Part shown: piece by piece, positions 1 through 64,000 of the stretch
How the letters are laid out: each line of letters begins with the position of its first letter
Position numbering within the stretch: the stretch's first letter is position 1
Source: Burkholderia lata
GTDB taxonomy: Bacteria > Pseudomonadota > Gammaproteobacteria > Burkholderiales > Burkholderiaceae
DNA length: 64,000 bases
Direction of reading: 5' to 3'
Assembly (NCBI RefSeq): GCF_000012945.1
Contig: NC_007511.1
Span: 1,860,001-1,924,000 of the forward strand
Notes under the pieces: generated by a model
Seen by the model: only the letters and a program-made list of their open reading frames with translations
Told to the model about the DNA's origin: nothing
Databases searched by the model: none
Program-made: the position numbers and the translations under genes

Positions 1-654
1 GCCGAACCAGCTGTTCATGTAGCGCGAATCGGCGAACGACACGGTCGGCCCCGCGAACCAGAAGAAATGCTCGTTGCTGCCCGGCAGCGGCATGTACGCG
101 GAGAAATCGCCGACCCAGCCGTTCGAGCCGCCGATGCTGCGCCGGATATTTGCGCGCAGCACGAGCGGAAATTCCTTCGAGATCACGTAATCGGCAGCCA
201 GCTTCATCACCGGTGCCGCGTTGATGTTGTCAAGGCCGTTCAGGTGCTGGATATCGTCGGCCGAGCGCCGCCCGAGGTCGTACCCGACGGACAGGCTCAC
301 GCGCCAGTTCGGCCCGCGCAGCACGTTCGCGCCGAGCCCTTCGCCCGTCGACAGGAAGAACAGGTCGCGATAGCGGATATCGATCGTCGGGCCGCCCATC
401 ACCCGATAGCGGTCGGAGCCTGCATAGCGCGGCTGCAGCGTCATCGCGGCGCCCATGCTGATATCCCAGGTGGAGACGTTCGGATCGTAGAGTTTTTCGA
501 GCGGCACGCCCGCCGAGTATTGCCACTCGCCGAGCGGCGAAGGCGTCTGGGCCGACGCGTCGCGGGCGCCAGCCGCGGCGAGCGCCGCGCAGGCCGACAC
601 GCCGGAAACGAACCGGCGTGCGCCGGGGGACAGCAAAGGGCGAGCAACAGTCAT
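1..654 (-). CDS. MipA/OmpV family outer-membrane protein (3' part outside window)
   Basis: The 218 codons visible start at an ATG whose product opens with a signal-like segment ending near AGARDASAQ. It continues with alternating aromatic and polar strands typical of a small outer-membrane barrel, for example the run YDLGRRSADD, which matches the Y(D/R)xGRxxxD signature of the MipA/OmpV family. Family members sit in the outer membrane as scaffolds for murein enzymes or as poorly understood channels. The C-terminal strands lie off the left edge, so the terminal barrel signature cannot be checked. The gene is transcribed leftwards, away from the small-protein cluster that follows. The family call is from sequence pattern; the role here is unknown. 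Confidence 0.75.
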   Translation of the reverse strand, partial: MTVARPLLSPGARRFVSGVSACAALAAAGARDASAQTPSPLGEWQYSAGVPLEKLYDPNVSTWDISMGAAMTLQPRYAGSDRYRVMGGPTIDIRYRDLFFLSTGEGLGANVLRGPNWRVSLSVGYDLGRRSADDIQHLNGLDNINAAPVMKLAADYVISKEFPLVLRANIRRSIGGSNGWVGDFSAYMPLPGSNEHFFWFAGPTVSFADSRYMNSWFG

Positions 655-857
655 CAAGGTCCCCGTCGGTTGCGCGAAACGAACCTGAAGTAAAGCGCAT
701 TGTGCCTCTTCGGCTGCAGCGGCTGGCAGCCTGCGGCGCGAACGTAGCGTGCGCTGAATTAACGGACATCCTACGCGACGCGCGCGCAGACGCAAAGCGC
801 CCGCTGCGCGCGGGCACTTTGCCGTGCGCAGCGACCGTCCTTTGAAGCGTGGTGGAA

Positions 858-1169
858 TCAGAATCGCTCGACGTGATAGTCACCGGCCAGCGCGGCCGGG
901 CTGCGCGTCGACATCATCCGCGAGAAGCCGTCGGCGAGCCGGCCGAGCGCGAGCTGTTTCTGGCTCGCGTCCCAATGCGTATAGGTGTCGTACGCGGCAT
1001 CGTCGAACGACACAGTGACGGCAACCGGGTGGCCGCTGGCGCGGAAACCGATCTGCAGCACGCCGCCCGGCAGTTCCTCGATGTGATAGCGCAACGAGCG
1101 CGATTCGAAATAGCGGCCCAGCACCTGAGCGATCGCGCGCTTGTCTGGCGATTGCACGTGAATGTCCAT
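858..1169 (-). CDS. small hypothetical protein, 103 aa
   Basis: The gene has an AAGGAGGACC ribosome site directly before its ATG and codon use like its neighbours. The product is a soluble alpha/beta-looking protein without signal peptide or membrane segment. It includes an amphipathic helix (IAQVLGRYFESRSL), two beta-like stretches and a C-terminal helix that may follow LALGRLADGFSRM. I recognise no family. It is the first of several small genes of similar style up to 2365, interspersed with CBS and PRC-barrel genes, so a stress-related role is possible but only inferred. Confidence 0.75.
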   Translation of the reverse strand: MDIHVQSPDKRAIAQVLGRYFESRSLRYHIEELPGGVLQIGFRASGHPVAVTVSFDDAAYDTYTHWDASQKQLALGRLADGFSRMMSTRSPAALAGDYHVERF

Positions 1170-1185
1170 GAGGGTCCTCCTTTTT

Positions 1186-1377
1186 TCAGTGTTCGCGCGG
1201 ACGGTGGTGATGCCCTCCTCCCGGCATCCGCATCGGCGGCGGGTGCGACGGCGGGTCGCCCTGAGGCAACCCGTCAGGCACGGGCGGATCGACAGGATCG
1301 TCGTGCCCGGGCGTCGGGTCCGGGTCGACGTCGGGTGTCGTCGGTTCGGGGCGGTGCAGCGTGAATGGCGTATTCAT
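1186..1377 (-). CDS. small proline/aspartate-rich protein, 63 aa
   Basis: The reading frame starts at an ATG with a good AGGAGAG ribosome site 4 bases upstream. About a third of the residues are proline, with Asp-Pro repeats (DVDPDPTPGHDDPVDPP) followed by a His-rich tail (GGGHHHRP). It is probably intrinsically disordered; the histidine cluster could bind metal. The stop lies 16 bp before the start of the 858-1169 gene, so the two are likely co-transcribed leftwards. No family was recognised. Low complexity makes the coding call less certain than for its neighbours. Confidence 0.5.
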   Translation of the reverse strand: MNTPFTLHRPEPTTPDVDPDPTPGHDDPVDPPVPDGLPQGDPPSHPPPMRMPGGGHHHRPREH

Positions 1378-1489
1378 GTCTCTCCTGCGTGACGGCGCGC
1401 GCATCTCGATGGCGCCGTCATCGCGTGCAAGCGGCGTACCCGCTCCTGCGCGGCCCGAGTGCCCGCGCCGGTCGGACGCGGCCATGTGC

Positions 1490-1789
1490 TCAATCGTCGT
1501 ACGCCGCCATCACCAGCCACATCGAGCGGCCCTCCGTGGTCAGCCATACCGCGAGCGCGAACCGGTCGGACGGCGTGCATTCCGCGACGAGCACCCGCTG
1601 CGCGCGCTCGGGGCCGTCATAGATGACGTCGTTCAGTTCGCGTACTTCGTCCTTGCCGTCGAACATGCGCCGCTCGGGCCGATAGATCCGCGACTCGCGC
1701 TTCCACGTGTCGAAACGCTCGCGCACGTGGGATAAATCGCCGCCGCATACGTTCGCGTCGTAACGTATCCTTTCCCTGGATGCACTCAT
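1490..1789 (-). CDS. small hypothetical protein, 99 aa
   Basis: The start is the ATG preceded by GAGAGGACATCGTG; an upstream extension of the frame exists but has no ribosome site. The product is soluble and rich in charged residues, with a helix around SHVRERFDTWKRESR and a C-terminal beta-hairpin (FALAVWLTTEGRSMWLVMAAYDD). I do not recognise a family. It is the first gene of the leftward set 1789 to 858 and diverges from the small gene at 1931. Confidence 0.7.
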   Translation of the reverse strand: MSASRERIRYDANVCGGDLSHVRERFDTWKRESRIYRPERRMFDGKDEVRELNDVIYDGPERAQRVLVAECTPSDRFALAVWLTTEGRSMWLVMAAYDD

Positions 1790-1930
1790 CACGATGTCCT
1801 CTCGTTCACGCCGACGGCGCGCGTGGCTGCGCCGCGCCCCGTGCGGTTTCGCCGACGCGCAAGCGTCGTGCCGTCGGCCCCGCGCAGGCATGGCGCTTGC
1901 GCCCGTATCCATGACCAAGGAGGTTCGACC

Positions 1931-2179
1931 ATGACCGTTCACGCCCCCGGCCGCCACCACGCCGTGTCACCGGCTGCCGGACTGCTCTGGCTCGCCACGT
2001 CACGCCCGCCGTCCGAAGACAAGACGGAGGAACGCATCGACGAGGGACTCGAGGAGACGTTTCCGGCCAGCGACCCGCCCGCCGTTGGCGGCGCGACCCG
2101 TATCGATCCTGCCAAGCCGTCCGGCGAGCACGAACGCCGTTCGCCGCACGTCCCTTCCCCGCCCCCCGATCACGGCTGA
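1931..2179 (+). CDS. small acidic hypothetical protein with an EGLEETFPASDPP motif, 82 aa
   Basis: The ATG follows a perfect AAGGAGG at 7 bases spacing. The central segment DEGLEETFPASDPPAVGG looks like a short conserved motif that, from memory, recurs in small uncharacterised proteobacterial proteins. The rest is low-complexity and probably disordered. The gene points rightwards, away from the divergent 1490-1789 gene. No function can be assigned. Confidence 0.65.
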   Translation: MTVHAPGRHHAVSPAAGLLWLATSRPPSEDKTEERIDEGLEETFPASDPPAVGGATRIDPAKPSGEHERRSPHVPSPPPDHG

Positions 2180-2245
2180 CGGCGGCAACCGGCTCGCGCT
2201 GCGCGGCGGCGCAGCGGCGTGCCGGAGCAATTCGGAGTTGATCTG

Positions 2246-2365
2246 ATGAAACGCCTTGAACGCAGATGGCATGAAATCAGCGGCGCCGCCGGCGTCGCAG
2301 CGCTGGCGGCGATCGAAAGCGCGGTCGTGCTCGCGATCGTCGCAATGACGGGCATCGGCCACTGA
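2246..2365 (+). CDS. possible 39-residue single-pass membrane protein
   Basis: A short frame with GGAG seven bases before its ATG encodes a charged N-terminus (MKRLERRWHEI) followed by one hydrophobic helix of about 24 residues (from AGVAALAAIE to VAMTGIGH). The hydrophobic pattern and codon choice look coding, and it sits in the same rightward run as 1931 and 2552. A membrane microprotein is a reasonable reading, but so short a frame could be chance. Confidence 0.45.
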   Translation: MKRLERRWHEISGAAGVAALAAIESAVVLAIVAMTGIGH

Positions 2366-2551
2366 CATCCTGCCCCGCCCGTTCGCGGCTGCTGCCGTGG
2401 AAGATGTACAAGCGGGCTGGCAAATTTCTCCGTCGCCTGACCGCCCGGGGCCTGTTCACGCGAGTAACGGGCTTGCGCTGGCCCGGCGTGTGCGGCCCGC
2501 ACGCGGCACGCCATCTGCTCCCGGATCGTCCTGCTCACGAAGGAGGCGTTC

Positions 2552-2983
2552 ATGTATCGCGTCACCGAGATCATGTCGCGCGACGTAGTGTGCGTCGCGC
2601 CGACCGACACGATTCGCCACGCGGCCGAACTGATGCGGCGCTTCGACATCGGCGTACTGCCTGTTTGCGACGGCCCCGAACTCGTCGCGATCGTGACCGA
2701 CCGCGACCTCGCGATGCGCGGACTGTCGCACGGCCATTCTTCCGATACACCCGTGCAGGCGGTCGCGTCCAGGCCCGTGCAGTGGTGCGTCGAGGACGAC
2801 GGTGTCGGCGACGTCCAGCAGCGGATGGCCGACGTGCAGTTGCATCGGCTGCCGGTGCTCGACCGCAACCGGCGGCTGGTCGGCATCGTGTCGCTCGGCG
2901 ACATCGCGACGCGCGCGGGCGGCCCCGAGCGCGACGAGCTCGCCAATACGCTCGAGGACGTGTCGCTGCCGCGCCGGCGCTGA
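2552..2983 (+). CDS. CBS domain pair protein, 143 aa
   Basis: The whole protein is a Bateman module. The first CBS motif runs from IMSRDVVCVAPTDTI to the VTDRDLAMRG strand (residues 5-60). The second runs from VASRPVQWCVEDD to GIVSLGDIATRAGG (residues 70-130). Such stand-alone pairs bind adenine nucleotides (AMP, ATP, NADH) and act as energy sensors. An AAGGAGG lies 8 bases before the ATG. It stands between small unknown genes and a PRC-barrel gene, an arrangement common in Burkholderia stress clusters; its partner is unknown. Confidence 0.9.
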   Translation: MYRVTEIMSRDVVCVAPTDTIRHAAELMRRFDIGVLPVCDGPELVAIVTDRDLAMRGLSHGHSSDTPVQAVASRPVQWCVEDDGVGDVQQRMADVQLHRLPVLDRNRRLVGIVSLGDIATRAGGPERDELANTLEDVSLPRRR

Positions 2984-3042
2984 CCGGCGCCCGTTCATGT
3001 CTCGCGGCCCGCCCGGGCGCCGCTTCGACCAGGAGGTATTCG

Positions 3043-3567
3043 ATGACAACGGACACTCCGTCGCGCGACGACACGCGCATCGTCGGCAGCAACCGCCGCA
3101 CGGCCAGCCGCGGGCCGGGGCCCGACGTGATGGCTGCCCGCACGCTCGAAGGCGATCGCGTCCTGACGATGGACGGCGACGACATCGGCCAGGTCGCCGA
3201 CATCATGCTCGACGTGCGCTCCGGCCGGATCGCGTATGCGGTCGTGTCGTCGGGCAACCTGCCCGGGATCGGCGACAAGCTGCTCGCGGTGCCGTGGAAC
3301 GTCCTCGTGCTCGACGTCGAGCGCCAATGCTTCGTGCTGCCGGTCGCCACCGAACGCGTGCGCGAAGCCCCCGGCTTCGACCGGAACCGCTGGCCGGCCA
3401 TGGCCGATCCGGAGTGGGCCGAGGCGCTGCATGCGTACTACGACAGTTCGCCGTACTGGCTGATCGAGGAAGGTGAAACGGCGCTCGACTCACCGCCGTA
3501 CGAGGCGTCGCCGGGCGGCCCCGAAGCGTCTGAAACCCCTGAAAGCCCGGACAGCGGCAAGCGGTAG
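3043..3567 (+). CDS. PRC-barrel domain protein, 174 aa
   Basis: The start ATG follows AGGAGG. Residues about 30-100 form a PRC-barrel: TLEGDRVLTMDGDDIGQVAD, then LDVRSGRIAYAVVSSG and KLLAVPWNVLVLD. The C-terminal 70 residues are acidic and Pro/Glu/Ser rich. PRC-barrels occur in RNA-processing and photosynthetic reaction-centre proteins and in many small stress proteins of unknown role. It lies 59 bp downstream of the CBS gene in the same direction and is probably co-transcribed. Confidence 0.85.
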   Translation: MTTDTPSRDDTRIVGSNRRTASRGPGPDVMAARTLEGDRVLTMDGDDIGQVADIMLDVRSGRIAYAVVSSGNLPGIGDKLLAVPWNVLVLDVERQCFVLPVATERVREAPGFDRNRWPAMADPEWAEALHAYYDSSPYWLIEEGETALDSPPYEASPGGPEASETPESPDSGKR

Positions 3568-3579
3568 CGCGATCGTCGC

Positions 3580-4191
3580 TCAGTGCGCGGCCGCCACCGT
3601 CTGCGCAAGTTGCCGGGCGGCGGCCAGGTGTGCGTTCAGCGTCGGCAACGCGTTGGCCGCGAACGCGCGCAGTTGCGGATCGCGGCCGTTCCGCGCCTCG
3701 GCTTCGTAGAGGCGGATCGCCGCTTCATGCGCGCGCGGGCCCGCCAGCGCGACATAGGCCGTGTCGAACGCATGGCCCTCTTTGGTTCGCAACGCGGTCA
3801 CGGCCGGATCGACGAGCATCCGCGACTGCACCGGTACGCCCTTGGCCGCGCCAAGCTGCCGCAATTCGCCCGCGATCCGTCCGTGGTCATCGACCATCCG
3901 GCGCGCGAACGCCTTCACGGCCGGGTTCGACGAACGGTCGAGCGCGAGCTGGCTGGCCTGCCGCTCCACCTTGCCGATCATGCCGGCCTTGTCGACGAAT
4001 TCGACGTCGATACCGGTCGGCCTCTGCGTCATGCCGGCCTCGTCGGCCGTCGTGCCGGGGCGGATGACACCCGGCGCGACCCGCGCCGACGAAGCCGGTG
4101 CCGCCTGTGCATGCGCGAACGCGGCGGTCGATGTACCGACGATCGCGGTCAGCACGATCGCCGCCGGCCGGTGGATTCGATTCGTTTTCAT
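3580..4191 (-). CDS. secreted DUF4142 protein, 203 aa
   Basis: The chosen ATG has GGAGGTCCGG just upstream. It gives a clear signal peptide (MKTNRIHRPAAIVLTAIVG ... AHAQA). Residues 60-200 form the four-helix ferritin-like DUF4142 domain: DVEFVDKAGMIGKVERQASQ, then SNPAVKAFARRMVDDHGRIA, then the C-terminal KEGHAFDTAYVALAG and NGRDPQLRAFAANALPTL helices. Members are periplasmic and often stress-induced; no activity is established. It is convergent with the PRC-barrel gene (12 bp gap) and downstream of the hybrid kinase on the same strand. Confidence 0.9.
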   Translation of the reverse strand: MKTNRIHRPAAIVLTAIVGTSTAAFAHAQAAPASSARVAPGVIRPGTTADEAGMTQRPTGIDVEFVDKAGMIGKVERQASQLALDRSSNPAVKAFARRMVDDHGRIAGELRQLGAAKGVPVQSRMLVDPAVTALRTKEGHAFDTAYVALAGPRAHEAAIRLYEAEARNGRDPQLRAFAANALPTLNAHLAAARQLAQTVAAAH

Positions 4192-4298
4192 CCGGACCTC
4201 CGTGTGTCGGGACGGAACGGACCGGCCGCGCGGGTTGCCGTTGCGTCCATCGCGCCTCCTTGCCTCGTGGATGACCGGGCAAGTGGCCACGCCGGCTG

Positions 4299-6317
4299 CT
4301 ACCGGCCGCGCTCTTTCCGATCGTGCGCGGCGTCCGGCGCGACATCGGCGATCACGCTTGCGAGCGTCGGCATGTCCACCGGCTTGCGCAGATATGCGTC
4401 GAAGCCGGCCGCCATCACGCGGTGCCGGTCGGCGTTACCGGCGTGGGCCGTGACCGCGACGACGGGCAGATGCCCGCTGCCTCCCGGCAAATGGCGGATG
4501 CGGTCGAGCAGCCAGAAGCCATCACCGTCCGGCATCGCGAGATCCGACAGCACGACGTTCGGCGCCTGCCGTTCCACCACGTCGAGCGCGTCGTGCCCCG
4601 ATTGCGCGGTCGACACCTGCGCGCCCATCGTTTCGAGTGCCGCGGCGAGGCTCGCGCGCGAGGTCGCATCATCGTCGACGACGAGCACGCGCTGGCCGTC
4701 GAGCGTCGCTGTCTCCGGTGCGCCCGCCGCGTGCAGCAGGTTTTCGACCGGATCGTCGACGTCCCAGCCGGCCGGCAGCGTGACCGTGACGGTCGTCCCG
4801 CGTCCGGGGCCGGCGCTCGTCGCGACGACGTCGCCGCCATGCAGTTGGGCGATGTTGCGCACGATCGACAGGCCGAGCCCGAGGCCGCGCTTCGGCGACG
4901 CGAATGCGCGTTCGGGCCGGCTGAACGTCTCGAACAGGTGCGGCAGGTATTCCGGCGCAATGCCCTGCCCGGTATCGGCGACCGACAGCCGCACGCGCTC
5001 GCCTGCCCGGGCCAGCGACACCACGATGCGGCCGCCCGGCGGCGTGAACTTGATCGCATTCGACAACAGGTTCGACAGGACCTGGCGCACGCGCTCGCGG
5101 TCCGCCGGAATCACGCAGGTGGGCATCGCGTAGTGGGTCGACAGCTCGAGCCCGCTCGCCTGTGCCGTCGCGTCGAGTTCGCGGGTGGTATCGCGCACGA
5201 CCCGCACGAGATCGACCGGCACGCGCTCGAGGCGCAACCGGCCGGTCGCGAGCGACGACGCGTCGAGCAGGTCGGCCACCATGTGCGACAGCGACCGCGC
5301 GCTGCGATCGATCGCGTCGACCGCCTGTTGCGCGAGCCCCTGACCGTCGACGTTGCGCAGCACCTCGACCCAGCCGTAGATCACGTTCAGCGGCGTACGC
5401 AGTTCGTGCGACACCGTGGCCAGCAGTTCGTCCTTCAGCCGGTTCGACGTGTCAGCCTGTGCACGCGCGTCGCGGGCGCCGCGCAGCGAACGCAGGTTGC
5501 GCCGCTCGCCGCGACGGCGTTCGTGCGCATCGCGCAGCGTCATCGACAGGCCCGTGCAGTTGCCCTGCGTATCGACCATCGGCGCGGCGGCGAAGGTCGC
5601 ACGAAAACGGCCGCCGTCGCGTCGCACGCACAATACGTCGAGCGGACCGACCGACGCGTGCAGGTTCGCGAACGACGCGGGCAACGGATGGTGCCGCAAC
5701 CAGCGCGGCGCGATCATCGCGGCGACGTCGCGCCCGGCGGCCTGCGCCGCGTCGATGCCGAAGATCCTCCGCGCGGCCGGATTCCAGCTCGTGATCCGGC
5801 GTGCGGCATCGACACCGACGATCGCGTCCGGTGACGCGTCGACCACGTGGCGCAACAGGCTGTCGTCAGGCACGGGCTCGCGCGCGGTGGCGGGCACGGG
5901 CTCGGGCTCGCGATGCGGCTCGCGGGCATCGGCATCGGCGTCGCCGTCGTCATCGGGATCGGGATCGGGATCGCGCAGGCGATCGTTCGCAAGCAGCGGC
6001 TTCACAGCCATCACGAGCACACACTCGACGAAGCTGATCGCGACGAATGCGCCCGCCTGCGCGAGCAGCGTCGCCAGCGGCGCATCGCGCCACCACAGCG
6101 TGCCGATCACGGCCACGCTCACGGCGGCCGCAGCCAGGCCACCGCCGAACGACGTCAGCCATGCGGCTGCCGCCACGCCTGCATAAAAAGGCAGCGGCGC
6201 AAATGGCGTGTGCTCGCCGACGACGCGAACCGCCCACGCCTGCAGCGCGGACGCCAGCCCGACGGCCAGCACGATCCATGCACCCTGCCGTAACAGCTCT
6301 CGGGTCAGGGTCCTCAT
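4299..6317 (-). CDS. membrane-bound PAS hybrid sensor histidine kinase
   Basis: The 672-residue protein has an N-terminal block of about four membrane helices (residues 12-110), resembling the DUF4118 sensor region of KdpD-like kinases. An acidic linker (PDPDPDDDGDADADA) and a PAS domain (about 150-265) follow. The HisKA domain has the phospho-acceptor His304 in SHELRTPLNV. The ATPase carries the N box NLLSNAIKF and the G boxes DTGQGIAPE and GLGLGLS. A C-terminal receiver has Asp592 in VLSDLAMPDG. No response regulator gene adjoins it on this strand. The start is the ATG preceded by AAGGA; a longer frame to 6374 lacks a ribosome site. The signal is unknown. Confidence 0.92.
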   Translation of the reverse strand: MRTLTRELLRQGAWIVLAVGLASALQAWAVRVVGEHTPFAPLPFYAGVAAAAWLTSFGGGLAAAAVSVAVIGTLWWRDAPLATLLAQAGAFVAISFVECVLVMAVKPLLANDRLRDPDPDPDDDGDADADAREPHREPEPVPATAREPVPDDSLLRHVVDASPDAIVGVDAARRITSWNPAARRIFGIDAAQAAGRDVAAMIAPRWLRHHPLPASFANLHASVGPLDVLCVRRDGGRFRATFAAAPMVDTQGNCTGLSMTLRDAHERRRGERRNLRSLRGARDARAQADTSNRLKDELLATVSHELRTPLNVIYGWVEVLRNVDGQGLAQQAVDAIDRSARSLSHMVADLLDASSLATGRLRLERVPVDLVRVVRDTTRELDATAQASGLELSTHYAMPTCVIPADRERVRQVLSNLLSNAIKFTPPGGRIVVSLARAGERVRLSVADTGQGIAPEYLPHLFETFSRPERAFASPKRGLGLGLSIVRNIAQLHGGDVVATSAGPGRGTTVTVTLPAGWDVDDPVENLLHAAGAPETATLDGQRVLVVDDDATSRASLAAALETMGAQVSTAQSGHDALDVVERQAPNVVLSDLAMPDGDGFWLLDRIRHLPGGSGHLPVVAVTAHAGNADRHRVMAAGFDAYLRKPVDMPTLASVIADVAPDAAHDRKERGR

Positions 6318-6793
6318 TGCATCCTTGCCTCGCGCCGGCTCCGGTCGCACGGCGTCACGCCGCTGGTCGACCATCCGGCCTGCCGTCGAGCGTGCCGGGC
6401 GAGCCCGGTGGTATCAGCAAGTGGCATGCCCGACGCGGGCCGCGGATGGCCGAATGGTGGGCCGTGCCGGCTGCCTGGCCGCGTGGCAGCCCTGCGGGCC
6501 GGGCTGCAGCGGACGGTTGGACACAGGCGGATTGGTGGGCCGCATCGGCGCACAACGGTCACCACCGGCTTTTTCATCCGAACGATGTAAAAAAGCACCG
6601 ATACGACCCTGGATCGCACAGAAATGCCGCGATTCATGCCAGGAATCGATGGTCTGTTCCTTCCGTCCCCGCTGCGCACATTGGAAATTTCTATTTTGCG
6701 GCACCTTCGCAGCCATTTCGCTGTCGATGAAAATATTGCAATCAACGGAACGCGTGGTGCCGATTTTCAAAACGGCCCCGCCAATGCCGATCC
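6318..6793. other. 476-bp divergent intergenic region
   Basis: This region lies between the hybrid kinase and the sigma-54 activator, which are transcribed in opposite directions, so it must contain both promoters. Base composition drops towards AT around 6570-6730. Overlapping open frames on both strands have no ribosome sites and look like chance. A TGGCA-N8-GC match at about 6422 is too weak to call a sigma-54 promoter. I see no RNA gene or repeat. Confidence 0.5.
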
Positions 6794-7774
6794 ATGCCAA
6801 TGGGAGAAACCGCAAACCGGTCGAAGCAACGTGCAGACGGCCGCCGGTTGTCCGGCCGGTCCACCGCGATGCGCACGCTGCTCGGCCGCATCGAAAAGAT
6901 CGCACCGACCCGCGCCAGCGTGATGATTGCCGGCGAAAGCGGGGTCGGTAAGGATATCGTCGCGCGCCGGCTGCACGATCTCAGCGCCCGGAGCGATGGC
7001 CCGTTCGTCCCCGTGAACTGCGGCGCGATTCCACCCGATATCGCGGAATCGCAATTGTTCGGGCACGAGAAAGGCAGCTTCACCGGCGCGATCGCGCAAC
7101 GGGAAGGCGTCTTCGAAGCCGCGCGCGGCGGCACGCTGCTGCTCGACGAGATCGCGGAGATGCCCGCGCCGCTGCAGGTGAAACTGCTGCGGGCGATCGA
7201 GTCGAATGTGATCGTGCGGGTGGGCGGCACCGAGCCGATTCCGCTCGACGTGCGCATCGTGTCGGCCACGCGCCACAACCCGGCCGAAGCCGTGCGCGAC
7301 GGCCGGCTGCGCGAGGACCTGTTCTACCGGCTCGCCGCGTTTGCGCTGTACGTCCCGCCGCTGCGCCAGCGCGACAGCGACATCGAGACGATCGCACTGG
7401 AATTCGTCGACGCGCTCAACGCGCGGCACCACGCGCACAAGCGGCTGACCGACGCAGCGATCGCGGCACTGCGCGCGTATTCGTGGCCCGGCAACGTCCG
7501 CGAGCTGCACAACACCATCGAGCGCGCGTACATCCTGGCGGACGATGGCATCGACGTCACGCTGCCGAAGCCGGCGATGCCGCCCGAGCGCCTGTCGGAG
7601 AACACGATGGCGCTGCCGCTCGGCGCGACCTTGCACCATGCGCAGCAGCGCTTCATCGCGGCGACGCTGCACCACTTCGACGGCAACAAGCCACGCGCCG
7701 CGAAAGCGCTCGGGATCAGCCTGAAAACGCTGTACAACCGGCTTGCGCTGATGCGCGACAACGGCCGCTCCTGA
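6794..7774 (+). CDS. sigma-54-dependent activator without receiver domain, 326 aa
   Basis: After about 20 residues the protein enters the AAA+ domain: Walker A GESGVGKD (47-54), the sigma-54 contact loop GSFTGA (94-99, an Ala-to-Ser variant of the usual GAFTGA), Walker B GTLLLDEIAE, and the sensor motif YSWPGNVRELHN. The C-terminus is a Fis-type helix-turn-helix (NKPRAAKALGISLKTLYNRL). There is no receiver, GAF, PAS or V4R input domain, so activity must be set by abundance or by a partner, as in PspF or HrpR/S. It is convergent with the chemoreceptor gene (30 bp gap). Its target promoters are not obvious here. Confidence 0.9.
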   Translation: MPMGETANRSKQRADGRRLSGRSTAMRTLLGRIEKIAPTRASVMIAGESGVGKDIVARRLHDLSARSDGPFVPVNCGAIPPDIAESQLFGHEKGSFTGAIAQREGVFEAARGGTLLLDEIAEMPAPLQVKLLRAIESNVIVRVGGTEPIPLDVRIVSATRHNPAEAVRDGRLREDLFYRLAAFALYVPPLRQRDSDIETIALEFVDALNARHHAHKRLTDAAIAALRAYSWPGNVRELHNTIERAYILADDGIDVTLPKPAMPPERLSENTMALPLGATLHHAQQRFIAATLHHFDGNKPRAAKALGISLKTLYNRLALMRDNGRS

Positions 7775-7804
7775 GCGGCGCGGCCGTCTTTCCCGCAAGC
7801 CGCG

Positions 7805-9604
7805 TCAAGCGACCTTGAACCGCCCGACCGTGGTCGCCAGCGCGTTCGCCTGCGACTGCAGCGCCGTTGCGGCGGCGGTCGACTGTTCGACGAGCGCTGC
7901 GTTCTGTTGCACCATTTCGTCGAGCTGCGTGACCGCGCGATTCACTTCCTGGATCCCGCGCGTCTGCTCGTTCGCCGCGTGCGTGATCTCGGAGATGATC
8001 GTCGTCACGTTCGACACGTTGGACACGATCTCGCGCATCGTGTCGCCGGCCTGACGCACCTGCCCGGACCCGGCCGACACGCTCGCGACCGTCGATTCGA
8101 CCAGCACCTTCACTTCGCGTGCGGCCTGCGCGCTGCGTTGCGCGAGGCTGCGCACTTCCTGCGCGACGACCGCGAAGCCGCGGCCCTGCTCGCCCGCGCG
8201 CGCCGCTTCGACCGCCGCGTTCAGCGCAAGGATGTTGGTCTGGAACGCGATCCCGTCGATCACGCCGATGATGTCGCCGATCCGGCCCGATGCTTCCTCG
8301 ATCTTTTCCATCGTCGCGACGACGTCCGACACGACCACGCCGCCATGCGACGCGATCCGCGACGCGGCTGCCGCGCGTTCGTCCGCCTGGCCGGCGGCTG
8401 CCGCCGACTGGCCGACGGTCGCGGTGATCTCTTCCATCGATGCGGCCGTTTCCTCGAGGCTCGCCGCCGCCGATTCGGTGCGCGACGACAGATCCTGGTT
8501 GCCTGCCGCGATCTCGTTCGCGGCCGTGCGTACCGATTCGCTTGCATCGCGGATCTGGCGCATCACGTCGTTCAGCTTGTCGACGAAGCTGTTGAACGAG
8601 CGCGCGATGTCGGCCACCTCGTCACGGCCGTCGGCCGGCAGGCGCTGCGTCAGGTCGCCGGCGCCCGAGCCGATCGCGGCCATCGCCTGGCGCACTTGCG
8701 ACAGGCGGCGGAACGCGGTCGCGGTGATCGCGCCGATGATCAGCGACGCCACCCCGACGATCACGAGCAGCGTGATCAGCGAAGCGGTCAGCAACGAGCG
8801 CATCCCGGCCGTCGCTTCGTTCTTGTCGAGCAGCACCAGCGCGTACCAGTCCGTGCCCGGTACCGGGCGCGCGCGCACCAGCTTCGCGTCGCCGCCGACC
8901 GTCACCTCGACGGGCGCGGTCGCGGCTGCAATCGTGGCGCCGTTCGTCGCGCCGAGTTCGGGCGACACGTCTGCGACCGGCTTCAGCGTGAGCTTCGCGT
9001 CCGGGTGCGCGACCACGTGGCCGTTGCTGTCGATCAACATCCCGAAGCTCGCGGGCGTGGGGTGGATCGTCTTCACGTTCGCGATCACGGCGTCCATCGA
9101 GACGTCCGCTGCGACGACGCCCTTCAGCGCGCCGTCACGCAGGATCGGCACCGCGAACGTGACGACGAGGTTGCCCGTGCCGGCGTCGACGTACGGCGGC
9201 GTAACGACCGGCTTGCCGGCCTGCGCGGCCTGCTTGTACCACGGGCGGCCGGTCGGATCGTAGTCGGGCGGAATGCCGGTCGGGTCCGAGAAGTGGAACA
9301 CCTTGTCGGCGTAGCCCGCGTAGACGTTCGTGAAACCGCCGGCCGTGGCCATCTGCTTGAACACCGGCAGCGGATCGGGCGTCAGCGCGGCGTCCTGCAG
9401 CGACGCGATCATCCGGCTCCGGGTGGCGACCCAGTCGGCGATCCCGACCACGTGGCCGCTGGCGACGGAAGTCAGGTTGCGGTCGATCGCATCATCGTTG
9501 TACGAGTGCGCGATGAAGTAGTTGATGAGCGTGGTGGCGACGAGCGCGAATACGACGATGGCAACGCACGCGGCTAGGATGCGGGCCCGGATGGACGAGA
9601 ACAT
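7805..9604 (-). CDS. methyl-accepting chemotaxis protein with dCache sensor
   Basis: This 599-residue chemoreceptor has a first membrane helix at about 8-28 and a periplasmic double-Cache domain (30-268), including [12 protein letters not shown] and [18 protein letters not shown], typical of amino- or organic-acid sensing modules. A second membrane helix lies near 270-295, followed by a HAMP domain and the signalling domain. The latter contains the hairpin tip [20 protein letters not shown] that contacts CheA and CheW. It lacks the NWETF-type pentapeptide at the C-terminus (ends GRFKVA). No che genes are nearby, so it feeds a chemotaxis system encoded elsewhere. Confidence 0.95.
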
Positions 9605-9950
9605 GGCAACGACTCGGTAAGGGAGCGCGAACGCCCGGTGGACGAATTCACCGGGTAAACGGCAATCGCGCCGCTTACTTGAGGCCGCTGTGACAATTCA
9701 GTGAAACGTATGACAAAACGCAATGCCGGTTGTCAGCGAATCGTCAGGAGGGTTGCGCCGGTCGGCGATGCGCGCGCACGCCCGCCGCTGGACGCGGCGA
9801 CGGTGCCGGCGATCTCGGGCACTGCAATCGAAAGGGCGTTGAAACAGGCCGGTTCGCTGTCGACGGAGGCATGAAGGTCGATCAGGATCCGGCCCTGGCC
9901 AGGTGATGGATGGTGTCAGGCGCCGCTACATCAGCCGCGGCGCCAGCCCG
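9605..9950. other. 346-bp intergenic stretch
   Basis: It holds the promoter region of the chemoreceptor gene (divergent side near 9605-9720, with a moderately AT-rich patch around 9680-9730) and the downstream region of the DUF3562 gene. No gene, repeat or convincing terminator was seen. Confidence 0.5.
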
Positions 9951-10205
9951 TCACAGGCGATGGCTCGGACGTGGATCGGCGTCGGCGGACGGCGCATCGG
10001 CCCGCGTGTCGTGGTCGAAATCGTCCTGCTGGCGCATCCGTTCGCGCAGGTTCCGGATCGCGAACACGTGGATGTAATCGTGCACCCGCGCGCCGGACGA
10101 CAACACGCGCACTTCGTCGTCGAGCATCGCACGCAACTGATCCGAACCGATCGCGCGCTGTTTGGCGGCTTCCTTGAGTGAATCGAGCAAATTGTCCTTG
10201 GACAT
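9951..10205 (-). CDS. DUF3562-like small protein, 84 aa
   Basis: The start MSKDNLLDSLKEAAKQ has CAGGAG seven bases upstream. The core (SDQLRAMLDDEVRVLSSGARVHDYIHVFAIRNLRERM) follows the DUF3562 pattern: a short helical N-terminus, then an acidic helix and an ARxxxYxxVxAxRxxR segment. Burkholderia genomes carry several such genes, often next to stress genes; their function is unknown. The tail is Asp/Pro rich and probably disordered. Confidence 0.7.
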   Translation of the reverse strand: MSKDNLLDSLKEAAKQRAIGSDQLRAMLDDEVRVLSSGARVHDYIHVFAIRNLRERMRQQDDFDHDTRADAPSADADPRPSHRL

Positions 10206-10759
10206 CGACGGACTCCTGACGGTCGAGGAACGAAAAGAAGAAGGTACCGGAAGCTTAAAGACTGAACGGCAGCGCGGCGTGCGATGCGCCAGCGCGTGTT
10301 TGCGCGCGATCAACGACACGTTGCGTGCCGCCGTGCCGGTCCGTCCCCGAACCGACCGCGCAAGATTCGCGGCGCAAACTGCCCGCGAACGAGACTGGAA
10401 GCCCTGCCACGCCACCCCGGGGCGCGACACCGACTGACCGGCAAACGATGGACGCTGCCCGACGCCGATGCAGTGGCGAAGTTAGACCGGCCGAAATCAT
10501 GCGTCAAGCGACGTCCGTCACGCGCTGCCCATTCGTCGGAACGAACGGGCCGGATCGTCGCCGGGACGGCCGATCGGCCGCCCTGCGTGTCAGCGGATTC
10601 CGATAGGCGACGCGCATTACCTGACAGCGACTTCAGCGCGCGCTGCTTGGCAGCGCACGGGCGCGACACGATACTGGTGACATGGACGAAACGTTCATAC
10701 GGGTCATCGCTCAGCCGGCCGTCGAGCCGGCATGCGGGGCCTGGCGCAGGAGACCAACC
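10206..10759. other. 554-bp intergenic stretch
   Basis: Divergent region between the DUF3562 gene and the gene at 10760. Overlapping frames of 80-160 codons exist on both strands but lack ribosome sites and have shadow-like, Arg/Ser-rich products. A half-matching FNR-like sequence (TTGCG-N4-ATCAA, 10300-10313) has no -10 element at the right distance. Nothing else is recognised. Confidence 0.45.
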
Positions 10760-11194
10760 ATGACACATCGCAACTTACCGGGCCGGGACGGCCAGCGGCG
10801 CGCGTCGGGCAACGCGCGCGCCCTGCCCACCCAGGCCGTGTCGTCCGGCAACCTTCCGTCCGACGATATCGACACCTTGCTTGCGCTCGCACGCGAAGCC
10901 GGATTGCTTGTCACGCTCGACGGGCAGATCGGCCGCGAAAAGTACCAGAGCGTCGCGGGCTCGGTTCTCGCGTTGCAACGGTTCGCCGCGGCACTCTGCG
11001 CGCGGGCCGCACCCGACGCGCCGGCCGTTGCCGAGCCACGTCGCAAGGCACGCCCCGGCTGGCCGCACGCGAGCCGCCAGCGCAACCGCACGTGCAGCGC
11101 GTGCGCGCCGCTGCATGCCGCGCACCAGCGCCCGCGGGTGCGCCGGGGCGCAGGCCGGCGGCACGACCTGCGCGCGATGCTTCGCACCCCCTGA
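10760..11194 (+). CDS. hypothetical protein with basic tail, 144 aa
   Basis: An ATG with GGAG 7 bases upstream opens a frame whose middle looks genuinely coding: a helical block (SSDDIDTLLALAREAGLL to SVAGSVLALQRFAAALC, residues about 33-80). The last 60 residues are Arg/Ala/His rich, low-complexity and unlike a folded domain, so the true protein may be mostly the N-terminal helical part. No family was recognised. It faces the tandem universal stress gene across a 550-bp gap. Confidence 0.6.
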   Translation: MTHRNLPGRDGQRRASGNARALPTQAVSSGNLPSDDIDTLLALAREAGLLVTLDGQIGREKYQSVAGSVLALQRFAAALCARAAPDAPAVAEPRRKARPGWPHASRQRNRTCSACAPLHAAHQRPRVRRGAGRRHDLRAMLRTP

Positions 11195-11744
11195 GCGTAC
11201 AAGCAGCCGTTGCACGGCTCGGGGGCCTTGCAACGGCCGTGTACCACGCAACGCCGGCAGCGCCTGCCGCACGCCGTGCCGGTACGGCAGCAGCGCGCAT
11301 GCCGCGACCATCACCGATCCGCATCGGCGCCACCGCGCGCCATCACGCATCATGACGCGCCGTTCGACACGGCCGCAATGACAACGATTCCTGCGGGGAA
11401 AGCAATCCAGACGGGGCCAACGACAACACGAACGCGGAAAGCGGACGGGGTGCTTTGCACCCCGCCCGTCCTCCAAGGCAACCGGAGCTGCCTACCCTCG
11501 TGCCAGAGAGTTCTCGATCGGATGACGCACCGTGCATCGCACGTTGCGGCTCCGGAAATTGATATGACGGCCGTGAATGCACCGTCGATCGCAACCTTTT
11601 GCACGCGTGTTGCTGCGTGGCTGCGTGGACCCTGCAAGACAGACCGGCTGCGTTGCCGGATGTTCCGTCAATGTCTCACGCGCGAGGCGCGCCGTTTCTG
11701 ATGCAGGTCAACCCAAGCGCGCTTCGATCGCGACGCCGCGCGAT
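11195..11744. other. 550-bp convergent intergenic region
   Basis: Downstream ends of the 10760 gene and of the tandem universal stress gene meet here. The only clear structure is the hairpin at 11443-11471. Several frames up to 163 codons are present but have no ribosome sites and atypical codon use. A non-coding RNA cannot be excluded, because the region is long for two gene ends. Confidence 0.45.
11443..11471. terminator. hairpin between convergent genes, possible terminator
   Basis: GGGGTGC-TTT-GCACCCC forms a perfect 7-bp stem, with a further GGAC/GTCC pairing beyond a bulge. No long T-run follows on either strand, so a Rho-independent terminator is plausible but not certain. It could also be part of a structured RNA. 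Confidence 0.4.
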
Positions 11745-12680
11745 TTATTCGGCACCGCGCACGAGCAGCACGGGCACCTGTGCGAGATGCGCAACGCGAC
11801 GCGCGACGCTGCCGATCAGCCAGGCAGCGATGCCGCGCCGGCCATGCGTGCCGACCACCAGCAGTTCGGCACGCCAGTGCACGGCGTCGCGCATCAATGC
11901 ATGGGCCACGTCGTCGCTGGTCGGGCGGGTTTCGACGACACTGCGCTTGGTCGGGTTCCCGGTCGCATGGAACAGCGGGCCGATCTTCGCGAGCGCATCC
12001 TCGCCCTCCGCGCGATACGCATCCTCGAGTGCGCGCACCGGCACGATATCCGTCAGACGAACCGCGCGATCGATCACGTAGGCCGCGTACAGCAGCGTCG
12101 TCGGCGCCGCGAAGCCGAGCCCGACGCGCACCGCGTGCAGCGACGGTTCGCTGCCGTCGACAGCGAACATCAAGCGCTGAAGGCCACCGTCGGATGGCCG
12201 TGCATAGGCGGCCGGCACGATCAGCAGCGCGCAGCGCGCGCGTGTCGTCAGCGTGTCCGACATCGCGCCTTCGACGAGCCGCAGCAGCCCGTGATGCGGA
12301 TTCGCGCCGACCATCAGCACGTCCGCGTTCCATGCCGACGTATCGCTCACCAATGCATCGGCTACCGAACCGCCCGTCACCGACGTATCGACGATGGCCT
12401 GCTCGACCTCGATGCCGCTGTCGGCGAACAACGTCGCGATCCGTTCGTTGATGACTTGCGCCTCGCGCATCAGGTCCTCGCGCGCGGACGTCAGCAGTGC
12501 GTCGATGCGCGGGATGTCGGGCAAGACGAGGCGCGGGTTGTCGATGGCGCAGACGATCCGCAATCGCATGCCGGGACGCAGCAGCGTGCGCGCATAGCGT
12601 GCGGCGGACAGCGATTCGGGCGTCGGATCGACGGCCAGCGCGATCCGCGCAAGTGTCGGGATGGGCTGGGCAGGCTGCAT
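11745..12680 (-). CDS. tandem universal stress protein (two UspA domains)
   Basis: The 311-residue protein contains two Usp domains. The first runs from ARIALAVDPTPESLSAARYA to the nucleotide-binding VGANPHHGLLRLVEGAMSD (about 10-165). The second runs from RLMFAVDGSEPSLHAV to the canonical G-2x-G-9x-G loop in VGTHGRRGIAAWLIGSVARRV (about 170-308). The second copy is a textbook ATP-binding type; the first keeps a looser loop. GGAGG precedes the start MQPAQP. A class-II-like FNR promoter lies upstream (12830-12870), consistent with induction at low oxygen. Confidence 0.93.
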   Translation of the reverse strand: MQPAQPIPTLARIALAVDPTPESLSAARYARTLLRPGMRLRIVCAIDNPRLVLPDIPRIDALLTSAREDLMREAQVINERIATLFADSGIEVEQAIVDTSVTGGSVADALVSDTSAWNADVLMVGANPHHGLLRLVEGAMSDTLTTRARCALLIVPAAYARPSDGGLQRLMFAVDGSEPSLHAVRVGLGFAAPTTLLYAAYVIDRAVRLTDIVPVRALEDAYRAEGEDALAKIGPLFHATGNPTKRSVVETRPTSDDVAHALMRDAVHWRAELLVVGTHGRRGIAAWLIGSVARRVAHLAQVPVLLVRGAE

Positions 12681-12829
12681 GGCGAAGGCCTCCGTGCGTG
12701 CGCGTCGTCGCGGAACGACGACGGGAGCTTCGCGCGGAAGCGGCACACGGCGGCCGGACAGCCGCCGCGGTCGCGGTCGTCACTGAAATCGGCGGGTTGC
12801 CACGCGAAGCGCGGACAATCGATTCGTTC

Positions 12830-12870
12830 AGCATAGGTCGTCCGGCCCGCGCGTGCATGATCGCGATCAA
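12830..12870 (-). promoter_or_regulatory. FNR/ANR box and -10 element of the tandem universal stress gene
   Basis: Read on the minus strand, TTGAT-CGCG-ATCAT (12857-12870) matches the FNR consensus TTGAT-N4-ATCAA at 9 of 10 positions. The hexamer TATGCT (12830-12835) is centred 31 bases downstream of the box centre. That is the geometry of a class II FNR promoter, with the start site near 12822, about 140 bases before the ATG. The same box-to-hexamer distance and the same hexamer occur at 35672-35712. The window's own FNR gene is at 33774. Confidence 0.65.
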
Positions 12871-12897
12871 GCGTCGCGCGGGCCCTGCCCTTGGCGC

Positions 12898-14280
12898 TTA
12901 CGATTTCGTCGGCACCGATGCCGCCGGACGGTTCGCGTAGAACAGCGCATACGTGATGCCGAGCAGCACGATCCATACCGGCCCGATCACGAGCGCGACG
13001 CGCGTGTCGGGCGTGAACGCCATCAGCACGACGACCAGCACGAGAAAACCGAGCGCGACGAACGAGCCGAGCGGATAGAACGGCACGCGGATCGGCAGGC
13101 GCGCGATCTTGTCGGCCGACAGCGTGCGGCGAAAGCGCATCTGCGCGATCAGGATCACGCACCACGTCCAGATCGCACCGAACGTCGACACCGACGTGAG
13201 CCACGTGAACACGTGCTGCGGCGCGAGATAGTTGAGCAGCACGCCGATCAGCAGCAGCGCGACCGACACGATCACGCCGTACACCGGCACGCCGTTGCGA
13301 TTGACCTTGCCAAGCTTGCTCGGTGCCTGGCCCTGCTGCGCGAGGTTGTAGAGCATCCGCGCGGTGCTGAACAGGCCGCTGTTGCACGACGACAGCGCCG
13401 CGGTCAGCACGACGAAGTTGATGATGCCGGCGGCGGCCGGGATGCCGAGCCGCGAGAACGTCATCACGAACGGGCTGCCCTGCGTGCCGATCTGGTCCCA
13501 CGGATACAGCGACATGATCACGAACAGCGCGCCGATGTAGAAAATCAGCACGCGCCAGAACACCGAGTTCACGGCCTTCGTCAGCGACTTCTCCGGATTG
13601 CGCGCCTCGCCGGCGGTGAGGCCGAGCATCTCGACGCCGAGATACGCGAACATCACGATCGGCAACGCGGCGATCACGCCGTTGATGCCGTTCGGCATAA
13701 AGCCGCCGTGCGCCCACAGGTTCGACAGGCCGATCGCGACACCGCCGTTGCCGATGCCGAACGCGATCATCAACCCGCCGCCGATGATCATCAGCACGAT
13801 CGTGACGATCTTGATCAGCGCGAACCAGAACTCGAATTCGCCGTACAGCTTGACCGCGATGAAGTTCACGGAGCCCATCGCCATGAGCGCCGCAAGCGCC
13901 CAGATCCAGTTCGGCACGCCGGGGAACCACATGTGCATGTAGACGCCGACCGCCGTGATTTCCGCCATGCAGGTGACGATCCACACGAACCAGTAGGTCC
14001 AGCCGGTCAGGTAGCCGGCGAGCGGCCCGAGGTAGTCGCGTGCGTAGCGGCTGAACGCGCCGGCGACCGGATTGGCGATCGCCATTTCGCCGAGGGCGCG
14101 CATGATCAGGAAAATCGCGATGCCGCCCAGCAGGTAGGTCAGCAGGATGGCCGGGCCGGCGACGCGAATCGCGGAGGCCGAGCCGAGGAACAGGCCGACG
14201 CCGATCGTCGCGCCGAGCGCCATCAGGTTGATGTGCCGCTCTTCCAGCCCACGGTGCAATTGGTCTTCTGGTTGATTCAA
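12898..14280 (-). CDS. amino-acid permease of the AAT family (ProY/AroP-like)
   Basis: A 460-residue, 12-helix transporter of the amino acid-polyamine-organocation superfamily. The N-terminal ALGATIGVGLFLGSASAI glycine-rich helix and the EMAIANPVAGAFSRYA loop are the substrate and sodium/proton-site signatures. Among E. coli members it looks closest by eye to ProY (proline), with TGWTYWFVW and NLWAHGGFMPNG in the corresponding loops, but substrate cannot be fixed. It stands alone, upstream of the tandem universal stress gene on the same strand. An inverted repeat (14362-14391) precedes it. Confidence 0.9.
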   Translation of the reverse strand: MNQPEDQLHRGLEERHINLMALGATIGVGLFLGSASAIRVAGPAILLTYLLGGIAIFLIMRALGEMAIANPVAGAFSRYARDYLGPLAGYLTGWTYWFVWIVTCMAEITAVGVYMHMWFPGVPNWIWALAALMAMGSVNFIAVKLYGEFEFWFALIKIVTIVLMIIGGGLMIAFGIGNGGVAIGLSNLWAHGGFMPNGINGVIAALPIVMFAYLGVEMLGLTAGEARNPEKSLTKAVNSVFWRVLIFYIGALFVIMSLYPWDQIGTQGSPFVMTFSRLGIPAAAGIINFVVLTAALSSCNSGLFSTARMLYNLAQQGQAPSKLGKVNRNGVPVYGVIVSVALLLIGVLLNYLAPQHVFTWLTSVSTFGAIWTWCVILIAQMRFRRTLSADKIARLPIRVPFYPLGSFVALGFLVLVVVLMAFTPDTRVALVIGPVWIVLLGITYALFYANRPAASVPTKS

Positions 14281-14907
14281 GTCCGTCTCCTGGCAGCCGT
14301 GAAGGGGCCGCCGTCATTGTCGATATCAATGCGCGACCGTTCATGCCCATCCCGGCATTCCGAAAACGAAATAATCCCCACGGTCGTTTTCTGATTTAGA
14401 AACGACATGGATACTGCGTCAATTCGATGGGAATCGCCGCGGATTATCCGTATGTTCCGGAACAATCCGGAAAACGGATCGGGCATTTCACGGAATACGC
14501 TCATGCGGCCCGTGTGACGCGGTTGTGCGCGTGACGGGCGACAACGGGGCCGCAACGATGCGGGCGATGGTACCGAAATTGCGCTTGCGCTGCAAGGTTA
14601 CGGAAAGCCGGTTTTCATTTAATCGATGACGCATGCACAATCGACGCAAGTGCTCATCAAATTAAAATCACCGCATCATAAACACAACCAATTGCATGGC
14701 ATTATTTACATCCGCGAAAACCAAATAAATACGCTTCAACAATTAACAATGCATGACAAATATTCCATTGCATTCCAATCACCCCCACATAGAATCAAGT
14801 TGCCCGATCGATTCAGAATGAATCAAAAGGGCAGCCCAATTATCCAGGCCGATTATTTAAATTCTTTAATTGGGTCTTATTAATCAAACTTAAATCGAGG
14901 TGATGTC
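14281..14907. other. 627-bp divergent region with AT-rich block
   Basis: The first 300 bases form the permease promoter side. From about 14580 to 14900 the sequence turns strongly AT-rich, unlike anything else in the window, and forms a long leader before the 14908 gene. An 85-codon frame (14626-14883) crosses it but lacks a ribosome site and its composition is that of the AT-rich DNA, so I do not call it. Confidence 0.6.
14362..14391. promoter_or_regulatory. inverted repeat upstream of the amino-acid permease
   Basis: GAAAACGA-N14-TCGTTTTC is a perfect 8-bp inverted repeat 82-111 bases before the permease ATG, a suitable place for an operator. No regulator gene is adjacent, so the binding protein is unknown. 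Confidence 0.4.
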
Positions 14908-15237
14908 GTGGAAGATACCAAGGTTACTGGCATTACGATTTACAACTCTTCGTTTAACGAAGCGTTTGCATCGGTCAGCAGGTGGAACGACAACGGAGAT
15001 CCGAATTACTTCGCCATTCCCCCGCAGCAACCACAAAGTTGGGGGACGCGTGTTGACCCCCGTGGGTACGTCGTCTGCTTCAAACAGGGCGCAGACGTCG
15101 TCGCGTATTACCTGCTGACCGGCAGCTATGTCACGTTCCAGGCGTTGAACGCGGTCTACGTCCAGACCCCGACCGGGGCTGTGAAGCTCACGCCCCTCGG
15201 CGCACCGGTTCCGAGTGAAACAGCCGCTGCCAAGTAA
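14908..15237 (+). CDS. unrecognised small beta-rich protein, 109 aa, GTG start
   Basis: A GTG start follows GAGGTGA at a proper distance; the nearby ATG is in another frame. The product has no signal peptide and reads as alternating short beta strands: TGITIYNSS, FASVSRWND, DPNYFAIPP, SWGTRVDPRGYVVCF, VVAYYLLTG, YVTFQAL, AVYVQTP. This is like a compact lectin- or cytolysin-type beta-sandwich, but I cannot name a family. Its single Cys lies in the GYVVCF strand. Its codon GC content is lower than in neighbouring genes, and the 300-bp AT-rich leader suggests transfer or control by an H-NS-type silencer. Confidence 0.75.
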   Translation: MEDTKVTGITIYNSSFNEAFASVSRWNDNGDPNYFAIPPQQPQSWGTRVDPRGYVVCFKQGADVVAYYLLTGSYVTFQALNAVYVQTPTGAVKLTPLGAPVPSETAAAK

Positions 15238-15726
15238 CTCCGGCAAGCGCCCCGCCAATCGCCGGATTCAAGGCGAACGACGCTGCGACTGGTGAGATGC
15301 GTGTCCGGCTGTTCTCGAAGCGCTTCAGGTCGACGATTTTGAAGCGAAGTCGTGATGCTTGTCGCGTGGCTCGGCGCGTCTTGCCGAATCGAGTAGTAGG
15401 TATCACCGGTGAGGGGGAATGTCAGTGGCACCGCGCTTCCCTCTCACCGCTCTGCAAAACCGCTTTTATATAATGGGCGCAGATTAGAGGTGTCCACTTG
15501 CGTGAAAACGTGCGGGCGACAGCTTCGATAATCGTTCCCGAATATGAACCACTCGACCTTTCGCACTTGTACCGCTGGCTCCCGGCAAATCGGCGAGGCG
15601 CCGGTCCGGTTTTCCGCAATCCTTGTAATCAGCGTACTTCGCTCGATTCGCGACCGGGAAGAGATCTCAATATCGACGCGCTCGGATGAATCCCGAACAC
15701 CATCCTTCAGGAACGGCCACCCGACG
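15238..15726. other. 489-bp intergenic stretch without recognised gene
   Basis: It lies downstream of both the 14908 gene and the DedA-rhodanese gene. A weak stem (TCCGGC ... GCCGGA, 15239-15266) could end the first transcript. Short frames on both strands have no ribosome sites and uneven codon use; the stretch may be remnant DNA that arrived with the AT-rich block. Confidence 0.45.
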
Positions 15727-16752
15727 TTACTTCGACAGCGTCGCACGCACCGTATATTCGCCTTCGATCGCACCGTGATCCGGACGCACGAAATAACGCG
15801 ACGCATCGAGATCGGCCGGCATCGGCTCGACCGGATAGCCGTGCTTCTCCCATGCATCGAGGCCGCCCTTCAGCGCCCGGATGTTGTGGATCATCTTCTT
15901 GCGCTGCATTTTCGCGATCAGGCGCTTCGCGGTCGCTTCGTTCGGGCACACGCAATAGACGACGATCGGCCGCTTCAGCATTTCCGGGTCGAGCAGGTCC
16001 GGCGAATCGAGATCGACCGGCACCGCGCCGGCGATCCGGTACGGTTCGCGCTCGCGAATCGCTTTCGGCCGCGCGTCGAAGATCAGCGGCGGCTCGTCCG
16101 ACGTCATCATCTCGACGAGTTGCGGCGGCGAGATGCGCACCTGCGCAAGATAGCGGCGGAACTGCACGCGACGCACCCAGCGGTACAGCAGGAACGTGAT
16201 GAAGATCGCGAGGAACGCGTCGAGGATCGTGCCGCCGCTCGCGCGCACCCACAGCACGAACTGGACGATCTGGTCGTGAATGGCCGCGCCGCCGACCAGC
16301 CAGAACGCAGCCCACAGCGACGCGCCGGCCAGGTCCCAGAACAGGAACACGCCGACGCCGATCGCGGTCGTGCCGAGCAGCGGCGCCGACACGAGGCCGA
16401 GACCCGGCAGGAATTTGGACAGCACGAGCAGCGGCGCACCGTATCTTTCGAATACGTTACGTGCGAAACGCAGCGTGGTGTCGAGCGACAGCGAGAAGCG
16501 CACGAGGCCGTTCAGCAGGCGCCGGCCGCGCGTGCGGCCCATGAAGAACCACAGCGAATCGGCCAGCATCGTCGCGCCGATCGCCGCCGCGAACATGCTG
16601 ACCCAGGACGCCTGCCCCATTGCCGCCATCGTGCCGCCGAGAATCAGCATCGGCACGGCCGGCACCGGCACGCCGAGCTGCGTGATCAACACGCTCGCGA
16701 ACACGGCCCATGGGCCGAGCGACGATGGAATAGCGATGGGAAAGTGCCACAC
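15727..16752 (-). CDS. DedA membrane protein fused to a rhodanese domain
   Basis: Residues 1-200 form a DedA/SNARE-associated membrane domain: FMGRTRGRRLLNG, then YGAPLLVLSKFLPGLGLVSAPLLG, whose Arg, Lys and Pro positions match the family of undecaprenyl-phosphate flippase-like proteins. A cytoplasmic rhodanese domain follows (about 225-335), with PLIFDARPKAIRE and the active-site cysteine loop VVYCVCPNEATAKRL. I choose the GTG at 16752 because AGGAG lies 8 bases before it; an ATG at 16773 and a longer frame have no ribosome site. The fused rhodanese may deliver sulphur or sense redox; its substrate is unknown. Confidence 0.88.
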   Translation of the reverse strand: MWHFPIAIPSSLGPWAVFASVLITQLGVPVPAVPMLILGGTMAAMGQASWVSMFAAAIGATMLADSLWFFMGRTRGRRLLNGLVRFSLSLDTTLRFARNVFERYGAPLLVLSKFLPGLGLVSAPLLGTTAIGVGVFLFWDLAGASLWAAFWLVGGAAIHDQIVQFVLWVRASGGTILDAFLAIFITFLLYRWVRRVQFRRYLAQVRISPPQLVEMMTSDEPPLIFDARPKAIREREPYRIAGAVPVDLDSPDLLDPEMLKRPIVVYCVCPNEATAKRLIAKMQRKKMIHNIRALKGGLDAWEKHGYPVEPMPADLDASRYFVRPDHGAIEGEYTVRATLSK

Positions 16753-16937
16753 GGCGGCGCTCCTGGAAGGCATGCAGCCGCACGACGGGGGCCGTCGGTA
16801 CGGCTGGGCAACGGCCGCCGCGGCACGCCCGCAGCCGACCCGATGCATCACGGCATTCTAAACGGGTTTGGCCGCGGCCGCGCGGAACACGCACCATCGG
16901 CACGGGCTTCGCGCCGTTGGTTGCACCGCCGTGACAG

Positions 16938-17444
16938 TCACATGTCGGTACGCTGGGCAAGCTGCACGACGTGTTCCGCGTAGTCGGGAAACGCGGCAGC
17001 CAGCGCGGCTGCGTCGGCCAGTTCGAATTCCGCGAACTCGAAGCCCGGCGCCACCGTGCAGCCGACGAGCGCGACGTGCTCCGGCAACGCGCAGCGCGCG
17101 CCGAACCAGCTCCCGGCCCGCACGACTGCCTGGAACACGGTGCCCGGATGCGTGAGCGGGTTGCCGAGCCGGTGGATCGTCAGCCCGTCGCGCTCGTCGA
17201 GCACCCACACTTCGATCGGGTCGCCCGCGTAGAAATGCCAGACTTCGTCGGAACGGATCCGGTGCCACGACGAATACGCGCCGTCGCACAACAGGTAGTA
17301 GATCGCGGTCGATGCGGCGCGTGGCGCGCCGTCGGCCGGACGCACGACCGAATCGGTCGCACGGTAGGTTTCGCGGAAATAGCCGCCTTCGGGATGCGGC
17401 TGCAGGTCGAACTGGCGAATCAGGTCGGTAGCGGAAATCGGCAT
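16938..17444 (-). CDS. DUF985 cupin-fold protein, 168 aa
   Basis: The sequence shows the DUF985 (Cupin_5) signature from start to end: LQPHPEGGYFRETYR, STAIYYLLCDGAYSSWHRI, DEVWHFYAGDPIEVWVLD, VVRAGSWFGARC and VGCTVAPGFEFAEFEL. These build a double-stranded beta-helix with His and Glu residues that could bind a metal. The biochemical role of the family is unproven; some relatives are annotated as sugar epimerase-like. Length is normal. It is a single gene on this strand, 185 bp upstream of the DedA-rhodanese start. Confidence 0.9.
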   Translation of the reverse strand: MPISATDLIRQFDLQPHPEGGYFRETYRATDSVVRPADGAPRAASTAIYYLLCDGAYSSWHRIRSDEVWHFYAGDPIEVWVLDERDGLTIHRLGNPLTHPGTVFQAVVRAGSWFGARCALPEHVALVGCTVAPGFEFAEFELADAAALAAAFPDYAEHVVQLAQRTDM

Positions 17445-17826
17445 GGCGGATGACGTCGGTAAGGTCAGGAACCGGGCACCCGGCGCACGGCCTCGCTTCG
17501 CTCATCGCGAATCGCGAACACGACCGCGTGCCGCCGGATGCTGCTGCGTCGATCGCCGCGGCCATGCGCACGGCGACCAGGCGGACACCGGTCGATGCTG
17601 CCAGAACTGCGTGTCGGGATGCAACCGCGGGCACGCGATTGCGCCCGTCGGGTGCATCGGGCGCGCCGCCCTCGCCCCGCCGATGTGACAGAAAGGACAG
17701 CCGCGCTCACACGTCGTGCGCCGTGCGTTTCCGTTTCATCCCGCCGTCATCCGGCGAATACGCGGGCCCGTCGCTGCCCGCGACCGCCCGTGCGCCAGCG
17801 CCAGCGTCAGCGCCTTGCCGCGTGCG
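17445..17826. other. 382-bp intergenic stretch
   Basis: Between two leftward genes, the DUF985 gene (its promoter side) and the downstream end of a universal stress gene. Cys/Arg-rich short frames are present on both strands without ribosome sites. No gene or repeat is called. Confidence 0.45.
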
Positions 17827-18297
17827 TCACGCAGCCGCCGACGTGCCGGGCTCGCTGTGCCGCACCAGCAACACGGGCCGGTCGGCCGCGCGCAGCAGCG
17901 ATTCGGCGACACTGCCGAGCAGCAGCCGGCGCAAGCCATGCCGCCCGCTCGTGCCCATCACGATCAGGTCGGCATCGGCTTCGGCCGCCGTGCGCATCAG
18001 CACCGTGGCGACATCCTCGCCGTACGCGTCGAGCGCACGCACGGTGCCTGGCACGTGCTCCTGCGCGAGCACCGCTTTCGCATCGTCGAGCACCGGCGTC
18101 GCGGCGTCAGTCGCGGCCGCATCGCCGTCGCGCTCGGCCGCGAAACCCGCATCGACGTCGACGAGCTGCGGCCGGTGCTCGACGACATATGCGCAGGTGA
18201 CTTCGCCGCCGGACGCCGCCGCGATCCGGATCGCCTCGTTCAGCGCGAGACGCGCACTCGGGCTGCCATCGAGCCCGACGAAAATCCGCTTGTACAT
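17827..18297 (-). CDS. single-domain universal stress protein
   Basis: A 156-residue UspA-type protein: MYKRIFVGLDGSPSARLAL opens the Rossmann-like fold. It closes with the ATP-binding loop VMGTSGRHGLRRLLLGSVAE and VLLVRHSE, the G-2x-G-9x-G pattern of nucleotide-binding members. An insertion of acidic residues (about 65-85) lengthens the middle. The start follows GGAGGGACGGACC. An FNR/ANR box lies about 125 bases upstream (18415-18428), in keeping with induction of universal stress proteins at low oxygen. Confidence 0.93.
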   Translation of the reverse strand: MYKRIFVGLDGSPSARLALNEAIRIAAASGGEVTCAYVVEHRPQLVDVDAGFAAERDGDAAATDAATPVLDDAKAVLAQEHVPGTVRALDAYGEDVATVLMRTAAEADADLIVMGTSGRHGLRRLLLGSVAESLLRAADRPVLLVRHSEPGTSAAA

Positions 18298-18616
18298 GGT
18301 CCGTCCCTCCGACCGGGCACGCATCGCGCGTTGCGCGACGGCGGCCCGTTATCGCCACCCGGCCCGGTGCCAGGTGGCCTGCCGAACAGTCTGCCCCACG
18401 TGCCGACGCGCCCGTTGATGCGCGTCAAGCGCGGCCGGCACGCCCGCTGCTCCACGCCGGTTGCCGCAATTTCTAGTGACCCCATTACAAAAACCGTGTA
18501 AATCGCGCACAATTTCATCTTGAAAATAGACGTTGCATGCAGCCGGTGCGAGTTTTGTCCGGTTTTGCTGCGCTGCCGAGTGCCCACGGCAGCCCCGACA
18601 ACAGAATGGCTATCGA
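18298..18616. other. 319-bp divergent region between universal stress gene and histidine kinase
   Basis: It contains the FNR box at 18415-18428 and a less GC-rich patch near 18470-18545 that probably carries the kinase promoter. No gene is seen. Confidence 0.55.
18415..18428 (-). promoter_or_regulatory. FNR/ANR box before the universal stress gene
   Basis: TTGAT-GCGC-GTCAA fits the ANR/FNR consensus TTGA(T/C)-N4-(A/G)TCAA completely. Its centre is about 125 bases from the universal stress protein start. At the 31-base distance used by the other two sites the hexamer is CAGACT, a weaker -10, so promoter geometry is less certain here. Confidence 0.6.
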
Positions 18617-20728
18617 ATGACCGCAAGTGGAACCCCGACGCGTGACGCCCGAGGGCCCACGCGCCTCCAGATCATGTTACGCCAGCCGCTCGCGGCCGGC
18701 GTCGTTGCGTTGTGCGCGGGCGCGGCGCTGTCGCTTGGCGTCGCGCTGCTCGTGCGCGAGCAGTGGCAAGGCGCCGTCCATACGCGTTTCGAACGCCGCA
18801 CGACGCATGTGACCGCGATGCTGCGCCACGAGCTGCAATCCGGCGTGGCCGTGCTCGAAGGCGCGCGCGGCGTGTACAGCCTCGTCCCGGGCATGACGCC
18901 CGAGCAATGGCGCCGGTATGCGGACATGCTCGACCTCGACAGCAGCCGCTCACCGGTGCGCCAGATCGGCTACGCGCCGCTGCCGCCCGCGACGCGCACT
19001 GCCCTCGCCGGCGCGAAGCCGATGCCGGCCGGCACGCTCGCGACCGCCGTGCTCAGCGCACCGGCATCGAATTCCCCCGTCGTGCGCTTCGGCGCGTCCG
19101 ACGCGGCGCCGCTCGCGCGCGCGCTGCAGACCGGCGACATCGCGCTCGGTGTCCACCCGGCCGACGACGACACGTCCCGCGACGCCCGCACCTTCACGCT
19201 GTTCCTGCCGGTCGCCGCGTCGCCGCATGCGGTCGCCAACGCGCCCGGCCTGCGCGAAACCGGCGCCGACGGCGTGCTGTTCGCGGCGTTGAGCCCGCGG
19301 CGCCTGATCGAGCGTGCGCTCGATGCGGAACGCGGCATCGACGTGTGGATCACTGCCGGCGGCGATCGGCGCGCGATCGTGAGCGTCGAAACGACGACCG
19401 ACGAGGCCTCGGCATCGCCCGACCTGATGCGTCGCACCGACGAGCTGAATTTCGGCGGCACCGTGCTGACGCTCGCGTACTCCGCGGATGGCCGCCCGAG
19501 CGCAACCGGCGCACAACGCGCGGCCGGCACCGTGCTCGCCGCGGGGCTGATCGCGTCGATCGCGTTCGCGGTGCTCGTCCACGCGCTGTTGCGCGGCCGT
19601 TCCGGCGCCGCCGATTCGGGCGCGAGCAGCCGCGGCATCCTCAACGAGGCGCGGATGATGGGCATCATCCGTTCGTCGATGGAAGCGATCATCACGATCG
19701 ACGAAAAGCAGACGGTCGTGATCTTCAATCCGATGGCCGAGCAGGTGTTCGGCGTGTCCGCGATGGAGGCGATCGGTGCCCCGCTGTCGCGCTTCATCCC
19801 CGAGCGGTTCCGCGCCGCGCACGCGAAGCACGTCGACCAGTTCGGCGTGACAGGCGTGTCCGAGCGGCAGATGGGCCGGCAGCGGGTGCTGTTCGGGCTG
19901 CGCGCCAACGGCGAGGAATTCCCGATCGAGGCGTCGATCTCGCAGATCCGCGACGCGTCCGGCAAGCTCTATACGGTCATGCTGCGCGACATCACCGAGC
20001 GCCAGCGCGCGGAAAACGCGCTGAAGCTGTCGCGCGAAGAATTGCGCGAATTGTCGGCGAACCTGCAGAACGTGCGCGAAGAGGAAAAGACCCGCATCGC
20101 GCGCGAGCTGCACGACGACCTCGGCCAGCAGCTCACCGCGCTGAAGATGGATCTGTCGGTGGTCGAGCAGCAGTTGCGCGTGCCCGGCCGCACGCAGCCC
20201 GACGAGGACGTGCAGACGCACCTGCAGGGCATGCGGCGGCTGATCGACGCGACGGTCGCGTCGGTGCGGCGCATCGCGGCCGACCTGCGACCCGTGATGC
20301 TCGACGATCTCGGCCTCGTGCCCGCGATCGAATGGCTCGCGAACGATTTCACGAACCGCTACGGGATCGATGTCGAACGGCACATCGAAACCGGCGGCCT
20401 CACGTTCACCAGCGCGGGCGCGACCACGTTGTTCCGGATCGTCCAGGAAGCGCTGACGAACGTCGCGCGCCACGCGGATGCGACCCGCGTCGCGCTACGG
20501 CTCGACGTCGAGGACGGCTTCTGCGTGTTGCGCGTCGCAGACAACGGCCGCGGCTCGGCGCCCGGCGGCCCGGCCCACGAAGACAAATCGTTCGGCCTGA
20601 TCGGCATTCGCGAACGCGCCCACATGCTGGGCGGCACCGTGACGATCGACACCGCGCTCGCGCGCGGTTTCTCGATCACCGTCGCCTTCCCGCTCAGTAC
20701 CGTCCAACAGGAAACGCTCATCTCATGA
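18617..20728 (+). CDS. CHASE-PAS sensor histidine kinase (NarX/DegS type)
   Basis: This 703-residue kinase has a membrane helix at 22-45 and a periplasmic CHASE domain (about 55-295), including EGARGVYSLVPGMTPEQWRRY. A second helix (302-325) and a PAS domain (353-460, SMEAIITIDEKQTVVIFNPMA) follow. The HisKA_3 domain has phospho-acceptor His498 in ARELHDDLGQQLTALK. The ATPase shows EALTNVARHA (about 610) and DNGRG (about 641). HisKA_3 kinases pair with NarL/LuxR regulators, and the regulator gene overlaps its stop by ATGA. CHASE domains sense small external ligands; which one is unknown. Confidence 0.95.
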   Translation: MTASGTPTRDARGPTRLQIMLRQPLAAGVVALCAGAALSLGVALLVREQWQGAVHTRFERRTTHVTAMLRHELQSGVAVLEGARGVYSLVPGMTPEQWRRYADMLDLDSSRSPVRQIGYAPLPPATRTALAGAKPMPAGTLATAVLSAPASNSPVVRFGASDAAPLARALQTGDIALGVHPADDDTSRDARTFTLFLPVAASPHAVANAPGLRETGADGVLFAALSPRRLIERALDAERGIDVWITAGGDRRAIVSVETTTDEASASPDLMRRTDELNFGGTVLTLAYSADGRPSATGAQRAAGTVLAAGLIASIAFAVLVHALLRGRSGAADSGASSRGILNEARMMGIIRSSMEAIITIDEKQTVVIFNPMAEQVFGVSAMEAIGAPLSRFIPERFRAAHAKHVDQFGVTGVSERQMGRQRVLFGLRANGEEFPIEASISQIRDASGKLYTVMLRDITERQRAENALKLSREELRELSANLQNVREEEKTRIARELHDDLGQQLTALKMDLSVVEQQLRVPGRTQPDEDVQTHLQGMRRLIDATVASVRRIAADLRPVMLDDLGLVPAIEWLANDFTNRYGIDVERHIETGGLTFTSAGATTLFRIVQEALTNVARHADATRVALRLDVEDGFCVLRVADNGRGSAPGGPAHEDKSFGLIGIRERAHMLGGTVTIDTALARGFSITVAFPLSTVQQETLIS

Positions 20729-21372
20729 TCAAGGTGCTCATCGCCGACGACCATACGCTCGTACGCGACGGTCTGCGGCACATCCTCCAGAACGCCACCG
20801 GATTCGAGGTGGCCGGCGAAGCCTGCGACGGCCCGTCGACGATCGCGCTCGTGCGCGCCACGCCCGCACAGGTGCTCGTGCTCGACCTGTCGATGCCGGG
20901 CCGCAACGGCGTCGAACTCATCAAGCAGATCAAGGACGAGAAGCCCGCGCTGCGCGTCCTCGTGCTGACCATGCACGCGGAGCAGCAATACGCGGTGCGC
21001 GCGTTCCGCGCCGGCGCGTCGGGCTACCTGACGAAGGAAAGCGCGAGCGCCGAGCTGGTCGGCGCGGTCACGAAGGTGGCATCGGGCGGCGTCTACGTGA
21101 GCCTCGCGATGGCCGAGCAGTTTGCGCAGAGCCTGAACGAGCCGGCCGAGACGCTACCGCACCAGCGGCTGTCCGACCGCGAATTCGACGTGTTCCGGCG
21201 GATCGCCGCCGGCCAGACGCTGACCGAGATCGCCAACGCGCTGTGCGTGAGCGCGAAGACGGTCAGCACGTACAAGACGCGGATTCTGGAAAAGATGCAG
21301 ATGCCGCACGAAGCGGCGCTGGTGCGCTACGCGATGCGGCACAAGCTGCTCGACGAAACGGACGACGTGTAA
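20725..21372 (+). CDS. NarL/FixJ-type response regulator
   Basis: The 215-residue partner of the preceding kinase starts at an ATG overlapping the kinase stop (ATGA). The receiver has IADDHTLVRDG, phospho-acceptor Asp54 in VLDLSMPGRNG, the Thr of VLTMH and the Lys of YLTKES. A LuxR-type helix-turn-helix follows (LSDREFDVFRRIAAGQTLTE, IANALCVSAKTVSTYKTRIL). Translational coupling makes the pair a clear two-component system. Its targets are not apparent in the window. Confidence 0.96.
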   Translation: MIKVLIADDHTLVRDGLRHILQNATGFEVAGEACDGPSTIALVRATPAQVLVLDLSMPGRNGVELIKQIKDEKPALRVLVLTMHAEQQYAVRAFRAGASGYLTKESASAELVGAVTKVASGGVYVSLAMAEQFAQSLNEPAETLPHQRLSDREFDVFRRIAAGQTLTEIANALCVSAKTVSTYKTRILEKMQMPHEAALVRYAMRHKLLDETDDV

Positions 21373-21456
21373 CGGACGACGTCCGGCAGCGGATGGACGG
21401 CGTATGCCACCGCCACCGGCCACGCGGCATGCGCCCGGCCGGGTGGCACACCGCGC

Positions 21457-21861
21457 TTACCTGGCCGGCACCGGGCAGGCGAGATCGCCTTCCTCGCACG
21501 ACAGATAGCCCTTCAGCGTTTCGGTGCGCGCTTTCGTCAGATCGTCGAGGCAGGTCGACACGACCATCGAATACGCACTGCCGCCCTCGGCGTTCGCGCT
21601 GGAGAAGTTGCATTCGGCATCGCGATACGCGATCCACGCACGCTGCGCGTTCACGAGCTTGTCGGCGAGCGGCCGCGCATCGCGCAGGCGCGCGGTGACG
21701 GCCTGGTAAGTCCGGTTCAGTTCCCCGTCGGATTTCTTGTACGCGCGATCGGCGCATGCCGTCATCGCCGCCTGATCCGTCGCGTCGGCACAATTCGCCT
21801 GCGCATGGGCGACGTTCGCCGCCAGCGCGAGCGAGCACAGCAGACCGGTCAAGACACGCAT
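21457..21861 (-). CDS. LprI-like DUF1311 secreted protein
   Basis: A signal peptide (MRVLTGLLCSLALAANVAHAQ) leads into a cysteine-rich helical domain of the LprI/DUF1311 type: CADATDQAAMTACADRAYKKSDGELNRTY, LVNAQRAWIAYRDAECNF and STCLDDLTKART. Some family members inhibit lysozyme. Length (134 aa) is typical. It is convergent with the two-component system and diverges from the DUF1326 set. Confidence 0.88.
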   Translation of the reverse strand: MRVLTGLLCSLALAANVAHAQANCADATDQAAMTACADRAYKKSDGELNRTYQAVTARLRDARPLADKLVNAQRAWIAYRDAECNFSSANAEGGSAYSMVVSTCLDDLTKARTETLKGYLSCEEGDLACPVPAR

Positions 21862-22207
21862 GGTTGCTCCTTGTTGTTCGTTGAAGTCGTGGAACCCGGT
21901 GTCGGGCTTGCTGCGCTGTCGCGCATCGGCCGCCGTCTCGCGGCGACACCGATCGCGATGCTAGCGCACGCGCGCCGGCTTGTCAGCCGACGTCGGAGCA
22001 GGCAACGGCTTGCATATCGCCTCCGCACACCTACACTGGAAAATCGATACGCCGCTTCAGGCCCGCGCTATCGCATCCATCCCGTCTCCGCTTCCGCGCA
22101 TTCCTCTGCGCATTTCGCGTTCGCATCGCCGAGCGGGGTGACGATTCGTCAGTCAGCTTCCTCCACCCAGCCCAACGTGCCATCGCCGTCGCTCCCTGGA
22201 GGGAATC
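21862..22207. other. 346-bp divergent intergenic region
   Basis: Promoter region for the LprI-like gene and the DUF1326-DUF2182 set. No gene or repeat stands out; GGAGGG lies just before the DUF1326 ATG. Confidence 0.5.
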
Positions 22208-22810
22208 ATGAGCTATCACCTTGAAGGCCGTCTGCTCGAGGTCTGCAACTGTCGCGTACTCTGCCCGTGCTGGATCGGCGAGGATCCCGATTTCGGCGTC
22301 TGCGACACGATCGTCGCGTGGCACGTCGACAAGGGCGCCATCGACGGCGTCGACGTGGGCGGCAATACGATCGCCGCGGTGTGCCGCGTGCCGGGCAACA
22401 TCCTGCAAGGCAACTGGACGGCGGCGATCTATCTCAGCGACACGGCGTCCGAGGCGCAGGAGCAGGCGCTGCTCAAGGTCTACACGGGCCAGGCCGGCGG
22501 CCCGATCGCCGACCTCGCCAAACTGATCGGCAAGGTCGTGTCGATCGAACGCGCCCCCATCACGTTCAATGTCGAAGGGGCGCGCGGCACGCTGTCGATC
22601 GGCACCGACTACCACGCGGAACTCGAGCCGTACCTCGGCCCGAGCGGCGCGCAGACGACGCTGACCGACACCGTGTTCTCGACGGTGCCCGGCGCACCGG
22701 TGTTCGTCGGCAAGGCGCCCGTCTATCGGTCGAAGAATGCGGCGATCGGCATCGACGTCGACCTGAAGAATCACAACGCGCTGCAGAGCACGTTCCTGTT
22801 CGACGCGTGA
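22208..22810 (+). CDS. DUF1326 protein, cysteine-rich N-terminus
   Basis: The 200-residue product begins with the DUF1326 hallmark SYHLEGRLLEVCNCRVLCPCW, a cluster of four cysteines in the first 25 residues (EVCNC ... CPC) suited to metal binding, plus FGVCD and VCRVPG. GGAGGG precedes the ATG. DUF1326 genes commonly sit beside DUF2182 genes, as here, where the next gene starts inside its stop codon. The pair has been suggested to handle copper or other metals, but the function is not established. Confidence 0.92.
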   Translation: MSYHLEGRLLEVCNCRVLCPCWIGEDPDFGVCDTIVAWHVDKGAIDGVDVGGNTIAAVCRVPGNILQGNWTAAIYLSDTASEAQEQALLKVYTGQAGGPIADLAKLIGKVVSIERAPITFNVEGARGTLSIGTDYHAELEPYLGPSGAQTTLTDTVFSTVPGAPVFVGKAPVYRSKNAAIGIDVDLKNHNALQSTFLFDA

Positions 22811-23622
22811 AGCGCGATCGCCCGCCAACGGTCATGGCTGCGTCGCTACACCGGCGCCTGTTTCCGCTCGTGCTCGCGAGTCTCGTCGCGTTCGCCTGGC
22901 TCACCCTGTGGGCGTGGACGCGCAGTCCGTACGGGCGGTACCTCGACCACGGCGACAGCGCGTTGGCCGAACCGTTCGGCGCGCTTTGCCGCGCGCTGCC
23001 CGGCGGCACGCTGTGGCTGCCGGCCGCGTTCGCCGCGGCCGGCTGGACGCTGATGATCCTCGCGATGATGCTGCCGACGACGCTGTCGCTGTTCGACGCG
23101 TTCGCCCGCGTCGTGGCCAGCCGCCCCGACCAGACGCGCCTGCTCGCGCTCGTCGGCATCGGCTACGTCGCCACGTGGAGCGGCTTCGGTCTCGTCGCGC
23201 ATGGCCTGCACGGGCTGCTGCTGACCGGTGTCGCGCGGGTGCCGGCGCTCGCGTGGCGTGGCTGGCTGATTGGCGCGGCCGTCTTCGCGCTCGCCGGCGC
23301 GTTCCAGTTCAGCGGACTCAAGACGCACTGCCTCGACCGGTGCCGCACGCCCTTCAGTTTCGTGATCAGCCGCTGGCGCGGCCGCACACCGATGCGTCAC
23401 GCGTTTGCGCTCGGCGTCAGCCACGGGCTCTTCTGCATCGGCTGCTGCTGGGCGCTGATGCTGCTGATGTTCGTCGTCGGCGTCGGCAGTCTCGGCTGGA
23501 TGCTGGCGCTCGCCGCGTTGATGGCCCTCGAGAAGAATGCGTCGTGGGGGCAGGCGCTCACCGCGCCGCTCGGCGCCGCATTGTTCGGCGCAGCCGTGCT
23601 GATCGTCGCCAGCCACGCGTGA
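22807..23622 (+). CDS. DUF2182 integral membrane protein
   Basis: I take the GTG overlapping the DUF1326 stop (GTGA) as start, giving 271 residues; an ATG at 22834 is the alternative. The protein has about seven helices and the family motifs ILAMMLPTTLSLF, LVGIGYVATWSGFG, GAFQFSGLKTHCLDRCRTP and ALGVSHGLFCIGCCWALMLLMF. The Met, His and Cys residues in these motifs look like metal ligands, which fits its pairing with the cysteine-rich DUF1326 protein. Role unproven. Confidence 0.92.
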   Translation: MKRDRPPTVMAASLHRRLFPLVLASLVAFAWLTLWAWTRSPYGRYLDHGDSALAEPFGALCRALPGGTLWLPAAFAAAGWTLMILAMMLPTTLSLFDAFARVVASRPDQTRLLALVGIGYVATWSGFGLVAHGLHGLLLTGVARVPALAWRGWLIGAAVFALAGAFQFSGLKTHCLDRCRTPFSFVISRWRGRTPMRHAFALGVSHGLFCIGCCWALMLLMFVVGVGSLGWMLALAALMALEKNASWGQALTAPLGAALFGAAVLIVASHA

Positions 23623-23630
23623 GGCCCGCG

Positions 23631-24524
23631 ATGCGACCGCCCGCCTCCGCCTTCGCGCTGCATGTCCGGCCGGGCATGCGCGTCGTCGCGCTGACGTCGA
23701 TCGCGATGCTCGCCTTCGCGTCGAACTCGCTGCTGTGCCGACTCGCGCTGCAGGCCGGACGGATCGACGCGGCCAGCTTCGGCAGCCTGCGCCTCGTATC
23801 CGGCGCGCTGATGCTCGCGATCGTCGCGCGTGCGGGGGCACGACGGCCCGCGCCGCCCGCCGACTGGCCGGCTGCGGCGATGCTGTTCGTGTACGTCACG
23901 TGCTTCTCGTTTGCGTATCTGACCGTCAGCGCGGCCACGGGCGCGCTGATCCTGTTCGGTGCGGTGCAACTGACGATGTTTGCGGCGGGATGGCACGCCG
24001 GCGAACGGTTTGCCGCGACCGGCTGGGCTGGCTTCGGCGCGGCGCTCGGCGGCCTGGTCTATCTCGTGTCACCGGGACTCGCCGCGCCGACGCCGCGCGG
24101 CGCCGCACTGATGACGGCCGCCGGCATCGCCTGGGGCATCTATTCGATACGCGGCCGCCGGCCCGTCGATCCGGTCGCGGCGACCGCCGGCAACTTCCTG
24201 CGCGCCGCGCCGCTGGCACTCGCGCTGAGCGTCGCGCTCGCCACCCGCTTGCATGTCACGCCCGCCGGCGTCGCGCTCGCCGCGCTTTCCGGCGCATTGA
24301 CGTCGGGGCTGGGCTACGTGGTCTGGTACGCGGCGCTGCGGCATCTCACGGCGATGCGCGCCGCGGCGGTCCAGCTCTCCGTCCCGCCCATTGCCGCGTG
24401 CGGCGCCGTGCTGCTGCTGTCGGAACAGCCGACCTGGCGGCTCGCGCTCGCATCGGCCGCGATTCTCGGCGGCGTCGCGGCCGTGCTCGCGACACGGGCC
24501 CGGCAAGCGGGCAGCACGCGGTGA
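23631..24524 (+). CDS. EamA/DMT-family transporter
   Basis: A 297-residue protein with ten predicted helices in two EamA repeats: ALTSIAMLAFASNSLLCRLAL opens the first, and GAALMTAAGIAWGIYSIRGR opens the second. The family exports amino acids and other metabolites. The gene begins 8 bp after the DUF2182 stop, so the three genes form an operon; whether it shares their function or merely their transcript is unclear. The bidirectional terminator at 24582 ends the operon. Confidence 0.92.
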   Translation: MRPPASAFALHVRPGMRVVALTSIAMLAFASNSLLCRLALQAGRIDAASFGSLRLVSGALMLAIVARAGARRPAPPADWPAAAMLFVYVTCFSFAYLTVSAATGALILFGAVQLTMFAAGWHAGERFAATGWAGFGAALGGLVYLVSPGLAAPTPRGAALMTAAGIAWGIYSIRGRRPVDPVAATAGNFLRAAPLALALSVALATRLHVTPAGVALAALSGALTSGLGYVVWYAALRHLTAMRAAAVQLSVPPIAACGAVLLLSEQPTWRLALASAAILGGVAAVLATRARQAGSTR

Positions 24525-24581
24525 TGCGCCTCTGGCGCAGCACGTTCGCGCGGCCCCAACCATTCACGCGGCCCAAATGCA

Positions 24582-24612
24582 AAACCCGCACACGGATACC
24601 GTGTACGGGTTT
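24582..24612. terminator. bidirectional Rho-independent terminator
   Basis: A 14-bp stem with one mismatch (AAACCCG-C-ACACGG, loop ATA, CCGTGT-A-CGGGTTT) lies between the EamA gene and the convergent DUF4148 gene. The A/T-rich stem ends give U-tracts in both directions. Confidence 0.8.
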
Positions 24613-24656
24613 CAGATGAAACGGCAAACCGGGCGCCCTTGCGGGCGCTGCCTGGC

Positions 24657-24983
24657 TTAGTGGCCGAAGAACACCGACGAACGGTCGGTTGCGGCCGGCA
24701 CGACCACACGCTGACCCGACTGCGACGCTGCGGCAGGGTTCGCACCGTAGCCCGTTGCATCAGCTTGCGCACCGGTGTTCTGTGCGGCGGCGATCTTTGC
24801 CTGTGCGGCCTGGATGTTTTCCGGGTAGTTCATCCAGTCGTTCGGGTTGTAGCCGGCCTTTTCGAGCTGGACCAGCTCGGCGCGCACTTGAGCGCGCGTC
24901 AGCGGCTGCTGGCTTTGTGCAAACGAGACAACCGGTGCGGCCACCAGAGCGGCCAGTGCAACTGCCTTGATCAGCGATTTCAT
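24657..24983 (-). CDS. DUF4148 secreted protein, 108 aa
   Basis: A signal peptide (MKSLIKAVALAALVAAPVVSFAQ) precedes the DUF4148 core LTRAQVRAELVQLEKAGYNP ... YPENIQAAQAKIAAAQ. The C-terminal third is Gly/Ala/Ser rich. Such short periplasmic proteins are abundant in Burkholderia and often highly expressed; no molecular role is known. A paralogue with the same layout lies at 49982. Confidence 0.93.
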   Translation of the reverse strand: MKSLIKAVALAALVAAPVVSFAQSQQPLTRAQVRAELVQLEKAGYNPNDWMNYPENIQAAQAKIAAAQNTGAQADATGYGANPAAASQSGQRVVVPAATDRSSVFFGH

Positions 24984-25206
24984 GATGCGTTACCTCCAGG
25001 ATTGTTTTGTCAGGCGCTTCGGACTCGGGGTCGTTGCGCATGAGTAGAAGTCTAGGAGGCCACGCTATCAGGGTAAATACTTAAATTGCGAATTCACTGT
25101 TGACGGAAAACATACAATCGCCGCGGAATCACTTGAATCATCAGATGATTGTCGGCATTCATGCAATGAATACCGTGGCGGGGCATCCGGTGCGCTGTGC
25201 CCCGCC

Positions 25207-26088
25207 TCAGCGCCGCCGGTCGGTATCCGACGACGCCATCAGTCGGTCGAACAGCAGGGCCTTGAGGCGGATCAGGTCGTCGGCGCCGGTCTCGCCGAAC
25301 GCCGCGTGATGCAGCGTCAGCGCGGGCGCCGCCGGATCGGCGTGGACGGCCCGCACCGTGCTGTCGAGCGCCAGTAGCTCGACCCGGTCGCCGGTCGCGT
25401 ACGGAAGCTGTACGCGCAACGGTTCGCCAATTGCGGCGATCGGCCGGTCGACGGCAATCGACAGCCCGCTCACGCTGATGTCGTGCACCATCCCGATCCC
25501 TTCCGCGCCCTCCGACCCGCCCGCGCAGCAGGCGGCGATCCGCACCGGCACGCGCGGCTCCGCGCGCGTGCGCAGCCGGTCGACGAAGCCGGGCGGCGAC
25601 AGCACCAGGAACCGCGCGGCACCCGCCGCCTGCACCGATTCGACCGTCGCGCCGAAACGCGACACCGCGGCACGGCCGATCGCCACAGCCTCAATGTCGT
25701 CGCCACGCGCGAAGTCGAACGCCGCCGCCGGCTGCGGCTCGACGAACAGCGCGCCCGACGCAGCGATGCCGATCAGCCGGTAGCGCTGCAGCCCACGGGT
25801 CGCGCCGACCCGGCGGCGGATGCCGACCGAAGCGCCCGCCGACAACCCCATCCGCGGCGCGTGAGGCACCGCGTCAGGCACGCGCGGCGCGACTTCCGGT
25901 TCGGCGTCGTCGCGCCGCCGTACCGGCCGGAAATGGTCGAACAGGAAGGCATGCTGCGCGGCATCGTGCAGCGTGGTGCCGGCCGGCAGCAGCGCGGCGC
26001 CGTCGGCATCGTAGAGATCGAAGCCGAACGGGACGCCGGCAGCGAGATCGTCACGCGCGAGCGGGACGTAGTCGGTAGATAGCCTCAT
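25207..26088 (-). CDS. PilZ-domain c-di-GMP binding protein, 293 aa
   Basis: The C-terminal half carries the two PilZ signatures: the arginine switch in RTRAEPRVPVRI (about 170-182) and DISVSGLSIAV about 30 residues later. These bind cyclic di-GMP. The N-terminal half (10-160) resembles the YcgR-like partner domain, with a beta-rich segment GLQRYRLIGIAASGALFVEP, suggesting control of flagellar or surface functions. The start ATG lies at 26088. It is 79 bp downstream of the penicillin-binding protein gene on the same strand and may be co-transcribed. Confidence 0.85.
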   Translation of the reverse strand: MRLSTDYVPLARDDLAAGVPFGFDLYDADGAALLPAGTTLHDAAQHAFLFDHFRPVRRRDDAEPEVAPRVPDAVPHAPRMGLSAGASVGIRRRVGATRGLQRYRLIGIAASGALFVEPQPAAAFDFARGDDIEAVAIGRAAVSRFGATVESVQAAGAARFLVLSPPGFVDRLRTRAEPRVPVRIAACCAGGSEGAEGIGMVHDISVSGLSIAVDRPIAAIGEPLRVQLPYATGDRVELLALDSTVRAVHADPAAPALTLHHAAFGETGADDLIRLKALLFDRLMASSDTDRRR

Positions 26089-26167
26089 CGGGGAGGCGCG
26101 GAGCGACCGCGCGAGCTGTCATGACACCATGATTACGGCAGCTTCGCGCGAAATCTGAACGGCTCCG

Positions 26168-28756
26168 TTACTGAGAAGGTCCGGTCGCGTCGGGTGCGGC
26201 CGGCACCGGTGGCTGAGCCGGTGCGGCCGAAGGGGTTGCGGCCGGTGCGGCGCCGAGGCCCGCGCTGCTTCCGCCCGTCGCGCTCGCTCCCGCTGGCGGC
26301 TGCGCGATTTGCGGCTGCGATGCACCCGCCGACAGCGCGGCGGCCGACGCGGCCACTTCGGACGCCGGCACCCATTCCTCGACGATGCCGCCCGATGCCG
26401 CTTCGGGTGCAGAAGCATCCGACGCGGCCGAGGCCGCGCCCGTATCAGCCTCGGGCGCACGCTCCACCCGCTGCGTCCTGACCGGCGCGGGCGCCTTCTT
26501 CGTCTCGGGCGGGAACCACGTGTCGAACAGGTCCGTCACGCGCTCGCGCAGCGACGCGAACCAGCCCGGCGACGGCTCGGTATCGAATTTCGCCTTCGTG
26601 TCGACGATCCGGGCGCGCTGCGCACGCTGGAAGAAATCGCCGACGATCGGCAGCGCACTGTGCGCGCCCTGCCCCCAGTAGTCGCTGCGCAGCGTCACGC
26701 GGCCGTCGTCGAAACCGACCCACGCGCCGGCGACGAGGCCCGGCTGCATCAGGATGAACCAGCCGTCCGCGTTGTCCTGCGTCGTGCCCGTCTTGCCGGC
26801 GACGTCGCCGCGGATCCCGAAGCGCGTGCGGATGCTGCCGCCCGTGCCGCGCGTCACGACATCGCGCATCACGCTGAGCAGCGTCTTGTCGGTTTCGGCG
26901 TCGAGCGCGCGCTCGGGCGGCGCCGGCGCGTATTCGGCGAGCACGTCGCCCTGGCGGTTCTCGATCCGCGTCACCATCTGCGGCTCGACATACAGCCCGC
27001 CGTTCGCGATCGTCGCGTACGACGCGACCATTTCCTTCAGCGTGACGGGGCTCGTGCCGAGCGCCAGCGACGGCACGCGTTCGAGCGGGCTTTCGCGCAC
27101 GCCCATGTCGCGCGCGAGCCTGGCCACGGAAGCCGGCCCGACCTTCTCCATCACCTGCGCGGTGATCCGGTTGCGCGACAGCGCGACCGCGTCGCGCAAC
27201 GTCATCGGTTTGCCGGTCGGCGGCACGTCGTCATTCGGCCGCCAGATCTCGCCACCCTTCAACGGGATCTCGACCGGCTGGTCGATGAACGTGTCGTCCG
27301 GCTTCATCCCGTTTGCAAACGCGACGCCATAGACGAACGGCTTGAACGTCGAGCCCGGCTGGCGCCGCGCCTGCGCGACGTGGTCGAACGGTTCGTTCGT
27401 GAAATCGCGGCTGCCGACCCACGCGCGGATCTGACCGTCGCGCGGATCGATCGCGAGGAAGCCGGCCTGCACGTCGGTCTTCGTCTTGCACAGCGCGCGC
27501 ATGAAACCACGGTCGGCCGCGAGCAGCTTCATCGCGGCCGCGTCGTCCTTGCCGGCGTCCTGCGCAGCCTTGTATTCGGGCGACTCGCGCATGAAGGTGC
27601 GGAACACCTCGTTGTCGGTGCCGCAGCCGTCGCGGCCGCTCCATGCATTGTTGGCGATGCCCTGCAGCTGGTTGCCCTGCAGCGTGAGTGCTTGCGTCGC
27701 CATCTGCTGCAGCCGCGAGTCGATCGTGGTGCGCACGATCAGCCCGTCCGCATAGATGTTGTAGTCGTTGCGGTCGGCCCACGCGATCAGCCATTTGCGC
27801 AGCTGCTGCGCGAAATGCGGCGCCGGCCCCGGCGGCTCCTTCTGCCGCTCGAAGTCGATCCGCAGCGGCCGGCGCTGCAACTGCGTGAACTGCGCGGGCG
27901 ACAGCTTGCCGTACTTCACCATCTGGCCGAGCACCGTGTTGCGCCGCTGCAGCGCGCGCTCGGGATTCAGCACCGGGTTGTAGTAGCTGTTGCCCTTCAG
28001 CATCCCGACGAGCGTCGCGCTGTCGAGCACGTCGAGCTCGTCGGCCGACTTGTCGAAATAGGTGCGCGCGGCCATCTCGACGCCGTACGCGTTGTACAGG
28101 AACGGCACCGTGTTCAGGTAGGTCTCGAGGATCTGGTCCTTGCTGTAGACCGCCTCGATCTTCAGCGCGGTGATCGCCTCCTTCACCTTGCGCGTGAGCG
28201 TCGGCGCGCGGCCGATCTCGTCCGGGTACAGGTTGCGCGCGAGCTGCTGCGTGATCGTCGAGCCGCCCTGGCGGCTGCCCGAGAACGTATGGAGTGCGGC
28301 CGATGCCGTGCGCTTCCAGTCGAGGCCGTGGTGTTCGTAGAAACGGTGATCCTCGGTCGCGATCAGCGCGTCGACCATGTGCGGCGAGATCTGCTTGAGC
28401 GGCACCCACTCGCGGTTCGACGGCTTGAATTCGGCCAGCAGCTTGCCGTCGGCGGACAGCACCTGCGCGGGCTGGTCGACGCGTGCCTTGCGGATGTCGC
28501 CAATGCCCGGCGTGAACGGGATGAGCACGACCACGTACACCACGAACAGCGTCGGCACGGCGGCGCCGGCGAGCAGCACGCCGCGGCGGGTCGGGTGACG
28601 GACATGGTGCCACGCGGTGGCGGCGAGAGGCTTGACCCGCGCGACGGCGGCAGCCGCGACGGGTTGGGCGCGCGCGACCCATCTGGCACAGAAGTCACGC
28701 ACTGACGACACGTTTCGGCGATTCACGCGGGTGGAGCTCGGCTGAAAAGGGTGCAT
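26168..28756 (-). CDS. class A penicillin-binding protein (PBP1A-like)
   Basis: The bifunctional enzyme polymerises and crosslinks peptidoglycan in the periplasm. One membrane helix (about 50-72) precedes the glycosyltransferase domain, with ALIATEDHRFYEHHGLDWKR (catalytic Glu about 134) and RQGGSTITQQLARNLY. The transpeptidase domain has the active serine about 469 in GSTFKPFVYG, SRN in LSRNRITAQ and KTG in GKTGTTQDN. The last 120 residues are an Ala/Pro/Ser-rich, probably disordered tail. I take the ATG at 28756; the frame runs further upstream without a ribosome site. Length is 862. Confidence 0.93.
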   Translation of the reverse strand: MHPFQPSSTRVNRRNVSSVRDFCARWVARAQPVAAAAVARVKPLAATAWHHVRHPTRRGVLLAGAAVPTLFVVYVVVLIPFTPGIGDIRKARVDQPAQVLSADGKLLAEFKPSNREWVPLKQISPHMVDALIATEDHRFYEHHGLDWKRTASAALHTFSGSRQGGSTITQQLARNLYPDEIGRAPTLTRKVKEAITALKIEAVYSKDQILETYLNTVPFLYNAYGVEMAARTYFDKSADELDVLDSATLVGMLKGNSYYNPVLNPERALQRRNTVLGQMVKYGKLSPAQFTQLQRRPLRIDFERQKEPPGPAPHFAQQLRKWLIAWADRNDYNIYADGLIVRTTIDSRLQQMATQALTLQGNQLQGIANNAWSGRDGCGTDNEVFRTFMRESPEYKAAQDAGKDDAAAMKLLAADRGFMRALCKTKTDVQAGFLAIDPRDGQIRAWVGSRDFTNEPFDHVAQARRQPGSTFKPFVYGVAFANGMKPDDTFIDQPVEIPLKGGEIWRPNDDVPPTGKPMTLRDAVALSRNRITAQVMEKVGPASVARLARDMGVRESPLERVPSLALGTSPVTLKEMVASYATIANGGLYVEPQMVTRIENRQGDVLAEYAPAPPERALDAETDKTLLSVMRDVVTRGTGGSIRTRFGIRGDVAGKTGTTQDNADGWFILMQPGLVAGAWVGFDDGRVTLRSDYWGQGAHSALPIVGDFFQRAQRARIVDTKAKFDTEPSPGWFASLRERVTDLFDTWFPPETKKAPAPVRTQRVERAPEADTGAASAASDASAPEAASGGIVEEWVPASEVAASAAALSAGASQPQIAQPPAGASATGGSSAGLGAAPAATPSAAPAQPPVPAAPDATGPSQ

Positions 28757-28837
28757 CGTACCAAACTCGCGCGGCCCGCCGGACTGCAATGGCGCGGCGG
28801 CGGCACACGCGGGGCGGCTGCGCGGCGGTTCACACGC

Positions 28838-28874
28838 AAAAAAGGCGCGCGCCCCGTAACGGGAACGACGCGCC
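28838..28874 (-). terminator. Rho-independent terminator of the hydroxyproline operon
   Basis: On the minus strand GGCGCG ... CGCGCC closes a stem with an inner CCCGT/ACGGG pairing, directly followed by six T residues. It lies about 57 bases after the stop of the dehydratase gene. Confidence 0.85.
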
Positions 28875-28930
28875 AAGCCTGGTACTACAAACGGGAGGCC
28901 GCGCCACGCGCAGCCGATCGGCGCCGCAAC

Positions 28931-29938
28931 TCAGCGCACGAGAAAACCGTAGGTCAGCGGATCGCGTTCGTCGACGATCCAGTTTGCGAACCCGCAGATA
29001 TGCGCGCTGCCCTCCACTTCCGGAATCACGGCCGGGATGTCGCCGACCGTCGTTTCGCGCAGCACGCGCCCCTTGAAGACCGTGCCGACGATCGATTCGT
29101 TGACGAGCGTGTCGCCGGCCGCGAGCAGCCCGCGCTGGTAGAGCTGCGCGACCCGGCCGCCGGTGCCGGAACCCGTCGGCGAGCGGTCGACCTCGCGATC
29201 CGCGAACACGCAGCAGTTCGCCTGCGTCGAGCCCGGGTGGCGCGGCGCGTTCGCGATGATCGTGCCGTAGATGTGGTTGATTTCCGGAATCTCCGGATGG
29301 ACGACCGGGTACTTCGCGTTCGCGGCGGCCTTCACTTCCGCGCCGAAGCGGATCAGCTTTTCCACGGCCGCTTCGCGCACCGGCAGGTCGAACGGCGCAC
29401 CGTCGACGTAGAAATAGAACGCGCCGCCGTACGCGATGTCGCCGGTCACGGTGCCGAACGACGGCGTCTCGACCGACACGTCGCGTTGCCAGATGAACGA
29501 CGGCACGTTGACGAAGCGCACCGGTCCCGCATGCTCGCCGTCCCATTTGACGAACGCCTCGATGAAGCCGCACGGCGCGTCGATGCCGACCCGCGTTTCC
29601 GGCACCGTGCGCTGCACCCAGCCGAGCTCGACGGCCGCGGTCGACAGTGCGATCACGCCGTGTCCGCAATGGTCGCTGTAGCCTTCGTTGTGCAGGAAGA
29701 TCACGCCGAAATCCGCATTCGGCGACACGGGCTCGGTCAGGTAGCCGCCGTACATGTCGGCGTGGCCGCGCGGTTCGAACATCAGCGCGCGGCGGATCTC
29801 GTCGGCGTTTTCCTTGAGCCACGCGCGGCGCTGGACGATCGTGTCGCCCGGCAGGCGCGGCAGCCCGCTCGTGACGATGCGGAACGCTTCGCCGCCGGTA
29901 TGGACTTCGACGGTGGAAAGGGATCGGGTAATTTTCAT
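28931..29938 (-). CDS. trans-3-hydroxy-L-proline dehydratase (proline racemase family)
   Basis: The 335-residue protein has the proline racemase fold. The first catalytic cysteine is present (Cys91 in YSDHCGHG), but the second position is Thr255 (DRSPTGSGTGG) where racemases and 4-hydroxyproline epimerases have Cys. In characterised members the Cys/Thr pair marks dehydratases that turn trans-3-hydroxy-L-proline into delta-1-pyrroline-2-carboxylate. The product is the substrate of the reductase encoded nearby (32249), which makes the assignment coherent. It is the second gene of a leftward operon after the solute-binding protein (65 bp gap). Confidence 0.85.
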   Translation of the reverse strand: MKITRSLSTVEVHTGGEAFRIVTSGLPRLPGDTIVQRRAWLKENADEIRRALMFEPRGHADMYGGYLTEPVSPNADFGVIFLHNEGYSDHCGHGVIALSTAAVELGWVQRTVPETRVGIDAPCGFIEAFVKWDGEHAGPVRFVNVPSFIWQRDVSVETPSFGTVTGDIAYGGAFYFYVDGAPFDLPVREAAVEKLIRFGAEVKAAANAKYPVVHPEIPEINHIYGTIIANAPRHPGSTQANCCVFADREVDRSPTGSGTGGRVAQLYQRGLLAAGDTLVNESIVGTVFKGRVLRETTVGDIPAVIPEVEGSAHICGFANWIVDERDPLTYGFLVR

Positions 29939-30003
29939 GGGTGATCGAAAGCGTTGAAACGAAGAACGGCGGCCGCGCCGCCGTCCGATGGCAGGCTGGC
30001 CGG

Positions 30004-31125
30004 TTACTTCGCGTACGGTTCCGGCAGGCCGTTGCGGATCACGTAGACGGTGGTCGGCGCGCCCTTCAGGTCGCCGTTCGCGTCGAACGAATAGGTGCCC
30101 GCGACGCCCTTGTAGTCCGACTTCGCAAGCTGCGCGATCAGCTTCGCCTTGTCGGTGGTCGTGCCGGCCTTGACCATCGCGTCGGCGAGCAGCTTCATCC
30201 CGTCGTAGTAGTTCACGCCGTAGACCTGCGGATCGGTGTGATACGTGTCGTGGTACTTCTTCAGGAATTCGCGGCCGGCCGCCGTCTTCTCGAGCGCGAC
30301 GCCGCCCTGCGCGCAGTAGACGATCGACGCCGCGTCGCCCGCGACCTTGCCCATGTCCGCCGAGCAGATGCCGTCGCCGCCGAGCAGCTTCGCGCGCAGA
30401 CCGCGCTGCTTCATCTGCTTGGCCATCGGCGCGCCCTGTGCCGCATAGCCGCCGAGGAAGATCACGTCGGGGTTGCTGGCCTTGATCTTGGTGAGAATGC
30501 CGAGGAAATCGGTGGCCGACGAGCTCGTGTATTCCTGGTCGACGATCTTGATCCCGTTCGCTTTCGCGACGTTCATGAACTGCTCGGCCACGCCCTGCCC
30601 GTAAGCGGTGCGATCGTCGATCACGGCGGCGGTCTTCGCGTTCAGCGTCTTCGCGGCGAAAGTGGCCATCGTGCCGCCGAGCTGTTCGTCGCTCGCGCCG
30701 ATCCGGAAGATGTTCTTGAAGCCCTGCTTGGTCAGCGCGGGGTTCGACGCGACCGGCAGCATCGGCACGCCGGCAGTCGAGTACACGCGCGATGCGGGAA
30801 TCGCGACGCCCGAGTTGTACGGCCCGAGCACCGCGACGACGCCCTTGTCGACGAGGTTCTGTGCAACCTGCACGCCGGCCTTCGGGTCGGCCTGGTCGTC
30901 GTCGGAAACCAGTTTGAAGGTGACGGCCTTGCCGGCGACCTTGATGCCGGCCTTGTTGAGCTCGTCGACGGCCAGGCGCGCGCCGTTTTCATTGTCCTTG
31001 CCGTTCGCGGCCTGCGGGCCGGTCAGCGGCGCCGAATGGCCGATCATCACGACTTCCTGCGCATGCGCGGAAGTCAGCGCGCCGGCGGCGAGAGCCACCG
31101 AGAGCGCGGTAACGAGGTGTCGCAT
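30004..31125 (-). CDS. branched-chain-type ABC transporter solute-binding protein
   Basis: A signal peptide (MRHLVTALSVALAAGALTSAHAQ) is followed by a complete type I periplasmic binding protein of the LivJ/LivK group: VVMIGHSAPLTGPQAANGKD, VVAVLGPYNSGVAIPASRVY and VIDDRTAYGQGVAEQF. No permease or ATPase genes are nearby, so it must use a transporter encoded elsewhere. Position upstream of the dehydratase suggests it binds hydroxyproline or proline (inference). AGGAG precedes the ATG; the inverted repeat 31137-31158 lies just upstream. Confidence 0.93.
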   Translation of the reverse strand: MRHLVTALSVALAAGALTSAHAQEVVMIGHSAPLTGPQAANGKDNENGARLAVDELNKAGIKVAGKAVTFKLVSDDDQADPKAGVQVAQNLVDKGVVAVLGPYNSGVAIPASRVYSTAGVPMLPVASNPALTKQGFKNIFRIGASDEQLGGTMATFAAKTLNAKTAAVIDDRTAYGQGVAEQFMNVAKANGIKIVDQEYTSSSATDFLGILTKIKASNPDVIFLGGYAAQGAPMAKQMKQRGLRAKLLGGDGICSADMGKVAGDAASIVYCAQGGVALEKTAAGREFLKKYHDTYHTDPQVYGVNYYDGMKLLADAMVKAGTTTDKAKLIAQLAKSDYKGVAGTYSFDANGDLKGAPTTVYVIRNGLPEPYAK

Positions 31126-31136
31126 GATGTCTCCTG

Positions 31137-31158
31137 ATTGGTTTTGTGTGAAACCAAT
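31137..31158. promoter_or_regulatory. probable GntR operator before the solute-binding protein gene
   Basis: ATTGGTTT-TGTGTG-AAACCAAT is a perfect 8-bp inverted repeat 12 bases before the start codon, abutting the ribosome site. Its core TGGT-N10-ACCA has the same spacing as the repeat at 31209-31232. Binding there would block the operon. Confidence 0.6.
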
Positions 31159-31208
31159 GTAGGACACGCGTGGTCACCATGCAAGCAATTAAAAAATAAA
31201 AACTTCGA

Positions 31209-31232
31209 TTCTGGTCATTTTTCAGACCAGAA
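31209..31232. promoter_or_regulatory. probable GntR operator, or hairpin after the regulator gene
   Basis: TTCTGGTC-N8-GACCAGAA is a perfect 8-bp repeat with core TGGT-N10-ACCA, close to the TGGTC-GACCA pattern of FadR-type operators. It is 84 bases before the solute-binding protein start and 14 bases after the regulator stop. On the minus strand it is followed by T-rich DNA, so it may also end the regulator transcript. Confidence 0.6.
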
Positions 31233-31246
31233 CGAACCGGGCGCGG

Positions 31247-31984
31247 TCACTTTGGTGCGATGTCGCGCCGCACGCGGAGGATGTGCTGCTCGACATAGAA
31301 CGCCGCCGCATCGGCGTCGCCGGACACGATCGCCTCGTAGATCAGCCGGTGCTCGGACACGTAGAGCCGGATCCGGCCCGCATCGTAGATGCCGTCGTCC
31401 TTCAGCCGCTTCCACAGCGGCTGGTCCATCGTCTTCGCGACTTCGTCCGCGATCTTCACCATCAGCGCGTCGCCGGTCATCAACGCGAGTTGCCGGTGGA
31501 ACAGCCGGTCGCTCTCGTTCCAGAGCGCGCGCTGATGCGGGTCGTCGACGTCGGTAATGGTCTCCATCTGAGCCAGATAGCGTTCGGCGCCCGGGTCGGC
31601 ACGGCCGTGCGCGGCCGCGAGGCGTGCGATCGCTGGCTCCAGGATCAGCCGCACGTCGAGCGTCGACGTCGGGCTGAAATCGGGCTCGGACGCCCGGTGC
31701 GTGTCGCCGCGCTGTGCGAGCACGTCGAGCGGCGACGCGACGACGTAGGTGCCCGAATTGCGCTTCGTGAACACGAGCCCTTCGTTCTGCAGTGCGCCGA
31801 GCGCCTCGCGCACGGCCGGCCGGCCGACCTGGAACAGCCCCGCGAGCTCGCGTTCGGACGGCAGCCGCGACTCGGCGGCATAGCGCCCCGCGCGGATCTC
31901 GTCGCGGATCTTCTCGGCCACCTGCTCGTAGATCTGCAGCGGCCTGAAACCGCCTTCGAGTGTGTCGGGACGCGCGGACATCAT
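31247..31984 (-). CDS. FadR-subfamily GntR regulator
   Basis: The 245-residue protein has an N-terminal winged helix (IYEQVAEKIRDEIRAGRYAA, then SERELAGLFQVGRPAVREAL and NSGTYV). An FCD effector domain has the metal-ligand pattern of Asp and His residues (RALWNESDRLFHRQLALMTG, VSEHRLIYEAIVSGDADAA). AGGAG precedes two adjacent ATG codons; the first is used here. It lies between the transporter/dehydratase operon and the divergent reductase gene, so it probably controls hydroxyproline catabolism, with pyrroline carboxylate or hydroxyproline as inducer (inference). Confidence 0.92.
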   Translation of the reverse strand: MMSARPDTLEGGFRPLQIYEQVAEKIRDEIRAGRYAAESRLPSERELAGLFQVGRPAVREALGALQNEGLVFTKRNSGTYVVASPLDVLAQRGDTHRASEPDFSPTSTLDVRLILEPAIARLAAAHGRADPGAERYLAQMETITDVDDPHQRALWNESDRLFHRQLALMTGDALMVKIADEVAKTMDQPLWKRLKDDGIYDAGRIRLYVSEHRLIYEAIVSGDADAAAFYVEQHILRVRRDIAPK

Positions 31985-32140
31985 CGTTGTCGCTCCTGCC
32001 CGGTCGCGGGCGTGAATCTGGAATGGGTTCGCACTATACCGGAGCGCGCCGGCATCGAGGCTACGGCGGCCCTTCTGGACAGATATTAGAACCAAAACCG
32101 GCAAGCCGCTTTATTTTCTGGGTTGCGGGTGGGCCAGCAA

Positions 32141-32160
32141 GTGGTATAGATTCGATCCAC
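32141..32160. promoter_or_regulatory. third candidate GntR operator, before the reductase gene
   Basis: GTGG-N12-CCAC contains TGGT-N10-TCCA, the same spacing as the two repeats before the solute-binding protein with one base changed. It lies about 90 bases before the reductase start. Confidence 0.45.
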
Positions 32161-32248
32161 ACTGCCCTGTGTCACGGTATCCGGCAGCCCTGTGGCGGGC
32201 GCGGCATGCGCCCGTCGTCCACGCTCACCGACGCATACGACGTACACG

Positions 32249-33184
32249 ATGACCGCTCTTTCCCCGATTCCCGTTTTCGATGCGGCCGACACGGCCGCGC
32301 TGCTCGACTACCCGGCGCTGCTCGCCACGCTCAGGCAGGCCGTCGCCGACTATGCGGCGGGCGAGATCGTCAGCCCCGAACGCCTGGTCGTGCCGTTGCA
32401 GGCGGGCGGCGTGATGCTGTCGATGCCGTCGAGCGCGCGCGACCTCGCGACCCACAAGCTCGTGAACGTGTGCCCGGGCAACGGCGCGCGCGGGCTGCCG
32501 ACGATCCTCGGCCAGGTCACCGCATACGACGCGACCACCGGCGAGATGCGTTTCGCGCTCGACGGCCCGACGGTCACCGGACGCCGCACGGCGGCCATCA
32601 CCGCGCTCGGCATCCAGGCGCTGCATGGCGTCGCCCCGCGCGACATCCTGCTGATCGGCACCGGGAAACAGGCAGCGAATCACGCGGAAGCGCTCGCCGC
32701 GATCTTTCCCGACGCGCGCCTTCACGTGCGCGGCACGAGCGCCGACAGCGCGGCTGCCTTCTGCGCCGCGCACCGCACACAGGCACCGCATCTCGTGCCG
32801 CTCGACGGCGACGCGATTCCCGATGCGATCGACGTCGTCGTCACGCTCACGACCAGCCGCACGCCCGTCTATCGCGAAGCCGCGCGCGAAGGCCGGCTGG
32901 TGGTCGGCGTCGGCGCGTTCACCGCGGACGCGGCCGAGATCGACGCGAACACCGTGCGCGCCAGCCGGCTGGTCGTCGACGATCCGGCCGGCGCGCGCCA
33001 CGAAGCCGGCGACCTGATCGTCGCGCAGGTCGACTGGCAGGATGTCGCGTCGCTCGCCGACGTGCTGCGCGGCGCATTCGACCGCAGCGGGCCGCTGCTG
33101 TTCAAGAGCGTCGGCTGTGCCGCGTGGGATCTGGCCGCGTGCCGCACCGCGCGCGATGCGCTGGCCGCACGCCGGGCCGGCTGA
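32249..33184 (+). CDS. lhpI: delta-1-pyrroline-2-carboxylate reductase (ornithine cyclodeaminase family)
   Basis: The 311-residue protein belongs to the ornithine cyclodeaminase/mu-crystallin family: SPERLVVPLQAGGVMLSMPS, ATHKLVNVCPGN, DGPTVTGRRTAAITALGIQ and the dinucleotide loop LIGTGKQAANH. Members reduce delta-1-pyrroline-2-carboxylate to L-proline with NAD(P)H, the step after the dehydratase encoded at 28931. Divergent orientation from the GntR regulator and the shared operator-like repeats support one pathway. A general imine reductase or true cyclodeaminase is the alternative. The start is the ATG at 32249; an in-frame upstream extension lacks a ribosome site. Confidence 0.82.
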   Translation: MTALSPIPVFDAADTAALLDYPALLATLRQAVADYAAGEIVSPERLVVPLQAGGVMLSMPSSARDLATHKLVNVCPGNGARGLPTILGQVTAYDATTGEMRFALDGPTVTGRRTAAITALGIQALHGVAPRDILLIGTGKQAANHAEALAAIFPDARLHVRGTSADSAAAFCAAHRTQAPHLVPLDGDAIPDAIDVVVTLTTSRTPVYREAAREGRLVVGVGAFTADAAEIDANTVRASRLVVDDPAGARHEAGDLIVAQVDWQDVASLADVLRGAFDRSGPLLFKSVGCAAWDLAACRTARDALAARRAG

Positions 33185-33253
33185 CCCGGCGGCGCAACCC
33201 TTCAGCCGCGCTCGCGGCATCGCCACCTCGGGGCCGCTCCGGCGGTTTCCCGT

Positions 33254-33283
33254 ACGCGTTGTAGGAATCGCCCTACAACGCGT
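33254..33283. promoter_or_regulatory. long perfect palindrome before the receiver gene
   Basis: ACGCGTTGTAGG-AATCGC-CCTACAACGCGT is a perfect 12-bp inverted repeat, 70-99 bases before the start of the lone receiver. A further CCTACA half site follows at 33291. Its size suits a dimeric regulator; the binding protein is unknown. Confidence 0.6.
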
Positions 33284-33352
33284 CGCAGCGGCCTACATCA
33301 ACTTCCAATTCGGCCGATTTCATTTTCGGCGGCGCAACACGATACTGCCGGC

Positions 33353-33757
33353 ATGAATGCCAGCCAGTTACCCGCCGCGCTCCGGGTGTTTCTCGTCGAT
33401 CACGCCGTCGCCGTCCGGCAGCGGATCGCGCTGCTCGTCGGCGCGATCCGCGGTGTCGCCGTCGTCGGCGAGGCGGAAGACGGCCAGGACGCGTGGATGC
33501 ATATCCGCAGCAGCCAGGCGGATGTGGTGATCGTCGACCTGCGGCTGGCGGACGGCAGCGGCCTCGACCTGATCGGGACGCTGTCGAAGGCCGCGCCGCG
33601 CATCGTCACGATCGTGCTGACGAATCACTCGGCGCCGGCATTCAGAGAGGCATGCGCGTCGGCCGGAGCCGACTACTTCTTCGACAAGACCGTCGAATTC
33701 GACGCCGCATGCCAGGTCATCGAATCCCTGGTGCACACTCGCGTGCACCGCCCCTGA
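33353..33757 (+). CDS. stand-alone receiver domain protein
   Basis: All 134 residues form one CheY-like receiver: RVFLVDHAVAVRQRI, the phospho-acceptor Asp of VVIVDLRLADGSGL, the Thr of VTIVLTN and the Lys of YFFDKTVEF. There is no output domain, and the usual acidic pair is Asp-His rather than Asp-Asp. It ends 16 bp before the FNR gene on the same strand, so the two are very likely co-transcribed. It may act as a phosphate sink or through protein contacts; no partner kinase is adjacent. Confidence 0.92.
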   Translation: MNASQLPAALRVFLVDHAVAVRQRIALLVGAIRGVAVVGEAEDGQDAWMHIRSSQADVVIVDLRLADGSGLDLIGTLSKAAPRIVTIVLTNHSAPAFREACASAGADYFFDKTVEFDAACQVIESLVHTRVHRP

Positions 33758-33773
33758 CGAGCCGGAGTGACTC

Positions 33774-34553
33774 ATGTCCACAGCCACCCCTTGCGCCGCC
33801 GACGTATCCATCACGCCTCGGCCGACGATTCCGCTTCGCGCGGTCACGCGCGCCGACGCCGCCAAACATCCCGCCGCGCGCTGCTCGGTGTGCGCGATGC
33901 GTTCGATGTGCCTGCCGCCGCACCTGACCGCGGCCGAATTCGGCCGCCTCGACTCGATCATCTGCACGACCCGGCAGGTACGCCAGGGCGACGCGCTGTT
34001 CCGCACCGACGATCCGTTCCAGAGCATCTATGCGGTGCGCGCGGGTTCGTTCAAGACGGTGATGATGCATCGCGACGGCCGCGAGCACGTGACGGGCTTC
34101 CAGATTGCCGGTGAAACGCTCGGGATGGACGGCATCGGCGGCGGCCAGCACTGCTGCGACGCGATCGCACTCGAGGACAGTGTCGTGTGCATCATCCCGT
34201 TCGGCGCGCTCGAAGCGGCGTGCCGCGAGATCAAGCCGATGCAGCACTTCCTCTACCAGATGCTGAGCAGCGAGATCGTCCGCGAATCGAGCCAGATGCT
34301 GCTGCTCGGCACGATGTCGGCCGAGCAACGCGTCGCGCATTTCCTGCTGAACCTGTCGTCGCGCTTCGAGGCGCGCGGCTATTCGGCGACGGAATTCAAC
34401 CTGCGGATGACGCGCGAGGAAATCGGCTGCTATCTCGGGATGAAGCTCGAAACCGTGAGCCGGATGTTCTCGCGGTTCCATCGCGAAGCGCTGGTCGAAA
34501 CGCGCGGCAAGCGCGTGCGCATCATCGACTCGCAAGCGCTCGCACGGGTCTGA
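33774..34553 (+). CDS. fnr: FNR-type oxygen-sensing transcription regulator
   Basis: The 259-residue protein has the complete cluster-ligand set of FNR. Cys37, Cys40 and Cys46 (CSVCAMRSMC, the C-x2-C-x5-C spacing of E. coli FNR) and a central Cys at 127 or 128 (GQHCCDA) would hold an oxygen-labile 4Fe-4S cluster. The cyclic-nucleotide-like domain spans 55-160. The C-terminal helix-turn-helix MTREEIGCYLGMKLETVSRM keeps the E-x2-S-R contacts that read TTGAT half sites. Three matching boxes occur in the window. It likely activates genes when oxygen falls. Confidence 0.94.
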   Translation: MSTATPCAADVSITPRPTIPLRAVTRADAAKHPAARCSVCAMRSMCLPPHLTAAEFGRLDSIICTTRQVRQGDALFRTDDPFQSIYAVRAGSFKTVMMHRDGREHVTGFQIAGETLGMDGIGGGQHCCDAIALEDSVVCIIPFGALEAACREIKPMQHFLYQMLSSEIVRESSQMLLLGTMSAEQRVAHFLLNLSSRFEARGYSATEFNLRMTREEIGCYLGMKLETVSRMFSRFHREALVETRGKRVRIIDSQALARV

Positions 34554-34595
34554 CGGAACAAGACCAGGACGACGCCCGGCCCCGCGCGCGGCGCA

Positions 34596-34946
34596 TCATT
34601 GCACCGCGCCGCCGGTCGCCGCGTTGCGCAGCCCCACCCTTGCACCGCCAGCCTGGCACGCGATCAGCGCCTGTTCGGCCTGCATGAACGCGCGGCGCAG
34701 CGCGTCGTCCACGTCGTCGCCGACACACGGCGGCAGCGGCCAGAGCGCCGTGTCGTGCATCACGAGGTCGAGCCGCACGTCGTACCGGCGTGCGCCGTCG
34801 GCGGCAGCACGCGATTCGATCGCGAGGTGGCACCCGCCGATCAGCGCGCGAAACCGCTCGAGCCGCACCAGCTGCGCGCCGGCTTCGGCTTCGACCGCGG
34901 CCGAAGCCGCGAATCCGTGGCAGGCGATCTGCATGCCCACGCCCAT
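34596..34946 (-). CDS. HPF/RaiA-like ribosome-associated protein
   Basis: The 116-residue protein shows the S30AE pattern in reduced form: MQIACHGFAASAAVEAEAGA, LVRLERFRALIGGCHLAIE, a YDVRLDLVMHDTAL strand and a C-terminal helix DDALRRAFMQAEQALIAC. Family members bind between the head and body of the small subunit and idle ribosomes in starvation or anaerobiosis. AGGAGACACGAC precedes the ATG. It is the last of three leftward small genes whose upstream FNR promoter is at 35672-35712. It meets the FNR gene tail to tail. Assignment is by pattern, so moderately sure. Confidence 0.72.
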   Translation of the reverse strand: MGVGMQIACHGFAASAAVEAEAGAQLVRLERFRALIGGCHLAIESRAAADGARRYDVRLDLVMHDTALWPLPPCVGDDVDDALRRAFMQAEQALIACQAGGARVGLRNAATGGAVQ

Positions 34947-35101
34947 GTCGTGTCTCCTGACGGGGCCGCCCGCTCGTCGACCGCCTTGCATGTGCCGCCC
35001 GCACCGAAAGGCGGCGGCACGCGTTACCCGTGGCGCGGCGCGACTTCTTCGATCGCTGCCCGGCCGATAGCCTGCCCGCGCCTTTGCTGGCGCGGAACCG
35101 G

Positions 35102-35341
35102 TCATACGTTGAAGGTCTGCGACGTCTTCATCTCGATCCACGTCATGCCGGCCCGCAGCCCTTCGATCATCGCCTCGCGCTCGGTCGGATACGCATGGCT
35201 GTGCTCGAACGTGTGATGAAAACGCGCGGCACCGGCGCCGTGCTCGACCGACACGCGGCAGCGGAATTCGCCCGATTCGCACGGACGCGTCTCGACTTCG
35301 ACGGACCAGTCGCGTTCGTGAATGTTGCCCTGCAGTGTCAT
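35102..35341 (-). CDS. small hypothetical protein, 79 aa
   Basis: GGAGGGCGC precedes the ATG. The product is soluble with three beta strands (DWSVEVETRP, FRCRVSVEHG, ARFHHTFEHS) and a C-terminal helix (REAMIEGLRAGMTWIEMKTS), like a compact double-stranded RNA-binding or chaperone-type alpha/beta fold, but no family is recognised. It starts 22 bp after the DUF1488 stop, hence the same transcript and the same FNR promoter. Confidence 0.75.
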   Translation of the reverse strand: MTLQGNIHERDWSVEVETRPCESGEFRCRVSVEHGAGAARFHHTFEHSHAYPTEREAMIEGLRAGMTWIEMKTSQTFNV

Positions 35342-35363
35342 GCGCCCTCCTGCGATATCCGTC

Positions 35364-35633
35364 TCAGAGCCGGAAGTGGCCGCTGTGCAGCAGCACCGGC
35401 CGGCCGCCGATTTCCTCGAGCATCCGTCGCGCCATCGCCTCGATCGCCGACCGGTGCGCGTCGAATGCGGCCAGCAGGTCGCGTTCGAGCAGCGACGGCG
35501 CGCCGAAATGATCTTCCAGCGCCTCGGCCGTGATCGCACACTGTACGCAACGCCCGTCGACCAGTGCCGAAAACGCCACGACCAGGTCGCGTGCGCAATA
35601 TTCGGGTGGTTCCGGCGGGAAGGCAATCTGCAT
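35364..35633 (-). CDS. DUF1488 protein, 89 aa
   Basis: MQIAFPPEPPEYCARDLVVAF followed by FSALVDGRCVQCAITAEALEDHFGA and LLAAFDAHRSAIEAMARRMLEE is the DUF1488 pattern (a small alpha/beta protein of unknown function). I start at the family-typical MQI at 35633; an ATG at 35648 is possible. It is the first gene of the leftward set 35633-34596 and lies about 30 bases after the predicted start site of the FNR-type promoter. Confidence 0.82.
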   Translation of the reverse strand: MQIAFPPEPPEYCARDLVVAFSALVDGRCVQCAITAEALEDHFGAPSLLERDLLAAFDAHRSAIEAMARRMLEEIGGRPVLLHSGHFRL

Positions 35634-35671
35634 CTGTCCGCCTGTCATCGTCGTGATGGCTCCATGACAAG

Positions 35672-35712
35672 AGCATAGTGGCGCGCGCGCCCGCACGCTT
35701 GACCCACGTCAA
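35672..35712 (-). promoter_or_regulatory. class II FNR/ANR promoter of the DUF1488-HPF-like genes
   Basis: TTGAC-CCAC-GTCAA (35699-35712) is a perfect match to the ANR/FNR consensus and fully symmetrical. TATGCT (35672-35677, minus strand) is centred 31 bases from the box centre, which places the box at about -41.5 from a start near 35664, the standard activating position. Confidence 0.75.
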
Positions 35713-35786
35713 CCGCTTCGCTGCGCCGCACGATAACGGCGCGGCAGCATGCCGGCGCGGCTGCGCGGCGGCGCCTCAAACCGCTT

Positions 35787-36185
35787 TCAGCCCGCGTCCG
35801 GCTCGATCGCCGCGCCGCGCTCTGCAAGCAGTTCGCGCAGCACGCTGCGGTGGCAATGGCGTTCATCGTCGCAGTAGCAGCCGATCGAGAACGCGGTGGT
35901 CGCCGACAGCGCCGCCAGCAGGTCGAGCACCTTCGGCGCATCGCCATGCGCCATTTCCGCGCGGAAGTGACGCCGGAACGCGTTCCATTCGGCATCGGTT
36001 TCGGCCGCTTGCGCCTGTGCGACGAGTTCCGGGCTCGGCGACAGCGTCGGCAGCCATACATCATAGTAGTTGCGCGACGCGAATTCCGCCTTCGGAACGC
36101 CGCGCGGCGGCCGCCGCACCGTCCCGATCCGCAGGCCCTCGCCGGCCGCGCGCGGCGTGCCGAGCTGGATGATCCGGATGCCCAT
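35787..36185 (-). CDS. DUF488 family protein, 132 aa
   Basis: The product opens with GIRIIQLGTPRAAGEGLRIG and has the family's conserved end IGCYCDDERHCHRSVLRELL, in which two Cys and two His residues could bind metal or act as a redox site. Middle segments NYYDVWLPTLSPSPELV and WNAFRRHFRAEM also fit DUF488. AAGGAGCGAC precedes the ATG. It lies 74 bp before the FNR box of the next small genes and on the same strand; function is unknown. Confidence 0.85.
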   Translation of the reverse strand: MGIRIIQLGTPRAAGEGLRIGTVRRPPRGVPKAEFASRNYYDVWLPTLSPSPELVAQAQAAETDAEWNAFRRHFRAEMAHGDAPKVLDLLAALSATTAFSIGCYCDDERHCHRSVLRELLAERGAAIEPDAG

Positions 36186-36276
36186 GTCGCTCCTTCCGAA
36201 ATGCGTTGGATGCCGTGATCGTACCCCCGTGCGTGCCCCCGCGTCAGCCCGGTGGCGCACATTGCGGCCGCCCAAC

Positions 36277-36313
36277 AAAAAACCGGCTGCCCCCTTGCGG
36301 GAGGCAGCCGGTT
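36277..36313 (-). terminator. Rho-independent terminator of tyrB
   Basis: On the minus strand AACCGGCTGCC-N11-GGCAGCCGGTT forms a strong stem followed by a run of T residues. It lies about 40 bases after the aminotransferase stop. Confidence 0.88.
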
Positions 36314-36348
36314 CGGCCAGCCGCGTTGCGCGCCGGGGCGCGCCGCGC

Positions 36349-37551
36349 TCAGACGCCGCTCTTCAGCACCTTGCCGATGGCATCCGCGACGATGGCGACG
36401 TTCGAGTCGTTCAGGCCCGCGACGCACATCCGGCCCGAACGCAGCACGTACACGCCGTGCACTTCGCGCAGCGCGTCGACCTGCGATTCGGTCAGGCCCG
36501 TGTACGTAAACATCCCGCGCTGCTTCACATAGCGCGTGAGTGCCTCGCCGCTGACGTGGTCGCGCAGGCCGTCATGGATCGACTGGCGCATCCGCGCGAT
36601 GCGGCGGCACATCGCCGCCAGTTCCTCTTCCCACTGCTTGCGCAGCGCGGGCGTGCCGAGCACGGCCGCCACGACCTTCGCGCCGTAGGTTTGCGGGTTG
36701 CTGTAGTTCGAGCGCACGGCGCCGGCCAGCTGGCCGAGCACGCGGTCGGCTGCGGCCGCATCCTCGCAGACGACGCTCAGGCCGCCCACGCGCTCGCCGT
36801 ACAGCGAGAAGTTCTTCGAGAACGAGTTCGCGACCAGCGCCGGCACGCCGCGGCGAGCCAGTTCGCGCACCGCGAAAGCATCTGCGTCGAGGCCCGCGCC
36901 GAAGCCCTGGTACGCCATGTCGACGAACGGCAGCAGCCCGCGCGCCTCGATCACGTCGATCAGCTTCTCCCACTGGCCTTCGTCGAGGTCGACACCGGTC
37001 GGGTTATGGCAGCACGCGTGCAGCAGCACGATGCTGCGCGCCGGCAGCGCGTCGATCGCCGCGAGCATCGCGTCGAACTTCAGGCCGCCCGTCGCTTCGT
37101 CGTAGTACGGATACGTGTTCACCGTGAAGCCGGCGCGCTCGAAGATGAAGCGGTGGTTTTCCCAGCTCGGATCGCTGAGCCACACCTGCGAGTCCGGGAA
37201 GTAGCGCTTCAGGAAATCGGCGCCCACCTTCAGCGCGCCGGAGCCGCCGAGCGTCTGCAGCGTCGCGATGCGGCCGGCCGCGCGGGCCGGGTGATCGGCG
37301 CCGAACACGAGCGCCTGCACGGCGTCGCGATACGCGGGCAGGCCAACCATCGGCAGGTACGGCTTCGCGCCGCTGTCGCGCTGCAGCGCGGTTTCGGCTT
37401 CGCGCACGGCGCCCATCACCGGAATCCGGCCTTCGGCGTCGAAGTAGATGCCGATGCTCAGGTTGACCTTCTGGTCGCGCGGATCTTTCTGGAAGTTCTC
37501 GTTGAGCGTCAGGATCGGGTCGCCCGGGTACGCGTCGATGTGTTCGAACAT
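36349..37551 (-). CDS. tyrB: aromatic/aspartate aminotransferase
   Basis: The 400-residue class I PLP enzyme has the aspartate/tyrosine aminotransferase subfamily signatures: DPILTLNENFQKD, the Trp-containing WLSDPSWENHRFIF, CCHNPTGVDL, and the PLP lysine (Lys246) in ANSFSKNFSLYGERVGG. RSNYSNPQ matches the substrate-carboxylate region. It transfers amino groups between aspartate or aromatic amino acids and 2-oxoglutarate. It lies 45 bp downstream of the aroP-like permease on the same strand, so uptake and first catabolic step of aromatic amino acids appear linked. Confidence 0.93.
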   Translation of the reverse strand: MFEHIDAYPGDPILTLNENFQKDPRDQKVNLSIGIYFDAEGRIPVMGAVREAETALQRDSGAKPYLPMVGLPAYRDAVQALVFGADHPARAAGRIATLQTLGGSGALKVGADFLKRYFPDSQVWLSDPSWENHRFIFERAGFTVNTYPYYDEATGGLKFDAMLAAIDALPARSIVLLHACCHNPTGVDLDEGQWEKLIDVIEARGLLPFVDMAYQGFGAGLDADAFAVRELARRGVPALVANSFSKNFSLYGERVGGLSVVCEDAAAADRVLGQLAGAVRSNYSNPQTYGAKVVAAVLGTPALRKQWEEELAAMCRRIARMRQSIHDGLRDHVSGEALTRYVKQRGMFTYTGLTESQVDALREVHGVYVLRSGRMCVAGLNDSNVAIVADAIGKVLKSGV

Positions 37552-37596
37552 GGCTATGTCGGTCTCGTTTGGAAGAATGGTCGGTCGTGGCCTGTA

Positions 37597-38982
37597 TCAG
37601 CGTGCGGATGCGCTGTCGTGCACCGCATAGCCTGCATTCTTCTGACGGAAGCGATACCCGACCGCGAGCACCGCGAGCCATACCGGGATCAGGTACACCG
37701 ACAGGCGGAGATCCGGCGTCAGGTACATCACGACGAGAATGCCGGCCATGAATGCCAGGCACAGGTAATTCGTGAAAGGATAGCCCAGACTGCGGAAGGA
37801 AGTCTCCTCCCCGGCTGCGCGCTTCGCCTGGCGGAACTTCAGGTGGATCAGCGTGATCATCGCCCAGTTGATGATCAGCGCCGACACGACGAGGCCCATC
37901 AGCACCTCGAACGCCTTGCCCGGCATGAAGTAGTTGACCAGCACGCATACGCCGGTCGCGAGCGCCGACGCGCCGAGCGCGGCGAGCGGAATGCCGCGCT
38001 TGTTCACCGAGCACAGCACCTTCGGCGCGTTGCCCTGCTTCGCGAGGCCGAACAGCATCCGGCTGTTGCTGTACACGCCGCTGTTGTAGACCGACAGCGC
38101 GGCCGTCAGCACGACCACGTTCAGCACGTTGGCCACCAGGTTGCTGCTCAGTGCGTGGAAGATCAGCACGAACGGGCTGCCGCCGGTGACGACCTTTTCC
38201 CACGGGTACAGCGACAGCAGCACGGCGAGCGCGCCGATGTAGAAAATCAGGATTCGGTAGATCACCTGGTTGGTCGCGCGCGGGATGCTGCGCTTCGGAT
38301 CGTCGGCCTCGGCCGCGGTGATGCCGATCAGCTCCAGCCCGCCGAACGAGAACATGATCGCGGCCATCGACATCACGAGCCCCGACACGCCGTTCGGGAA
38401 GAAGCCGCCGTGCTGCCACAGGTTCCGGACACTTGCCTCCGGCCCCGCATGGCCGCTCGCGAGCAGCCAGCCGCCGAAGCCGATCATCCCGACGATCGCG
38501 GCGACCTTGATGATCGAGAACCAGAATTCCGTCTCGCCGTACGACTTCACGCTGGCCAGGTTGAGCAGGTTGATCGCGACGAAGAAGACCAGCGCCGACA
38601 CCCAGGTCGGCACGCCGGGCCACCAGTACTGCACGTAGATCCCGACGGCCGACAGCTCGGCCATGCTGACGAGGATGTACAGCACCCAGTAGTTCCAGCC
38701 GGACAGGAAGCCGGTGAAGTGGCCGACGTACTTGTCGGCGAAGTAGCTGAACGAGCCGGCGACGGGCTCGTCGACAACCATCTCGCCGAGCTGGCGCATG
38801 ATGAAGAACGCAATGATGCCGGCCACCCCGTAGCCGAGCAGCACGGACGGGCCTGCCATCTTGATCGTCTGCGCGATGCCGAGGAACAGTCCTGTGCCGA
38901 GCGCGCCGCCGAGCGCAATCAGCTGGATGTGCCGGTTCTTCAGCCCGCGCTTCAGGCCGTCGCTCTCGTTTCCAGAAACCAT
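37597..38982 (-). CDS. aroP: aromatic amino-acid permease (AroP-like)
   Basis: The 461-residue, 12-helix AAT-family transporter closely follows E. coli AroP by eye: LKRGLKNRHIQLIALGGALG, FFIMRQLGEMVVDEPVAGSF, SGWNYWVLYILVSMAELSAVG and WWPGVPTWVSALVFF. It imports phenylalanine, tyrosine or tryptophan with protons. GGAGAAGAC precedes the ATG; a 68-codon upstream extension of the frame lacks coding character. It diverges from an Lrp-type regulator and precedes tyrB. Confidence 0.9.
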   Translation of the reverse strand: MVSGNESDGLKRGLKNRHIQLIALGGALGTGLFLGIAQTIKMAGPSVLLGYGVAGIIAFFIMRQLGEMVVDEPVAGSFSYFADKYVGHFTGFLSGWNYWVLYILVSMAELSAVGIYVQYWWPGVPTWVSALVFFVAINLLNLASVKSYGETEFWFSIIKVAAIVGMIGFGGWLLASGHAGPEASVRNLWQHGGFFPNGVSGLVMSMAAIMFSFGGLELIGITAAEADDPKRSIPRATNQVIYRILIFYIGALAVLLSLYPWEKVVTGGSPFVLIFHALSSNLVANVLNVVVLTAALSVYNSGVYSNSRMLFGLAKQGNAPKVLCSVNKRGIPLAALGASALATGVCVLVNYFMPGKAFEVLMGLVVSALIINWAMITLIHLKFRQAKRAAGEETSFRSLGYPFTNYLCLAFMAGILVVMYLTPDLRLSVYLIPVWLAVLAVGYRFRQKNAGYAVHDSASAR

Positions 38983-39301
38983 GTCTTCTCCACTCTGTCC
39001 GCCCCCGCCTGCAGCGAGGTGCGGCGCGCCTCGGTGTGCCGGGCGCTGTTTTGCTGTGCCGGGGCCGTTCGTGGAGCCGCCGGGTTGGGGACTGCAATCT
39101 TCGCGTGGCGGCGCCCGATTCGCGTCGGCGTGCCTGCCAGACCGGCCGCCGACTGTCGCCGCATCCGCATTGCTGCGTTCGCACACGAAAATCCGGCGTC
39201 AGTTTAGCGTCGCGACGGCGAAATCGGGTTTCGTAACCCGTTCATGCAAACCCTACATTATGAGATAAGATTGCATCCAGGAGACAGATGAGGAAACAAA
39301 A
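38983..39301. other. 319-bp divergent region between aroP and the Lrp gene
   Basis: The region towards the Lrp gene is less GC-rich. It contains a small hairpin CGGGTT-TCGT-AACCCG (39225-39240) and an ATGCAA ... TTGCAT pair (39244-39276) that may belong to Lrp binding sites. No gene is seen. Confidence 0.5.
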
Positions 39302-39775
39302 ATGCATGAACCGGTTCTGGATCGCCTCGATCGCCACTTGCTCTCGATCCTGCAGGAGAACGGCCGCGCGTCGAACCTCGACCTGGCGAAGGCCGTCGGC
39401 CTGTCGCCCGCGCAGACGCTGCGCCGCCACCGGCGGCTGGAAGAAATCGGCGCGATCCGCCGATATGAAACCCGGCTGTGCCCCGACACACTCGGTTTCG
39501 GCGTCACCGCTTTCGTGCACGTAACGATGGAGCGCGGACATATCCGCGACCTGTCGAAGTTCCAGAAACTGGTGTCCGATCTCGCGCAGATCCAGGAATG
39601 CTTCTCCGTGACGGGCGACATCGACTACGTGTTGAAGGTCGTCGCGCACGATCTGAAAGGCTTGTCGCGGTTCCTGCTCGAGACGCTGATGCGCATTCCC
39701 GGCGTGAGCGGCGTGCATTCGAGCGTGTGCCTCGACGAGATCAAGTGCACGAGTGCGATGCCGGTCGAGGCCTGA
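39302..39775 (+). CDS. Lrp/AsnC-family regulator
   Basis: A 157-residue Lrp-type protein: LDRLDRHLLSILQENGRASN and LDLAKAVGLSPAQTLRRHRRLE form the helix-turn-helix. IRRYETRLCPDTLGFGVTAFVHVTME and the C-terminal RAM domain (VTGDIDYVLKVVAHDLKGLSRF) bind an amino acid and make octamers. It is divergent from aroP-tyrB and so probably regulates them in response to an aromatic amino acid (inference from layout). Confidence 0.93.
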   Translation: MHEPVLDRLDRHLLSILQENGRASNLDLAKAVGLSPAQTLRRHRRLEEIGAIRRYETRLCPDTLGFGVTAFVHVTMERGHIRDLSKFQKLVSDLAQIQECFSVTGDIDYVLKVVAHDLKGLSRFLLETLMRIPGVSGVHSSVCLDEIKCTSAMPVEA

Positions 39776-39805
39776 TATGGCGGGCCGCGCGCCAGTCCGG
39801 CCCGT

Positions 39806-40717
39806 TTATCTCACCGCTTCAAACGCACTGATCAGCAACGCCCCCGCCGCGATCACCACGCAACCGGCCGCCCGGCGCGGCGTCAACCGCTCGCCGAGAT
39901 ACACGCGGGCGATCAGCGCCGCGAACACCACGCTCGTTTCGCGCAACGCCGAGACCGGCCCCATCGGCGCGCGATCCATCGCCCAGATCACGATGCCGTA
40001 CGCGAGCGCCGCGAACACGCCGCCGCACGCAGCCTTCGCCGTTTCGCCGACATCCTGCGTCAGCCGCAACGGCCCCGCCCGCAGCCGGTAGTACGCGGCC
40101 ATCATCGCGCCCGTCAGCACGAACATCCACGCGGTATAGCCGACCGTGTTGCCGCTTTCCCGCACGCCGATCCCGTCGACCACGCTGTAGGCCGCGATCG
40201 ACACGCCGGTCGCGAACGCGGTCGGCAGTACCTGCCTCATCCGGTGCTTCGCGCCGCGCCCGCGCTCCAGGCCGATCGCCAGGATGCCCGCGCAGATCAG
40301 CACGAGCCCCGCCTGCGCGCCCAGATTCAGCCGCTCGCCCGCAAACGCCGCCGCGCCGAGCGTGACGAGCAGCGGCGCGGTGCCGCGCGCGACCGGATAC
40401 GCGACGGTCAGGTCGCCGTGCTCGTACGCGCGCACCAGCAGCAGCGTGTAGACGACGTGCAGCACGGCCGACGCGACGACGCACGCCCAACTCGCCGCCG
40501 AGATCGGCGCAGCGGCCGGCAGGAACAGCAGCGCGAACGACCCGATCGCGATCTGCAGCACCGTGGCCGACCGGAGCCGGTCGCCGCTGCTGCGGACGAG
40601 CGCGTTCCATGACGCGTGCAGGAACGCCGCGCACAGAACGGCAAACAAAACGGGGATCGGCACGCTGAATACTCGCTGACGGTCGGCGACGCGGAATCGT
40701 CGCCGCAGGGCGTTCAT
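39806..40717 (-). CDS. EamA/DMT-family transporter
   Basis: A ten-helix, 303-residue transporter with two EamA repeats. Characteristic pieces are AFLHASWNALVRSSGDRL, RAYEHGDLTVAYPVARGTAP and APMGPVSALRETSVVFAALIA, the last being the conserved Arg-Glu-Thr loop near the C-terminus. Probably an exporter of amino acids or related metabolites. It is convergent with the Lrp gene (30 bp gap). The ATG at 40717 gives an Arg-rich N-terminus; a start nearer to VFSVPIPVLF is possible. Confidence 0.88.
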   Translation of the reverse strand: MNALRRRFRVADRQRVFSVPIPVLFAVLCAAFLHASWNALVRSSGDRLRSATVLQIAIGSFALLFLPAAAPISAASWACVVASAVLHVVYTLLLVRAYEHGDLTVAYPVARGTAPLLVTLGAAAFAGERLNLGAQAGLVLICAGILAIGLERGRGAKHRMRQVLPTAFATGVSIAAYSVVDGIGVRESGNTVGYTAWMFVLTGAMMAAYYRLRAGPLRLTQDVGETAKAACGGVFAALAYGIVIWAMDRAPMGPVSALRETSVVFAALIARVYLGERLTPRRAAGCVVIAAGALLISAFEAVR

Positions 40718-41066
40718 CGTATGAATACGTCATCCGATTGTCAAAAAACGGGCGCAGCGCAGCACCGTGCGCGAACGGGTCGACGACGCCCTTTCGCCCG
40801 CCCCGCGCGGCATCCGCGGCAGCGGGCCCACGCGCCGCGGTATGTGACGCGCAGGAGGCATGCGGTCTGCCCCTTTCCGTTCACTTTCGCTGCGCGTTCC
40901 GCCGTAATGAAATCGATACCGCAGCGCAATCGCGACGAAACCACTCCGTCCCCATATCTTCATACGGGACTGTTCCAATGCGCGTGCTCTCTCACGAGCT
41001 CCGCGCCGAACCGACACGGCGACGGGGCCGCTCTCCACCATCGAAGACCTTACCTGGAGTTTCCCG
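40718..41066. other. 349-bp divergent intergenic region
   Basis: Promoter region shared by the EamA gene and the AcpA-type gene. Frames of 70-200 codons cross it without ribosome sites. No operator-like repeat stands out. Confidence 0.5.
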
Positions 41067-42740
41067 ATGTTCCGTCAAGCCTTGCTCGTCACCGCCTGCG
41101 CAGCCGCAGCGCTGGCGCTGTTCGCCTGCGGCGGCAGCGACGACCCCACGTCGACGCCCGCCGTGTCGTCGCAGGATGCGCTGCAGACCGCCACGCCGAT
41201 CAAGCACGTCGTCGTGATCTACGGTGAAAACATCTCGTTCGACCACTACTTCGGTACCTACCCGAACGCGACGAACCCGTCGGGCGAACCGGCGTTCAAC
41301 GCGAAGTCCGGCACGCCGACGCCCAACGGCCTGACGGGCACGCTGCTCACCGCGAACCCGAACTTCACGAACACGGCCAATGGCACCGACGCGGCGAACC
41401 CGTTCCGCCTCGACCGCACGCAGGCCGCGACCGCCGACCAGAACCACGCATACACGGCCGAGCAGCAGGCCGAGGACAACGGCCTCGCCGACCTGTTCCC
41501 GAAATACACCGGCAAGGGCTCGTCCGGCGGCGCCGGCGCGTTCGGCACGAAGGGCCAGGTGATGGGCTACTTCGACGGCAACACCGTGACCGCACTGTGG
41601 AACTACGCGCAGCGCTTCGCGATGAGCGACAACATGTACACGACGTCGTACGGCCCGTCGACGCCGGGCGCGCTGAACGTGGTGTCGGGCCAGACCAACG
41701 GGATGCAGATCGTCAAGACGTCCGCGCAGCCGTCGACGCTCGCGAAGAGCTCGTACTACATCAATGACGGCCAGGGCGGCTTCACGATGATCAACGACGT
41801 CGACCCGGGCAACGACGTGTGCTCGAGCACGACCGACCAGGCACTGATGACGGGCAAGAACATCGGCGACCTGCTGAACGGCGCAAAGATCACGTGGGGC
41901 GGCTTCATGGGTGGCTTCAACCTGTCGACGACGAACGGCAACGGCACCACGGGCTGCAGCCGCAGCACGGTCGCCACCGCCGTGAACGCCGCGACGTCCG
42001 ACTACATCCCGCACCACAACTGGTTCCAGTACTACGCGTCGACCTCGAACCCGCAGCACACGCGCCCGAGCTCGGTCGCCGCGATCGGTTCGAGCCTCCA
42101 GACGGACGGCAAGACCGCCGAACCGGCGAACCACCAGTACGACACGGACGACTTCTTCGCCGCCGTGAAGGCCGGCAACTTCCCGTCGGTCAGCTACCTG
42201 AAGGCCCCGGCCGCACAGGACGCGCACGCAGGCTATTCGGATCCGCTCGACGAGCAGGCGTTCGTGACGAAGGTCGTCAACTTCCTGCAGCAGCAGCCGG
42301 ACTGGCAGAACACGGCCGTGATCGTCACCTATGACGACTCGGACGGCTGGTACGACCACGTGTACACGGCGCCGACGCGCGCATCGTCGGACCCGGTCGA
42401 CCAGGTCAACGGCAGCGGCAAGTGCGGCACGGGCGGCACCACCGGCGTGAACGGCGCGACCGTGAACGGTCGCTGCGGCCCGGGCGTGCGCATCCCGCTG
42501 ATCGTGATCTCGCCGTATGCGAAGCAGAACTACGTCGACCACACGATGCTCGACCAGTCGTCCGTCGTGCGCTTCATCGAGGACAACTGGCTCGGCGGCC
42601 AGCGCATCGGCGGCGGTTCGTTCGATGCGACGGCAGGCGACCTGCGCGCGCTGTTCGACTTCTCGTCGAAGCCGAACACGACGCCGCTGTATCTCGACCC
42701 GACGCTCGGCACCGCGTTGAGCGCGGCACCGGCGATCTGA
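41067..42740 (+). CDS. AcpA-type acid phosphatase / phospholipase C family lipoprotein
   Basis: The 557-residue protein starts with a lipoprotein signal (lipobox LFAC, Cys21) and continues as a phosphoesterase of the AcpA/PLC family. The metal- and nucleophile-bearing motif VVVIYGENISFDHYFGTYP opens the domain, with YGPSTPGALNVVSGQTNG, PHHNWFQYY and the C-terminal VIVTYDDSDGWYDHV and VRIPLIVISPYAK. Relatives hydrolyse phosphomonoesters or phospholipids outside the inner membrane. CTGGAG precedes the ATG. A di-haem peroxidase gene follows after 94 bp in the same direction. Confidence 0.92.
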   Translation: MFRQALLVTACAAAALALFACGGSDDPTSTPAVSSQDALQTATPIKHVVVIYGENISFDHYFGTYPNATNPSGEPAFNAKSGTPTPNGLTGTLLTANPNFTNTANGTDAANPFRLDRTQAATADQNHAYTAEQQAEDNGLADLFPKYTGKGSSGGAGAFGTKGQVMGYFDGNTVTALWNYAQRFAMSDNMYTTSYGPSTPGALNVVSGQTNGMQIVKTSAQPSTLAKSSYYINDGQGGFTMINDVDPGNDVCSSTTDQALMTGKNIGDLLNGAKITWGGFMGGFNLSTTNGNGTTGCSRSTVATAVNAATSDYIPHHNWFQYYASTSNPQHTRPSSVAAIGSSLQTDGKTAEPANHQYDTDDFFAAVKAGNFPSVSYLKAPAAQDAHAGYSDPLDEQAFVTKVVNFLQQQPDWQNTAVIVTYDDSDGWYDHVYTAPTRASSDPVDQVNGSGKCGTGGTTGVNGATVNGRCGPGVRIPLIVISPYAKQNYVDHTMLDQSSVVRFIEDNWLGGQRIGGGSFDATAGDLRALFDFSSKPNTTPLYLDPTLGTALSAAPAI

Positions 42741-42834
42741 CCGGTACTTCGTGACCGCATGGCCGGCGCAGTACGCGCCGGCCGTTTCCGTTTAACGCGC
42801 CGCTTCGTGCGGTGCCCGATTTCCGACCGACAGC

Positions 42835-44256
42835 ATGACAGCTCGCCCCGCGTTCCCGTCTCCCGACACCACCGGCCCCCGCGCGTCGCGCACGCCGTCC
42901 CGCCTCCTGCGCCGCGCGGCGTTCGTGATCGGCGCCGCCGTACTCGGCTATGGCGCGTTCGCGATCGCATTCCCCGCGCAGGTGCCCGCGGCGATCGGCA
43001 CCGTCGTCGCCGACTGGACAGGCGCGAACCCGCATCCGGTCGTGCTGCAGCGGCCGGCCGCGCAGCCGCTGTCGGCGGTCGCGCAGCTCGGCCGCGCGCT
43101 GTTCGCCGATCCGTCGCTGTCCGCGTCGGGCAAGCAGTCGTGCGCGTCGTGCCACAGCCCCGATCACGCGTACGGCCCGCCGAACGCGCTCGACGTGCAG
43201 CCGGGCGGCCTCGCGATGACGCAGCAGGGCTATCGCCCGCCGCCGTCGCTGATGTACCTGTACCGCCAGCCGAATTTCAGCATCGGCCCCGATGCCGGTG
43301 AAAACGACGCCGCGCCGACCGTCGCGCAGCAGGCTGCGTCCGCGGCCGGTGTCGTCAAGGCGCAGAAGGTGGCCGGCACGTCGGCCGCGCCGCAGCTCGT
43401 GCCGCAGGGCGGGATGTTCTGGGACGGCCGCGCCGATACGCTGCAGCAGCAGGCGTTCGGCCCGCTGCTGAATCCGGTCGAGATGGCGAACGCGAGCATC
43501 GACGACGTCGCGCGCAAGCTCAAGCAGTCGTCGCACCGTGCGCAACTCGAGCAACTGTTCGGCGCACGCGTGTTCGACAGCCCGCAGCTCGCGGTATCGG
43601 AAGCGATGTTCGCGATCGCGCGCTACCAGGTGGAAGATCCGTCGTTCCACCCGTACAACAGCAAGTACGACCGCTGGCTCGAAGGCCGTGCGCGCCTCTC
43701 GCAGGCCGAACTGCGCGGGCTGCGCCTGTTCAACGATCCGGACAAGGCGAATTGCGCGGGCTGCCATCTGTCGAAGCCCGGCAAGGACGGGCTGCCGCCG
43801 ATGTTTACCGATTACCAGTACGAGGCGCTCGGCGCGCCGCGCAACAAGGAACTGGCGCAGAACCGCAACCCGGCGTTCTACGATCTCGGCGTGTGCGGGC
43901 CATTCCGCGACGACCTGAAGGACCAGACGCAGTATTGCGCGATGTTCCTGACGCCGACGCTGCGCAATTCGGCGACGCGCCACGTGTTCTTCCACAACGG
44001 CGTGTTCCACACGCTCGACCAGGTGATGGCGTTCTACAACGAGCGCAGCATCTCGCCGCAGAAGTTTTATTCACGCGGTGCGGACGGCAAGGTCGACGAG
44101 TACGACGACATCCCGCCGAAATATCGCGCGAACGTCGACGTGACCGACGCGCCGTTCGATCGCAAGCCGGGCGACAAGCCCGCGATGACGGCGCAGGATA
44201 TCAAGGATATCGAAGCGTTCCTCGGTACGTTGAACGATGAACCGGTGAAACGCTGA
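42835..44256 (+). CDS. di-haem cytochrome c peroxidase family protein
   Basis: The 473-residue protein has an N-terminal membrane anchor (about 27-47) and two c-type haem sites, CASCH (103-107) and CAGCH (307-311), with the CCP/MauG fold around them (AQLGRALFADPSLSASGKQ, MFWDGRADTLQQQ, FFHNGVFHTLDQVMAFYN). It would work in the periplasm, reducing peroxide or oxidising a protein partner. It follows the AcpA-type phosphoesterase, an arrangement I associate with Burkholderia and that suggests a shared role, still unexplained. Confidence 0.92.
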   Translation: MTARPAFPSPDTTGPRASRTPSRLLRRAAFVIGAAVLGYGAFAIAFPAQVPAAIGTVVADWTGANPHPVVLQRPAAQPLSAVAQLGRALFADPSLSASGKQSCASCHSPDHAYGPPNALDVQPGGLAMTQQGYRPPPSLMYLYRQPNFSIGPDAGENDAAPTVAQQAASAAGVVKAQKVAGTSAAPQLVPQGGMFWDGRADTLQQQAFGPLLNPVEMANASIDDVARKLKQSSHRAQLEQLFGARVFDSPQLAVSEAMFAIARYQVEDPSFHPYNSKYDRWLEGRARLSQAELRGLRLFNDPDKANCAGCHLSKPGKDGLPPMFTDYQYEALGAPRNKELAQNRNPAFYDLGVCGPFRDDLKDQTQYCAMFLTPTLRNSATRHVFFHNGVFHTLDQVMAFYNERSISPQKFYSRGADGKVDEYDDIPPKYRANVDVTDAPFDRKPGDKPAMTAQDIKDIEAFLGTLNDEPVKR

Positions 44257-44285
44257 GTGCAGGATGACCGCCGCGCTGCGTCGTG

Positions 44286-45017
44286 TCAGCAGCGCGCGCG
44301 GATGCAAAGGAAGGCCGGGGCCAGCGACAGCTCCGCATGAAGGCGCTCCGATGCGGCCTTCATCTCGGGCAGCGGCTTCGGCTCGACGAACCGGTCGAGC
44401 CGCCAGCCGCTGTCGGCCACGGCGTTCAGGATGTCGGCGAGCGGCCGCCGCCACGCTTCGACGTAGGGCTTCGGTTCACCGAAACCCGACCAGTGAAAGC
44501 CGAAGCGGGACGTATCGAAATAGGTGCCCTCGCCGCGCGTGCGTTCGTCCATCCAGTCGCGCATCGGATGCGCCATCGAGAACACGAGCGTAGCGCCCGG
44601 CCGCGCGACGCGCCGGAATTCGCGCAGCGTCGGCGCAAGATCGCGCACGTAGTCGAACGCGAGCGAACAGACGACCTTGTCGAACGCTGCGTCGGGCAAC
44701 CACGCGAGCGGCCCCTCCAGATCGCCCTCCACGATGTCGACCGCGAGGCCCGCGCAGCGCGTTCTCGCCAGCGCGACCATCTCCGGCGTGACGTCGAACG
44801 CATGCACCGTCGCGCCGTGACTTGCGAGGTGCGCGCTGCAGATGCCGGGCCCGCAGCCGGCGTCGAGCACCGTCAGGCCGTCGACATCGCCCAGCAGCGC
44901 CATCGTTGCCGGACGTTCGTAGAGCGCGTTGTGCGCCTTCGTCGGCGCGATGTCGGCGTAACGTTGCGCGAAGCTCGCGTACGCCTGGCGGCCGGTTGGT
45001 TCGTTCGGATCGGTCAT
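44286..45017 (-). CDS. SAM-dependent class I methyltransferase
   Basis: The 243-residue protein begins at an ATG with AGGCT-type weak ribosome site. It has the SAM loop VLDAGCGPGICSAHLASHG (motif I), TPEMVALARTRC, EGDLEGPLAWLPDAAFDKVVCSLAFDYV (motifs II-III) and RPGATLVFSMAHP. The pattern is that of the Methyltransf_11 family; substrate unknown. A much longer frame runs upstream but overlaps the next gene. It is convergent with the peroxidase gene. Confidence 0.88.
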   Translation of the reverse strand: MTDPNEPTGRQAYASFAQRYADIAPTKAHNALYERPATMALLGDVDGLTVLDAGCGPGICSAHLASHGATVHAFDVTPEMVALARTRCAGLAVDIVEGDLEGPLAWLPDAAFDKVVCSLAFDYVRDLAPTLREFRRVARPGATLVFSMAHPMRDWMDERTRGEGTYFDTSRFGFHWSGFGEPKPYVEAWRRPLADILNAVADSGWRLDRFVEPKPLPEMKAASERLHAELSLAPAFLCIRARC

Positions 45018-45133
45018 GCAGGCTCCGTCGGCGGAAACTGGGGGAACCGATTCTGCCCGATCCAGTGGCGGATGGCGATCTGCGTTCGGGCCGCCGATGT
45101 CAGGTCGTGCCGCCCGCCTCTCGCCCCGCCGCG

Positions 45134-46456
45134 TCAGAACAGATACATCCCCGCGACGAACACAACACCCGAGAACAGCAGCGTCGTCACGCAATACCCC
45201 ATGATGTCGCGCACGCCGAGCCCGGCAATCGCCAGCGCGGGCAGCGCCCAGAACGGCTGCGCCATGTTGGTCCACGCTTCGCCATACGCGATCGCCATCG
45301 CGGCCTTGCCGAGATCGGCGCCGAGCGCCTGGGCGGCCGGCATCACGAACGGACCCTGCACGACCCAGTGGCCGCCGCCGGACGGCACCGCGAAATTGAT
45401 CACGGCCGAGCTCAGGAACGCGAGCAGCGGGAACGTGTGCACGTTCGCGATATCGACGAACCATTTCGTGATCACGCCCGCGAGCCCCGAGTGATCCATC
45501 AGCGCCTGGATGCCCGCGTAGAACGGGAACTGGATCATGATCCCCGACGCGCCGCGCGCCGCACCGGCCACCGCGCGCGCATAGGCCATCGGCGTACGGT
45601 GCAGCAGGATGCCGGCCGCGAGGAACGCAAGGTTCACGGTGTCGATGTCGAGCGCGAAGCCCTTCTGCACGAACTTCAGCACGAGGAACGCCGCGCACAG
45701 CGCCGCGACGAGAACCGACAGCAAGCGGCTTTCCTCCAGCCGTTCCGCGAACGTCGCGTCGGGCCCGAGCTGGCGCTCCACGCTCGGCGGTTCGGCCAGC
45801 AGCGCCGGATCGACGCTGACGACCTCACCCGGCTTCGGCATCATCATCCGCGCGAGGAACGGCAGCATCACGATCAGGCCGATCGTGATGAACGCGTTGT
45901 AGCCGGTGAAGATCGTCTGCGACACGGGAATCAGCCCGATGGTCTTTTCCATCGGATTGCCCTTCGTGGCCGCGACGAGCGGGACCGAACCCGACAATCC
46001 GCCGTGCCAGCTCAGGAAGCCCATGTACGCGGACGCAACGAGCAGCCGGTAATCGCTGCCGGCGACACGGCGCGCCACTTCGCGCGCGAGCATCGCACCG
46101 AGCACGAGGCCGAAGCCCCAGTTGATCGCGCACGCGAGCGCGCCGACGAACGCGACGAGCATCACGCCCTGCCCCGGCGTGCGCGCGGTGCTCGCGAGCG
46201 CGACGAGCATGCGCTTCACCGGCGGCGAACTCGCGAGTGCGTGGCCGGTGACGAGAATCATCACCATCTGCATCGAGAACGCGAGCAGGTTCCAGAAACC
46301 CGAACCCCACATCGTCGTGAGCTGCACGGGCGTGTTCGGCGTGAGGCCGAACGCGAGTGCGAACGCGACGACCGTCAGCAGGATCGCGAAAATCAACGGG
46401 TCGGGCAACACGCGGTGGACCACCTGCGTGAAGAATTGGGAAATACGCTGAATCAA
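45134..46456 (-). CDS. AtoE-type short-chain fatty acid transporter, TTG start
   Basis: The 440-residue membrane protein follows the AtoE/TIGR00366 pattern: RVLPDPLIFAILLTVVAFALA, WNLLAFSMQMVMILVTGHALA, NWGFGLVLGAMLAREVARR, LSWHGGLSGSVPLVAAT and FAVPSGGGHWVVQGPFVMPA. Members take up acetoacetate or short-chain fatty acids. No ATG fits the N-terminus; TTG at 46456 has GAGGAG six bases upstream, giving (M)IQRISQFFTQVV. It lies 116 bp upstream of the methyltransferase on the same strand; no ato enzymes are nearby. Confidence 0.9.
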   Translation of the reverse strand: MIQRISQFFTQVVHRVLPDPLIFAILLTVVAFALAFGLTPNTPVQLTTMWGSGFWNLLAFSMQMVMILVTGHALASSPPVKRMLVALASTARTPGQGVMLVAFVGALACAINWGFGLVLGAMLAREVARRVAGSDYRLLVASAYMGFLSWHGGLSGSVPLVAATKGNPMEKTIGLIPVSQTIFTGYNAFITIGLIVMLPFLARMMMPKPGEVVSVDPALLAEPPSVERQLGPDATFAERLEESRLLSVLVAALCAAFLVLKFVQKGFALDIDTVNLAFLAAGILLHRTPMAYARAVAGAARGASGIMIQFPFYAGIQALMDHSGLAGVITKWFVDIANVHTFPLLAFLSSAVINFAVPSGGGHWVVQGPFVMPAAQALGADLGKAAMAIAYGEAWTNMAQPFWALPALAIAGLGVRDIMGYCVTTLLFSGVVFVAGMYLF

Positions 46457-46613
46457 CTTGAGCTCCTCGTTTCCTGATAGGGACGTCCGCGCGTGTCGTT
46501 GTTGGTTGAGGCGCGGAAACGCGCGGATTCTTGCACAGAACCGGCGGACGCGCTTGGGAGCGCGGCTGCGATCGCGTGCCGGCGCGAACGGGGAAACGGG
46601 GAGGAAAACGACG

Positions 46614-46640
46614 ACCGGCGGTGCAATCGGCACCGCCGGT
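46614..46640 (-). terminator. terminator-like hairpin after the CLC channel gene
   Basis: ACCGGCGGTGC-N5-GCACCGCCGGT is a perfect 11-bp stem 22 bases after the channel gene stop; on the minus strand a short T-run follows after a few bases. Confidence 0.7.
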
Positions 46641-46662
46641 GAAAAGGACGAATGCGGGTGCG

Positions 46663-47997
46663 TTATCGAACGGCGGTCGCAGGTGTGCTCACGGTTGCAA
46701 CCGAATTCACCCGACGCTCGGCCAGCCGCTGCGCGAACCGGTACGCGACCAGCGAGCCGACTACCGCAAGCAGCATCGGCACGAGGCTGTCGTGATCCAC
46801 GCGCGTGAACTCGGCCAGCAGCACCACTGCCGTGATCGGCATCTGCATCGACGCGGCGAGAAACGCCGTCGCACCGACAAGTGCACACCCGCCGATCGAC
46901 GCGCCCGGCCACACGAGGCTCCACAGCCCGCCGAGCACGACGCCGAGCAGCGCGCCGTTCGCCAGGCCCGGCGTCAGCAGGCCGCCTTCCGCGCCGGCGC
47001 GCAGGCTGCCGGCCTCGATCAGCACTTTCAGCACGAGCAGCGCCGCGGCAAGGCCGATCGTCAGCGTGCCGTCGAAACCCAGCGATGCCGGGCCCTTGCC
47101 GTTGCCGAGCAATTGCGGAAACCGCATCGCAAGCACGCCGATCACCGCGAAGTTGACCAGCGCGAGCACGGGCAGCCGCCAATCTTTCGGCGCGTTCGCG
47201 CGGGCACGCGTCGTAAGCCGCACGAAGCCGTACGCGGCAAAACCGAACAGCGGACCGCAGATGATCGACCACGCGACCAGCGGCGTGCTCAGCACGAACG
47301 GCGGCACCGTGTACTGGTGTTCGTTGCCGAGGCCGATCCACGCGACGGCCGCGGCGATCGCCGACGTCGCGACCGCCACGACCAGCGCACGCAGTTCGAA
47401 CGTGCCGAGCAGCACTTCGAGCACGAAGATCGCACCGCCGAGCGGCACGTTATAGACGGCCGCGAGGCCCGCGCCGGCACCACACGCGACCATCAGCCGG
47501 CAGTCGTCGGGCGTGAGGCCCGCCGCATGCGCAAGCCGCCCGGCAAGCAGCGAACCGATCTCGCGCGGGGCGACTTCGCGGCCGAGCGGTGAACCGAGCG
47601 CGACGGTGACGATCTGCAGCAGCGCGTGAACCGTCGTGCTGACGACCGGCATCCGCGGGTCGGCGGCGCGCACCGCGCGACGGATGCTGACGAGCGGCCG
47701 GCCATACCGGTACAGCGCCCACCAGCCGCCGCCGGCGACGATCCCGCAGACGACCAGCACCACGAGGCGGCGCAGCGGATCGGCGCCGGTCACGCCGGTG
47801 AGGAAGCTTTCGGTGCCGATCACGTGCGCGACGCTGTAGCCGTACGCGACGTGCTGGATCGCATGTAGCAGCAGCGCGAGCAGCATGCCGCCGAGGCCCG
47901 CGCCGACGCCGGTCAGGATCGTGACGACGGCCAAGCGCGCGAACGGGCTGGCGGCCGGCGAAGAGGATGCGGGGGCGGACGGGAGATCGAGGCGCAT
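46663..47997 (-). CDS. CLC-family chloride channel or antiporter
   Basis: The 444-residue membrane protein shows the CLC fold signatures: GSPLGREVAPREIGSLLAG (the G-R-E-x-x-P filter loop), GAGAGLAAVYNVPLGGAIFVLEVL, AEGGLLTPGLANGALLG and ASMQMPITAVVLLAEFT. The first GSGIP-type motif is not obvious, and the filter GREGP is GREVAP, as in ClcB-type members. CBS domains are absent. The ATG at 47997 is chosen over an upstream in-frame one at 48048. Confidence 0.92.
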   Translation of the reverse strand: MRLDLPSAPASSSPAASPFARLAVVTILTGVGAGLGGMLLALLLHAIQHVAYGYSVAHVIGTESFLTGVTGADPLRRLVVLVVCGIVAGGGWWALYRYGRPLVSIRRAVRAADPRMPVVSTTVHALLQIVTVALGSPLGREVAPREIGSLLAGRLAHAAGLTPDDCRLMVACGAGAGLAAVYNVPLGGAIFVLEVLLGTFELRALVVAVATSAIAAAVAWIGLGNEHQYTVPPFVLSTPLVAWSIICGPLFGFAAYGFVRLTTRARANAPKDWRLPVLALVNFAVIGVLAMRFPQLLGNGKGPASLGFDGTLTIGLAAALLVLKVLIEAGSLRAGAEGGLLTPGLANGALLGVVLGGLWSLVWPGASIGGCALVGATAFLAASMQMPITAVVLLAEFTRVDHDSLVPMLLAVVGSLVAYRFAQRLAERRVNSVATVSTPATAVR

Positions 47998-48622
47998 GGA
48001 GTCGGCGAATGGAATCGAAAAGACGGCGTGCAACCCGCACGCCGTCAACAGGACCGCATCGTAGGCCGGCGCTCATCATGAGACAAACGTATTTTTCGAA
48101 TCGACTCATGCATTTCATGAATACACGATGTCGGACGGACTTTGGCCGCCCGCCGTCAGCGCGCAGTCCGCGTCAATCCGGACAGGTGACGTGCTCCGGT
48201 TCGCGCCGCAGGATCACGTGCCCGTGGCGGATCGACCGCGTGGCGTTGGCCTACCGGCGCACCGCTTCGGAAACGTGTCGAAGCGCCCCTGCAGGTGGAT
48301 GCTCTAGGTCGGGCACGAGATGAAGTTCAGGCCCGCGCGCTTCACGGTGAACAGTGTCGATGCGCACCGATCAACCGACGCGCCGCGTCCCGCTCATGTT
48401 GCAGCGACGCGACAACCGGCCCGCGATGAACGGATACCCGCCGCGCGCGACCACGCAGAAACCGCCAGCGTCAGGCACGCGCCGCACGTCGTGTCAGTTT
48501 TGTGAAGGACTCTTGCCGGATCCGGAAAGGTGCGCTCGCGGCCCCGGCGGCCTTGCACGCGCGATGCGTTCCTATACTTGCGCCGAACTTTCGTTCCCAG
48601 TCCCACACGCAGGAGCCCTGAC
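47998..48622. other. 625-bp divergent region between CLC gene and porin
   Basis: The porin promoter is probably at the right end, where TATACT (48573-48578) resembles a -10. Otherwise there are only short frames without ribosome sites and no repeats. The length leaves room for a small RNA or a long porin leader, neither of which I can demonstrate. Confidence 0.5.
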
Positions 48623-49765
48623 TTGAAAAAAACCCTCATCGCCGGCGCATGCACCGCCGCGCTGTTCGCCCCCGTCGCTCACGCACAGAGCTCGGTCACG
48701 CTGTACGGCCTGATCGACGCCGGCATCGTCTACACCAACAACGCCAACGGTGCGTCGCTGTGGCGCCTGAACAGCGGCACCGTCAACGGCAGCCGCGTCG
48801 GGTTTCGCGGCACCGAGGATCTCGGCGGCGGCCTGAAGGCGCTGTTCGTGCTCGAGAACGGCTTCAACGTGAACAACGGCGGGCTCGGGCAGGACGGCAA
48901 GCTGTTCGGCCGTCACGCGTACGTCGGCCTGAGCCAGAACGGCTATGGCACGCTGACGCTCGGCCGCCAGTACGACACGATGGTCGACTTCGTCGCGCCG
49001 CTGTCGGCCACGGCCGGCGACTTCGGCGACGCGAGCTTCGCGCATCCGTTCGACAACGACAACCTGAACCACTCGCTGCGCATCAACAACGCGGTCAAGT
49101 ACACGAGCGAGACCTATGCGGGCTTCAAGGTCGGCGCGATGTATGCGTTCTCGAACGCGACGAACTTCGGCGCGAACCGCGCGTACAGCGTCGCGGCGAG
49201 CTACACGAACGGCCCGCTGAAGCTGGCCGGCGCGTACCTGCAGATGAACGGCACGAAGGGCTCGACGAGCGCGAGCCCCGGCGCGACCGATGCGGCCGAA
49301 GCGAAGAGCCTGAACCAGGGCGGCTGGTCGATCGGTTCGGACCGCATGCGTTCGTACGGCGGCGGCATCAGCTACGGATTCGGCCCGGCCACCGTCGGCT
49401 TCGTCTATACGCGTTCGCAGTACGACAACACGGGCTCGTTCGGCTCGACCGGCCAGGTCGCGTTCAACAACTACGACGTGAACGTGCGCTATGCGGTGAC
49501 GCCGGCCGTCAGCCTCGGCGCGGCCTACGTGTACACGGACGCCAGCGTGTCGAACCCCGACAGCAAGCACGGCACCGATCCGAAGTGGCACCAGGTCGAC
49601 CTGCAGGCCGTCTACAAGCTGTCGCGCCGCACGGACGTCTACGCGGAAGCGATGTATCAGCACGCAGCGGGCCGCGGCTACCAGGCGTTCATCAACGGCT
49701 CGGGCGGCGCATCGAGCACGGCGAACCAGATCGTCGGCACGATCGGCATGCGCACGCGCTTCTGA
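48623..49765 (+). CDS. general (OmpC-like) Gram-negative porin, TTG start
   Basis: The 380-residue protein has a signal peptide (KKTLIAGACTAALFAPVAHAQ), the opening strand SSVTLYGLIDAGIVYTNN, GSRVGFRGTEDLGGGLKALF, FGRHAYVGLSQNGYGTLTLGRQY and the terminal strand GTIGMRTRF with C-terminal Phe, all typical of beta-proteobacterial trimeric porins. AGGAG lies seven bases before TTG, and no in-frame ATG is near, so TTG is the start. It lies upstream of a DUF4148 gene on the same strand. Confidence 0.95.
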   Translation: MKKTLIAGACTAALFAPVAHAQSSVTLYGLIDAGIVYTNNANGASLWRLNSGTVNGSRVGFRGTEDLGGGLKALFVLENGFNVNNGGLGQDGKLFGRHAYVGLSQNGYGTLTLGRQYDTMVDFVAPLSATAGDFGDASFAHPFDNDNLNHSLRINNAVKYTSETYAGFKVGAMYAFSNATNFGANRAYSVAASYTNGPLKLAGAYLQMNGTKGSTSASPGATDAAEAKSLNQGGWSIGSDRMRSYGGGISYGFGPATVGFVYTRSQYDNTGSFGSTGQVAFNNYDVNVRYAVTPAVSLGAAYVYTDASVSNPDSKHGTDPKWHQVDLQAVYKLSRRTDVYAEAMYQHAAGRGYQAFINGSGGASSTANQIVGTIGMRTRF

Positions 49766-49981
49766 TCGGCGTAGTGGATCGTCGCCCGCCGGCCGTGAAC
49801 CTGCGTTCGCACGCGGGTTCGCTGGCTGCGGGCGGCCCGCATCAATGTTGTTCCATCTGGAAGGCAGCCTGCCTGGAATCGGGGTTTTTACGCGCGCAGG
49901 CGCTGCGTAGACTGCCAGCAAAGGTCAGGGTCACGCATCGCGCGTCGATCCGGCCGCCCACCCCGTACCCAGGAGAACCTC

Positions 49982-50284
49982 GTGAAATCGCTCGTCGTTA
50001 CCGCCGCCGCTGCCGTCCTGCTCGCTGCACCGGCCCTGTCCTTCGCCCAGTCCGCCAAGTCGCCCGTCACGCGCGCGCAAGTGCTGCAGGAGCTGATCGA
50101 TCTCGAGTCGGTCGGCTACAACCCGGCGCGCGGCGAAGTCAACAACTATCCGGACGACATCATGGCGGCGCAGGAACGACTTCATGAAAAGCGTCTCGCG
50201 GAACAGAAGGCTGCGCAGGCCGCCTACGGCCACGCCGCCGAACCGGTAACTGAATCGGGCGCGGCCGCCAAGCCCGCGCTGTAA
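49982..50284 (+). CDS. DUF4148 secreted protein, 100 aa, GTG start
   Basis: A GTG start with AGGAG seven bases upstream gives a signal peptide (KSLVVTAAAAVLLAAPALSFAQ) and the DUF4148 core SPVTRAQVLQELIDLESVGYNP followed by NNYPDDIMAAQERLHEKRLAE. It parallels the 24657 gene in length and layout. A strong hairpin follows at 50297. Function unknown. Confidence 0.92.
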   Translation: MKSLVVTAAAAVLLAAPALSFAQSAKSPVTRAQVLQELIDLESVGYNPARGEVNNYPDDIMAAQERLHEKRLAEQKAAQAAYGHAAEPVTESGAAAKPAL

Positions 50285-50296
50285 CGGCATGACGAA

Positions 50297-50336
50297 GCGC
50301 CGCACCCGCGTGAACGATGTCTTGCGGGTGCGGCGC
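50297..50336. terminator. strong hairpin, probable bidirectional terminator
   Basis: GCGCCGCACCCGC-N14-GCGGGTGCGGCGC is a perfect 13-bp stem between the DUF4148 gene and the convergent LysR gene. There is no long T-run, so it may work with Rho or simply protect transcript ends. Confidence 0.65.
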
Positions 50337-50401
50337 GGGTTGCGTTCGCGTGGTTTGCGTGAAGAAAAGAAGCCGGCAATGCGCCGGTGCGCGTCCGCCG
50401 C

Positions 50402-51349
50402 TCAGGCGGCCTGCGGTTCGCGATCGATCGCGTTCAGCATCTCGACGTCGCGCGCGATCATCCCCGGCACCTGGGCCCGCAGCATCTCGACCCAGGTCCG
50501 CACCTTCGCATCGACGAAGCGGCGCGACGGATACAGCGCGTACACGTTCATCTTCTGCAGGATATGCGCGGGCAGCACGCGGACGAGCGTGCCGTCGCGC
50601 AACGCGTCGATCGCCGAGTACAGCGGCAGCATGCCGATCCCGATGCCGTCGCGGATTGCCAGGGCAAGCGATTCGGCCGTATTGGTCTGCACCGGCCCCG
50701 TGACGTGGATCTGCTCGACGCCTTCGGGCCCTTCGAGCACCCATTCGTGCGTCGGGAACGCCGGCGTGCACAGCGTCAGGCACGCGTGCGCGGAGAGATC
50801 CTGCGGGCGGACCGGCGCGCCGTGGCGTTTCACATAGTCGGGCGACGCGCACAGGATGCTGAAGGTCGAGCCGAGCAGGTGCGACACGAGTTCCGAATCG
50901 GGCAGCGACGACGCGGTGACGACAGCCATGTCGCTCGTCCCGTCGAACAGGTCGGGCATGCGCTGCGACAGCGACAGCTCGATCGACACGTCCGGGAACT
51001 GCGCGTGATAGCGCGTCAGCGCGGGCAATACATAGTGATGACCGACGCTCGCGAAGCTGTGCATGCGCAGCACACCCGCGGGCCGTTCGTGCGCGCAGCT
51101 CGCCTCTTCTTCCGCGCGGTCGACGTCGGCGAGGATCTGGCGGCAGCGCCGCAGATAGCTTTCGCCGGCCGACGTGAGCGCGAGACGGCGCGTCGAACGA
51201 TTCATCAGACGGGTGCGCAGGCGCGCCTCGAGCTCCGACACCGCGCGCGACATCGCGCCCGTCGTCGAATTCAGCGATTGCGCGGCGGCGGTGAAACTGC
51301 CCGTCTCGACGACGCGCGAAAACACCCGCATGTTTTGTAGGGTATCCAT
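50402..51349 (-). CDS. LysR-type regulator divergent from the FUSC gene
   Basis: The 315-residue protein has the LysR N-terminal helix-turn-helix (MRVFSRVVETGSFTAAAQSL, TTGAMSRAVSELEARLRTRL) and a substrate-binding effector domain. It is divergent from the FUSC efflux gene with about 200 bp between them, the layout of aaeR-aaeB, so it likely controls that pump. The ATG at 51349 has a very close AGGA; a TTG at 51361 is an alternative start. Confidence 0.92.
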   Translation of the reverse strand: MDTLQNMRVFSRVVETGSFTAAAQSLNSTTGAMSRAVSELEARLRTRLMNRSTRRLALTSAGESYLRRCRQILADVDRAEEEASCAHERPAGVLRMHSFASVGHHYVLPALTRYHAQFPDVSIELSLSQRMPDLFDGTSDMAVVTASSLPDSELVSHLLGSTFSILCASPDYVKRHGAPVRPQDLSAHACLTLCTPAFPTHEWVLEGPEGVEQIHVTGPVQTNTAESLALAIRDGIGIGMLPLYSAIDALRDGTLVRVLPAHILQKMNVYALYPSRRFVDAKVRTWVEMLRAQVPGMIARDVEMLNAIDREPQAA

Positions 51350-51549
51350 TCCTGTGAGCAACCTGTAGCGGAGCCGCTATTTTCCTCCACGGGATGCGAC
51401 AGATTGTTACTCCGGCTGCAACTATCGTTTCCCCGCAACTGCGTTAATGCGCGGGCGCCGCACTCCTACAATCGGCGCCTCAACAGTCGAACGGACCCGT
51501 TCGGACGCGCCGCGCACCTCGCACGGCCCCGTACCGGCCCCCTCTTTTC

Positions 51550-53733
51550 ATGAAGCCACAACCTGCGATCGAGCGACCTTCCATCGAACCGGCACGATGG
51601 AGGACATGGCTCGATCCACTCGGCGACGCGGCGCGCGACTGGGCCGCGAGCGACGGGCTGATCTGGCTGCACCTCGCGAAAACCGTGTTCGCGGCGCTCC
51701 TCGCGATGGGCATCGCGATGCGCCTGGAGATGTCGCAGCCGCGCACGGCGATGACGACCGTGTTCGTGCTGATGCAACCGCTGTCGGGGATGGTGTTCGC
51801 GAAGAGTTTCTACCGCGTGCTCGGCACGGCGGCCGGCCTCGTCGCCGCGCTCGCGCTCGGCGGGCTGTTCGCGCAGCAGCCCGAGCTGTACATGGCCGGC
51901 ATCACGCTGTGGATCGGCACCTGCATCGCGCTCGCGGTGCGCAACCGCCACTTCCGCTGGTACGGCTTCGTGCTCGCCGGCTACACCGCGGCGCTGATCG
52001 GCCTGCCGGCGGTGATGACCCCGCAGACACTGTTCCAGTCCGCGCTCACCCGCGCCGCGGAAGTCGCGCTCGGCATCGCGTGCTCGGGCGCGGTCAGCGC
52101 GCTGATCCTGCCGCTCAGCTCCGCGAAGGCGCTAATGCGCTCGCTGGGCACCCGCCATGCGACGTTCGCGGCGTTCACGGCCGGCGCGCTCGCGGGCGAC
52201 GTCGCGCGCGGCGATTTCGAGCGGCGCTTCGCCGATTTTGTCGACGACATCGTCGGCTTCGAGGCCAACCGCGCGTTCGCGTCGTTCGAGGATCCGCACA
52301 TTCGCGCACGCAGCCGCCGCCTCGCGCGGCTGAACAGCGAGTTCATGAACGCGTGCACGCGGCTGCATGCGCTGCACCAGCTCGTCAAGCGATTGCGCGC
52401 CAGTGGCTCGGACGCGGTGCTCGATGCGCTGGCGCCGCACGTCGACGCGCTCGCGCAACGCTTCGCCGCGCTTCGCGACGAGCGGCAGCGCGGCATCGCG
52501 CCGGCCACCGGCGCCCTGCTCGAACTGCGCCGCTTCCACAGCGCGCTGCCGAAAGCCGCGCGCGCGTCGCGGCGAGACATCGAGGCGCATGCGGCCGGCG
52601 GGCTGCTCGATTTCGATACGGCGATCGAGCTGCTGTACCGCTTCATCGGCGAATATCTCGGCTACGCCGACACCTATGCGTCGCTCGACCAGGATGATCA
52701 CGCGTTCGAGCGCTCGGTCACGCATTACGCGGTGAAGACCAATTCGTTCTTCGTCGGGTTCGCGTTCCTGCGCACGATCGTTGCCGTCGGTGCAATGAGC
52801 GCGTTCTGGCTTGCCTCCGAATGGCCGAGCGGCCCGCTCGCCGTGATCGCTACCGCGATCGCGTGCGCGCTCAGCTCGACGTCGCCGCGCGCGCCGAAGT
52901 TCGTCGCGCAGATGAGCGTCGGCGCGGCGTTCGCGACTGCCGTCGGCTACCTGTTCCTGTGCTACGTCTATCCGAACATCGACGGCTTCCCGCTGCTGTG
53001 CGCCGCGCTCGCGCCGGTGCTCGGCCTCGGCGCGTTTCTCGCGATGCGGCCGGGATTGTCCGGCTACGGGATCGGCTTCGCGGTGTTTTTCTGCCTGCTC
53101 GCGGGGCCCGACAACGTGATCGCCTATACGCCCGAGGTGCTGATCAACAACGGGCTGGCGATCGTCATCGCGATGCTCGCGTGCTCGCTCGTATTCGCGG
53201 TCGTGTTCCCCACCCACATGCCGTGGCTCACGGGCCGCATCGCGCACGACCTGCGCCGCCAGGTCACGCTGGCGTGCGAAGGGTCGACGGAGCGCCTCGC
53301 GCAGCGCTTCCAGTCGAGCACGCACGACCTGATGGCGCAACTGCGCACGCTGCTCGTGCGGCGCACGCGACAGCATCGCGACGCGATGCGCTGGATGCTG
53401 TCGACACTCGAGGTGGGCCACGCGGTGATCGACCTGCGCGACGAGCTGAACGCGTTCTGCGCATCGAAGCCGCCGCAAACGCTGCGCTGGACCGGCTCGA
53501 TCGACGCGGTGCTGCACGAGCTGCCGCGCTTCTTCGACGATCCGACGCCCGGCCATCACGCGCGCACGCTGAAATCGGTGAATCTCGCGATCCGCGCGGC
53601 GCAGCACACGTTGCAGGCGTGGTACGCGGTGCCCAACGAGCGGCATCGCATGCAGCGCATCGTCGGCTGCCTGCACTTCATGCGCAGCGCGCTGCTGGAC
53701 AAGGACGCGCCGTTCAACCGGCACCGCCATTGA
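51550..53733 (+). CDS. FUSC-family (AaeB/YccS-type) efflux protein
   Basis: The 727-residue membrane protein has two blocks of about five helices (35-170 and 400-540) separated by a cytoplasmic helical region, the FUSC layout. Examples are HLAKTVFAALLAMGIAMRLEMS with RTAMTTVFVLMQPLSGMVFA, and later RAPKFVAQMSVGAAFATAVG. AaeB relatives export aromatic carboxylic acids. The usual partners, a DUF1656 (AaeX) gene and an HlyD-type adaptor, are absent next to it, so it either acts alone or uses partners elsewhere. Confidence 0.9.
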   Translation: MKPQPAIERPSIEPARWRTWLDPLGDAARDWAASDGLIWLHLAKTVFAALLAMGIAMRLEMSQPRTAMTTVFVLMQPLSGMVFAKSFYRVLGTAAGLVAALALGGLFAQQPELYMAGITLWIGTCIALAVRNRHFRWYGFVLAGYTAALIGLPAVMTPQTLFQSALTRAAEVALGIACSGAVSALILPLSSAKALMRSLGTRHATFAAFTAGALAGDVARGDFERRFADFVDDIVGFEANRAFASFEDPHIRARSRRLARLNSEFMNACTRLHALHQLVKRLRASGSDAVLDALAPHVDALAQRFAALRDERQRGIAPATGALLELRRFHSALPKAARASRRDIEAHAAGGLLDFDTAIELLYRFIGEYLGYADTYASLDQDDHAFERSVTHYAVKTNSFFVGFAFLRTIVAVGAMSAFWLASEWPSGPLAVIATAIACALSSTSPRAPKFVAQMSVGAAFATAVGYLFLCYVYPNIDGFPLLCAALAPVLGLGAFLAMRPGLSGYGIGFAVFFCLLAGPDNVIAYTPEVLINNGLAIVIAMLACSLVFAVVFPTHMPWLTGRIAHDLRRQVTLACEGSTERLAQRFQSSTHDLMAQLRTLLVRRTRQHRDAMRWMLSTLEVGHAVIDLRDELNAFCASKPPQTLRWTGSIDAVLHELPRFFDDPTPGHHARTLKSVNLAIRAAQHTLQAWYAVPNERHRMQRIVGCLHFMRSALLDKDAPFNRHRH

Positions 53734-53870
53734 CGATCGGTGCGTGCGCAACGGGATCCTTGTTCCGGATGGAAATAAGCTCTACAGCCGCGGTGATTAA
53801 TCTTTAAGCAGTGCGAGCCTATAGTTTCCTCACTGCCAGCGAGACTGGCACTCACCCAGGAGAAACCAAA

Positions 53871-54083
53871 ATGAAGCCGCTGCACCTCGCCCTCGTTGCC
53901 CTGTCGCTCACCGCTGCTGTTGCTCACGCACAGCCGGCACCGGCAGACGTCGCACAGCAACAGGCGAACCGCGCCGAAGCCGTCGCAACCGCCGGCCGTG
54001 TCGATCGTTCGCAATCGAAGCAGGAAGACCCGAACGCGTGTGTCGGCCCCGTCAGCTTCTGCAACATCTACTTCGGCAGCTGA
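53871..54083 (+). CDS. small secreted protein, 70 aa
   Basis: CAGGAG lies 8 bases before the ATG. A clean signal peptide (MKPLHLALVALSLTAAVAHA) is followed by a polar, Gln/Ala-rich mature part of 50 residues with two cysteines near the end (NACVGPVSFCNIYFGS) that could form a disulphide. A TATAGT hexamer (53822-53827) precedes it. I recognise no family; the promoter and ribosome site suggest a well-expressed periplasmic peptide. Confidence 0.8.
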   Translation: MKPLHLALVALSLTAAVAHAQPAPADVAQQQANRAEAVATAGRVDRSQSKQEDPNACVGPVSFCNIYFGS

Positions 54084-54227
54084 GCATGACGCCGCGTCGT
54101 CACGGCCAGGCCCGCACCGCCCGCATCGCATGCGCGGGTGAGCGGCGGCCCGGCCGATCGCGGCCCGGCCGATCGCCGCATCGCCGCTCCCCTCCACGCC
54201 GCTTCGATTGAAGCGGCGCATGCCGTT

Positions 54228-55337
54228 TCAGGCGCCGCGCCCCGGCCGCCAGCCCACCTCGCGCAACGCATCCAGCAAGCGCGCCTGCCCCAGCCCTTCG
54301 ACCCGCGCCCCGCGCGACTCGACGTCGCCGCCCGCGACGAGCGCATTCACGATCGCTTCCTCCACCGCTTCCGCCGCCGCGACGAACAGCGCGGAAATAT
54401 GGTCGTTGTTGACCATCTTCACGCCGGTGGTCGGCGCACCCTTGCTGCCGTAGTTCGCCGCCGGCAGGCCGTCGTTGCCCGTTGCGAACGCAAGGAAGAT
54501 GTCGCCGCTCGAATCCTCGGTGCCGCCGCCGACGCGCGCCAGCCCGACGCTCGCACGCTGCGCCAGGCGCGTGCACTGGTGCGGCAGCAACGGCGCGTCG
54601 GTCGCGATCGTCACGACGATCGAGCCCATTCCGGCCTCGCCTTGCGCGTCCGGCGCACGGAACGGCGAAGGCACGTGCCGCAGCACTTCGCCGACCGGGT
54701 AGCCGGCCACGCGCAGCATTTCGCGTACGCCGTAGTTCGCCTGCACGAGTGCGCCGACGGTCCAGCCGCCCGCATCGGCCGCCAGCACGCGCGACGCGGT
54801 GCCGATACCGCCCTTGAACTCGTGGCAGATCATCCCCGTGCCGCCGCCCACGCCGCCTTCGGCAACCGGCCCCGACTGCGCGGCGGCCAGCGCGCGCTGC
54901 ACATGCGCGGCGCTCACGTGCTGCCCCCAGATGTCGTTCAGCAAACCATCGTAGGTTTCCATCACGACCGGCATGCACCAGTAAACGCGGCCGGCCGCCG
55001 CTTCGCGCTCGTTCGCGACGAGCGCATCGCGCACCGCGCCGACGCTGTGCGTGTTCGTATAGGCGATCGGCGTGGTCAGCAGGCCGGCCTCGCGGATCCA
55101 TTCAAGACCCGTTGCGTCGCCGTTGCCGTTCAGCACGTGCACGCCCGCGAAGCACGGCGAATCGTGCACGGCGCCGGCGCGCGGCTCGATGACGGTGACG
55201 CCGGTGCGGATCGATGCGTCGCCGTTCTCGACGTTCAGCGTGCAATGTCCGACCCGCACACCCGGAACGTCCGTGATCGCGTTGAAGCGGCCCGGTGTGC
55301 CGAGTCCGATGCGGATGCCGAGATCCCTCGTGCGCAT
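54228..55337 (-). CDS. DmpA/BapA-type P1 aminopeptidase
   Basis: The 369-residue protein is a P1-family N-terminal nucleophile aminopeptidase: GRFNAITDVPGVRVGHCTL, YTNTHSVGAVRDALVANER, AEGGVGGGTGMICHEFKGGIGTASR and the self-cleavage region GTEDSSGDIFLAFATGN, where Ser276 or Ser277 would become the catalytic N-terminus. Such enzymes cleave D-, beta- or small N-terminal residues from peptides and amides. GGAGGAAATGC precedes the ATG. It is downstream of an amino-acid permease gene on the same strand (71 bp). Confidence 0.92.
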   Translation of the reverse strand: MRTRDLGIRIGLGTPGRFNAITDVPGVRVGHCTLNVENGDASIRTGVTVIEPRAGAVHDSPCFAGVHVLNGNGDATGLEWIREAGLLTTPIAYTNTHSVGAVRDALVANEREAAAGRVYWCMPVVMETYDGLLNDIWGQHVSAAHVQRALAAAQSGPVAEGGVGGGTGMICHEFKGGIGTASRVLAADAGGWTVGALVQANYGVREMLRVAGYPVGEVLRHVPSPFRAPDAQGEAGMGSIVVTIATDAPLLPHQCTRLAQRASVGLARVGGGTEDSSGDIFLAFATGNDGLPAANYGSKGAPTTGVKMVNNDHISALFVAAAEAVEEAIVNALVAGGDVESRGARVEGLGQARLLDALREVGWRPGRGA

Positions 55338-55408
55338 GATGCATTTCCTCCAGTCTTTCAATGGTTCGGTGTTTCAGTGTTTCGATGGGACAAGCTTCGA
55401 TCCGGCGC

Positions 55409-56815
55409 TCAGAGCGTGCGGAAGGCTTCGCTGTGGCGCGCCCAGACCGCATACATCACGAGCGCGGCGATCAGCAGCCCCGCGATGATGATCAGGTCGG
55501 TCGGTTTCGTGGCCGTTGCGAGCGTCGTGTAGAGCGTATAGGCGGCGCCCACCACCGCGACGAGCGGCGTCACGGGCCACAACGGCATCCGGTAATGATG
55601 CTCGACGTCACGGCGCACGAAGCGGCTCGCGAGCGCGGCCAGCCCGACGACCAGATAGATGAGCAGCAGCAGGTCGACCGTGAACGCGGTCAGCTCGTCG
55701 AGGCTCGACACGAACACGAGCCCTGCCGACGGCACCGCGAGCGCGATGGTGGCGAGCCACGGCGATTCGAAGCGCGGGTGAATCGTCGAGAACGCGCGGT
55801 TGCAGGTGCGCGACCAGAGCGCATGGCGGCCGCTGCTGTACAGCAGCCGGCCCATCGTGATCACGATCGCGATGATCGCGTTGAACACCGACAGGAAGAT
55901 CCCGCCGCTGACCACGCGCGACACGGCCGGGTTGCTCAGCGAGCGCACGACATAGCCGATCGGGTCGGCGCTCTTCGTCAGTTCGGTCAGCGACGGTGCA
56001 CCGAGCACGATCGCGGTGAGCGGAATCAGTTCGACAACGAGAATCACGAGCAGCGAGTAGATCACCGCCTTCGCGACATTGCGGTTGCCGCCGCGCAGGT
56101 CTTCCGCGAGATAGGCGGCCGAGCCGAAGCCGTTGTAGCAGAAGATCGCCGTGCCGATCGCCGGGACGATCGCGGCAAGCGTCGCCGGCACGAGCGCGTT
56201 GCCGCTCGCGACGACCGGCGCGATCAGCGCGTCGGCGCCACGATGCGGCGAACCGAAGCCGAGGCCCGCGATCAGCATCAGCACGCCGATCTCGACGACG
56301 AGAAACGCGCCCGTGATCCACGCGTTCGTCTTGATGTTCAGCATGCCGAGCAGGTAGCTGAGCAGCACGATCGTCAACGCGACCGACTGGTTGCTGAAGT
56401 GCGTGCCGAGTGCGTTGTTCAGGTATGGCGCGGCGCCGCTCGCCAGCACGGCCGGGATGAACACGCTGACGGACAGCACCGTAATGAAGGTCAGGTAGCC
56501 GGGCAGCGTGCCGAACACGCGCTTGGCCATCACGTACTCGCCGCCCGCGCTGCGGTGCGCGGCGCTGAGCTCCGCATAGCAGAGCGCGAACGCCAGCGCG
56601 AGCACGCCGCCGAGCAGGAACGACAGCACCGCACCGCTGCCGGCCTGCTGGATCGCGAATGGCGCGATCACGAAGATCGAGCTCGCGGGTGTCACGCCCG
56701 ATACGGTGATCATCACCGCATCGCGCACACTGAGCGTCTGCGACAGCGCGCGCGGCGCGTCTTCCGTTGCAGGCGCCGCTTGCAGCGTGCCCGTCGATTC
56801 CGACATCATCGCCAT
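55409..56815 (-). CDS. APC-family amino-acid permease
   Basis: The 468-residue, 12-helix transporter belongs to the amino acid-polyamine-organocation superfamily (AA_permease_2 type). ALSQTLSVRDAVMITVSGVTPASSIFVI forms the unwound first helix, with FALCYAELSAAHRSAGGEYVM and YNGFGSAAYLAEDLRGGNRNV. AGGAG lies six bases before the ATG. Together with the aminopeptidase gene behind it and the divergent LuxR regulator in front, it may import products or substrates of peptide breakdown. Confidence 0.9.
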   Translation of the reverse strand: MAMMSESTGTLQAAPATEDAPRALSQTLSVRDAVMITVSGVTPASSIFVIAPFAIQQAGSGAVLSFLLGGVLALAFALCYAELSAAHRSAGGEYVMAKRVFGTLPGYLTFITVLSVSVFIPAVLASGAAPYLNNALGTHFSNQSVALTIVLLSYLLGMLNIKTNAWITGAFLVVEIGVLMLIAGLGFGSPHRGADALIAPVVASGNALVPATLAAIVPAIGTAIFCYNGFGSAAYLAEDLRGGNRNVAKAVIYSLLVILVVELIPLTAIVLGAPSLTELTKSADPIGYVVRSLSNPAVSRVVSGGIFLSVFNAIIAIVITMGRLLYSSGRHALWSRTCNRAFSTIHPRFESPWLATIALAVPSAGLVFVSSLDELTAFTVDLLLLIYLVVGLAALASRFVRRDVEHHYRMPLWPVTPLVAVVGAAYTLYTTLATATKPTDLIIIAGLLIAALVMYAVWARHSEAFRTL

Positions 56816-56955
56816 TTCGTTCTCCTGTGCTTGGCCAATCCTTTGCCACTTTTTTTTGAACGCCCATACTCGGGCCCGATTGATTGCGTGGCAGTCTAGG
56901 AAGCCAATTTCAGGACCGCTATTCCCCCTTCGTGTTACGCCCTTCCGGTGGTGGT

Positions 56956-57756
56956 ATGGATCGTCTCTTTTCCGAAATCGCGATGCACCAGGCGCTCGGC
57001 CGCGCAATCGATCATCTCGGCCAGCCGCGCTTCTGGCGATTCCTGGTGCTGTTGCTCAATGAAATGGTGCCGTTCGACAACGCGCTCGCGACCGCGATCG
57101 GCCGCGACGGCGTGCCGCTCGTGCTCGACGAATACGACACGGGCGGCACCGATGCCGCGTCGCCCGTGCCGCTCTACCTGAACGGCGTGTACCTGCTCGA
57201 CCCGTTCCTGCAGGCCGCGCACGACGGGCTCGCCGACGGCTGCTACCGGCTCGAGGAAGTCGCGCCCGACCTGTTCCGGCAGAGCGAATATTTCCTGAGC
57301 TACTTCCGCGACGCGGTCGGCGACGACGAGATCCAGATTCTCGTCCGGCCGAACGCCGACATGCTGCTGTCGCTGTCGCTCGGTGCGGGCACGCGGTTCG
57401 ACGTCGAGCCGCTCGGCAAGCTGACGGCCGCGATGCCGTGGGTGCTCGCGGCGATCCGGCAGCACTGGCGGCTGGTGGGCGACGCGGCACGCGTGACACC
57501 CGATGCCGATCTCGGCGCGCGGGTCGAGCAGGCGCTCGCCCGCTTCGGCGCGGGCGTGCTGACCGATCGCGAGATGTCGATCGCGCGAATGGTGCTGCGC
57601 GGCAATTCGTCGAAGGCGATCGCCGAGCGGCTCGCGATATCACCCGAAACGGTGAAGGTGCACCGGCGGCACCTGTACGCGAAGCTCGGGATTTCGTCGC
57701 AGCCCGAGCTGTTTTCGCGCTTCATCCAGGCGCTGGGAGAAGACGCGGCGGGATGA
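56956..57756 (+). CDS. LuxR-type transcription regulator
   Basis: The 266-residue protein has an unassigned N-terminal domain (1-190) without receiver or clear autoinducer-binding signature. The C-terminal LuxR helix-turn-helix is FGAGVLTDREMSIARMVLRGNSSK, AIAERLAISPETVKVHRRHLYAKL. It diverges from the permease-aminopeptidase pair (140 bp), so these are its likely targets. The ATG at 56956 is chosen; a longer in-frame start at 56884 would overlap the promoter region. Confidence 0.88.
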   Translation: MDRLFSEIAMHQALGRAIDHLGQPRFWRFLVLLLNEMVPFDNALATAIGRDGVPLVLDEYDTGGTDAASPVPLYLNGVYLLDPFLQAAHDGLADGCYRLEEVAPDLFRQSEYFLSYFRDAVGDDEIQILVRPNADMLLSLSLGAGTRFDVEPLGKLTAAMPWVLAAIRQHWRLVGDAARVTPDADLGARVEQALARFGAGVLTDREMSIARMVLRGNSSKAIAERLAISPETVKVHRRHLYAKLGISSQPELFSRFIQALGEDAAG

Positions 57757-57894
57757 CCGCACCGATGCCGACGGATGGCAACCGGCGTGGAATCGGGCAC
57801 ACTCCGTGAAGCGCCGCATGCCGTGGTCATCCGGCAAGGCCGATGCGGATACGCCGTCGACAACAGGATTGCCCGAAAACAGGAGCCCCGACTC

Positions 57895-58278
57895 ATGTCG
57901 CTCATTCCGATCATCGGACTTGGCTGGCTGTTTCTGTGCGCGATCAGTGCCGCATCGATCGTGCTCGTCCCGCCCGTGGTGCTGGTCGCCGGCCTGATGG
58001 GCAAGGACGTCTGGTCGCTCCTGACCCGCGGCCGGTTGCAGTTCGCATTCCTGGCCTACCTGGGTTCCGCGCCGGTGCCGGCCGTCTTCACGTTCCTGCT
58101 GGAAGCCGGCGCCGCGGCCGGGAGTGCCGGCGGCGTGGCGTCCGACAGCCTGCGCCGATGGAACGAACAGTTCTTTTTCGTGTTCGTCGCGGCGGCGGCA
58201 CTGAGCGGCCTGCTGTTGCTATTGCGGCCGAAAGACACGCAAGCGGCGAACGCCGAACCGACGCAGCCTGCGCGATAG
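57895..58278 (+). CDS. hypothetical membrane protein, 127 aa
   Basis: CAGGAG lies about ten bases before the ATG. The product has three or four hydrophobic helices (SLIPIIGLGWLFLCAISAAS, VVLVAGLMGKDV, FAFLAYLGSAPVPAVFTFLLEAG and FFFVFVAAAALSGLLLLL). No family recognised; the hairpin at 58300 ends it. Confidence 0.75.
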   Translation: MSLIPIIGLGWLFLCAISAASIVLVPPVVLVAGLMGKDVWSLLTRGRLQFAFLAYLGSAPVPAVFTFLLEAGAAAGSAGGVASDSLRRWNEQFFFVFVAAAALSGLLLLLRPKDTQAANAEPTQPAR

Positions 58279-58299
58279 CCGGCACGCGAAGGCTGCGCC

Positions 58300-58330
58300 A
58301 TGCCCCTGCCCGGTTCCCGGGCAGGGGCAT
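58300..58330. terminator. bidirectional terminator hairpin
   Basis: ATGCCCCTGCCCGG-TTC-CCGGGCAGGGGCAT is a perfect 14-bp stem with a 3-base loop between two convergent genes. T-runs are weak on both sides. Confidence 0.7.
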
Positions 58331-58355
58331 CGTCATGCGCTGATTTCCGCCACGT

Positions 58356-58661
58356 CTACTTCCACTTCGCCCCGATCTGCGCGAGCCCGGCGTTCTTGAG
58401 ATCGTCCGGCAACATCACCACGCGGAACTCGCAGTCCGCATTCAACATCAGGAACCACGGCTCCGCGAGCGCCGGGATCTGCGACGGATCATTCAGGTCG
58501 ACGATCACGACCGCCCCGCGCCCGCCGTTCTGCTCCGTGAAATACACGGCCTCCGGCTTGACCGCTTCGAGTATTCGCGAGATCACGTCGCCGACGCTGC
58601 CGTCGCGCACCAGCGTGTTGAACGGCTCGTGAGGGATTCGTATGTTGAGAAGCATGCGCAT
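58356..58661 (-). CDS. small hypothetical protein, 101 aa (ferredoxin-like fold, DUF3303 style)
   Basis: AAGGAGG lies six bases before the ATG that gives MRMLLNIRIPHEPFNTLVRDG. The strand-helix-strand-strand pattern, with AVKPEAVYFTEQNGGRGAVV and PWFLMLNADCEFRVVM, resembles the small alpha-beta proteins of the DUF3303 or muconolactone-isomerase-like group. From memory, Burkholderia homologues are often mislabelled as pantothenate synthetase. No activity can be assigned. Confidence 0.8.
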   Translation of the reverse strand: MRMLLNIRIPHEPFNTLVRDGSVGDVISRILEAVKPEAVYFTEQNGGRGAVVIVDLNDPSQIPALAEPWFLMLNADCEFRVVMLPDDLKNAGLAQIGAKWK

Positions 58662-58874
58662 GACCATCCTCCTTGGGCTCGCCCGGGCCGGGCCCTTCAA
58701 GCATAGGTGCTGCGCAATGCCGCGCCAGGGGCGCCGAAAGCAGCGACCGGCACGCATTGACATTCCGACGATTCGATGACGCCGCATCGCGCGAACGGCA
58801 ATCGTTCGCGACACGCGAATCCGCCGCGAACGTCGTCGCGTTCGATGCGCCGTCGATTCAGCGCGCCGCTCGAA

Positions 58875-60305
58875 TCACACGGTACCGCCGTCCGCGGCGG
58901 GCGCGATCGCGAGATGCAGCAGCCGCTCCGGCCGCAGCGTCACGTTCAGCACCGGCCGCGGCGGCATCATGCCGGGCTGCGCCGACAATTCGTAGCGCTG
59001 CAGGATCATCGCCGCGACGACCGTCATTTCCGTCATCGCCAGATGCTGCCCGAGACACACGCGCGGCCCCGTGCCGAACGGCATGTAGGTTCCGCGCGGC
59101 GCGGCCGGCGCGCCGTCCGCAAAACGCTCGGGACGGAACACGTCAGGCTCCGCAAACCATCGCGCATCGCGCTGCATCAGTTGCAGCGGCAGCATGAACA
59201 GCGTCCGCGCGGGAAACTGCCACGGTCCCAGCACGATCGGCCGCGACGCGCGGCGGCTGATCAGGATCGGCGCGGAAGGATAGAGGCGCAGCGTTTCCTC
59301 GAGCGTGTGCGTCAGGTAGCGCAACGACGATCGCGTCTCGGCGGACGGTGCGCAACCGCCTAGTACACGCGACACCTCGTCGCGCGCGGCGGCCTGCGCC
59401 GCCGGATTCGTTGCCATGCACCACGCCCACCAGGTCAGCGCCCCGGCCGTCGTCTCGTGGCCGGCGAGGAACGCGGTCATGCATTCGTCGTGCACCGCCT
59501 GCAACGGCCATCGCCGCGCGTCGTCCCGATGCAGTCGCAACAGGCGCGACAGCAGATCGTCGGGCCACGCACGCGCCGGCAGGTCGAGACGCGCATGCAG
59601 TTGCCGATCGATCAGCCCGTTCAGCACGGCCATCGCCCGCGCCTTGCCGCGCTTCCACGGCACCCAGTCCGGCGTGCTCGCGGGCCAGTAGAAATCGGCG
59701 TTGGCTGCCGCGCTCACCGTGCGCACGGCTTCCTCGGCTGCACGCGCATCGTCGCCGATCGCGTCGGAAAACATCGTGCGCATGATCACGTCCATCGCCA
59801 GCGACGTCAGCGCGCTTTCGATCGGCCAGTCCGGATCGCGCGCGGGCCACTGCGCGAGCGCATGTCCGGCCGTCGCCGCGATCGAAGGTACGAACGCCTG
59901 CACCGGCTTCGGCATGAAATTCGGTTGCAACGCCTGCCGCTTGTCGCGCCACGCATCGCCTTCGGCGACCAGCACGCTATGGCCGTGGACCTGCGCGAAC
60001 ACCCGGATGGCTCGCTCCCAGCGCCCGAGCGCATCGTGATGCGTAACCAGGAGTTCGCGCACGAGCGCGGGGTCGGTCACGACCACCGCATGCTCGGGCC
60101 GTACGCGCAAGTGCACGACGTCGCCGTAGGTACGCTGCCAGCCGGCAAGTGTGCCGAGCAGGTCGCGCGACATCGCGCGCAACAGACCCCAACCCGTCAG
60201 GCCGGCAGGCGGCCCCGGCGGCCATACGCCGGGCGGGTGAAGCACGGGCGCCGAAGCCGAAGCGCCCGCATGGAATGGACATTGGGAAGTGGATCGCGTG
60301 TTCAT
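58875..60305 (-). CDS. cytochrome P450
   Basis: The 476-residue haem monooxygenase shows the I-helix oxygen motif AFLAGHETTAG, the ExxR of HTLEETLRLYPSAP, the PERF region FRPERFADG and the haem loop PFGTGPRVCLGQHLA with the axial Cys. The N-terminus is proline-rich (PPGVWPPGPPAGLTG) with no membrane anchor. Substrate unknown; redox partners are not adjacent. The ATG at 60305 is chosen; one 17 codons upstream is possible. It diverges from an AraC regulator with an 87-bp gap. Confidence 0.93.
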   Translation of the reverse strand: MNTRSTSQCPFHAGASASAPVLHPPGVWPPGPPAGLTGWGLLRAMSRDLLGTLAGWQRTYGDVVHLRVRPEHAVVVTDPALVRELLVTHHDALGRWERAIRVFAQVHGHSVLVAEGDAWRDKRQALQPNFMPKPVQAFVPSIAATAGHALAQWPARDPDWPIESALTSLAMDVIMRTMFSDAIGDDARAAEEAVRTVSAAANADFYWPASTPDWVPWKRGKARAMAVLNGLIDRQLHARLDLPARAWPDDLLSRLLRLHRDDARRWPLQAVHDECMTAFLAGHETTAGALTWWAWCMATNPAAQAAARDEVSRVLGGCAPSAETRSSLRYLTHTLEETLRLYPSAPILISRRASRPIVLGPWQFPARTLFMLPLQLMQRDARWFAEPDVFRPERFADGAPAAPRGTYMPFGTGPRVCLGQHLAMTEMTVVAAMILQRYELSAQPGMMPPRPVLNVTLRPERLLHLAIAPAADGGTV

Positions 60306-60392
60306 GGAGCGGATTATCTGCACCGGTACGCATGCGGTCTTGAACGCAAACGACATCGACAGCCATGTGAACCGTCCCTATACTCCGGCGAC

Positions 60393-61328
60393 ATGTGCTC
60401 CGGCCCGCCTCCGATCCCGTCATCGTGCCCTGACCCGCTTGCCCGTGCGCCCCGTGTGCCGAGCGGCGGCCGGCCGCCGCATGCGCGGCTGTATCCTGCG
60501 CCGGCTGCGCTCCAGGGCGCGGTCGTTGCGATCGCCCTGCAAGACACGCGCGGATTCGCATTGAGCGACGCGCAGCGGCTCTCGCATTTTCCGGCCACGC
60601 CGCTCGTGTGCGTGTCGTGGTACCGCGGCCTCGACGCGGGCTTCGTCGAAAACACGGTCGACGGCCCGCGGTGGCGCCCCTTCGACGCGGCGGCAACGCT
60701 CTCGGGCAGTCATTCGTTCCCCACCGTCGCCTGGTCGCCGACAGGCGGGCAGATCGGCATGATCTGTTTCACGGCCGATGCAGCGCGGGCGCTGTTCGAC
60801 CTCGCGCTGGCGGACATCCATGACCGCGTGCTGGACGCGCACGCTTGCCTCGGCGGCGACTGGCATCCGTTGCTCGATGCACTGGTCGGCGCGGACCGCG
60901 ATGCCGACGCGCTGGCGGCGATCGAGCGTCATCTTGCGCCCCGCTGGCGGGCGTTACGACCCGCGACGCCGCTGTCGTCGCTACGCAATGCGGGACGCAG
61001 TTGGGTCGAGCGCCTCGCCCTGCAGGCGCGCGAATGGCGGCATACCCACAGCCCACGCCAGGTCGAGCGACGTATCAAGACCTACAGCGGCCGATCGCTG
61101 CGCGAATGGCAAACGCTCGTCAGGACGGAAAGCGCGTTCTTTGCGGCGCGCGACCGGTTCGAAGCCGGCGCCGCGTTCAACTGGGCCACGCTGGCGCTGG
61201 ACGAAGGGTTCGCCGACCAGGCGCACCTGAGCCGCGAGGTCAAGCGCATCACGGGGTTCTCGCCGAGCGAATTCACGCAACGCTTCATCGAAGACGAATC
61301 GTTCTGGATGTACCGGCTGTGGGTGTGA
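60393..61328 (+). CDS. AraC-type regulator divergent from the P450 gene
   Basis: The 311-residue protein has a helix-turn-helix domain at the C-terminus (WRHTHSPRQVERRIKTYSGRSLREW, then WATLALDEGFADQAHLSREVKRITGFSPSEFTQRF), the AraC/XylS pattern. The N-terminal 180 residues form an effector domain of unknown ligand. Divergence from the P450 gene at short distance suggests it controls P450 expression. Confidence 0.88.
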   Translation: MCSGPPPIPSSCPDPLARAPRVPSGGRPPHARLYPAPAALQGAVVAIALQDTRGFALSDAQRLSHFPATPLVCVSWYRGLDAGFVENTVDGPRWRPFDAAATLSGSHSFPTVAWSPTGGQIGMICFTADAARALFDLALADIHDRVLDAHACLGGDWHPLLDALVGADRDADALAAIERHLAPRWRALRPATPLSSLRNAGRSWVERLALQAREWRHTHSPRQVERRIKTYSGRSLREWQTLVRTESAFFAARDRFEAGAAFNWATLALDEGFADQAHLSREVKRITGFSPSEFTQRFIEDESFWMYRLWV

Positions 61329-61369
61329 CGATCGGCGGCGCACCGGCACGGACGCCTGCCTGAGCCCAT

Positions 61370-61389
61370 ACATTCCAAGAGTAGAATGT
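61370..61389. promoter_or_regulatory. candidate operator of the GntR/UTRA regulator
   Basis: ACATTC-CAAGAGTA-GAATGT, a perfect 6-bp repeat with 8-base spacer, lies 86-105 bases before the regulator start. The half site ACATTC with the same 8-base spacing recurs at 63647-63666 before the hydrolase gene. Confidence 0.55.
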
Positions 61390-61474
61390 TAGGCATTTAT
61401 CTGAGCCGCGCCCGACACACCCGCCGCGCCACGCTCTGCCATCCCGCCGCCCGCATCATTCCAGGAGCCCGTGA

Positions 61475-62305
61475 TTGAACCCGTCGTCGTCCCCCGAGCG
61501 CAAAGGGGTCGCCCTTTATGCGCGGATTGCCAGCCTGCTGCGTGGACGCATCCATCAGGGCGAATGGAAGCGCGGCGACCAGTTGCCGCCGATTCCCGAA
61601 CTGTGCGCGTTCTATCAGGCGGGCACGATCACCGTGCGCCAGGCGCTGGCCGAACTGAGCGCCGAAGGGCTCGTGAGCAGCGCCCGCGGCCGCGGCACGT
61701 TCGTCACGGCCGATGTCGTCTCGCCGGCGGATAACCCGGCGCTGCGCGCCGCGATCAACGATCCGCTGCAGCTTGCGCCCGGCCAGACGCTGCGCGTGCT
61801 GCTGCGTGAAGCCGTGACCGAATTGCCCGCCGCGTTGCAGACCGGCCAGCCCATGCGCGCCGCCTACATGCGGATCCGCACGCTTCATCTGCACGACGGC
61901 ACGCCTTACGGCGTGATGGACAGCTACGTCGCGCGCGAAACCTACGACCGGTTTCCGAAAGGCAGCGACGCGCGGCACAAGGTCGGCTATCTCGTCCGTC
62001 AATACAACCGCCTTCCGCTCGCGAAGGCCCGCCAGGAAATCACGGCCGCGTATGCGGACCAGGAGACGGCCGACCTGCTCGCGTCGGACGGCGCCGACTG
62101 CAGCATGGCCGACATGCTGATTCGCATGCGTCGCTGGTGGAGCGACGACGACGGTTGCATCGTCCACGCCGGGCTCTATCTCTATCGCGCCGACCGCTTC
62201 GTGCTCGACATCACGCACGATCTCGACGGCGACGATCGCAGTGCCGACCTGATCCCGTCGCCGCGCACGGGCACCCGGAAAACCACCCGCAAGCCGGCGG
62301 CCTGA
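61475..62305 (+). CDS. HutC-subfamily GntR regulator, TTG start
   Basis: The 276-residue protein has a winged helix (VALYARIASLLRGRIHQGEW, CAFYQAGTITVRQALAELSAEGL, ARGRGTFV) and a UTRA effector domain (about 100-250). The only start with a ribosome site is TTG at 61475, seven bases after AGGAG. It faces the hydrolase gene tail to tail (13 bp). Operator-like sequences before both genes suggest it controls itself and the hydrolase. Confidence 0.9.
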   Translation: MNPSSSPERKGVALYARIASLLRGRIHQGEWKRGDQLPPIPELCAFYQAGTITVRQALAELSAEGLVSSARGRGTFVTADVVSPADNPALRAAINDPLQLAPGQTLRVLLREAVTELPAALQTGQPMRAAYMRIRTLHLHDGTPYGVMDSYVARETYDRFPKGSDARHKVGYLVRQYNRLPLAKARQEITAAYADQETADLLASDGADCSMADMLIRMRRWWSDDDGCIVHAGLYLYRADRFVLDITHDLDGDDRSADLIPSPRTGTRKTTRKPAA

Positions 62306-62318
62306 CGCGCTCACCGCG

Positions 62319-63563
62319 TCACGCCGGCGCACCGCCATCGTCGTCGCCCATCGCACCGTAGACCCAATGCCGCAGGTCGCGACGGATCCGGTACGTCGTC
62401 GACGGCAGCAACTGCGTCATGAACACGACGATCAGGTCCTCGGCCGGATCGATCCAGAAGGCCGTGCTGGCGCCGCCGCCCCAGAAGTAATCGCCGACGC
62501 TGCCCGGCTGCATCGTCGCGGCCAGGTCCTGCGTCACCGCGAAGCCGAGCCCGAAACCGAGCCCCGGGTAGACAGCCTCGCTGAACGTGGAACGCGACAT
62601 CCGGTCGAGCGTCTGGCCACCCGGCAGATGGTTGATCGTCATCAGCTCGACGGTCTTCGGGCTCAGGATCCGGTGCCCGTCGATCGAGCCGCGATTCAGC
62701 AGCATCCGGCAGAAGCGCAGGTAGTCGCCCGCCGTCGACACGAGCCCGCTGCCGCCAGACGCCAGCGCCGGCGGCCGGAGAAACGCGCTGGCCGCCGGGT
62801 CGTCCTGCAACACGAGGCCGCCATCGGCGCCCGGGCGATAGCACGCGCACAGACGCTCGGCCTGCTCGTCCGGTACGAAGAAGCCGGTGTCAGGCATGCC
62901 GATCGGGTCGAACAGCGTTTGCTTCAGGTAGTCGGCAAACGGCTGCCCGGAAATCTTCTCGACGAGATAGCCGAGCACGTGCGTCGCGACCGAATAATTC
63001 CATTCGTCGCCCGGCGAGTAGTCGAGCGGCAGCCGGGCCAGGTCCGCGATCATGCCGTCGAGACCGCCCGGGTTGCCCGGTTCGCCGAGTGCGAGTTCGC
63101 GGTACGCGGCATCGACGTTCGTGCGGGCCTGGAAGAAATACGACAACCCGGCCGTATGGCGGAGCAGGTCGACCATCAGCATCTCGCGTTCGACCGGCCG
63201 GGTCTGGAACCCGCCGAGACTCCGTGCGCCCGCCACGGCAACGCCCAGATCCTTCCAGGCCGGAATCACGCTCGACACGGGATCGTCCAGCGCGACCAGC
63301 CCCTGCTCGACCAGCGTCATGAACGCGACGCTCGTGATCGGCTTGGTCATCGAATAGATGCGGAAAATCGCGTCCTCGCGCATCGGCTTCGCCCGCTCGA
63401 CGTCCATCGACCCAACGACGTTCACGTGCGCCAGCTCGCCACGGCGATGAATCATCGTCACCGCGCCCGGCAAGCGCCCGGACGCCACGTACCGCTCGTT
63501 CAGCCGCGTGTCGAGCGCCTTCAGCCGCTGCGACGACAAACCCGGATGTGCCACCTTCGTCAT
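62319..63563 (-). CDS. family VIII esterase / class C beta-lactamase-like hydrolase
   Basis: The 414-residue cytoplasmic protein has the serine hydrolase motif S71-x-x-K74 in RIYSMTKPITS and the tyrosine motif at Tyr190 (EWNYSVATH). The end GFGLGFAVTQD and YFWGGGASTAFWIDP correspond to the KTG-equivalent region. This is the EstB-type esterase signature rather than a secreted beta-lactamase: there is no signal peptide. GAGGAG precedes the ATG. It lies next to a convergent GntR gene. Confidence 0.9.
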   Translation of the reverse strand: MTKVAHPGLSSQRLKALDTRLNERYVASGRLPGAVTMIHRRGELAHVNVVGSMDVERAKPMREDAIFRIYSMTKPITSVAFMTLVEQGLVALDDPVSSVIPAWKDLGVAVAGARSLGGFQTRPVEREMLMVDLLRHTAGLSYFFQARTNVDAAYRELALGEPGNPGGLDGMIADLARLPLDYSPGDEWNYSVATHVLGYLVEKISGQPFADYLKQTLFDPIGMPDTGFFVPDEQAERLCACYRPGADGGLVLQDDPAASAFLRPPALASGGSGLVSTAGDYLRFCRMLLNRGSIDGHRILSPKTVELMTINHLPGGQTLDRMSRSTFSEAVYPGLGFGLGFAVTQDLAATMQPGSVGDYFWGGGASTAFWIDPAEDLIVVFMTQLLPSTTYRIRRDLRHWVYGAMGDDDGGAPA

Positions 63564-63646
63564 GCCCCTGCTCCTCTTTCCACTTCGGTCTCGACACGCC
63601 GGCGCCCGCGTCACGGTGCTCCATCAAGCACGCTTGCTCGGCTTAA

Positions 63647-63683
63647 ACATTCTAAAAATAGAACTATATCATTTTAAAGAATG
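63647..63683. promoter_or_regulatory. operator-like sequence before the hydrolase gene
   Basis: ACATTC-N8-GAACTA (63647-63666) shares the left arm and spacing of the repeat at 61370. An imperfect palindrome CATTTTAAAGAATG (63670-63683) follows. Both are AT-rich and lie about 85-120 bases before the hydrolase ATG, on the side also facing the LysR gene. Confidence 0.45.
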
Positions 63684-63859
63684 CCCGAGGCACCGTGACT
63701 CATCGACGACGCCCGGCGCGCCCCATGCAGCCCGGTTGCCCGATTCGAGACGCGCGGGCATGATGTCGCGAACCCTGGCGGCGGCCCTGCGAGCCGTTAC
63801 CCGCAACGCGACCGTCAATCGCGCCGGCCGGGGCCGCCTCTGCCCACCTCCGTCCGCTC

Positions 63860-64000
63860 ATGTCATTACGCGCATTCAGAACGCTGGTCGCCATCGCCCG
63901 ATACCGGACGTTCGCGCGCGCCGGCGAAGCCATCGGCCTCACGCAATCGGCGGTGAGCCTGCAGATCAAGACGCTCGAAAGCGAATACAACGTGCAGTTG
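63860..64000 (+). CDS. LysR-type regulator (5' part only)
   Basis: The 47 codons in the window encode a LysR helix-turn-helix: MSLRAFRTLVAIARYRTF, then RAGEAIGLTQSAVSLQIKTL and ESEYNVQL. The gene diverges from the esterase gene. The rest is beyond the right edge. Confidence 0.85.
   Translation, partial: MSLRAFRTLVAIARYRTFARAGEAIGLTQSAVSLQIKTLESEYNVQL

Follow-up and report, generated by a model that had tools for sequence, protein, structure and literature searches.

In the Burkholderia lata genome, which comprises 8,676,277 bases on three contigs, the window (the whole stretch of 64,000 nucleotides analysed here, within contig C3) contains three genes that lie one after another on the minus strand. 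The first encodes a DUF1488 protein of 89 aa (35364-35633; PF07369, E 8.3e-25), with an alternative in-frame ATG at 35648, the second a 79-aa CV_2116/DUF6566-like protein (35102-35341), and the third, on the other side of a 155-nt gap (34947-35101), a 116-aa HPF/RaiA-like protein with a predicted S30AE fold (34596-34946). Thus, the genes that a preliminary description had placed behind an FNR promoter are present as described. The 79-residue protein, which it called unrecognised, scores below the cut-offs of the CV_2116/DUF6566 profiles (22.7 bits against a cut-off of 58, and 17.3 against 26.7, with no Foldseek match of its model at E<=0.001), but its resemblance to CV_2116/DUF6566 makes the term too strict. 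Its homologues bear the database name UDP-glucose 4-epimerase, which is implausible given the size of the protein and its predicted model, which may be like the fold of CV_2116 (2kon).

Tail to tail with the 116-aa gene, with 42 bp between the two ends, lies a plus-strand gene for an FNR/Anr-type regulator (33774-34553; NF008365, 217.9 bits, slightly below the cut-off of 228). It is preceded on the same strand by a gene for a single-domain response regulator (33353-33757; PF00072, E 2.7e-18), which is a conserved neighbour, lying beside fnr in loci with an intact operon order. The claim that this FNR carries all the cluster cysteines is borne out by alignment with the solved FNR chains 9qll and 5cvr, to which its CX2CX5C motif, a later Cys and an E..SR motif all align; we take the four cysteines to be the cluster ligands and E..SR the recognition motif. 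No tRNA was found in a scan of the window, and a known RNA element in 33300-36200 was rejected, the three Rfam matches there being all far under their gathering scores.

The gap between the 79-aa and 116-aa genes contains, by eye, a GC-rich inverted repeat, and a conserved AGGAG ribosome-binding site. Neither a T-tailed terminator nor an FNR box was found within its 155 nt, and it is likely that transcription continues across it into the 116-aa gene. Compared with the remaining gap, the approximately 40 nt that directly precede the 116-aa start show higher conservation (34944-35105, 19 aligned sequences) and perhaps constitute a translational control element. A terminator candidate after the 116-aa gene (34584-34565) was no better than shuffled sequences and was discarded.

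Class II FNR promoters have their box centred near -41.5, at 21-22 nt ahead of the -10 element. Upstream of the DUF1488 gene, on the minus strand at 35699-35712, there is an FNR/Anr box, TTGACCCACGTCAA, which reads TTGACGTGGGTCAA in the operon direction, matches TTGAYN4RTCAA exactly and has, as previously claimed, perfectly symmetric half-sites. A -10 hexamer, TATGCT (35672-35677, minus strand), follows 21 nt downstream, and from this geometry transcription would be expected to start at around 35664-35665. The box is then centred at -40.5 or -41.5 according to the start base chosen, so the class II spacing to TATGCT holds with its 21-nt spacer, although calling it exact was slightly too strong. 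Between 34500 and 35800 no sigma-70 promoter was found that has a normal -35, which is expected for a class II site. Genome-wide, there are 28 exact TTGAYN4RTCAA sites as opposed to 9 sites for the reversed control pattern; a single match is therefore weak evidence and, as any single site could be due to chance, conservation was used as the test.

A homologue of the 116-aa protein was found in 52 of 200 genomes of the family, and among the best 30 of 61 matches the exact box lies upstream in 29 (at any distance within the locus), the thirtieth (L031) being a locus that ends at a contig edge. A second set, drawn partly from the same organisms, comprised 73 named loci, which are close relatives because they were retrieved by two conserved peptide words. 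Of these 73 loci, 69 carry the exact box no more than 900 bp ahead of the 116-aa homologue; at the density of the B. lata genome (28 per 8,676,277 bases), chance would give about 0.2 boxes in the 65,637 bases covered, and the reversed pattern does not occur there. The exceptions are L069, truncated by a contig end, L075 and L101, whose boxes contain one mismatch and lie at 640 and 130 bp, respectively, and L107, with an exact box at 1030 bp. A -10-like hexamer (NANNNT) follows the box in all 69 loci, the spacer being 21 nt in 63 and 22 nt in 6, and no other spacer between 10 and 39 nt exceeds 18 of the 69. All 27 loci that retain the complete gene order and an untruncated site have TATGCT as this hexamer. 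This conservation agrees with the class II FNR promoter proposed for the locus, an assignment which is strongly supported by the sequence comparison.

The proposal also hinged on the 116-aa product adopting an S30AE fold, and structure prediction gave one. Its AlphaFold2 model (pLDDT 83.3) has the beta-alpha-beta-beta-beta-alpha arrangement of S30AE up to about residue 99, followed by a low-confidence tail (103-116), and matches S30AE structures in both Foldseek and VIA-align; the fold is thus predicted with confidence. By itself, the sequence matches no Pfam family, and a PF02482 search of its own genome returned the canonical HPF as the sole match (85.3 bits). Among 41 aligned family members, 22 match PF02482 at E<=1 (best 5.6e-6), and a few relatives carry this domain in the database. 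As the 116-aa protein itself has no match over the PF02482 cut-off, it would belong to a divergent branch with the S30AE fold and not to the standard PF02482 members. The best PDB hit of the single sequence had E 0.15; the family profile matched HPFcold 9t0z at E 2.2e-6 over profile positions 1-97, the sole PDB sequence at E<=10. A profile comparison between the family and the canonical HPFs, based on thin alignments, was not significant. In a tree of 21 of the 41 family members, 29 canonical HPFs, 28 HPFcold-type and 9 divergent sequences, the 116-aa family branches near the HPFcold-type proteins as a Burkholderiaceae clade, at the end of a long branch (1.5), and the canonical HPFs fall into a group of their own (100/100). 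Homologues of the 116-aa protein are often named "metal ABC transporter ATPase" or hypothetical, and the predicted S30AE identity, which is new, would correct this misleading name. Two of the 23 same-genus genomes listed had no homologue.

By profile match and tree position the 116-aa family is therefore like HPFcold (Coxiella burnetii CBU_0020, PDB 9t0z), which is described in published passages as ribosome-bound, with a C-terminal cold-shock domain that binds the anti-Shine-Dalgarno. However, the 116-aa protein has no room for a cold-shock domain, has lost some basic positions and has an FNR box. The idea that the family lost this domain was dropped: 6 of 29 relatives from other families are also small, at 110-120 aa, and the domain may thus never have been present in the family; the other 23 are longer, about 170-190 aa, one of them with a misread start.

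The box is not a general feature of S30AE genes. The short HPF of B. lata (contig C2, 3266685-3266969) is of the same fold family and similar size as the 116-aa protein, but it falls with the separately grouped canonical HPFs and its nearest exact FNR box is about 23 kb away. In the 900 bp upstream of 29 canonical HPF genes with settled starts, no exact box occurs (the set comprised the 30 loci returned of all matches in 60 genomes, less L138, whose start is unsettled). Within the same distance, 8 of 14 further, divergent S30AE paralogues from Burkholderiaceae have a box at 82-840 bp, four of them as far as 506-840 bp away, and 6 have none. Among 29 relatives from other families of the class, no exact box was found within 600 bp, and 5 have a one-mismatch box in this range.

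The locus is like BCAM1480-1482 and BCAM1483 (anr1) of B. cenocepacia and B. contaminans, with the same gene order and the same products where these are named; orthology was assigned from gene order, product names and the B. cenocepacia locus L057. Judged by gene order, the FNR gene (33774-34553) is the orthologue of BCAM1483/anr1. In the relevant passages, BCAM1480-1482 are named among low-oxygen co-regulated loci (PMC9060813), and BCAM1480 (DUF1488), 1481, 1482 and 1483 are given as lxa-co-regulated genes and a putative regulator, in a table whose source compared two isolates and not oxygen levels (PMC4981469, Table 2). Moreover, a passage of another study reports that BCAM1483 was induced 3.5-fold at 6% oxygen and ties an FNR-box-like motif to many genes induced at low oxygen (PMC4505428). 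By these passages, low-oxygen co-regulation of the orthologues is right and already published. BCAM1482 is listed as a hypothetical protein (PMC4981469, same table and passages), whereas PMC9060813 names it with no product in the passage concerned; the passages of both papers mention neither an S30AE identity nor the promoter geometry. In an open-licence library, no paper among the matches listed links Anr/FNR to an HPF in Burkholderia. Oxygen need not be the sole signal, because the lxa genes of B. contaminans are, according to a passage of PMC4981469, also expressed aerobically. The same source describes B. lata 383 as having no lxa locus, so the operon here would exist without it, and lists B. 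multivorans ATCC 17616 without orthologues of BCAM1480 and BCAM1482. B. cenocepacia is portrayed in published excerpts as an obligate aerobe that survives without oxygen, for which both anr genes together are needed.

In the explanation proposed here, a fall in oxygen would allow a [4Fe-4S]-loaded FNR paralogue, either Anr1 encoded next door or Anr2, to bind the box, contact RNA polymerase from about -41.5 and turn on the three genes. The 116-aa protein would then associate with the small subunit of the ribosome and serve as an S30AE factor specialised for low oxygen, alongside the ordinary HPF, whose gene has no FNR box, and would help to keep ribosomes in store or protected while the cell survives anoxia. 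We favour, with reasonable though not great confidence, this explanation as a whole, an FNR-switched operon with a low-oxygen S30AE ribosome factor, in which the class II promoter and the fold are supported by sequence and the remainder is inferred. There is a precedent in mycobacteria, where RafH (MSMEG_3935/Rv0079) is an HPF under hypoxia control via DosR; it differs in being a dual-domain protein and in having a regulator other than FNR, and it is described as gripping 16S rRNA via helix 1 (K21, R24, R28) and helix 2 (R84, R88, R91) (PMC10799931, relevant passages). Ribosome hibernation by the 116-aa protein is plausible. Of the earlier claim that ribosomes are idled when oxygen falls, the low-oxygen part agrees with the published co-regulation; the idling step itself goes further, and is weakened by changes in the basic surface and by a lower constraint on the gene than on its neighbours.

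In a joint MAFFT alignment at low identity, from which L188 (read across a stop) was left out, basic residues occupy six shared positions (25, 28, 31, 51, 92 and 100) in 60% or more of the canonical rows and likewise of the HPFcold-type rows. The 116-aa family keeps 28 and 31 (98%), loses 25 (0%, with Gln instead) and 51 (15%), and is thinned at 92 (49%) and 100 (30%); the protein of the window itself keeps two of the six. R58, which is common to HPFcold-type proteins, is present in 98% of the family, and R84 in 68%. Loss of the canonical basic positions 89, 96 and 98 says little, because HPFcold-type proteins are also without them. The 116-aa gene evolves faster than its two operon neighbours, with dN/dS values still below 1 (0.17-0.59, where the 79-aa gene has 0.02-0.30 and the DUF1488 gene 0.03-0.19; 17 comparisons per gene, all against the window and so not independent). 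The thinned surface suggests a looser, modified or partner-dependent binding to the ribosome. Tentatively, one could go further and see in these proteins a private Burkholderiaceae clade of FNR-switched S30AE proteins, akin to HPFcold, with no cold-shock domain and with the rRNA-gripping surface partly gone, that would form an anoxia-specific ribosome factor binding in a new way, or whose target is not the decoding centre but other hibernation factors.

Two lost and two thinned positions out of six, a relaxed constraint and a long branch would also fit a protein that is no longer a ribosome plug and has become, behind the same low-oxygen promoter, a regulator or adaptor which modulates the ordinary HPF, for instance, or binds another RNA or protein. 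We consider this rather unlikely, since the S30AE fold is predicted whole, R28 and R31 are kept as in canonical and HPFcold-type proteins and R58 as in the latter, dN/dS does not reach 1, and HPFcold is ribosome-bound.

Besides the ribosome factor that we favour, the better conservation of the DUF1488 and 79-aa proteins could indicate that the box is part of a wider lxa regulon in which these two do the real work and the 116-aa protein is carried along without being needed; according to a published passage, the lxa locus likewise contains a DUF1488 protein, BCAM0277. The distribution of the genes makes this improbable. The DUF1488 - 79 aa - 116 aa order with fnr tail to tail is kept in 28 of the 73 loci; 4 retain the 79-aa gene and fnr but show no DUF1488 gene in the 900 bp, and in 41, mostly from Paraburkholderia and Caballeronia, all three are absent from these places. 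Nevertheless, 38 of these 41 operon-less loci keep a box of their own, 96-262 bp ahead of the 116-aa homologue, so the link to FNR tracks the S30AE gene and not the operon. That the putative promoter follows the 116-aa gene even without the operon is new. As for the box being a chance match or serving another gene, the reversed control implies that some genomic sites are indeed chance, but this is highly improbable here because 69 of 73 loci carry the exact box with fixed spacing, and a divergent target was rejected, the DUF488 gene behind the box being co-directional and ending before it.

The conserved FNR-to-S30AE link would offer a concrete target for what the low-oxygen regulon does to translation, and makes it testable whether low oxygen itself puts proteobacterial ribosomes to sleep.

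Exact FNR boxes also crowd the homologue more widely, with 140 across the 73 loci (597,628 bases), where the reversed control gives none, and up to six in one 8.3-kb locus; the box-dense loci, which include L035, L036, L088 and L096, look like low-oxygen islands. Three genomes of one genus (g24; loci L154-L156, L159-L161, L164 and L165) have three or four S30AE genes each, several of them with FNR boxes, and the extra copies lie within about 25 kb of one another. In the window there is a second exact FNR box, TTGATGCGCGTCAA (18415-18428), with CAGACT 21 nt on, upstream of a minus-strand gene for a universal stress protein (17827-18297; scanned as 17827-18294, PF00582, E 3e-30). This gene, perhaps the counterpart of BCAM1495, adjoins genes for a PAS/histidine kinase and a LuxR-type regulator (18617-21372).
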